Positions 1 through 33,784 of a stretch of DNA of 33,784 nucleotides are shown here, one piece after another (position 1 is the stretch's first letter; every line of letters begins with the position of its first letter). The notes beneath the pieces are model-generated. The model was not told where the DNA came from and did no database searches. It worked only from the letters and a program-made list of their open reading frames with translations. This DNA is from an uncultured Lachnospiraceae bacterium. Its GTDB lineage: Bacteria > Bacillota > Clostridia > Lachnospirales > Lachnospiraceae. The DNA lies in NCBI GenBank assembly GCA_947179245.1, contig CAMXBD010000022.1, positions 1-33,784 on the forward strand, written 5' to 3'. The position numbers were made by a program, and so were the translations under genes.

Positions 1-10
1 TGTGACAAAA

Positions 11-52
11 AGAATCCTGCGATTATGCGGGTTCTGGCGTTTCGCAAACGCC
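11..52 (+). other. Two tandem hairpins upstream of trpB2
   Basis: Two consecutive stem-loops lie just before the trpB2 ribosome binding site. The first, about 11-35, is an imperfect stem (AGAATCCTGC against GCGGGTTCT) around a GATTAT loop. The second, 36-52, is a perfect 7-bp stem (GGCGTTT/AAACGCC) around CGC. Neither is followed by a U run, so they do not look like a finished intrinsic terminator. They may be the 3' end of a leader RNA, or the tail of a preceding feature, that begins outside the window. Function is unknown. Confidence 0.4.
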
Positions 53-85
53 TAAGTGTATTTGAAATCAGAAGGGAGTAAGACA

Positions 86-1468
86 ATGTCAGAGAAAAGT
101 ATACCATATAAGATATATCTGGAAGAAAACGAGATGCCTAAGCAGTGGTACAATGTCCGTGCCGATATGAAGAACAAGCCGGCGCCGTTACTTAATCCGG
201 GAACCTTAAAGCCCATGACTTTTGAGGAGCTGCAGGGAGTGTTCTGTGACGAGTTAGTAAAGCAGGAGCTAAACGACACGGATGCGTATATTGATATTCC
301 GCAGGAGATCTTGGACTTCTATAAGATGTATCGTCCATCGCCTTTAGTGAGGGCTTATTGTCTGGAGAAAAAGCTGGATACTCCGGCGAAAATCTATTAT
401 AAATTTGAAGGAAATAATACGAGCGGAAGCCATAAACTCAATTCTGCCATTGCGCAGGCATATTATGCGAAACAGCAGGGGCTTAAAGGTGTCACTACAG
501 AGACAGGAGCAGGTCAATGGGGAACGGCGCTTTCCATGGCATGTTCTTATTTTGATCTGGATTGTCATGTGTATATGGTGAAAGTTTCTTATGAACAGAA
601 ACCTTTCCGCCGTGAAGTAATGCGTACTTACGGTGCACAGGTAACGCCGTCGCCTTCCGATACGACCAATGTAGGGCGTAAGATTCTGGAAGAGTTTCCG
701 GGGACGACGGGAAGTCTCGGCTGTGCCATTTCCGAGGCAGTAGAGGCTGCCACTGCTAAGGAAGGCTATCGTTATGTATTGGGAAGCGTTTTGTCACAGG
801 TATTGCTCCATCAGTCCATTATTGGTGAGGAGACTAAGGCAGCGCTTAAGAAATATGATATCAAACCGGATATGATCATCGGCTGTGCGGGCGGCGGCTC
901 CAATCTGGGCGGACTGATTTCACCTTTTGTCGGCGAAAAGTTACGTGGAGAGGCGGATTACCGGATTATCGCAGTTGAACCGGCATCCTGTCCGAGTCTG
1001 ACGAGAGGAAAGTATGTATATGATTTCTGCGATACAGGCAAGGTATGTCCTCTTGCCAAGATGTACACGTTAGGAAGCGGTTTCATGCCTGCACCCAACC
1101 ATGCCGGAGGACTTCGGTATCACGGTATGAGCTCCGTAGTATCCCAGTTGTATGACGACGGGCTGATTGAGGCGACCAGTGTGGAGCAGACAGCGGTATT
1201 TCAGGCGGCGGAGCAGTTTGCAAGAGTGGAGGGTATCCTTCCGGCGCCGGAGAGTGCGCATGCGATCAGAGTAGCCATTGATGAGGCTATGAAGTGCAAG
1301 GAGACCGGTGAGGAGAAGACAATTGTCTTTGGATTGACCGGTACAGGATATTTCGATATGGTAGCTTATGGCAAGTTCCATGACGGAGAGATGTCTGATT
1401 ATGTACCTACGGATGAGGAGCTTGCAAAAGGATTCGCAGGAATTCCCTCATTTCCGGGAAATGAATAA
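86..1468 (+). CDS. trpB2: Tryptophan synthase beta chain, TrpB2 type
   Basis: PLP enzyme expected to condense indole with serine to give tryptophan (EC 4.2.1.20). The protein is 460 residues, longer than the roughly 400 of TrpB1, and matches the TrpB2 group (COG1350). Visible motifs are GSHKLNSA near residue 117, whose lysine would carry PLP, TETGAGQWG, and the glycine-rich phosphate-binding loop GCAGGGSNLGG. The start is the ATG at 86, preceded by AAGGGAG; an in-frame start at 56 has no comparable site. No trpA or other trp gene is near, so it is a stand-alone enzyme. TrpB2 proteins often work without TrpA, salvaging free indole or acting as a serine deaminase. Family assignment is firm; the physiological role is inferred. 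Confidence 0.93.
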   Translation: MSEKSIPYKIYLEENEMPKQWYNVRADMKNKPAPLLNPGTLKPMTFEELQGVFCDELVKQELNDTDAYIDIPQEILDFYKMYRPSPLVRAYCLEKKLDTPAKIYYKFEGNNTSGSHKLNSAIAQAYYAKQQGLKGVTTETGAGQWGTALSMACSYFDLDCHVYMVKVSYEQKPFRREVMRTYGAQVTPSPSDTTNVGRKILEEFPGTTGSLGCAISEAVEAATAKEGYRYVLGSVLSQVLLHQSIIGEETKAALKKYDIKPDMIIGCAGGGSNLGGLISPFVGEKLRGEADYRIIAVEPASCPSLTRGKYVYDFCDTGKVCPLAKMYTLGSGFMPAPNHAGGLRYHGMSSVVSQLYDDGLIEATSVEQTAVFQAAEQFARVEGILPAPESAHAIRVAIDEAMKCKETGEEKTIVFGLTGTGYFDMVAYGKFHDGEMSDYVPTDEELAKGFAGIPSFPGNE

Positions 1469-1496
1469 TTATATATAAAATCAAGAAGTTTAGCAG

Positions 1497-1547
1497 GGAG
1501 TGATGCGGGATAACTGGTTTTCAGTTGCTTGGCGGCACTCCTTTGTT
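1497..1547 (+). terminator. Possible terminator after trpB2
   Basis: An outer stem GGAGTG (1497-1502) pairs with CACTCC (1536-1541), with an inner stem AACTG/CAGTT (1512-1516 and 1522-1526) and a following TTTGTT. The stem is interrupted and the U tract is short, so termination may be partial. A weak promoter-like pair (TTGTTG at 1543, TAAAAT at 1567, 18-base spacer) follows and could serve the glycosylase gene. Confidence 0.4.
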
Positions 1548-1598
1548 GCTTGATATAGATTTAAGATAAAATGCATTTTGATATACGAGGATTTGATG

Positions 1599-2447
1599 AT
1601 GGATAAAACGAAGATGGTCAAGGCTGTGATACCTGATTTTTCTATGCGGCAGATCAGTGAATCAGGTCAATGTTTCCGGATGAATCAGGTTGCGGAAAAC
1701 CGCTATGCTCTTGTTGCATCCGGCAGATATCTGGAAGTGGAACAAGTGGGTGATGAGCTCATCTTTGCCTGTACACAGGAAGAATATGACGGAATCTGGC
1801 GGGAATATTTTGATCTGGACAATGACTATGGACAGTACAGAAATACAGTGTCCGGGCAGGACAGGTATCTTGCGGAGGCGACAGCATTTGGCAGCGGAAT
1901 CAGGATATTGCGTCAGGATGTATGGGAGATGCTGATATCTTTTATCATTTCCCAACAAAACAATATTAAGAGAATACGAAAATGTATCGAGACACTCTGC
2001 GAACGCTATGGAGAGAAAAAGTATATAACGGATGTCAAGGATGCGGCATATTACACATTTCCCGATGCGCAGACCCTTGCCCATGTATCGGAGGAAGAGC
2101 TGAGAGGGTGTAATCTGGGATATCGCAGCCGGTATATCGTCAACACGGCAAACAGTGTCTGGCGGGGAGACGTGGATTTACAAGCCATTAAAAAGATGGG
2201 TTACAGGCAGGCGCGGGAAGAGCTTCTTAAGCTTAGCGGTGTAGGTGAAAAGGTAGCGGACTGCATCTGTTTGTTCGGACTACATCACATGGATGCGTTT
2301 CCGGTAGATACACATATACGTAAGGCTATTGAGGAACACTATCCGACAGGTTTTCCGTTTGATCGGTATGCCGGATACGCAGGAGTGATGCAACAATATA
2401 TTTTCTACTACGATTTAAAAAATAGCGCTTCCACATGGAAGGAATAG
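1599..2447 (+). CDS. ogg: 8-oxoguanine DNA glycosylase, OGG1-like
   Basis: Bifunctional base-excision repair glycosylase/AP lyase of the HhH-GPD superfamily, expected to remove 8-oxoguanine opposite cytosine. The helix-hairpin-helix and catalytic stretch reads LSGVGEKVADCICLFG, with the Schiff-base lysine near residue 218. The activating aspartate in PVDTH follows 19 residues later, near 237, the same spacing as K249/D268 of human OGG1. The N-terminal part (FRMNQ, SFIISQQNNIKRIRKCIE) matches the OGG_N and glycosylase core of bacterial homologues. The start is uncertain: ATG at 1599 is 8 bases after GAGG, ATG at 1596 is 5 bases after it, and a TTG at 1578 has no good site. The 282-residue length is normal. 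Confidence 0.9.
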   Translation: MDKTKMVKAVIPDFSMRQISESGQCFRMNQVAENRYALVASGRYLEVEQVGDELIFACTQEEYDGIWREYFDLDNDYGQYRNTVSGQDRYLAEATAFGSGIRILRQDVWEMLISFIISQQNNIKRIRKCIETLCERYGEKKYITDVKDAAYYTFPDAQTLAHVSEEELRGCNLGYRSRYIVNTANSVWRGDVDLQAIKKMGYRQAREELLKLSGVGEKVADCICLFGLHHMDAFPVDTHIRKAIEEHYPTGFPFDRYAGYAGVMQQYIFYYDLKNSASTWKE

Positions 2448-2537
2448 AAGACATTTAAAAAATATTATGGTAAAATGTGTGAAGAAGACTTTTTGTGGAA
2501 AAAGTGTTAAGTTATTATATATGTGGGAGGAAATTCT

Positions 2538-4604
2538 ATGAGCAGCGTGAAAGAGAAGCGCTTTAAGAAATTAAATAGAAGAAGAATATGGCCCTCTATC
2601 GTAGCATTTGTCCTGTTTATTCTTCTGTGTGTAGGTATGGTTGCGCTTTTTCTGCAGTTGTTTGCATTGTATATCATGGGAACGAAAATCGTTCGGCAGT
2701 ACGGGGAAACACAGCAGGTAAAAGCCATTCTGGACGGTTTTCTGTCAAACGGAAATGAGATTACAGAAATAGTAGATAGTATGCATATGTACACGTTTAA
2801 TGCGAGTGATATTTATGTTTTGGATCAGGATGGTCAGGTAGTGGCGAGGACAGGGAGCTCTGAGCCGGATTTTAATATGGTTCTGGATTTCAAGCTTGAT
2901 CAGATGCTTGATCTGGATGAAGGATTTGTGGCAGTTGCGGACAACAGCAGCAAGATTGTATATAAAGATAGCAAATATACGATTTTTGCTGTACCGATTG
3001 ATGAGGTTATCAAGGAGACTTTTTCACCGGGCAGAGAGCATGAAGGACTCGGGGAATGGTTAAACAGGACTATCATCACACAAAAATATTGGCTGAGGAC
3101 GTCGCTTGCTTCTGGCGAATATGAGGCATATGTCAAATGTATTATAGATGTTCAGCGACAGGATATCTTCTATGTATGTATTTTTGGTATCATTACGCTG
3201 CTGCTTTTGATGATTCCGATTATACTGCTTTTTATCAACACGATCCGTTCAATCGTGACGCAGCGTAAAATGACACAGCTCATCTATCTTGATGCGATTA
3301 CGGGAGGAAAAAACTGGTTCTATTTCCGGAACTATGCGGAGCGTGTACTGACCAGACTGCGAAACAGCCGGAAAGCTTTTGTAATCGTAAATCTGCATTT
3401 CGAGCGTTATCAGAATTATTGCGCCTGCTATGGTGTTAAGGCGGGGGAAGAATTGCTGGAGGCAATGGATGGATTCCTGACGGCAAGAGTGGGAAGAAAC
3501 GAGTCTTTTGCAAGGCACGAGGGCGCCGATTTTGGACTGCTGCTTGCCTGTGATGGAGAGAATGATCAGGAAAATCAGAAGAATTGCAGGAAACGCATCA
3601 GTTCACTGCTTGCGGAATTGACAGGGCTTAAGCCGGATCAGAAGATTCATTTTCAGGCAGGTATCAATATGATCCAGCCATACATACCTGAGGACGGCAA
3701 GTGGTATCATACAAGGAAAAATGTGGATATCAATCAGCTGTATACATACGCCAATGCGGCAAGAATGGCGATTGATTATAAGGAAGAGCAGAGGATTGCG
3801 TTCTTTGATCAGGAGATGCTTGATAAGCAGGTATGGGAACATTGGGTGGAAGATAACATGGAGTCGGCTCTTAATAACGAAGAATTTCAAGTTTACCTAC
3901 AGCCGAAATACAGTCCAATCAATAGGAAATTGGTGGGCGCTGAGGCACTGGTGCGCTGGATTAGTCCTACGGAGGGGCTGATACCGCCGGGACAGTTTAT
4001 TCCGATTTTTGAGGAGACAGGTTTCGTTACACAACTGGATGATTATATGATATCGCGTGTCGCCAAACTGCAGGCGGAATGGATGATACAAGGGAAGAAG
4101 ATGATACCGGTTTCTGTCAATATATCGAGAGCGCACTTTGCACAGGAAGGATTGGCAGATCATATTTGCCAGCTCGTGGACGCATACGGACCGAGGCATG
4201 AGCTGATCGAACTGGAAGTGACAGAGAGTGCATTCTTTGATGATAAAGATATTCTGATCGATACAGTGAAACAGCTTAAGGCTTACGGGTTCCATGTATC
4301 CATGGATGATTTTGGTGCCGGGTATTCTTCATTGAATTCCTTAAAAGATATACCGCTCGATGTATTAAAGCTGGATGGGGAGTTTTTCCATGGCGATGAT
4401 GATGATGGAAGAGGAGAGATTGTGGTCAAGGAAGCGATCCAGCTCGCAAGGAATCTGGATATGCGGGTGGTGGCAGAAGGTATTGAAAAGAAGGAGCAGG
4501 TAGATTTTCTTGCCGGACAGGGATGCGATATGATTCAGGGATTCTATTTCGCGAAACCTATGCCGGTAGCAGAGTTTGAAGAGAAAGTGGAGAAGGACGC
4601 ATAA
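2538..4604 (+). CDS. Membrane c-di-GMP phosphodiesterase (degenerate GGDEF, intact EAL)
   Basis: Predicted enzyme hydrolysing cyclic di-GMP at the membrane. A hydrophobic segment at about residues 18-45 and a second at about 208-232 bracket an extracytoplasmic domain of roughly 160 residues that I do not recognise. The GGDEF domain keeps the DAITGGKNW entry motif near 250, but its signature is replaced by EGADF near 328, so cyclase activity is unlikely. The EAL domain (about 430-685) keeps AEALVRW, SVNIS, ELEVTES, DDFGAGYSSL, LKLD, AEGIE and QGFYFAKP, which are the metal and catalytic positions of active phosphodiesterases. ATG 2538 is chosen because GGGAGG sits 8 bases upstream. The stop overlaps the next gene's start by one base, implying translational coupling with the hybrid kinase. 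Confidence 0.92.
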   Translation: MSSVKEKRFKKLNRRRIWPSIVAFVLFILLCVGMVALFLQLFALYIMGTKIVRQYGETQQVKAILDGFLSNGNEITEIVDSMHMYTFNASDIYVLDQDGQVVARTGSSEPDFNMVLDFKLDQMLDLDEGFVAVADNSSKIVYKDSKYTIFAVPIDEVIKETFSPGREHEGLGEWLNRTIITQKYWLRTSLASGEYEAYVKCIIDVQRQDIFYVCIFGIITLLLLMIPIILLFINTIRSIVTQRKMTQLIYLDAITGGKNWFYFRNYAERVLTRLRNSRKAFVIVNLHFERYQNYCACYGVKAGEELLEAMDGFLTARVGRNESFARHEGADFGLLLACDGENDQENQKNCRKRISSLLAELTGLKPDQKIHFQAGINMIQPYIPEDGKWYHTRKNVDINQLYTYANAARMAIDYKEEQRIAFFDQEMLDKQVWEHWVEDNMESALNNEEFQVYLQPKYSPINRKLVGAEALVRWISPTEGLIPPGQFIPIFEETGFVTQLDDYMISRVAKLQAEWMIQGKKMIPVSVNISRAHFAQEGLADHICQLVDAYGPRHELIELEVTESAFFDDKDILIDTVKQLKAYGFHVSMDDFGAGYSSLNSLKDIPLDVLKLDGEFFHGDDDDGRGEIVVKEAIQLARNLDMRVVAEGIEKKEQVDFLAGQGCDMIQGFYFAKPMPVAEFEEKVEKDA

Positions 4605-7600
4605 TGTATACATTATTTGTTAGCTTACAGATTCTGGGAATTATAGTGTTATTTGGCGAGGCGACTTATCTTGTAAATCAGCGGACGTCCAGACAGCAGA
4701 TCAGGATGCTTTTGCTCATGGTCGCTCTGCTTGTAAATTTTGTGGGTTATCTGTTTGAGATGCAGGCGGGTACGCAGGAACAGGCACTACAGGCTGCCAA
4801 ATTTTCATATCTCGGCAAGCCTATGATTGTGTTGACCATGTTTCTTTTTATCATGGACTACTGCAAAGTCAGAATACCTAAATGGCTGCCGTCTGTTTTG
4901 TCATGTTTGCATATCGGAATCACGTTTCTGGTTATGACATGTGAGAAACATAGTCTGTTTTACAGCAGCATCGGATTTACGACAGAGGGAGCTTTTCCGC
5001 ATCTGGTATTAGAATTTGGTTCGGTGTATGTGATCTATCATATAATATTGATAGGATATGTTGTAACGATGGTGATTGCCTGTGCGCATAAGTATGTCCA
5101 TGCCGCTAGTGAAGGCGAGCGCAATAGACTGCTGGCATTCTTTTCCATTTTTATTGTAATGAGTATAGGATGGGCAGGATATATGCTTGACTGGTTTGGC
5201 GGTTATGATTCTACTTTGATAGCTTATCTGGTGTCGGTGATCATACTTTCCGTATATCTGTACAAGGATAAAATACTTGAGACTTTGTCTATGGCGCAGG
5301 ATCAGGCAATCGATGAACTGTCCTCAGGTCTGGTGGTACTTGATCGCGACAATACGGTCATTTATCATAATAAAAAGGCGAGGGAATTGTATCCGTTTGA
5401 CGATATCAGCGCTCTGCAAACGATCATTGAGGAATTGGATGAATGTATTATAGAGAAAAGAAACATTGAACATAACAATAAAGTATATGGTGTAGGAAGC
5501 CGGCTTCTGACAAAACAGAATGCATATTTCGGCAAAATGTATGTGTTCAATGACATTACCGACAGCTTCCGTTATGCGAGGAATGCACAGGAGCAGGCGG
5601 AGATCATGAAAGGCTTGAAAGAGCGCGCGGAGGCGGCGAATGAGGCGAAATCAACCTTTGTTTCAAACATTACGCACGAGATCAGAACTCCCATGAATGC
5701 GATTGTGGGTATGACGGAGATTCTGCTTCGGGAGAAACATTCCGAACAGGATATGGGCTATCTGATAAATATTAAAAATTCGGGCAATGCACTGCTTAAT
5801 ATTGTCAATGATATTTTGGATTTTTCAAAGATGGAGTCGGGTAAAATGGAACTGGTGGAAGAAGAATATGAACCGATGCAGATGTTCAGTGATCTGAGTA
5901 TGATCTTTTTGACACGTATCGGAGATAAAGATATGGAGATCTTGTTTGATATTGATGAAAAATTACCCCGGAAGCTGTATGGTGACGGACTTCGTATCAG
6001 ACAGGTCATTATCAATATTGTCAACAACGCGATTAAATTTACGGAAAGAGGCTTTGTCAAGCTTCAGATGCGTGTAGGCAGTATTAACGGAGATAATATA
6101 GAATTGCTTGTATCTGTACAGGATACGGGACAGGGAATCAGAGAGGAAGATATGGATAAACTGTTCGGATCCTTTCAGCAGGTGGACAGTAAGAAAAACC
6201 GTGGCAAGGAGGGCACTGGATTAGGCTTATCTATCTCTAAACAGCTTGTGGAAATGATGGGCGGCAGTATTGGTGTGCGCAGTACATACGGGGAAGGCAG
6301 CGAGTTTTATTTCAATGTTATCCAGAAAAGATGCGGTGATGAACCTGCTGCTAAGATTCATGATGACGAGGCAGGGAAGAATTTGAAGATCAGCGGATAC
6401 TTCAGCAGAGCATGTCTGTGGCACAGCTTAGAGGATCTGGCAGAGAAGTTTGGCATATCATGTATACCTTATGAAGAATGGAAAGAGACGAGGCAGCAGC
6501 TTGACTGTTTCTTCATGGATATGTCAGGATACGATAAACTGTCGGGCGATGTTGATAATTACAGCGCACAAATGGGTGAGATGTATATGCTGATCAATCC
6601 ATTATTGGAGGAATGCAATGCGGCTGGTATGACTGCCATCAATAAACCGCTTTACAGTCTGAATTTCTGTCAGACGATCAATCATGAGGCGCTGTATGTG
6701 GGACCTGTGGTAGAGGAATATATGAATTTCACGGCACCGGATGCCTCTGTGCTGATCGTAGACGACAATGAGATTAATCTTGAGGTGGCAGCGGGGCTTT
6801 TAGAACCGCTAAATATGCACATTGATACGGTTGACAGCGGTAAACGTGCGCTTCAGATGGCGGCAGAGAAGAAATATCATCTGATCTTCATGGATCATAT
6901 GATGCCCGTTATGGACGGTATAGAGACTACGGAGAGACTGCGCCAGATGGAAGATGAGTATTACCACACAGTGCCGATCGTTGCCTTGACAGCGAATGCA
7001 CTGATGGATGCCCGTGAGAAATTTGCCAAGGCGGGAATGGACGATTTCGTAGCAAAACCTATCGAGATGAAAGAAATCTGCAAATGCATCAGGAAATGGC
7101 TTCCCGATGAACTGATCATTATCAATACGGATACGAATCCGGAAGGGGCGTCAGGAGCAACTGGAGCCAGTTCCCAAGAAAATCAGACGCAGAGTGAGCC
7201 GCTGCCTGAACTTCCGGGTATCAATTCGGCGGATGGCGTCAAGTATTCTGGAAGCGAGAAGTTGTGGTATAAGTTACTCGGAGATTTCTATAAGCTTATT
7301 GACGCCAAGGCAAACAAGATCGAGAAGTGCCTTGCAGATAATCTGATCAGGGATTATACAATAGAAGTTCATGCCCTCAAAAATACGGCGCGTATGGTCG
7401 GTGCAGCTCATCTGTCCGAATGGTTCCATCGAATGGAGGACTGCGGCAATGCAGGTGATGTAGAGACGATCATGGCAGAGACGCCGGGGCTGTTGGAAGA
7501 ACTGCGAAGCTACAAGGAAGTCCTGCGTCCTTATGGGGAAGCCGGTAACCAGAACAAGCAGGAAGTGCCGGCAGAAGAACTTATAGAAATTCTGACGAAC

Positions 7601-7786
7601 ATGAAGGAAGCTATGGATCAGTTTGATTTAGACACAGTAGATGTGGCAATGCAGGAATTGGAGAAATGCCGCATACCGGATAAATGTGGGCAGCAGATGG
7701 AGATGCTGCGTGTGGCAGTTACGGATGTCATGATGGAGGAAGTCATGAATGTGGCGGACGAGATGATCGGACTGTTACAGGAGTAA
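4604..7786 (+). CDS. Hybrid sensor histidine kinase with receiver and HPt domains
   Basis: A 1060-residue phosphorelay protein. Residues 1-220 hold about seven hydrophobic segments, as in the 7TM N-terminal region of membrane kinases. A PAS-like stretch follows at about 230-330 (SSGLVVLDRDNTVIYHNKKA). HisKA has SNITHEIRTPMNAIVGM, with its histidine near 359. The ATPase domain has NIVNNAIKF near 473, DTGQGI near 506 and GTGLGLSIS. A poorly conserved insert at about 590-690 (CFFMDMSGYD) may be a degenerate receiver. A full receiver follows (LIVDDNEINLE, phosphoacceptor in FMDHMMPVMDG near 764, VALTANA, FVAKPI). A C-terminal HPt domain carries VHALKNTARMVGA near 922. There is no DNA-binding output, so phosphate probably passes to a regulator elsewhere, or the kinase controls the coupled phosphodiesterase. 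Confidence 0.92.
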   Translation: MYTLFVSLQILGIIVLFGEATYLVNQRTSRQQIRMLLLMVALLVNFVGYLFEMQAGTQEQALQAAKFSYLGKPMIVLTMFLFIMDYCKVRIPKWLPSVLSCLHIGITFLVMTCEKHSLFYSSIGFTTEGAFPHLVLEFGSVYVIYHIILIGYVVTMVIACAHKYVHAASEGERNRLLAFFSIFIVMSIGWAGYMLDWFGGYDSTLIAYLVSVIILSVYLYKDKILETLSMAQDQAIDELSSGLVVLDRDNTVIYHNKKARELYPFDDISALQTIIEELDECIIEKRNIEHNNKVYGVGSRLLTKQNAYFGKMYVFNDITDSFRYARNAQEQAEIMKGLKERAEAANEAKSTFVSNITHEIRTPMNAIVGMTEILLREKHSEQDMGYLINIKNSGNALLNIVNDILDFSKMESGKMELVEEEYEPMQMFSDLSMIFLTRIGDKDMEILFDIDEKLPRKLYGDGLRIRQVIINIVNNAIKFTERGFVKLQMRVGSINGDNIELLVSVQDTGQGIREEDMDKLFGSFQQVDSKKNRGKEGTGLGLSISKQLVEMMGGSIGVRSTYGEGSEFYFNVIQKRCGDEPAAKIHDDEAGKNLKISGYFSRACLWHSLEDLAEKFGISCIPYEEWKETRQQLDCFFMDMSGYDKLSGDVDNYSAQMGEMYMLINPLLEECNAAGMTAINKPLYSLNFCQTINHEALYVGPVVEEYMNFTAPDASVLIVDDNEINLEVAAGLLEPLNMHIDTVDSGKRALQMAAEKKYHLIFMDHMMPVMDGIETTERLRQMEDEYYHTVPIVALTANALMDAREKFAKAGMDDFVAKPIEMKEICKCIRKWLPDELIIINTDTNPEGASGATGASSQENQTQSEPLPELPGINSADGVKYSGSEKLWYKLLGDFYKLIDAKANKIEKCLADNLIRDYTIEVHALKNTARMVGAAHLSEWFHRMEDCGNAGDVETIMAETPGLLEELRSYKEVLRPYGEAGNQNKQEVPAEELIEILTNMKEAMDQFDLDTVDVAMQELEKCRIPDKCGQQMEMLRVAVTDVMMEEVMNVADEMIGLLQE

Positions 7787-7798
7787 GAAAGAGTAAAA

Positions 7799-7853
7799 CA
7801 TAAGCCTGTGCGGCGGTATACAGCTTACCGTTACACAGGCTTATGCATTTTCT
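7799..7853. terminator. Bidirectional intrinsic terminator
   Basis: A perfect 12-bp stem (CATAAGCCTGTG at 7799-7810, CACAGGCTTATG at 7834-7845) lies between the convergent hybrid kinase gene and purC. It is flanked by CATTTTCTG on the plus side and, read on the minus strand, by TGTTTTACTC, so it can end transcription from both sides. Confidence 0.85.
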
Positions 7854-7860
7854 GTGTCTG

Positions 7861-8730
7861 CTATAATTTCTTCCCGGTCAACAATTCATATCCTTGAAGA
7901 TACTTGTCAATCGTTTTCTGCACAATTTCTTCCGGCAGTGTCCAGTCATGTCCCTCATTGCCCTTGAGCCAGTCTCGTGCAAACTGTTTATCAAAGGACG
8001 GCTGTGCATGTCCCGGTTCGTATCCTTCCGCGGGCCAGAAACGTGAACTGTCGGGTGTGAGCATTTCATCGCCCAGAACGATATTGCCATCTTCGTCCAG
8101 CCCGAACTCAAACTTCGTATCCGCAATGATAATGCCGCGGGTCAAAGCGTACTCAGCACATTTCTTATAGAGAGCGATGGTATAATCACGGAGTTTAGAA
8201 GCGTATTCCCCGCCTTTACCGGGAAATCTCTTTTCCAGATAGTCCACACTCTGTTCGTAAGAGATGTTTTCATCATGGTCACCAATTTCTGCTTTCGTGG
8301 AAGGAGTGTAGATCGGTTCCGGTAACTTGTCGGATTCCTGTAAGCCTTCCGGCAGTTTGATGCCGCATACGGTTCCGTTCTTCACATAGCTTGCCCATCC
8401 GCTTCCGGTGATGTAGCCGCGTACGATACATTCGATAGGAAGCATCTCCAATTTGCGGCACAGCATGCTGTTGCCGGTAAATTTCTCCTGTCTGAAAAAT
8501 TCGGGCATGTCATTGACATCCACGGAAATCATGTGATTCGGTAAGATATCCTGCGTCATGTCGAACCAGAATTTAGACATCTGTGTTAAGACGGTGCCTT
8601 TCTTGGTTACCTGATTTTTAAGGATCACATCAAAGCAGCTGATGCGGTCTGTGGCAACCATGATCAGGCTGTCGCCGTTGTCGTAGATTTCGCGTACTTT
8701 ACCTTCTTTAATAGGTTTTAATTCAGTCAT
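7861..8730 (-). CDS. purC: SAICAR synthetase
   Basis: Phosphoribosylaminoimidazole-succinocarboxamide synthase (EC 6.3.2.6), which joins CAIR and aspartate using ATP in purine synthesis. Diagnostic stretches are EGKVREIYDNGDSLIMVATDR near the N terminus, ECIVRGYITGSGWASY, EIGDHDENIS, and ADTKFEFGLDEDGNIVLGDE with SSRFWP. At 289 residues it fits the longer version of the family. The start at 8730 (MTELKPIKEGKVRE) is where homology begins; an upstream in-frame extension to 8787 has no family resemblance. The Shine-Dalgarno AAAGGA is about 12 bases from this ATG, a longer gap than usual. It stands alone here, away from other pur genes, with its own promoter. Confidence 0.96.
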   Translation of the reverse strand: MTELKPIKEGKVREIYDNGDSLIMVATDRISCFDVILKNQVTKKGTVLTQMSKFWFDMTQDILPNHMISVDVNDMPEFFRQEKFTGNSMLCRKLEMLPIECIVRGYITGSGWASYVKNGTVCGIKLPEGLQESDKLPEPIYTPSTKAEIGDHDENISYEQSVDYLEKRFPGKGGEYASKLRDYTIALYKKCAEYALTRGIIIADTKFEFGLDEDGNIVLGDEMLTPDSSRFWPAEGYEPGHAQPSFDKQFARDWLKGNEGHDWTLPEEIVQKTIDKYLQGYELLTGKKL

Positions 8731-8814
8731 ATTTATAACCGTTCCTTTCTTTTGGATACAGGTCTGCCATCTGCCTGTTTTGTTCAAAAGCGCCTATGCG
8801 CACTGCATGAATAG

Positions 8815-8844
8815 ATTATACATGAATGCGGTGCGGCTTTACAA
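8815..8844 (-). promoter_or_regulatory. Promoter for purC
   Basis: Read on the minus strand, TTGTAA (8844-8839) and TATAAT (8820-8815) are separated by 18 bases. The predicted start leaves an 80-base untranslated leader before purC. No purine riboswitch or clear PurR box was recognised in it. Confidence 0.55.
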
Positions 8845-8968
8845 GTGGCGATGTCAGGTTTTTGGTGCTTAGTTGGAATAAATTATTATCCTCCTGTTGG
8901 CGTTTGTTTTAATTAATGTGTAATAAGCCGTCAAAACACCCAAAACAACGAAAAAAAGAAAAGTATTC

Positions 8969-8997
8969 TTGTAAAAACTTCACAATTCCAGTATAAT
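8969..8997 (+). promoter_or_regulatory. Promoter for the OPT transporter operon
   Basis: TTGTAA at 8969-8974 and a perfect TATAAT at 8992-8997 are 17 bases apart. The transporter ATG follows 38 bases later, with AAAGGAGAGG at 9021-9030. The 305-base gap between purC and this gene (8731-9035) holds the two divergent promoters. The 120 bases between them are AT-rich, with no motif I can name. Confidence 0.65.
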
Positions 8998-9035
8998 TTT
9001 AACTGGATTGAAAAAATGACAAAGGAGAGGGAAAA

Positions 9036-10934
9036 ATGAACGAAAACAAAGAGTTCAAACCGTATATTCCTGCGGAGAAGATTACGCCGGAATTTACGGT
9101 GACATCGATCATCATGGGAATCATCCTTGCAATCGTATTCGGTGCGGCTAATGCGTACCTTGGACTGCGTGTCGGTATGACTGTTTCCGCGTCCATTCCT
9201 GCGGCGGTTATTTCTATGGGTGTGATTCGTGTCATCATGAAGAAGAACTCCATTCTGGAGAGTAACATGGTTCAGACCATCGGTTCTGCTGGTGAGTCAC
9301 TGGCAGCAGGAGCGATCTTTACTATGCCCGCGTTGTTCCTGTGGGCGGAAGAGGGCTTGTGTGATATGCCGGGTCTTGTAGAAATCACGCTGATCGCGCT
9401 TTGCGGTGGTGTGCTGGGTGTACTGTTTATGATTCCGCTGCGTAACGCGCTGATCGTCAAAGAGCATGCGACGCTTCTGTATCCTGAAGGAACAGCCTGT
9501 GCGGAAGTGCTTCTTGCAGGTGAGGAGGGCGGTTCGAATGCGTCTACCGTATTCAGCGGTATGGGACTTGCAGCGATCTTTAAGTTCCTTGTAGATGGCA
9601 TTAAAGTTATTCCGGCGGATGTTGCAGCCGAGTTCCGTTCTTTCAAGGGAGAACTGGGTATGGAAGTTTATCCGGCGCTTCTCGGTGTAGGATATATCGT
9701 AGGACCGAGAATTGCATCTTATATGTTCGTAGGTTCACTGTTTGGGTGGATGGTGATCATTCCGCTGATCTGTCTGTTCGGCGCCAATACATGGATGTAT
9801 CCGGCGGATGTCGGCACAACGATTGGACAGCTCTATGAGGGAGGCGGTGCATCGGCAATCTGGGGTTCCTATGTGAGATATATCGGTGCGGGTGCGATTG
9901 CGACGGGAGGTATCATTTCTCTGATCAAATCTTTGCCGCTTATCGTTACTACTTTCAGAGATTCGATTAAGAGTATGAAAGGCAGCAAGAATACGAGTGA
10001 TGCCAGAACAGCACAGGATCTGCCTATGGGTGCAGTGCTGATAGGCATTGCGGCAATGGTTATTATTATCTGGCTTGTTCCGGCGATTCCTGTCAATATT
10101 TTAGGTGCACTGCTTATCGTGGTATTCGGTTTCTTCTTTGCAACTGTATCTTCACGTATGGTAGGTTTGATCGGAAGTTCCAACAATCCGGTGTCTGGTA
10201 TGGCGATCGCAACACTTTTGATTGCGACAATGGCGATTAAGGCAACTGGTGACAGCGGTATTACGGGTATGATGGGCGCTATCGCCATCGGATCGGTTAT
10301 CTGTATTATTGCAGCTATCGCCGGTGATACATCACAGGATTTAAAGACAGGCTTCCTGTTAGGCGCAACACCGAAAAAACAGCAGATCGGTGAGCTTATC
10401 GGCGTTGTTGCTTCGAGTCTTGCCATTGGTGGTGTCCTGTATCTGCTGAATGCGGCATGGGGCTATGGCGGAGCAGAAGTTCCCGCTCCTCAGGCGACAT
10501 TGATGAAGATGATCGTAGAGGGTATCATGGGCGGTGATCTTCCTTGGAATCTTGTATTTATCGGTGTATTTCTGGCACTTGGACTGGAGATTTTACGGAT
10601 TCCGGTTATGCCTTTTGCAATTGGTCTGTATCTGCCAATTTATTTAAATGCCAGCATTATGATTGGCGGCGTTGTCCGTATGGTTATGGATGGACGTAAG
10701 AAGGTAGACGAGAAGACGAAGGAACGTCAGGCAACCGACGGTACATTGTACTGTGCGGGTATGATTGCGGGTGAAGGACTGGTAGGTATTCTGCTTGCGA
10801 TTCTTGCAGTGGGCGGCATCACCATGGATTTGTCCGGTATGCTTAACCTTGGCAATATCGGCGGCGTTGTGCTGATGATCGTGATGATTCTGTGTCTTTT
10901 GAAGTTCTCCTTGTGGAAGAAGAGTAAGAACTGA
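9036..10934 (+). CDS. OPT-family oligopeptide transporter
   Basis: Integral membrane importer of the oligopeptide transporter (OPT) superfamily, which uses an ion gradient and not ATP. The 632 residues are nearly all hydrophobic segments, I estimate 14-16. The N terminus EKITPEFTVTSIIMGIILAIVFGAANAYLGLRVGMT and the segment YPEGTACAEVL are typical of the bacterial OPT branch (TIGR00733-like). Conserved small-residue stretches such as GSAGESLAAGAIFTMPA and IAGDTSQDLKTGFLLGATP also occur in this branch. Substrate cannot be read from sequence: members carry peptides or metal chelates. The stop codon shares its A with the next gene's ATG, so the PqqD-like protein is made in step with it. Confidence 0.93.
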   Translation: MNENKEFKPYIPAEKITPEFTVTSIIMGIILAIVFGAANAYLGLRVGMTVSASIPAAVISMGVIRVIMKKNSILESNMVQTIGSAGESLAAGAIFTMPALFLWAEEGLCDMPGLVEITLIALCGGVLGVLFMIPLRNALIVKEHATLLYPEGTACAEVLLAGEEGGSNASTVFSGMGLAAIFKFLVDGIKVIPADVAAEFRSFKGELGMEVYPALLGVGYIVGPRIASYMFVGSLFGWMVIIPLICLFGANTWMYPADVGTTIGQLYEGGGASAIWGSYVRYIGAGAIATGGIISLIKSLPLIVTTFRDSIKSMKGSKNTSDARTAQDLPMGAVLIGIAAMVIIIWLVPAIPVNILGALLIVVFGFFFATVSSRMVGLIGSSNNPVSGMAIATLLIATMAIKATGDSGITGMMGAIAIGSVICIIAAIAGDTSQDLKTGFLLGATPKKQQIGELIGVVASSLAIGGVLYLLNAAWGYGGAEVPAPQATLMKMIVEGIMGGDLPWNLVFIGVFLALGLEILRIPVMPFAIGLYLPIYLNASIMIGGVVRMVMDGRKKVDEKTKERQATDGTLYCAGMIAGEGLVGILLAILAVGGITMDLSGMLNLGNIGGVVLMIVMILCLLKFSLWKKSKN

Positions 10935-11281
10935 TGAAGAAGAAAAAGCAGCAGAAGAATTATCTTGATCTGATTCCGGAGCGGGCGCCGGAGCTTACGT
11001 GGAATCCCGATGAAGAGGGAATCATCATACTCGAAGTGGAGAATACGGGTGTATTCAACCGTATCGCACAGAAGCTTTTTAAAAGACCGAAATATACGAA
11101 GGTCCACATGGAGAAATATGGCAGTTTCTTATGGCCGTTGATCGATGGAGAACGGACGGTAATGGAACTTGCAGATCTCCAGAAAGCACAGTTCGGAGAG
11201 GAAGTTGAGCCTTTATACCCGCGGGTGGTGAAATATATGCAGATCATGGAGAGTTATCATTTTATTAAATTTAAAGAATAA
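10934..11281 (+). CDS. PqqD-like small protein
   Basis: A 115-residue soluble protein resembling the PqqD / RiPP recognition element fold. After a lysine-rich start (MKKKKQQKN) comes a beta-rich section (EGIIILEVENTGVFNRIAQKLF) and the PqqD-like core YGSFLWPLIDGERTVMELAD, then a helical tail ending FIKFKE. PqqD proteins bind leader peptides and hand them to radical SAM or other modifying enzymes, but no such enzyme or obvious precursor peptide is nearby. Its start overlaps the OPT transporter stop by one base, so a role with that transporter is the simplest inference. The family call is moderately secure; the function is unknown. Confidence 0.75.
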   Translation: MKKKKQQKNYLDLIPERAPELTWNPDEEGIIILEVENTGVFNRIAQKLFKRPKYTKVHMEKYGSFLWPLIDGERTVMELADLQKAQFGEEVEPLYPRVVKYMQIMESYHFIKFKE

Positions 11282-11311
11282 AAATATTAAATAGATAAGT
11301 ATTTATTAAGG

Positions 11312-11374
11312 TAGAACCCGGTCAGAACCTAAGGCGGATAAAACGTCTAAGGGACTGGCTGGGTTCTATTTTTT
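11312..11374 (+). terminator. Strong intrinsic terminator of the OPT-PqqD operon
   Basis: TAGAACCC (11312-11319) pairs with GGGTTCTA (11361-11368). The stem continues through GGTCAG/CTGGCT with one G-U pair, giving about 14 bp, and is followed by a run of six T. It lies 31 bases after the PqqD-like gene's stop codon. Confidence 0.9.
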
Positions 11375-11383
11375 GGCTTTTAG

Positions 11384-11692
11384 AAGATTTGGGTGGCAAA
11401 AGGTGCACCAATATATTTACATGGCAGATGGTACAAAATGTTCACTTGTGTCGGGCTTCGTCATATGGATTTTCTAAAATATTCCGGTAAAGCTGTGAAA
11501 ATAGACGTGACCGCCCTCTACAAGCCATCCGGGCTTGGTTCGGGCTTTTCGGGACATCCATGTCCCTCAATCACTGTTTCGTAGACGGAATATTAAGAAA
11601 ATCTCATATGCCCGCGCATGACAACTTCGTGAACATTTTGTACCATCTGCCCATCTCAATATATAGACTGCACCTTTTGACACCCAAATCTT
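11384..11692. repeat. 309-bp palindromic non-coding element (MITE-like or structured RNA)
   Basis: Two arms of about 105 nt (11384-11486 and 11586-11692) are imperfect inverted copies. The outer 12 bases are identical (AAGATTTGGGTG / CACCCAAATCTT). After one mismatch pairing resumes through CAAAAGGTGCA. A 23-bp block is perfect (11423-11445 with 11629-11651), and the inner ends match as AATATTCCG/CGGAATATT. The 99-nt core holds further hairpins: CAAGCC/GGCTTG (521-526 with 532-537 past 11000) and GGGACA/TGTCCC (11551-11556, 11561-11566). Weakly matched bulges lie between the paired blocks. There is no transposase. Flanking TA dinucleotides are suggestive but are not an exact duplication. It could be a miniature inverted-repeat element, an IS remnant, or the gene of a large folded RNA. 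Confidence 0.8.
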
Positions 11693-11860
11693 TATAGGAA
11701 GATGCCAGAATAAACAGAAAACTAAAAAAAAGATACCAAACTAACAAAAGACACCTTAAATCACTTCTCCTGTTTTACTAGAATTGAAGAAAATGTTCGT
11801 ATTGGAATTGAGAGCAAATGGGTCGTACAACAATAAACGAAACGGAGAAGGAGATCAGGT
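11693..11860 (+). promoter_or_regulatory. Leader and probable promoter of the sugar operon
   Basis: AT-rich spacer between the palindromic element and the first phosphorylase gene. The best promoter-like pair is TTGGAA (11802-11807) and TACAAC (11826-11831) with 18 bases between, which is weak and would suit an activator-dependent promoter. A good ribosome binding site (GGAGAAGGAG, 11844-11853) precedes the ATG at 11861. I found no convincing catabolite-repression (cre) palindrome and cannot identify the YesN-type regulator's site. Confidence 0.35.
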
Positions 11861-14605
11861 ATGAAAGGTTATCATTTTTTGGATGAGCAGGGAACTTTTG
11901 AACTGGATATGTCGGAAAATTACAGCTATCAGTATTTTCCGGTGGCGGGTGAGAAAGGAATCAAAAGTGCGCTGACGCCTAATTTCGGAGGGGACAGTAA
12001 ACGAAACCAGAATGAATTTTTGTTGGAGCCGGTCAGTGTGGAGAACTTACATAATAACCGTTCTACCAGAAATTTCTGGTGCCATATAGAGGGGAGAGGA
12101 AACTGGTCAGTGACAGGTGCATCGGCACAGGCGGAGCAGACCAGATTCACAGATGCTCAGGATAAGAGCAAGATGACGGCTGGACTGATGTGGCAGAGCG
12201 TTTCGCGGATTTCTTCTGAATATCAGATGGAGGCGCAAGTAACCTCTTTTGTGCCAATAGATCATGATGTGGAGATCATGTATGTGGAATTGACAAACTG
12301 TGGCAAAGAGCAAATCGAATTTGTACCGACAGCTGCCATTCCTATTTATGGAAGAAGCGCTGATAATATCCGGGATCACAGACACGTAACTTCATTGCTG
12401 CACCGCATCCGGATAAGAGAAGAAGGGGTGCTGGTCATGCCCACACTTTCCTTCGATGAGCGGGGTCATCAGACCAATAAGGTCTGCTATTATGTCTGCG
12501 GAGTAACGGATGATGGCAGTACACCGGAAGCTTTTTATCCGACAACAGAAGAGTTTATCGGAGAGGGCGGCAGCTATACCGCTCCACGAGCTGTGATTGA
12601 GAATTATCCGGGTGTTCCGGCAAAAGGATGTATAGACGGTAAGGAGGCAATGGGAGGTCTGAAATTTGCGACAACTGTATTATTGCCGGGGGAACACACT
12701 TCCTTTACCATTCTGCTGGGAGCGACCGAAAATCCGGAGGAAATAACGGAGATTGTAAATGCGTACCGGACAGCGGAGCAGACGGAAAGTGCATTTACGA
12801 AGACGAAAGACTATTGGCAGGAGAAGGTAAACATCGCTTACCATACCGGCAGCAAGGAATTTGATAATTTTATGCGCTGGGTAAGTTTCCAGCCAATTTT
12901 ACGAAGAATATACGGTTGTTCTTTTCTGCCTCATCATGATTACGGCAAAGGAGGACGAGGCTGGCGCGATCTGTGGCAGGATTGTCTGGCGCTCCTGTTG
13001 ATGAGCCCGGAGGGAGTGCGGCAGATGCTTCTTGATAATTACGGTGGAGTGCGTATGGATGGGACAAACGCTACGATTATTGGCGCGAAACAGGGGGAGT
13101 TTATTGCTGATAGAAATAACATTACGCGGGTATGGATGGATCATGGCGTCTGGCCTTTTATGACTACCAAGCTGTATATGGACCAGACCGGAGATGTGGA
13201 GATCCTTGAGAAAAAGGTGCCTTATTTCAAAGACAGACAGGCGGAACGCGGAACTTCTATAGATGAACAGTGGAATGATGAATACGGCAATTGCCAGAAA
13301 GATGCTAAAGGAAATGTTTACTACGGAACGGTATTGGAGCATTTATTACTGCAGAATTTATGTGCCTTCTATGAAGTCGGCGGGCACAATCACTGCAGAT
13401 TACGCGGTGCGGACTGGAATGATGCACTGGATATGGCTCAGGAGCAGGGCGAAAGTGTTGCATTTACGAATGCCTATGCCGGCAACTTACGGCAGCTTGC
13501 GGAATATATACTGTTTTATGCAGAGAAGACAGGAAAAACACAAGTATCTATCGCGGAGGAAATGCAGTGTCTGCTGGGTATAGGCAAGGAGAAATATGAC
13601 AGCCGGGATGAGAAGAATCAGATACTTGTGCAATACACCAAATCCTGCCGGCATACCGTTAGCGGCAAGACGGTTTCTATAGAGATAAATGGACTTGTCC
13701 GGGATTTGCAGGAAAAAGCCGATTGGATGATGAACCATATCCGGCAGAGTGAATGGGTAACGGATCAGGCGCAAAACGGATGGTTTAACGGCTATTACGA
13801 CAATCATGGCAGACAGGTAGAGGGAGTAAACAAGGAAGGGGTGCGCATGATGCTGACCAGTCAGGTCTTTGCTATCATGGGTGGTACGGCGACAAATGAA
13901 CAGATTCGCAGTATCACAAAGAGCGCAGATAAGTATTTGTATGATAAACATATCGGTGGATACCGGCTGAACACTGATTTCCATGAACTTAAGACAGACT
14001 TAGGAAGAATGTTCGGTTTCGCCTATGGTGAAAAAGAAAACGGTGCGGTCTTCTCTCACATGGCGGTTATGTATGCGAATGCACTGTATCAGAGAGGATT
14101 TGCAAAAGAAGGATACAAGGCGTTACAGACTTTGGCGGATACGGCAATGGAGTTTGAGACGAGTAAAATATATCCCGGCATTCCTGAGTACTTTAACGCG
14201 AAAGGACGGGGAATGTATCATTATCTGACCGGAGCCGCAAGCTGGTATATGCTGACTTTTCTGACAGAAGTATTCGGTGTCAGAGGGAGGGAGGGCGATT
14301 TAGAGATTGCTCCGGCACTTATGGGTGAACAGTTTGATGAGACAGGCAAAGCCAGAGTGGAACTGCCCTTTGCAGACAGGAGGTTCCACATTGTAATAGA
14401 AAATCCTCAGAAATTACAGTATGGAGAGTACCGTATCAGATCGGCGGTCATGGAGGATTACACATTGCCTCTTATGGAAGAAGTAAATGAGGAGGGGCAG
14501 ACAGCGGTCAGGGCAGTATTAGAGAGAGCAGTGATCGAACGGCTTTCCGGAGAAGTACATACAATAGAAATTTTGCTGGATGCGCAAGAAGGAGGTTTGT
14601 CATGA
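11861..14605 (+). CDS. GH94 disaccharide phosphorylase, probably laminaribiose type
   Basis: Cytoplasmic inverting phosphorylase of glycoside hydrolase family 94, expected to split a beta-linked glucose disaccharide with phosphate into alpha-glucose-1-phosphate and glucose. The N-terminal half is the beta-sandwich domain ([27 protein letters not shown]). The (alpha/alpha)6 barrel carries [32 protein letters not shown], and [22 protein letters not shown], with the general-acid Asp-Trp-Asn-Asp motif near residue 521. The 914-residue length exceeds cellobiose and chitobiose phosphorylases (about 800-820) and is close to what I recall for characterised laminaribiose phosphorylases (about 910), hence the call. 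Linkage specificity is inference: cellodextrin or sophorose activity is possible. Its last four bases (ATGA) overlap the next gene. Confidence 0.85.
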
Positions 14606-17600
14606 GACGAGAGCAACAAAAATATATCATGAAAGATTATGGAAGAAAGTCTGTTTTTGCAAGTTTCCTGCCGGGTATTGCGGGCATCCGGGGTATTCCG
14701 ATCTGGTGTTATTACGTGAACCGCGGACAGGGTGTCGTTAGTTTCGGCGTAGATAATAAAGATTGTGCAATTATGGAGTTCTATCCGGCACATGTGGCAT
14801 ATCAGAATGTTAAGCGGACAGGATTCCGCACATTCCTTCGGAAAAACGGTAAGTATATGGAGTGCTTCTCGGAGGAAAGACTGGGACAGGAAATGGAAAT
14901 TGGAATGAACAGCCTGTCAATACAGGAAAACAATGAGGAAGAAAAACTTTTTACCAAAGTAGATTACTTTATCCTGCCGGGTGAAAAAGTGGGTGCGCTT
15001 GTCAGAAAGGTGACGGTAACTAATGAGGATGACAAAGAAATATCACTGGAAATTCTGGATGGTATGCCAGCGCTCATTCCCTACGGTGTGGAGACCGAGA
15101 GCATGAAAAATATGACCCAGACTGCGAAGGCATGGATGCAGGTAGAAGATATCGAAAAGAATGTACCGTATTACCGCGTGCGCGCAAGCATGGACGATAC
15201 CGCGGCAGTACGTGCAATAGAAGGAGGTAATTTCTCGCTTGGCTGCCTTGAGGATGGAACAGTGTTAAAGCCAATTGTTGATCCGGATGTCGTGTTCGCA
15301 TATGACTGTTCCCTACAGACAGCGGTCAGGTTTGCTGAAAGCGGAATTGACGGTGTGTATGCACAAAAACAGATTACCACGAACCTTCTGCCATGCAGTT
15401 TCTATGGCGCGCAGAAAACATTAGCGTCTGGTGAATCGGTTACTTTATACGAAGTGATCGGGCAGGTGGATAAGAAAGCGGCTTTAAAGCGGTTCACGGA
15501 AGAAAAAAGAGATGGAGCCTATTTTGAAGAAAAGCGTGAAGAGGCAGAAAGCCTTACGGATGAACTATGCTGCAGTATTGCAACGAAGACGGCTTCGGAA
15601 AGTTTCGATATTTACTGTCAGTATACTTACATGGACAACATACTCAGAGGTGGTTATCCGCTGCCTCTTGGAAATAATAAGCTGTATTATGTGTATTCCA
15701 GAAAACATGGCGATCTGGAGCGGGATTATAATTATTTCTCCATGCTTCCAGAATTTTTCTCACAGGGTAATGGCAATTTCCGTGATGTGAATCAGAATCG
15801 GCGGTGTGACACGTTCTTTGCACCTTTTGTCGGCAGGGAGAATATCAAAGAATTTTACAGTCTGATCCAGCTGGATGGCTATAATCCGCTGGGTGTAGAG
15901 AAACTTACTTACAGACTGGATAAGGATAAGGCAAGGACGTTGTTTCAAGGAATAGAAGAAGAGGCAGCCAAGGAACTTCTTGCATTTGTAGACATTCCGT
16001 TTACACCGGGTGCATTGTGGGCAAAATTAGATGATGTGCTGGGAGAATGGAAGGAATCATTATTCTATCAGATTATTGACTTTGCAGACAGCATGGTGAA
16101 TGGCAAATTCGGTGAAGGATATTGGAGCGACCACTGGACCTACAATCTTGATCTGATCGAAGATTATCTGGAAATTAATCCGGAGAAAGAAAGAGAAATG
16201 CTCTATGAAGAGGATTACACATATTTTCTTTCACAAGTAAATATCAATCCACGCGAAAAGCGTTATGAGGAGACAGTGAACGGACTTCGCCAGTACCATG
16301 CACTCAATGAGGAGAGTAAGCGGAACACTGCAGAAAAACTTGTGCGGGCACAATTCGGCAAGGGTGAAGTAGTATATGTAACCTTGATGGAAAAACTGCT
16401 CTTATTATGCGCCACAAAGTTTGCGGCACTGGATGCTTACGGCATGGGCGTTGAGATGGAAGGAGGCAAACCGGGATGGTATGATGCCTTGAACGGATTG
16501 CCGGGTGTGTTTGGCTCTTCCATGGCGGAGACATATGAACTGGCGAGAATGTTAGACTATACGGCCGCTGTGCTGGAGAAATATCCGGAGAATGTGGCGG
16601 TTACAGAGGAACTTGGCAACTTTATGGATGAATTACAGTTGATTGTACGGTTGGAAAAAGACAATCTTATGAAAGACGGAGAAGTGTTGTCGTTCTGGAA
16701 TCGTATCAATGATGTGAAGGAACAGTATCGGGATAAGACTTTTGCCGGAATTTCGGGTAATAAGAAGAACTATCGAAGCGAAGAATTGGCGGCGGCTTTG
16801 AAGGAATGGAAGCTGGTCGTGGAACACGGGATCGAGAAGGCGTGTGCTTTGGGCGACGGTATCTGTCCGACATACTTCTCCTATGAGGTGCCGGAGTATG
16901 AAAAGAAGCAGGACGGTATATATCCGCTTCGGTTTGAAGTGAAATGTATTCCGGCATTTCTGGAGGGACCGGTCAGGTATTTGAAGCTGGATCTGCCCGA
17001 AGATGTAAAGAAGAAGCTGTATGAGAAAGTGAAAGACAGCGATTTGTATGATAAGAAGCTGTCCATGTATAAGGTAAATGCTTCTCTTGAAACTGCTTCT
17101 TATGAACTCGGCAGGGCACGTGCTTTTACACCGGGATGGCTGGAAAATGAATCAATCTGGCTGCATATGGAGTATAAGTACCTGCTGGAACTGTTAAGAA
17201 GCGGCATGTATAAAGAGTTTTTTGATGATTTCCACAAGGCGGCGGTTCCCTTCCTTGATCCGGAAACTTACGGAAGAAGCATCTACGAGAATTCTTCTTT
17301 TATTGCAAGCAGCAGGAATCCGAATGAGAAGATTCACGGTAAGGGGTTTGTGGCAAGGTTGTCCGGGTCTACGATCGAGTTTATCAGTATGTGGAAGCTG
17401 ATGATGTTTGGAAAGAGCGTGTTTACCCTGCAAAACGGCGAACTTACTTTTGCTCCAAGACCGGCGATTCCGGAATATCTCATTACGGAGGAAAAGACTG
17501 TTGAGGCGGCTCTGTTAGGGGTAATTACGGTGGAATACCGGATGCAGGAAAAGAAGGACTATATACCGGGAGAGTATATGATCGAGAGTATGCATTTCAT

Positions 17601-17709
17601 CTATAAAAATAAGAGTGAGGTGGATGTGAATGCGGAGTATATCAGCGGAAAACTGGCAGAAGATATCCGTGCGAGACGGGTGGAACGGATTGAAATTCAG
17701 CTTGGGTAA
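14602..17709 (+). CDS. Large beta-oligoglucan phosphorylase-like protein (GH161/GH94 SOGP-like)
   Basis: A 1035-residue cytoplasmic protein of the glycoside phosphorylase superfamily (COG3459-like). The N-terminal region ([31 protein letters not shown], then [18 protein letters not shown]) is the beta-sandwich start seen in large oligoglucan phosphorylases. The barrel has [13 protein letters not shown] and [19 protein letters not shown], where the aspartate near residue 628 aligns in position with the GH94 WND acid. I think it acts on longer beta-1,3- or beta-1,2-oligoglucans, releasing glucose-1-phosphate unit by unit. Family GH161 (beta-1,3) is favoured because of the GH94 partner, but a GH94 1,2-beta-oligoglucan phosphorylase or GH149 cannot be excluded. 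The 4-base overlap with the upstream gene indicates coupled translation. Confidence 0.72.
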
Positions 17710-17853
17710 AAAATATACAATCTGTTACTAAAAAAATGATACCTTTGTAAAATTTGAGACATTATAACCAAATACATAAATACCTATAATCAAATTATCA
17801 ACAAAAAACAAAAGCAATTTAAAAAAAAGTTGAAAGAAAAAGGAGGATAATTT
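17710..17853 (+). promoter_or_regulatory. AT-rich leader of the sugar-binding protein gene
   Basis: This 144-base gap has no terminator after the large phosphorylase gene, so read-through is likely. It may also hold its own promoter: TTGAGA (17754-17759) with TAAATA (17777-17782) at 17 bases, or a perfect TATAAT at 17785-17790 without a good -35. A long A-rich leader and AAAGGAGG before the ATG suit high expression of the binding protein. Confidence 0.35.
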
Positions 17854-19299
17854 ATGAAACTGAAAAAACTTATGGCAATTATGCTTGCCGGAACCATGGT
17901 ATTTGGATTGACGGCATGTGGCGGAGATTCAGGATCTGGAAGCAGTACAGGCAGCGATGGCGGCAGCGCTTCATCCGAAGCAGCAGATGACGGTGCGGCA
18001 GATGATGGCGCAGCAGGTGATACAGCGTCAGCAGGCGGCGAGAAGTTAGTTGTCTGGACACTGGCAAAGGATTTGGAAACATTTGCAGAACACTATATGG
18101 AGCAGAATTCGGGTGTCGCAATTGAAACAGTAGTTATCGAACCTGCAAACTATGTAACAAAGGTACAGACCGCGTTAAACGGCGGACAAAAAGAGCCGGA
18201 TATTATCGTAGGCGAGCCGCAGATGTTGGAAGATTTCTACGATGCAGGTTACTTTGAGGACTTAAATCAGGCACCTTACAATGCACAGGATTATGCAGAC
18301 CAGATTGTAGATTATGTCTGGGAAGTAGGTCAGGATGCAGAAGGAATCCAGAGAGCAATCTCTTACCAGATTACTCCGGCTGGAATCTATTATAGAAGAG
18401 ACATTGCACAGGAAGTATTCGGAACAGATGATCCGGACGAGATTGGCAAATTATTTGCAGATTATCCGACAATCTTAGATACGGCGGAGACATTAAAGGG
18501 TAAGGGATATCGTATTTTTGCATCTGACGCGGAGATCAGCTATTTCTCAGGAGACTCTGCATGGGTTGTTGATGGCGTTTTGAATGTAGATCAGGGCAGA
18601 TATGACTATCAGGATCTCTGCATCTCCTTATATCAGGATGATTTGACAGCATATGCAAATCAGTGGTCCACACCTTGGTATCAGGCAATGGCTGGCGAGG
18701 TTCCGATTCTTTCCGCAGATATTCAGAACTATGCGGATGATTCTGTAAATGTATGGGATGCAGAGCAGTTTGCAGAGGCAACAGCAGGTATGGATACAAC
18801 AGAGGTATTCGCATTTGGTCTTCCTTCATGGGGCGTACTTACCATGAGAGATAACGTGCAGGAGACATCCGGCAAGTGGGGCGTATGTTCCGGTCCGGCT
18901 TACGGCTTCGGCGGTGGTACATTTATCGGTATTTCCTCCCAGTCCGAGAGAAAAGAACTGGCATGGGATTTCCTGAAATTCTGTACTTTGGATGAGGATA
19001 CTGCAAACTGGTGGATTGAAGTTTCAGAAGGTGATACCGTATCTCTGATTCCTGTACTGGAAGCACATGCTGAGGACGCAAATGAAGTTTATGGCGGACA
19101 GCAGCTGTACAAATTCTGGCTGGAGCAGGCAGAAGGTATCGATTATTCCAAAGTTACCAGATATGACAAGGTTATCAACGATGCATGGGGAAGTGCAACA
19201 ACTTCTATTAAGACAGGTGAGAAGTTAAAAGAGGAAGCGCTCGAAGAGTTCTATGATGTAGTGGAATCTACATATCCGGAGATCACAGTAAACAGATAA
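17854..19299 (+). CDS. Sugar ABC transporter substrate-binding lipoprotein
   Basis: Extracellular solute-binding protein (family 1, MalE-like), anchored to the outer face of the membrane. The signal peptide ends in a lipobox (GLTAC, cysteine 22). A Gly/Ser/Ala/Asp-rich flexible linker follows to about residue 65, then the binding domain begins at KLVVWTLAKDLETFAEHYMEQNSGV. The segment TALNGGQKEPDIIVGEPQ is typical of family 1 proteins. It lies directly before two permease genes and after two beta-glucoside phosphorylase genes, so its ligand is probably a beta-gluco-oligosaccharide. The 481-residue length is normal. Family assignment is firm and the ligand is inferred. Confidence 0.92.
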   Translation: MKLKKLMAIMLAGTMVFGLTACGGDSGSGSSTGSDGGSASSEAADDGAADDGAAGDTASAGGEKLVVWTLAKDLETFAEHYMEQNSGVAIETVVIEPANYVTKVQTALNGGQKEPDIIVGEPQMLEDFYDAGYFEDLNQAPYNAQDYADQIVDYVWEVGQDAEGIQRAISYQITPAGIYYRRDIAQEVFGTDDPDEIGKLFADYPTILDTAETLKGKGYRIFASDAEISYFSGDSAWVVDGVLNVDQGRYDYQDLCISLYQDDLTAYANQWSTPWYQAMAGEVPILSADIQNYADDSVNVWDAEQFAEATAGMDTTEVFAFGLPSWGVLTMRDNVQETSGKWGVCSGPAYGFGGGTFIGISSQSERKELAWDFLKFCTLDEDTANWWIEVSEGDTVSLIPVLEAHAEDANEVYGGQQLYKFWLEQAEGIDYSKVTRYDKVINDAWGSATTSIKTGEKLKEEALEEFYDVVESTYPEITVNR

Positions 19300-19315
19300 T
19301 GAGTTGTGGGCGGAG

Positions 19316-19338
19316 GGGGCAGCATTGACTGCCCCTTT
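19316..19338 (+). terminator. Binding-protein/permease intergenic hairpin (attenuator)
   Basis: GGGGCAG (19316-19322) and CTGCCCC (19329-19335) form a perfect 7-bp GC-rich stem with a 6-base loop, followed by TTTGCTTTC. The U tract is weak, so the likely role is partial termination or protection of the upstream mRNA. Either would give more binding protein than permease, as in malE-malF. Confidence 0.6.
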
Positions 19339-19356
19339 GCTTTCGAGGAGGGAAAT

Positions 19357-20280
19357 ATGGCAAAAACGAATGCAGTAAAATCAAAAAAAAGAGATATCAA
19401 TCGTATAGCCTATTTGTTTGTATTACCCTTTATAATTGTCTTTCTTGTATTTAGTGTCTATCCGGTATTACGAACATTATATTTGAGCTTTACCAATTAT
19501 AAAGGTTATGGCGATGCGACTTGGGCTGGCATAGACAATTATAAGAGAGTAATCACAGATAAATTCTTCTGGAGAGATCTTGGGAATACGCTTAAGATTT
19601 GGGGCGTAAACATTATACTTCAGTTAGGGCTTGCGTTCCTGCTTACGGTCATTTTCAGTGATATTAAGTATAAGGTCCGTGGGCTTGCAGTATTCAGGGC
19701 TGTCTACTATTTACCGAACCTGATCGCAGCGACTTCTGTGGCATTCCTGTTCAAAACCTTATTAGACTGGAAATACGGTAGTTTTAATCAGATTTTAATG
19801 ACACTGGGTGTCACAAGTAAGCAGGTTAACTGGCTGGGTTCCACAGCAACGGCACCTTATGTGATTTCGGTTCTCGGTGCATGGATGTGGTTCGGCAATT
19901 CCTTTATTATGCTGATGGCGGGCGTACAGGGCATTCCGAAAGATTACTTTGAGGCGGCGGCAATTGATGGCGCAGGCAGATGGAAAGTGTTCGGTAAGAT
20001 CACGCTCCCGTTACTCAGGCCAATCATGCTGTATGTCTTTGTAACTTCCCTGATTGGTGGATTACAGCTCTTCGATCTGCCATTCCTTATGAATGGCGCT
20101 GCACCGGGAACTGCCGGAGAACCGTCAGGAAGTTTGCAGACAGTTGTAATGTATCTTTATAAATTCGGATTTGAAACACATCAGGTGGGTTATGCATCTG
20201 CAATCGCATATACCTTATTCTTTATTATATTGATTGTGTCGATCATCCAGTTCAAAACATTGGGGAAGGAGGAAGACTAA
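19357..20280 (+). CDS. Sugar ABC transporter permease, MalF/UgpA type
   Basis: Inner-membrane subunit of a carbohydrate importer (CUT1 family). About six membrane segments are visible, the first at residues 13-36 (IAYLFVLPFIIVFLVFSVYPVLRTLYLSF). The EAA loop that docks the ATPase reads EAAAIDGAGRWKVFGKITLP. ATG 19357 is selected because GAGGAGG precedes it and the protein then starts MAKTNAVKSKK, a usual cytoplasmic tail; the in-frame codons back to 19306 run through the intergenic hairpin. No ATPase gene is present in the window, so a shared MsmX-like ATPase elsewhere is implied. Confidence 0.94.
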   Translation: MAKTNAVKSKKRDINRIAYLFVLPFIIVFLVFSVYPVLRTLYLSFTNYKGYGDATWAGIDNYKRVITDKFFWRDLGNTLKIWGVNIILQLGLAFLLTVIFSDIKYKVRGLAVFRAVYYLPNLIAATSVAFLFKTLLDWKYGSFNQILMTLGVTSKQVNWLGSTATAPYVISVLGAWMWFGNSFIMLMAGVQGIPKDYFEAAAIDGAGRWKVFGKITLPLLRPIMLYVFVTSLIGGLQLFDLPFLMNGAAPGTAGEPSGSLQTVVMYLYKFGFETHQVGYASAIAYTLFFIILIVSIIQFKTLGKEED

Positions 20281-20281
20281 T

Positions 20282-21115
20282 ATGTCAACATCATCAAAGA
20301 TAAAAAAAGGAATTATCTATCTATGCCTGATCCTGCTTGCGGCAATGTGCTTCTTCCCGTTTTTACTGATGATCGTAAACGCTACAAGGAGCGGTGTGGA
20401 AATTACACATTCCTTTACTTTGATTCCGGGAAGTAATTTAAAGGAAAACTGGATTGCGTTATTTGATTATGTTAATTTGTTCAGAGGTTTTGGGAACAGC
20501 CTTATCGTAGCTATTCCGGCTACGATATTGACAGCATATTTTTCGTCAATTACGGCGTATGCCATGGCGGTTTATCGTTTTAAGGGCAGTGCATGGCTGT
20601 TCAAAATCATCGTGGTATTTATGATGATTCCGGCACAGTTAAGCCTTATCGGTTTCTATAATCTGTGTCAGAAACTGCATATGGTCGATTCCTATCTGCC
20701 GTTAATTATACCGGCGATCGCATCACCCGGCACGGTCTTTTTCTTAAGACAGTATGTGCAGGCAACACTTTCCAAGGCACTTCTGGAGGCGGCGCGTATT
20801 GATGGTGCAGGAGAGTTACATATTTTCCATAGAATTGTACTTCCGATTATGGCACCCGGTATCGCAACGATGTCGATTGGTGGATTTATCGGAAACTGGA
20901 ACAATTATCTGGTACCGTTGATTTTGTTAAATACTCCGAATAAGATGACGCTGCCGGTAATGATTACCACTTTGAATGCGGCGACAGATTTACAGAAAAA
21001 CCAAGGCGCGATTTATCTGGGCGTTGCGATTTCTGTAGTACCGATACTGATCGTATTCTGCTTCTGTTCAAGATATATTATCAGCAGTATTTCAGCAGGA
21101 AGCGTTAAGGAATAA
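20282..21115 (+). CDS. Sugar ABC transporter permease, MalG/UgpE type
   Basis: Second permease of the same importer, 277 residues with about six membrane segments, beginning YLCLILLAAMCFFPFLLMIVNA. The EAA loop is EAARIDGAGELHIFHRIVLP. ATG 20282 lies one base after the first permease's stop, and its ribosome site (GGAGG) is inside that gene's last codons. Codons upstream of this ATG in the same frame overlap the first permease and are not part of the protein. It is the last gene of the transport operon before a strong terminator. Confidence 0.94.
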   Translation: MSTSSKIKKGIIYLCLILLAAMCFFPFLLMIVNATRSGVEITHSFTLIPGSNLKENWIALFDYVNLFRGFGNSLIVAIPATILTAYFSSITAYAMAVYRFKGSAWLFKIIVVFMMIPAQLSLIGFYNLCQKLHMVDSYLPLIIPAIASPGTVFFLRQYVQATLSKALLEAARIDGAGELHIFHRIVLPIMAPGIATMSIGGFIGNWNNYLVPLILLNTPNKMTLPVMITTLNAATDLQKNQGAIYLGVAISVVPILIVFCFCSRYIISSISAGSVKE

Positions 21116-21164
21116 AAGACAGACGGCAGGAAATAATCGATAGAAAATAGGAAATGAATATAAG

Positions 21165-21205
21165 CAAAACACGGTATTCCCGACGAGAGATACCGTGTTT
21201 TGTTG
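21165..21205 (+). terminator. Intrinsic terminator of the sugar operon
   Basis: A perfect 13-bp stem (CAAAACACGGTAT at 21165-21177, ATACCGTGTTTTG at 21190-21202) with a 12-base loop lies 50 bases after the second permease. The T-rich 3' arm supplies the U tract. It separates the transport operon from the sensing operon. Confidence 0.85.
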
Positions 21206-21317
21206 TATGGTTAAAAGCCTTATGAAAACTTCAAAGCCGTTGAAATCAATGCTTCAAAGCCGTATACTGTTAATAAGATATTTAAGGATTATTTTAGCTG
21301 TGCAGAAAGGTATCAAT

Positions 21318-22949
21318 GTGAGAAGGAAAATAGGGAGAAACATTTTTATAACAGTTTTGTTGTTCTGCCTGTGTATGCTTTGGACCGGCTGTGCGAAGGA
21401 TGGGGAAGAACAGCGCAGGACAGAGTCTGATCTGACGCAAGAGACACCGGCATGGACAAAGTATGCTGGGGAGCCTGTTACTTTTGACTGGTATATCAAT
21501 TATTCATGGTTTACGACCGGCTGGGGAGAAAATGTAGTGTCTAAGAAAATTACGGAGGAGACCGGGGTAAGTATCCGTTTTATCACGCCAAGTGGAAATG
21601 AGAGCGAGAAGCTGAATACACTGATTGCCGCGAATTCACTTCCGGATTTTATTACGCTGGGCTGGTGGGAAACGCAGGTGGATGAAATGATAGACAGGGA
21701 CATGGTCTATGCTTTAAACGAGCTGGCGGATGAGTACGATCCATATTTTTATCAGGTCAGTGATGCGGACGCAGTCAAATGGTATACGCAGGAGGACGGT
21801 AATATATATATTTATCCGAATTCCAGCTATAGTGCAAGGGATATCGAGGAACATGACAATATCGGTTCCAATCAGACTTTTTTGGTACGAAAGGATATTT
21901 ATGAGGCGATTGGGAGCCCGGACATGACAACGCCGGAAGGCTTTCAGGCGGCGGTGGAAAAGGCATATGAAATGTTTCCGGAAGTAGACGGCGAACCGTT
22001 GATTCCCGTGGGTGCGCATGTTTTTAATAATCAGGGAAATGTCTCTTTTGACAAGTATCTGATGAACTTTCTGGCAGTACCATTTGAGAAAGACGGTGAA
22101 ATCTATGATCGTTATACCGATGAAGACTATATTACATGGTTAAAGATGTTCCGCAGACTTGGTGAGGAGGGGCTTCTTGCCGATGATATTTTTATTGATC
22201 AGAGAACGCAGATGGAAGAGAAAATGGCGAAGGGCAGATACTTCTGCATGATCTATCAGTATACTGATATGGCGGCGCAGCAGAAAGAGCTTTATGCCAA
22301 TTATCCGGAGCGGATATACCTTGCGGTAGATGGACCAAAAAACGCGGCTGGGGATGACCATACCCTTACAACGACAGGTATTAACGGATGGACAGTTACT
22401 CTGATATCGAAAAACTGCGAACACCCGGAGCGTGCGATCGCATTCTTTGATTATCTGCTCAGTGAACATGGGCAGCTGCGCGTGTCACTCGGAGTGGAGG
22501 GTGAGACATTTGAATATGTGGATGGCAGACCGGTAGTTAAGGAAGAAGTCAGCACCCTGTTAAATACGGATCGTGCAGAATACGACAGAGTATACGGTGC
22601 AGATGATGCATACTGGATGCTTCAGGATGATATCGTGCAGCTACAATGGAAACAGGAACCGTCGGAGCCGCTTAAGCAGATCTTGGAATGGTCTTATCGC
22701 TATCCGGTTTACAATGGACAGTATGATTCACTTCTTCCGAAAGGTTCCAAGGAGGCTTTTGAAGATAATAAGATTGAGGCGTTGTGGAGTGAAACGCTTC
22801 CTAAGCTTCTGCTTGCAGAGTCAGAAGAAGCGTTTGATGAAATTTTTGCAGAGTTTTTGGATAAAAGAGAGGAATATGGATTTAAAGAGGTGCAGGCGGC
22901 TAAGACAGAATTGATGAAGAAAGCAAAAGAAAAACTGGGACTTGACTAA
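21318..22949 (+). CDS. Extracellular solute-binding lipoprotein of the sensing operon
   Basis: Family 1 binding protein of the LplA/YtcQ kind, 543 residues, lipid-anchored outside the cell. The hydrophobic signal (NIFITVLLFCLCML) ends in WTGC at residue 25, a slightly atypical lipobox with Trp at -3. The mature domain starts near EPVTFDWYINYSWF and contains NTLIAANSLPDFITLGWWE. The start is taken as GTG 21318 because AGAAAGG lies 7 bases upstream; the reading frame is open further back to 21195 but that part crosses the terminator. It is followed after 3 bases by a sensor kinase and has no permeases of its own. A sensing role, or sharing the nearby permeases, is inferred. Confidence 0.85.
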   Translation: MRRKIGRNIFITVLLFCLCMLWTGCAKDGEEQRRTESDLTQETPAWTKYAGEPVTFDWYINYSWFTTGWGENVVSKKITEETGVSIRFITPSGNESEKLNTLIAANSLPDFITLGWWETQVDEMIDRDMVYALNELADEYDPYFYQVSDADAVKWYTQEDGNIYIYPNSSYSARDIEEHDNIGSNQTFLVRKDIYEAIGSPDMTTPEGFQAAVEKAYEMFPEVDGEPLIPVGAHVFNNQGNVSFDKYLMNFLAVPFEKDGEIYDRYTDEDYITWLKMFRRLGEEGLLADDIFIDQRTQMEEKMAKGRYFCMIYQYTDMAAQQKELYANYPERIYLAVDGPKNAAGDDHTLTTTGINGWTVTLISKNCEHPERAIAFFDYLLSEHGQLRVSLGVEGETFEYVDGRPVVKEEVSTLLNTDRAEYDRVYGADDAYWMLQDDIVQLQWKQEPSEPLKQILEWSYRYPVYNGQYDSLLPKGSKEAFEDNKIEALWSETLPKLLLAESEEAFDEIFAEFLDKREEYGFKEVQAAKTELMKKAKEKLGLD

Positions 22950-22952
22950 AAC

Positions 22953-24728
22953 ATGGGAAAGCGTTGGAAGGAAATCTTTGGCGGACTAAAACTGAATAGA
23001 AAATTTACACTGGTCATCTGCCTTCTTGTAGTATTGCCGATTTCTATATTAGTGGGCGCGTTGTTTTATAATATGGAAGAGAATGTTGTCAGTGAGAACA
23101 GGAATTACATGCAGTACACAATGGAGCGTAATGAGGACAATATACGCAAAAACATTGATTCGATCAATATGACCACGCAGTTTTTTCTGAATGATGAATC
23201 GCTCTTGCATATGCTTGCTAAAACGGCGCGGCAGGAGGAAACGCAGACAGAAGAGCTGATGGAATTTTATCGTTCTGATATTGCGTCGTTGGAGAGACTT
23301 GTTTACAACAACACTTTGTTGTACGGGGTGCGGGTTTACGCGACAAATGATAATGTTCAGGAAATGATGCCGGTATTGTACAGCCGTTCCCGTATGGATA
23401 GAATGGAATGGGTGGCCAAGACGGACTATACCGGCTGGAACTATAATTATCAGGATAAACTGTTCGACAGCTATAATACGACGCCGATTGCGTCCCTTGT
23501 AACAAATGTAGAAGACTATGAGAATGGGTTTATTGGCGTGATTGAGACAGCGGTCACAATGGAAAACATGTTTCCGGCGTTGTACGAGGATATTGAAGAT
23601 GAATGGAGCTGCTTTATTTCGGATGAAGGGGATCTTTATTTCGGAGATAACGAGCAGGAGAACTCGGAGAACTTCGTACGGCAGAAAATGGAAGCGGGTT
23701 TTGAAAAAGACGGAATCCACACAGATTACACAACGCAGGGAAGGGAACAGCTTGTTGTTTCCTACCTATATATCCGCGAGTTGCATGGAACGCTGCTGTC
23801 TGTAAAGAATATCTCGGCAAATATACGCTATGTGCATTGGATGAGAAATAGCTTTGTGGCGGTTATGATTATCATCATTGTGGGACTGGCCTTTTTGATC
23901 AACTATATTGTGACGCGCCTTTTGCGGCAGTTTTATGATATTTTGAAATCCATCCGTGTGATACAGAAAGGTGATCTGAGCATAAGAATCGAAAACTGTG
24001 GAAATGACGAAATGGGTGAGCTGGGAACACAGATTAATAAGATGCTGGATCATATTGAGCGGCTCATGAAAGAAAATATCGACAGGGAGATCCTTGCGAA
24101 AAATTCACAGATCAGGGCGCTTCAGAATCAGATTAACGCACATTTTATCTATAATGTTTTGGAATCCATCAAAATGATGGCGGAGATTGATGAAGAGTAT
24201 GCTATTTCAGATGCAATCACATCGCTTGGCAGTCTGCTCAGGTACAGCATGAAATGGACATCCAATAACGTACTGGTGGAGGAAGAAATCGAATATATCA
24301 GGAATTATCTGGCACTGATTAACCTGCGTTTTGACTACGAGATCTATCTGTCCTTAAATATACCGGAAGAAATCTTAAGGCAGGAAATCCCGAAAATGTC
24401 CTTACAGCCGATCGTCGAGAATGCAATCTATCATGGTATAGAGGAACTTGCGGAAGATACTAATATTTATATCAAAGGTATTGTGAATGGTGAGGATTGC
24501 GTAATTGAGATTACTGACGCGGGCAAAGGCATGAATGAGGAAGAGACAGAGAGACTGCGCAAAAAGATAGAAGGTGAAATCGAGACAAGCGGGGGTTCGG
24601 GCAATGGGATCGGTTTAAAGAACGTGCAGGACAGGATACGCATGAGCTTCGGGGAAAAGTATGGGATTGGGGTTGATTCCAAGTTAGGCTGTTATACGAA
24701 GATTACGGTGCGTGTGCCAATGCAGTAA
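22953..24728 (+). CDS. YesM-like sensor histidine kinase
   Basis: Membrane sensor kinase, 591 residues. Segment one is at residues 18-40, an extracellular sensor (dCache-like in length) at about 41-298, segment two at 300-323, a HAMP linker at about 323-375, then a His_kinase/HATPase module of the LytS/YehU type. The phosphoacceptor is H397 in QINAHFIYNVLES; most relatives have INPHF, so the proline is replaced by alanine. The ATPase N-box is SLQPIVENAIYHGIE (N490), with DAGKGM and GNGIGL following. The start codon lacks a strong ribosome site and lies 3 bases after the preceding stop, so translation is probably coupled. Partner of the AraC-type regulator downstream. Confidence 0.93.
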   Translation: MGKRWKEIFGGLKLNRKFTLVICLLVVLPISILVGALFYNMEENVVSENRNYMQYTMERNEDNIRKNIDSINMTTQFFLNDESLLHMLAKTARQEETQTEELMEFYRSDIASLERLVYNNTLLYGVRVYATNDNVQEMMPVLYSRSRMDRMEWVAKTDYTGWNYNYQDKLFDSYNTTPIASLVTNVEDYENGFIGVIETAVTMENMFPALYEDIEDEWSCFISDEGDLYFGDNEQENSENFVRQKMEAGFEKDGIHTDYTTQGREQLVVSYLYIRELHGTLLSVKNISANIRYVHWMRNSFVAVMIIIIVGLAFLINYIVTRLLRQFYDILKSIRVIQKGDLSIRIENCGNDEMGELGTQINKMLDHIERLMKENIDREILAKNSQIRALQNQINAHFIYNVLESIKMMAEIDEEYAISDAITSLGSLLRYSMKWTSNNVLVEEEIEYIRNYLALINLRFDYEIYLSLNIPEEILRQEIPKMSLQPIVENAIYHGIEELAEDTNIYIKGIVNGEDCVIEITDAGKGMNEEETERLRKKIEGEIETSGGSGNGIGLKNVQDRIRMSFGEKYGIGVDSKLGCYTKITVRVPMQ

Positions 24729-24746
24729 ATAGAGAGAGGGACAGAA

Positions 24747-26243
24747 ATGAAGACGGTTTTGATCGTGGAAGATGAGAAATTGATACGGCAGGGAATACGG
24801 ACGATGATTCAGCGAAGCGGCGTCCCGGTTGAGGTAATCATGGAATGCAGTAACGGTGAAATGGCTTTTGAAATTTTGCAGAGTCAGAAGGTAGACGTGA
24901 TGTTTACGGATATTCGTATGCCTAAAATGACAGGTATTGAGTTAGTGCAGAAGATTCAGGAACTTCCCGACAAACCGATCATCATAGCCATCAGCGGATA
25001 TGCCGATTTTTCTTACGCTGTGGAAATGCTTCGCTTAGGAGCGCGCGAATATCTTTTAAAGCCGTTAGAACGGGAAAAACTGTGGGATATCATGAAGAAA
25101 CTGGAACAGGAACTTGCACTAAGCCGTGAGAACAGCAGGACGAGCAAGCGCCTCGGACATCAGCAGCTTAAGTATCTGATGCTAAATGAGAAGATCACAG
25201 AAGAAGAATTAAATACGATGCAGACGGAGTATGAGAGTGAGTTTGATCTGCATGCTTATTATGTCTATGCATTAAATCCAAAGGAAATAAAAGCGGCGGA
25301 GGAGAAGTATATCTACCTGCATAATGTGGAAGGGTTTGATGTGTATCTTGTGTCGGATAAGAACGCCCAGCTTCTCTTGAAAAATGAACTAGTTCAGGAG
25401 TATGTCGGAGCCAGTATGCTTCACGGCGGAATCCGGGAACTGCGGGCGGCTTATCAGGAAGCGGTGGATGCAAGGTGCCATGCTTTTTGTTCAAACAGGA
25501 TGCTTTACCGTGCCGGAGAGGCAGGAAAACGCATTCCCGAAGACTTCTATGAGCAGGGACAGAAGTTGATCGGAGAAGAATTGAAACTGCAAAGAGTACA
25601 GCTTCTTGGTACAGATAAAACAGAGGAACTTGTCAAAGCATGGAACGGGCTTTTCTATGCGGTAAAGAACGAATGGATAGCTCCGGTGGATTTTGCAGGA
25701 TGTATGGATGATTTCTTTAGGGAAGTAAAGAAGACCTATCGAAATATGCTGACGGACGATGAGGACAGCTTAAGAAGGCTGGCGGAATATTACAGTTTCC
25801 CGACATTGGCAATCTGGCAGACAGAGTTTATGGAATGGCTGCTAGACCTTCACGAGCGCATTAACAGCCGGTTTGACACGAATAAGAACCAGCAGAAAAT
25901 CAAACAGGCGATAGATTATATTCAGGAGAATTATGACAAGGATCTGAATATGGCAGTTGTCTCAAACCATATTTCCATGAACTATTCCCTGTTTTCCTAT
26001 CTTTTTAAAGAATATACAGGAAGCAATTTCGTAAATTATTTAAAGGGAATCCGAATGCAGGAAGCGAAGAAGCTGCTTGCCGAAACGGATCTGCGTATCA
26101 TCGAGATCAGCGCCAAAGTCGGATACGATAACGAAAAACATTTTATGAAAATATTTAAGGCGTCCTGCGGGGTATCACCCAGCGAATACCGCAAAAATGC
26201 GCAAATGCAGCATTTTTCGCTGGGGGGGGGTAAAAATGAATGA
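24747..26243 (+). CDS. YesN-like response regulator with AraC DNA-binding domain
   Basis: Cytoplasmic transcription factor, 498 residues. The receiver domain (1-120) has VEDEKLIRQG, the phosphoacceptor D55 in FTDIRMPKMTG, and K105 in LLKPLE. A long central region (about 130-375) has no motif I know. The C-terminal AraC domain (about 385-485) shows both helix-turn-helix units (NMAVVSNHISMNYSLFSYLF and IIEISAKVGYDNEKHFMKIF, then GVSPSEYRK). An AGAGAGAGGGA site precedes the ATG, 18 bases after the kinase stop. It probably activates the phosphorylase/transporter operon upstream. The last codons run through a tract of nine G, so the extreme C terminus depends on its exact length. Confidence 0.93.
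   Translation: MKTVLIVEDEKLIRQGIRTMIQRSGVPVEVIMECSNGEMAFEILQSQKVDVMFTDIRMPKMTGIELVQKIQELPDKPIIIAISGYADFSYAVEMLRLGAREYLLKPLEREKLWDIMKKLEQELALSRENSRTSKRLGHQQLKYLMLNEKITEEELNTMQTEYESEFDLHAYYVYALNPKEIKAAEEKYIYLHNVEGFDVYLVSDKNAQLLLKNELVQEYVGASMLHGGIRELRAAYQEAVDARCHAFCSNRMLYRAGEAGKRIPEDFYEQGQKLIGEELKLQRVQLLGTDKTEELVKAWNGLFYAVKNEWIAPVDFAGCMDDFFREVKKTYRNMLTDDEDSLRRLAEYYSFPTLAIWQTEFMEWLLDLHERINSRFDTNKNQQKIKQAIDYIQENYDKDLNMAVVSNHISMNYSLFSYLFKEYTGSNFVNYLKGIRMQEAKKLLAETDLRIIEISAKVGYDNEKHFMKIFKASCGVSPSEYRKNAQMQHFSLGGGKNE
26191..26220. terminator. Weak hairpin at the convergent gene ends
   Basis: AAAAATGC (26193-26200) pairs with GCATTTTT (26210-26217), extended by GC/GC across a bulged C. It lies inside the last codons of the AraC-type regulator gene, just upstream of the G tract and beyond the stop of the convergent GGDEF gene. 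T runs occur in the 3' arm on both strands, so partial two-way termination is possible. No better terminator is seen between the convergent genes. Confidence 0.3.
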
Positions 26244-26249
26244 ACGGTA

Positions 26250-28157
26250 TCAGGTGCGTGCGGCATGATGCCTGCTTTTTTCTTCATACATTCGTTTGTC
26301 TGCTTCGGCAAACAGTTCTTGAATATGCTCCGGGGTGAAGTCCGGAGTGGGAAGCGCAGAAGAAAAACCGCAGCTGCAGGAAATGTGGTATTCCTTGCTG
26401 CTTAGTCGGTTATAACTTTCGAGATAAGCTTCAATCGCTTCCGTGCGGAGCTTGGCTTCTTTGTCAGTAAGACCGGCGGTAAGCATATAGAACTCATCTC
26501 CCGAAAAACGGGCGCACAAATCCCCTTCGCCAGCGGTGCTTTCTAACGCCTGTCCCAATACCCGGATTGCAAAATCCCCTTCGCTGTGTCCATAGGTATC
26601 ATTGATGTTTTTCAGTCCGTCCATATCGATTAGAAATGCAGTAAGCGGGAGCTTCTCAGAAATAGCGTGATTTAAAAGCTGCTCTTCAAAATGGTTGTAG
26701 CCGTGCTTGTTATATAGTCCGGTCAACGAATCTTTCATGTAGATATCTTCCAGACGTGCCACCAGCATTCCGGTGCGTTTGGCTTCACGGATACTCTGTA
26801 ACATCTGGTTGATGTTGATCTGCCATTGTACCAGCCGGAAATGATAGTCAATCTGGTTGTCTGTATAGGAAAGCGCAATGTACCCGAATGCTTTATCTTC
26901 AAAGAATAAAGGAATATAAATATAAGCGCAGTCGGAATCATCGTAAATATAGTCCGGCAGCAGGTTTTTCTTGCGGTAGCTGCATTCAGGCAGCCGTTTC
27001 CCCTCTTTTAAAGCAAACTTTAATAAGATCGTGTCCGTGTCCGTCACGGTTTCCTCGTTATTTGTGAGAGCAAGGATGTGGCTGGAAACGGAATCCCAAT
27101 CAGAATAGAGACAAAGATAAAATTCCCGGCAGTTTTCGATTCGCTGTACAAACTGTTCCAGCAGCTCCATGCCATAGTCAAGGTCGGTAATATGCTGCAA
27201 AGAGGCGGACATGCTCATAGAGCCAAGGATGGAACTTTCCAGTGTTGCAATTCGTGAGGATAATTCCTGAACAAAAAAGACGGAGTTCGCATTTTCAGAT
27301 GAACTGCATCCGCAGGAATTGTGAATAATCGGTTTGGCAGACAATAATGTAGTGGGCGGTAAGCTGCCGCCACGGATCAGGGTAAGCAGGTTCTCAACCG
27401 CGTTAACGCCCAGTTCATAGACCGGAAAGGAAACCGTGGTGAGCATTGGAGAGGTGTTATGACCTTCCGGTGTGTCATCGCATCCGGTGATGGCGATGTC
27501 TTCTGGAATGCGGAAGCCAGCGGCAAGCGCGGCAGCAAAAAACAGCAGCGCCAGCCGGTCATTGTAACAGACTACAGCTTCCGGTGTTCCTGCTTCACAG
27601 AAGAAGGCAAGTGCTTTGCTTACGGCGGCAGTATCGTAACTGCAGTGGTAAACATCCTTATCACCCGGCGTTTTTCCGTGTTTTTTCAAAGCTTCTCTAT
27701 AGTAATTTTCCCGTAAGTCTGAAACAAAAGATTCCTCTGAGCAGCCTAAATAGCAGACGCGTGAAGCATGATGTACGGTAAGAAAGTGCGCAGTCAGTTC
27801 GCCGGACATAGAACTGTTCTCCAAAGAGACTGTCGGAAACTGGCTGTCCGCCACGGTAATATCCACGATGGGACAGGTGAGGGTTCTTAGTTTGTTCAGG
27901 ATTTTCTGTTTTAAATCTGAGGAGATATATGTATCAGAGGCAAAAATAATACCGTCAAAACTGTCGTAATTAGGAATCTGCAGAATGCTTTCCTCACCGA
28001 TCTCGTAAACACCGAGGTTTTCTCCGTCGAGGGAGGTGAAAATTTCAGCAGTGTAGCCATATTCTAATGCTTTGTCGATAATACCCTGACACACACCCTG
28101 CTGATAGACACCAAATATATGTGAGATAAATACACCGATTTTTTGGGAATGATACAT
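26250..28157 (-). CDS. LacI-like ligand-binding domain fused to diguanylate cyclase
   Basis: Predicted soluble sensor that makes cyclic di-GMP, 635 residues. Residues 1-290 resemble the sugar-binding core of LacI/GalR repressors (IGVFISHIFGVYQQGVCQGIIDKALEYGY, then AITGCDDTPEGHNTSPMLTTVSFP) but have no helix-turn-helix and no signal peptide, so the ligand is cytoplasmic. A linker of about 160 residues follows, starting near SCGCSSSENANS. The GGDEF domain (about 465-630) has DSLTGLYNKHGY, FLIDMDGLKNINDTYGHSEGD and the active-type signature RFSGDEF near 552. The RxxD inhibitory site is replaced by GEGD, so product feedback may be absent. The start is ATG 28157, with AAGGAGG 10 bases upstream. 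The gene ends 6 bases from the AraC-type regulator's stop. Confidence 0.88.
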   Translation of the reverse strand: MYHSQKIGVFISHIFGVYQQGVCQGIIDKALEYGYTAEIFTSLDGENLGVYEIGEESILQIPNYDSFDGIIFASDTYISSDLKQKILNKLRTLTCPIVDITVADSQFPTVSLENSSMSGELTAHFLTVHHASRVCYLGCSEESFVSDLRENYYREALKKHGKTPGDKDVYHCSYDTAAVSKALAFFCEAGTPEAVVCYNDRLALLFFAAALAAGFRIPEDIAITGCDDTPEGHNTSPMLTTVSFPVYELGVNAVENLLTLIRGGSLPPTTLLSAKPIIHNSCGCSSSENANSVFFVQELSSRIATLESSILGSMSMSASLQHITDLDYGMELLEQFVQRIENCREFYLCLYSDWDSVSSHILALTNNEETVTDTDTILLKFALKEGKRLPECSYRKKNLLPDYIYDDSDCAYIYIPLFFEDKAFGYIALSYTDNQIDYHFRLVQWQININQMLQSIREAKRTGMLVARLEDIYMKDSLTGLYNKHGYNHFEEQLLNHAISEKLPLTAFLIDMDGLKNINDTYGHSEGDFAIRVLGQALESTAGEGDLCARFSGDEFYMLTAGLTDKEAKLRTEAIEAYLESYNRLSSKEYHISCSCGFSSALPTPDFTPEHIQELFAEADKRMYEEKSRHHAART

Positions 28158-28189
28158 GAAGAAAGAGCCTCCTTAGTGAGCTTTTCTTA

Positions 28190-28218
28190 ATTGTATGACA
28201 ATGGAGGAAATTTTGCAA
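28190..28218 (-). promoter_or_regulatory. Promoter for the LacI-GGDEF gene
   Basis: On the minus strand TTGCAA (28218-28213) and TACAAT (28195-28190) are exactly 17 bases apart, leaving a leader of about 27 bases before the ATG at 28157. It sits back to back with the divergent plus-strand promoter that begins at 28235. Confidence 0.65.
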
Positions 28219-28234
28219 TCGTAGACAAAACATA

Positions 28235-28263
28235 TTGTCAAAAAAATATCAATGTGGTATTAT
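28235..28263 (+). promoter_or_regulatory. Promoter for the ECF S component gene
   Basis: TTGTCA (28235-28240) and TATTAT (28258-28263) with a 17-base spacer. The transporter ATG is 49 bases after the -10, with ACAGGAGGA at 28296-28304. Confidence 0.7.
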
Positions 28264-28312
28264 GACACCGTATTGTATCTCATATGAGAATAATAACAGG
28301 AGGATTTGTACC

Positions 28313-29173
28313 ATGAAAAATGAAAAGACTTATGAACTGGTGCTTACGGCACTGTTCACCGCCATAATTGTAATTATGGCATTCACCCCGCTGGGATACA
28401 TCCCGCTTGTAGTCATCAATGCGACGATTATTCATATCCCGGTCATCCTTGGAGCGCTATTTCTCGGACCGAAGAAAGGTGCATTTTTGGGATTCGTATT
28501 TGGTTTAACCAGCTTTATCAACAACACATTTAAGGCAGCTACGGCGTCGGCATTCGTATTTTCGCCTGTCTTAGCGTATAATGTAGCCGGCGTGTCTGGT
28601 ATATTCAAAAGCATATATATCTGCTTTGTACCGAGAATATTAGTCGGCGTGGTTCCTTACTTTATCTACATTCTGATTCGTAAAGCGCTTAAGAGCGAAC
28701 AGAAAGCAGGAGGGATTGTTGTTAATGCATTGGCATCTTTGATTCTTTTTATTTCCGTCAGGGCATTTTTAATGCGGCTGTTTCCGGAGACACTCAGCGC
28801 GCTTGTCTGTACAGTGATCGGGCTGGTTGTAGGTATTGTACTCATGGTGGTGCTCACGGTCAGCGGCAGCAAGAAGAGTTCCGCAAATATCGCTTTAGCA
28901 TATGCGGGTCTTGCAGGCGCTTTTACTAATACGTTGTTTGTTATGAGCGGTATCTTCATTTTGTATAAGGACGCTTATGCAAATGCAGTCGGCGTGGCAG
29001 GAGAGGCTGTGCTGGATGTCATTATGGGAGTCGTAACCTTTAATGGTATCGTGGAGGCGGTAGTGGCTGCAATCATCGTGGCAGGTGTCGGTTTTGCGCT
29101 GACAAGGGTGAAACCCATTTATTCGAAGCCGGAGCGGACGATGGATATGGGAAAGACGGTTGCTAAGATATAA
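28313..29173 (+). CDS. ECF transporter S component, probably for pantothenate
   Basis: Membrane substrate-binding subunit of an energy-coupling-factor vitamin importer. It begins TYELVLTALFTAIIVIMAFTPLGYIPL and has the S-component pattern ATIIHIPVILGALFLGPKKGAFLGFVFGLTSF. At 286 residues it is longer than most S components (about 180-200), with extra hydrophobic segments at the C-terminal end. ATG 28313 has a strong AGGAGG site 9 bases upstream. Pantothenate is inferred from the next genes, coaX and coaBC, as with PanT; the sequence alone does not fix the vitamin. The ATPase and T subunits of the ECF module are not in the window. Confidence 0.82.
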   Translation: MKNEKTYELVLTALFTAIIVIMAFTPLGYIPLVVINATIIHIPVILGALFLGPKKGAFLGFVFGLTSFINNTFKAATASAFVFSPVLAYNVAGVSGIFKSIYICFVPRILVGVVPYFIYILIRKALKSEQKAGGIVVNALASLILFISVRAFLMRLFPETLSALVCTVIGLVVGIVLMVVLTVSGSKKSSANIALAYAGLAGAFTNTLFVMSGIFILYKDAYANAVGVAGEAVLDVIMGVVTFNGIVEAVVAAIIVAGVGFALTRVKPIYSKPERTMDMGKTVAKI

Positions 29174-29200
29174 TAATTTTATATAGAGAGAACAATACAC

Positions 29201-29253
29201 TATAATATTAAGGAACAGACCAGTCGATGGCGAAATGCGGTTGGCTGGTCTGT
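29201..29253 (+). promoter_or_regulatory. Possible promoter and leader hairpin before coaX
   Basis: A perfect TATAAT (29201-29206) without a good -35 is followed by a hairpin: ACAGACCAG (29215-29223) with CTGGTCTGT (29245-29253), 9 bp perfect. No U run follows, so it is not a terminator. It ends just before the coaX ribosome site (AAGGAG at 29257) and could affect translation or RNA processing between the two genes. Confidence 0.35.
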
Positions 29254-29268
29254 CAATAAGGAGCAGGC

Positions 29269-30039
29269 ATGATACTGGCAGTTGACATCGGAAATACAAA
29301 TATTGTGATCGGTTGTATCGAGGAGGAGCGCGTATGCTTTGTGGAACGCGTGTCCACGAATCAGTCCAAGACAGAGTTAGAGTATGTGGTGGAGTTCAGG
29401 ACATTGTTTGAACTGTATCGCATCGACATGGAGGACATTACGGGAAGCATTATCTCCTCAGTCGTGCCGCCTCTGAATAATATTGTGAAGGCGGCGCTTG
29501 AGAAGCTGTTTCACAAGACGCCGTTAGTAGTAGGACCGGGCGTAAAGACCGGCTTAAATATTCTGATGGATAATCCGGGGCAGCTTGGATCCGATCTGGT
29601 GGTAAATGCGGTTGCCGGACTGCACTATTACGGCGCGCCCATTATCATGATTGATATGGGGACGGCGACGACTATCAGTGTTGTGGATGATAAGAAAAAT
29701 TATATTGGCGGGATGATTCTCCCGGGAGTCAAGGTTTCTTTGGATTCTCTGGTCAACAGGACTTCACAGCTTCCACGTATCAGTTTGGAAGCGCCCAAGA
29801 AAGTGATCGGCAGAAATACCATTGACTGTATGAAAAGCGGTATTGTGATGGGGCAGGCGGCGTGTCTGGACGGCATGATCGAGCGTATCTTTGATGAGCT
29901 CGGCTATGAAGCGCCGGTGGTGGCGACTGGAGGTTTGTCCGGGAGCATCGTGCCTTATTGTAAAAGAAAAATTGTATACGACAACGAATTGACCTTGAAA
30001 GGGTTGGATATTATATATAGAAAAAATGTGGAAAGCTAA
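29269..30039 (+). CDS. coaX: Type III pantothenate kinase
   Basis: Phosphorylates pantothenate with ATP (EC 2.7.1.33), the first step of coenzyme A synthesis. Actin-like fold motifs are clear: the phosphate loop DIGNTNIVIG at residues 6-15, GPGVKTGLNI, QLGSDLVVNAVA, and the catalytic IDMGTATTISVV, followed by GGMILPGV and ATGGLSG. The 256 residues are typical for CoaX. Type III kinases need a monovalent cation and are not feedback-inhibited by CoA. It lies between the S component and coaBC, forming an uptake-to-CoA set. Confidence 0.97.
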   Translation: MILAVDIGNTNIVIGCIEEERVCFVERVSTNQSKTELEYVVEFRTLFELYRIDMEDITGSIISSVVPPLNNIVKAALEKLFHKTPLVVGPGVKTGLNILMDNPGQLGSDLVVNAVAGLHYYGAPIIMIDMGTATTISVVDDKKNYIGGMILPGVKVSLDSLVNRTSQLPRISLEAPKKVIGRNTIDCMKSGIVMGQAACLDGMIERIFDELGYEAPVVATGGLSGSIVPYCKRKIVYDNELTLKGLDIIYRKNVES

Positions 30040-30121
30040 GTGGAAAAACTATTACATTATGTCAGAGTTTTGATAGATGATACGATATTTTCGCGGAATT
30101 GGATGAATGGAGGATAATAAA

Positions 30122-31306
30122 ATGGTAGCAGGTAAACACATTGTGCTCGGTGTGACAGGCAGTATCGCGGCATATAAGATAGCATCGCTTGCCAGTATGC
30201 TGGTCAAGCATAAGGCTCATGTGACTGTGATCATGACGCCCAATGCCACCAATTTTATCAATCCGATTACTTTTGAGTCGTTGACCGGTAACAAGTGTCT
30301 TGTGGATACTTTTGACAGAAATTTTGAGTTTCAGGTGGAGCATGTGTCCCTTGCAAAACAGACGGATGTATTTCTTGTAGCTCCGGCATCGGCGAATGTG
30401 ATTGCCAAGGCAGCACACGGAATCGCCGACGATATGCTGACTACTACGCTGCTGGCATGTACATGTCCGAAAATATTTGCCCCTGCGATGAATACCAGAA
30501 TGTATCAGAATCCTATAGTACAGGATAATATGAAGACGCTTACACATTATGGCATGGAAGTTATCACGCCTGCCAGCGGTTATCTGGCATGCGGAGATAC
30601 GGGTGAAGGTAAGATGCCGGAGCCGGATGTACTCTTTGAATATATTGTCAAAGCGCTGACGCCGAAGGACATGGCAGGGAAGAAGGTACTTGTCACGGCT
30701 GGTCCCACACAGGAAAAGATTGATCCGGTACGTTATATCAGTAATCACTCCACCGGTAAAATGGGATATGCGATCGCAAGACAGGCGATGATGCGCGGCG
30801 CAGAAGTGACACTTGTGTCGGGAAAAGTAAATATACAGCCGCCCATGGGTGTGAGAGTAGTGCCCGTAGTGTCTGCGGCAGATATGGCGCAGGCTGTCAA
30901 AGAGTCAAGTGAGGAGCAGGACATCATCATCAAGGCGGCGGCAGTAGCCGACTATCGTCCCAGCGTGACAGCGGATGAGAAGCTTAAGAAAAAGGATGAT
31001 GAGATGTCCGTTGAACTGGAGCGCACAGAGGATATTCTGGCATATCTTGGAGCGCACCGCAGGGAAGGACAGTTTCTGTGCGGCTTTTCCATGGAGACGG
31101 AACATATGCTGGAAAATTCCCGTGCCAAATTGGAAAAGAAGAATATCGATATGATTGTTGCCAATAATCTGAAACAGGAAGGCGCGGGTTTTGGCACCGA
31201 CACCAATGTGGTGACATTGTTGACGAAGGACGAGACAGTAGAACTGCCGATGATGAGTAAAGAGGAAGTAGCGGACAGGCTGCTTGACCAGATTTTAAGA
31301 TCATGA
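30122..31306 (+). CDS. coaBC: Bifunctional CoaBC (ligase/decarboxylase)
   Basis: Phosphopantothenate-cysteine ligase plus phosphopantothenoylcysteine decarboxylase, 394 residues. The flavin-binding CoaC half has GVTGSIAAYKIASL at the start, the catalytic histidine in VEHVSLAKQTDVFLVAPASA, PAMNTRMYQNP, and the active-site cysteine in ACGDTGEGKMPEP. The CoaB half begins KVLVTAGPTQEKIDPVRYISNHSTGKMGYAIA and has KAAAVADYRP followed by the lysine pair in KLKK. ATG 30122 follows TGGAGG by 8 bases; an ATG at 30107 overlaps that ribosome site and is rejected. It lies 82 bases downstream of coaX. Confidence 0.97.
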   Translation: MVAGKHIVLGVTGSIAAYKIASLASMLVKHKAHVTVIMTPNATNFINPITFESLTGNKCLVDTFDRNFEFQVEHVSLAKQTDVFLVAPASANVIAKAAHGIADDMLTTTLLACTCPKIFAPAMNTRMYQNPIVQDNMKTLTHYGMEVITPASGYLACGDTGEGKMPEPDVLFEYIVKALTPKDMAGKKVLVTAGPTQEKIDPVRYISNHSTGKMGYAIARQAMMRGAEVTLVSGKVNIQPPMGVRVVPVVSAADMAQAVKESSEEQDIIIKAAAVADYRPSVTADEKLKKKDDEMSVELERTEDILAYLGAHRREGQFLCGFSMETEHMLENSRAKLEKKNIDMIVANNLKQEGAGFGTDTNVVTLLTKDETVELPMMSKEEVADRLLDQILRS

Positions 31307-31346
31307 TAACGCAAGGATAATAACGCATTAGTATATGGAGGAAAAG

Positions 31347-31889
31347 ATGAGAATCGGAATGGGCTATGATGTGCACCGTCTGACTGAAGGACGCAGGCTG
31401 ATTATGGGCGGTGTGGAGATACCATATGAGAAAGGGCTTCTCGGACATTCGGACGCGGATGTGCTTTTGCATGCCATCATGGATGCGCTGCTTGGGGCGG
31501 CGGCACTGGGGGATATCGGCAAACATTTTCCGGATACCGATCCTGCTTACAAAGGAATCTCGTCTATAGAATTGCTTAAGCATGTGGGAGAACTGTTGGA
31601 AGAAAACCGTTTCCTTATCGAAAATATTGATGCGACAATTATCGCGCAGGCTCCGAAGATGCGTCCCCACATCGACCAGATGAGGGAGAATATCGCGGCG
31701 GCGCTTGGCATTGAGACAGGTCAGGTCAATGTGAAAGCTACGACTGAGGAAGGATTGGGCTTTACAGGCACTGGCGAAGGGATTTCTTCTCAGGCAGTCT
31801 GTATGCTGACAAGTCCCAGAGAACTCTACAGCGAAGACGTCACCGATGCTAAGTGTGAGGGATGCAGTGGGTGCCCGATGAAGAAATGA
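31347..31889 (+). CDS. ispF: 2-C-methyl-D-erythritol 2,4-cyclodiphosphate synthase
   Basis: MEP-pathway enzyme (EC 4.6.1.12) forming the cyclodiphosphate intermediate of isoprenoid synthesis; works as a trimer with zinc. Metal ligands are visible in [11 protein letters not shown] and [39 protein letters not shown] and [16 protein letters not shown] complete the active site. ATG 31347 is used because TGGAGG precedes it by 5 bases. The normal protein ends near the QAVCML stretch at about 157 residues. This one continues about 23 more residues and ends in a cysteine motif, CEGCSGC, before PMKK. No other MEP gene is adjacent. Confidence 0.96.
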
Positions 31890-31924
31890 TTGCAGATTCA
31901 GGGAAGAGTTTAAGAAGGAGCGGT

Positions 31925-32845
31925 ATGATAGATTTAAGGAATAATATAGCAGATATTATTGGAATTACAATACCGGAGGCAGCATCTGACATGAAGTATC
32001 AGGTGTTAGAATCCACCAAAGAGGATGGATATACAAGGCAGTTGATTAAGTATGATTCGTGCGGAGATGAGGTCAGTGCATTCCTGTTACTTCCCGAACT
32101 TCTTGACAGTAATCCGGCAGTTCTTATCAATCATCAGCATAACAGAGAGCATCATTTAGGTAAAAGTGAAGTGTGTGGTCTGGCTGGCAATCCATTACAG
32201 GCTTTTGGAGATGCACTGGCGAAGAGAGGATTTGTTGTTCTTGCACCAGATTCCATTTGCTTTGAGCAAAGGCGTATAGAGCCCGGCGTAGAAGGCTTTG
32301 ATTTCTGGCAGCATTTTGATGTAATGTGCTACGGCATAGTAACAGGCAATTATTTGATGAAAAAGGTTTTAGAGGATGCGATGAACGGGATAACGCTGCT
32401 TACCTGCTTAGATTTTGTTGACGGCAAACGAATTGGCACATTAGGACATTCATACGGCGGTAACACGGTTTTATTTCTCGCGGCGTTAGATGAGAGAATT
32501 ACCTTTTCTTGTGCCAGCGGCAGCGCCTGTACTTACGAAAACCGTATGAGGAACAATGTGGGAATTGAAATGGCAAGTGTGATTCCGAATTTCCACGGTA
32601 AATATGATATATATGATTTGGTATCCTGCATTGCGCCAAGACGATTACTTATTGTGTCTGCCGAGGAGGATAAATATTCAAAAGATGCTTCTTATATTGT
32701 TGAAAAAGCAAGCCCTGCTTATTTGGAATTGGGAGCTTTACAAAATCTGCTGCACAAGAGATATTCAGGTGGTCATGACATGACAAAAGAAAGATTTGAT
32801 TTCATTATGGACTGGTTTAGTTCAAACTATGCAAAATCCGGTTGA
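31925..32845 (+). CDS. Alpha/beta hydrolase, dienelactone hydrolase-like
   Basis: Cytoplasmic serine hydrolase of 306 residues, no signal peptide. The nucleophile elbow is GHSYGG (serine near 176), the acid is probably the aspartate in SAEEDKYS (near 249), and the histidine is in SGGHDM (near 284). The segments AFLLLPELLDSNPAVLINHQHN and GFVVLAPDSICFEQRR fit the dienelactone hydrolase/acetyl-xylan-esterase-like group. The substrate is unknown. ATG 31925 follows AAGGAG by 5 bases; the earlier in-frame codons overlap ispF and lack a site. It lies 35 bases after ispF. Its stop codon lies inside the -35 box of the next promoter. Confidence 0.85.
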   Translation: MIDLRNNIADIIGITIPEAASDMKYQVLESTKEDGYTRQLIKYDSCGDEVSAFLLLPELLDSNPAVLINHQHNREHHLGKSEVCGLAGNPLQAFGDALAKRGFVVLAPDSICFEQRRIEPGVEGFDFWQHFDVMCYGIVTGNYLMKKVLEDAMNGITLLTCLDFVDGKRIGTLGHSYGGNTVLFLAALDERITFSCASGSACTYENRMRNNVGIEMASVIPNFHGKYDIYDLVSCIAPRRLLIVSAEEDKYSKDASYIVEKASPAYLELGALQNLLHKRYSGGHDMTKERFDFIMDWFSSNYAKSG

Positions 32846-32870
32846 CAAAACCCCCTTTTTTGCATATTCT
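32842..32870 (+). promoter_or_regulatory. Strong promoter for the T-box/cysE transcript
   Basis: A consensus TTGACA (32842-32847) and TATTCT (32865-32870) are separated by exactly 17 bases. The -35 box overlaps the TGA stop of the hydrolase gene. Transcription would begin near 32877, just upstream of the T-box leader. Confidence 0.8.
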
Positions 32871-32876
32871 AATAGC

Positions 32877-33150
32877 AGAAACTTAACAGATTGAATACAA
32901 TAAATATGGACATTGAAAGGGAAGAGTACTTTTATCAGAAGCAGCCAGAGAGGAACCGTCGTCGGCTGAAAGCGGTTTTTGTGGAGAGAAAGGGAAGTGC
33001 GCCCCGGAGTCCGGCTTATGCCCCGGCTGACCCCGTTATAGGTTATGAGTGAAAGAATGCTGTCATAGGCGTTCTTTAAGTAGAGTGGAACCGCGGATTA
33101 TTTCGTCTCTATTTCCGAACCGGAGTAGAGTGGATGCCGCGGCGTTTTTT
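32877..33150 (+). ncRNA. T-box riboswitch, probably cysteine-specific
   Basis: tRNA-sensing leader upstream of serine acetyltransferase. Stem I includes the AGAGAGG bulge (32947-32953) and the distal loop GGCTGAAAGCGG (32963-32974). A candidate specifier codon TGC (Cys) lies at 32998-33000 after AGGGAAG. Stem III is AAAGAATGCT (33052-33061) with GGCGTTCTTT (33068-33077). The T-box itself, AGAGTGGAACCGCGG, is at 33082-33096. Uncharged tRNA would stabilise the antiterminator and allow cysE transcription. The 415-base gap between the hydrolase and cysE is almost wholly this element. The specifier is my reading of the 3' side of stem I and was not folded computationally. Confidence 0.92.
33091..33150 (+). 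terminator. T-box terminator hairpin
   Basis: CCGCGG (33091-33096), inside the T-box sequence, pairs with CCGCGG (33137-33142). CTCTA (33107-33111) pairs with TAGAG (33126-33130), closing on TTCC/GGAG. Six T follow at 33145-33150. The 5' arm is shared with the antiterminator, so the two structures exclude each other. Confidence 0.8.
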
Positions 33151-33260
33151 ATTTCATAGGGTAAGTCGATTGATTCCGAGTTTGCGGCGAGTTTTTCGTA
33201 GAAATACTCATAATCTCGTAAGTGAACTTGTTCGCTTTATTGTAGGAAAAGGAAGCAGAT

Positions 33261-33784
33261 ATGGGTTTAGTTCAAAATATCAGAGAAGAGATTCGGATCA
33301 TACGTGAACGCGATCCGGCAATCCATTCTAATATGGAAGTTTTTTTATACCCTAGTTTCAAGGTGATGTTATATTACCGTATGGCACACAAGATGTACTT
33401 AAAGAAACACTATTTTTTAGCAAGATGGATATCCCAGAAAGCAGTCCGTAAGACAGGAATAGAGATTCACCCCGGCGCGAAGATTGGCAAGGGATTTTTC
33501 ATCGATCATGGTAATGGCGTAATCATCGGGGAGACCACTGTGATCGGCGACAACGTGACGCTGTATCAGGGGGTAACTCTGGGAGGTACGGGCAAGGAAC
33601 ACGGTAAGAGGCATCCTACCGTCGGTAATAATGTTATGATAAGTACAGGCGCTAAAGTGCTGGGATCGTTTAAAATCGGCGATAACAGCAAGATCGGAGC
33701 GGGCAGTGTGGTATTAGAGGAAGTACCACCCAATTCTACTGTAGTTGGCGTGCCCGGACGGGTGGTGAAGCGCAATAACAGGTT
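33261..33784 (+). CDS. cysE: Serine O-acetyltransferase (partial, cut by window end)
   Basis: Makes O-acetylserine from serine and acetyl-CoA (EC 2.3.1.30), the committed step of cysteine synthesis. The frame is open to the last base with no stop, so about 174 residues are seen. Helical N-terminal part [19 protein letters not shown] leads into the left-handed beta-helix ([19 protein letters not shown], then [20 protein letters not shown]). Catalytic Asp and His are in FIDHGNG, and the second His in GKRHP, with TLGGTG between them. ATG 33261 is preceded by AGGAAAAGGAAG. Control by the T-box leader suggests induction by cysteine shortage; cysS often follows in relatives but lies outside the window. 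Confidence 0.93.

Follow-up and report, generated by a model that had tools for sequence, protein, structure and literature searches.

A MITE-like element of the Lachnospiraceae that carries the TwoAYGGAY RNA, with CsrA as a candidate partner

The protein CsrA regulates motility and the use of carbon. The RNAs CsrB, CsrC, RsmY, and RsmZ contain many GGA hairpins and come from one or two genes. According to a review, the CsrA site obtained by SELEX is RUACARGGAUGU, which is presented mostly in hexaloops with the AC and GU paired, and the known CsrA antagonist in B. subtilis is a protein, FliW (PMC7652899). Another candidate for an interaction with CsrA is the RNA family TwoAYGGAY (RF01731), which was described in 2010 and which a table row of that paper rates as probably an RNA and probably not cis-regulatory (PMC2864571). 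A paper of December 2014 proposed that TwoAYGGAY is a CsrA-binding sRNA of Clostridia (PMC4333381). In Rfam, the type assigned to the family is Cis-reg. Both the family and the idea of its binding to CsrA are already published, the latter by Gardner and Eldai.

The window considered here, i.e., the whole stretch of 33,784 nt that was analysed, contains a palindrome at 11384–11692, between the plus-strand ORFs 10934–11281 and 11861–14605. The earlier note on this DNA described an imperfect inverted repeat with a perfect 23-bp block, and this description is borne out: the blocks 11423–11445 and 11629–11651 are complementary at 23 of 23 positions, and the outer blocks 11384–11407 and 11669–11692 (24 nt) at 96% of theirs. 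When folded as RNA, the 309 nt reach −141.9 kcal/mol, as compared with a mean of −72.2 (sd 5.0) in 100 dinucleotide shuffles of the same 309 nt, none of which folded as well (z −14.0). The position given in that note also stands, except that the comparison of copies sets the ends of the element two bases further in, at 11386–11690. No ORF of 80 or more amino acids overlaps 11384–11692, in agreement with the statement that no coding function is evident, and a candidate function is offered by the published CsrA hypothesis for RF01731. The note could name no ncRNA family, and here it has to be corrected: the minus strand of the core matches RF01731 of Rfam 15 from end to end (Table 1). A microRNA match, MIR9486, on the neighbouring hairpin at 11306–11373 was rejected since its score of 23.7 bits is far too low against a gathering threshold of 100. 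Elsewhere in the window, a T-box leader (RF00230) is found at 32904–33113 on the plus strand (104.6 bits; gathering 93).

Table 1. Coordinates of the element and of its parts in the window.
Feature	Position	Strand	Basis
Whole MITE-like element, near-palindromic, 305 bp	11386..11690		Ends from alignment of copies; GATTTGGGTGGCAAAAGG ... CCTTTTGACACCCAAATC
Terminal inverted repeat, left	11386..11403	+	Family consensus GATTCGGGTGTCAAAAGG
Terminal inverted repeat, right	11673..11690	-	Family consensus GATTCGGGTGTCAAAAGG
TwoAYGGAY RNA (RF01731)	11453..11619	-	All 168 model positions (1–168); 95.8 bits vs. gathering 43
Hairpin 1, GGGACAUGGAUGUCCC	11551..11566	-	Sequence, alignment; CsrA SELEX form ACARGGAUGU, U for R
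Hairpin 2, CAAGCCCGGAUGGCUUG	11521..11537	-	Sequence, alignment; GGA in five-base loop CGGAU
Left flanking 7-mer TTTAGAA, target-duplication remnant	11379..11385		5/7 match to right 7-mer
Right flanking 7-mer TTTATAG, target-duplication remnant	11691..11697		5/7 match to left 7-mer

The core shares with the described family the match to the whole model, the fold, the GGA hairpins, and the Lachnospiraceae hosts. It differs in two respects. Firstly, the Rfam model ends inside the arms, whereas here the palindrome around the RNA extends further and has the ends of a transposon; secondly, the first loop of the window copy, AUGGAU, agrees with AYGGAY, whereas the second, CGGAU, is one base shorter. 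Among 87 cores, GGA is present in both loops in 79, in one loop in seven, and in neither in one, and ACANGGANGU occurs exactly in hairpin 1 of 56. Thirty-eight cores, one per genome (38 of the 39 genomes then represented), were aligned on sequence alone, and RNAalifold predicted 31 pairs, 30 of which show two-sided compensatory changes; pairing holds in 94.4% of the cells. Covariation scores 0.598, whereas 500 shuffles average 0.175 (sd 0.010) and never reach that value, and sliding the partner columns by one to three positions lowers the paired share to 36–51%. Near-invariant columns also occur beyond the loops, e.g., the AG before hairpin 1. The fold of the core RNA is under selection, a conclusion that we hold with very high confidence.

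The source genome, a 3.4-Mb assembly in 233 contigs with 87.6% completeness, contains 11 RF01731 matches above threshold, on 11 contigs; the ten other copies are 74–81% identical to that of the window by blastn, and the flanks of the 11 copies are unrelated to one another. In the genus, 14 of 25 genomes contain a match, with 1 to 17 matches per carrier, and none was found in 16 genomes from other families of the order. In a sample of the family, which was scanned under more stringent filters and with six candidates scored in each genome (copy numbers there are therefore lower bounds), 65 of 397 genomes had matches, 63 of them above the cut-off. When the named GTDB contigs were scanned with a pattern, at least 119 stretches were returned; among the 80 matches listed, 78 are on contigs with names of the type Lachnospiraceae bacterium, Roseburia, Agathobacter, Lachnospira, Hespellia, Eubacterium, or, in one case, Clostridia, and the other two of the 80, in Planctomycetaceae and Myxococcales, are probably due to chance. 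The phage and plasmid records that were searched contain no match to the element.

What disperses these copies is indicated by their ends. The copies run past the Rfam model into complementary arms that end in GATTCGGGTGTCAAAAGG, and the ends are common to several genera even though the arms differ between genera. With up to two mismatches allowed, this end pattern occurs 72 times in genome G216, 40 times in G406, 17 times in G010, and 14 times in the source genome; it is present in nine of the ten genomes tried, as against none of the ten for the reversed pattern. A target duplication of 7 bp is evident at the level of the family. In the 25 elements that have both ends (out of 88 examined), the identity of the flanking 7-mers is 0.60, compared with 0.41 (sd 0.04) when flanks are reassorted (0 of 5000 as high), and seven of the 25 pairs are perfect; the other widths from 3 to 12 are unremarkable, the next best being 10 (85 of 5000). 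Shorter elements that lack the core (n = 26) give the same result, and for width 7 only (0.70 versus 0.45; 0 of 3000; eight perfect). An apparent duplication of 9 bp was discarded, since it becomes 7 bp once one base per end is counted as part of the element, with which the 26 other elements agree. The 7-mers of the window copy itself agree at five of seven positions.

Sites without the insertion were also found. In 77 genomes of the genus, with few candidates scored per genome, relatives are uninterrupted at the sites of at least six of nine own copies; for the window copy and the loci L012 and L015, no relative among the matches listed crosses the site. The six uninterrupted sites were confirmed by flank-joined alignment (74–87% identity). 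In two of them, the single target can be read: CTGTGAT in the relative, with CTATGAG and TCATGAT beside the element (L010), and CTAGAAC in the relative, with TTCTAAT and CTAAAAC beside the element (L019). In the alignments of the remaining four, the junction or its vicinity contains small gaps.

Core-less elements with both ends measure 73, 79, 87, 102–106, 121, 159, 181, 184, or 203 bp. The source genome has three core-less remnants (on contigs C9, C134, and C4), none of which matches RF01731. Transposition thus does not depend on the core, these derivatives sharing both the ends and the 7-bp duplication of the full elements. In G216 and G406 (loci L297–L335), nested core-less sizes recur, as if the centre of the palindrome had been lost stepwise. 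Paired ends in 398 loci fall into the core-less classes and a class of 290–319 bp, plus one pair near 40 bp, and none of the pairs exceeds 450 bp. No transposase or long element with GATTCGGGTGTCAAAAGG ends was detected in these draft assemblies, either with the end pattern, in the surroundings of 20 ends that seemed single or stood at the end of a contig, in the ORFs of three of the latter loci (inspected by eye rather than by a family search), or in the 398 loci.

With its 305 bp, its lack of an ORF of 80 or more amino acids, and its terminal inverted repeats shared with other copies, the element fits the description of a MITE, and the stretch 11386–11690 is almost certainly a copy of a mobile, MITE-like element carrying RF01731. 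In the earlier note, the palindrome was said to fit a MITE or else a selected RNA fold, and the checks named were the presence of copies at many loci in related genomes, a target duplication, and compensatory changes. All three were found, the duplication at the level of the family. Given the dispersed copies, the 7-bp duplication, and the uninterrupted sites on the one hand and the covariation on the other, both options hold together, and only the "either/or" has to be given up.

The element resembles other bacterial MITEs in its size, its lack of ORFs, its terminal repeats, its target duplication, its internal-deletion derivatives, and its many copies. It differs in that its centre holds an RNA with wide conservation and covariation, in its duplication of 7 bp, and in the lack of a cognate transposase in the loci searched. 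The link between vehicle and RNA has a limit: both ends are recognisable, within six mismatches, in 28 of the 87 cores, and the arms differ in G355, G347, and G359, so the vehicle is established for part of the family only. At L134–L137 (G355), L144–L147 (G347), and L384 (G359), long arms of other sequence occur without GATTCGGGTGTC ends; these copies may have other vehicles, or their ends may have diverged past recognition.

The orientation of the insertions was compared with that of the neighbouring genes. Of the neighbouring genes that could be called, 32 of 51 upstream and 35 of 56 downstream lie on the strand opposite to the RNA, a weak bias that rests on heuristic ORF calls at 85 of 95 prepared loci, many genes being uncalled. 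At these 85 loci, the RNA strand has both neighbours antisense to it in 18 copies and both on its own strand in eight, again a weak difference; sense insertions may be selected against. A promoter scan of the 33,784-nt window found nothing above chance. Read outwards (e.g., 11673–11690), the terminal repeat contains TTGACA, a −35-like hexamer (CCTTTTGACACCC), so insertions might form hybrid promoters with flanking −10 sequences. In 11 of the 17 G010 copies of the TwoAYGGAY element, a second palindromic repeat adjoins the element on its upstream side and has the same orientation; this repeat is 160 bp long (L118:778–937, minus strand), with hairpins of its own and no Rfam match. It has 39 matches in G010 and 18 in G016, and none in G100, G012, or G216; it may belong to a composite element, or be another MITE with a preference for the same sites. 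The upstream flank of L016 contains, by eye, a relative of this repeat, which blastn did not confirm.

A mechanism can be proposed on this basis. A transposase supplied in trans would recognise the GATTCGGGTGTCAAAAGG ends and would insert the element into A+T-rich targets resembling CTATAAG, with duplication of 7 bp, a behaviour that the statistics and the relatives lacking the insertion demonstrate at the level of the family. The centre of the near-palindrome encodes the TwoAYGGAY RNA on the minus strand, which would be transcribed from a neighbouring or hybrid promoter. The arms, if transcribed, would form a long stem presenting the two GGA-loop hairpins, the fold of which is shown by covariation. 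These hairpins would most likely bind CsrA, as has been suggested in print, and the dispersed copies would then either act jointly as a CsrA decoy or put CsrA-binding hairpins into host transcripts.

The candidacy of CsrA is based on the hairpins and on the distribution of the hosts. Hairpin 1 of the window copy has the SELEX form, with U where a purine (R) precedes GGA. The source genome has csrA (C107:4177–4332), and csrA is present in 62 of the 65 carriers as compared with 148 of 332 non-carriers (Fisher p = 4e-16, kinship being uncontrolled). Flagellin fits equally well, since it is present in 64 of the 65 carriers, and csrA and flagellin occur together in 206 genomes; the association with csrA is inseparable from one with flagella. 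Two of the carriers without csrA, G398 and G208, are drafts (91–93% complete) in which flagellin is present. The third, G359, is a one-contig genome that matches neither csrA nor flagellin; in its only copy of the RNA, GGA is intact in both loops. Because of this confounding and of G359, CsrA as the binding partner of the two hairpins is a guess that could equally well prove right or wrong. Titration of CsrA as the effect of the RNA is a more tentative proposal. It is a shade more speculative that in gut Lachnospiraceae the element spreads CsrA decoys by multiplying a conserved CsrA-binding RNA as it jumps, that its copy number tunes motility against metabolism, and that hosts keep the copies for this reason.

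One alternative explanation, which we consider rather unlikely, is that the MITE is purely selfish and that the fold and the GGA loops serve the element itself, e.g., as a hairpin for the transposase or a host factor, rather than CsrA. Mobility is, after all, the best-supported property of the element, and G359 retains the GGA loops without csrA. Moreover, in 28 of the 87 cores, those with both ends within six mismatches, the mean energy of the arm duplex is −43.8 kcal/mol with the arm's own partner, −36.6 with other copies of the same genome, and −22.8 with copies of other genomes, and in 24 of the 28 no foreign partner pairs as well as the own one; a hairpin correction at the level of the DNA could also give this result. 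The dispensability of the core in the derivatives of 73–203 bp is difficult to reconcile with this explanation, since a covarying core has been kept in 38 genomes.

Another possibility, to which we give a lower probability, is a functional RNA that is borne by the MITE and that has some other partner, a protein or a ligand. The conserved fold and the columns beyond the loops that hardly vary, such as the AG mentioned above, would be in keeping with such a partner, as would the confounding of csrA with motility; hairpin 1 nevertheless has the CsrA SELEX form, and two GGA hairpins separated by about 29 nt would suit a dimer. A non-mobile, chromosomal regulatory RNA with copies made by ordinary duplication would agree with the Cis-reg type in Rfam and is very improbable in view of the 11 unrelated flanks, the 7-bp duplications, the uninterrupted sites, and the derivatives that have the ends alone in common, in addition to which the table row of 2010 rates TwoAYGGAY as probably not cis-regulatory (PMC2864571). 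Finally, a palindrome that occurs only once, lacks relatives and function, and is decaying, which the earlier note would have accepted had there been no second copy, no covariation, and no transcript, can be dismissed despite the age of the source-genome copies (the ten others being 74–81% identical to that of the window), given 11 matches in the genome, matches in 65 of 397 family genomes, and covariation at 30 of 31 pairs.

The explanation that we prefer, a MITE of the Lachnospiraceae carrying the TwoAYGGAY RNA, which most likely binds CsrA, is probable as a whole. If compared with CsrB, CsrC, RsmY, and RsmZ, the RNA has in common with them the GGA in hairpin loops, with hairpin 1 of the SELEX form, and differs from them in having two GGA hairpins per copy, dispersed mobile copies, and Clostridia as hosts. 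The part of the literature that was searched yielded no published report of the MITE vehicle of TwoAYGGAY, i.e., of its ends, duplication length, size classes, or empty sites.

Since its description in 2010, no function has been established for the TwoAYGGAY RNA family. That it travels in a transposable element explains why its copies are dispersed and have no fixed gene neighbourhood, and this mobility is a warning against expecting its function to be read from the gene context. The guess about CsrA is also sharpened into a question, namely, whether a mobile element carries an RNA that titrates a motility regulator in many gut commensals. If the decoy reading is true, TwoAYGGAY would be a regulatory RNA family for which a MITE serves as the gene, and the Clostridia would have an RNA antagonist of CsrA.
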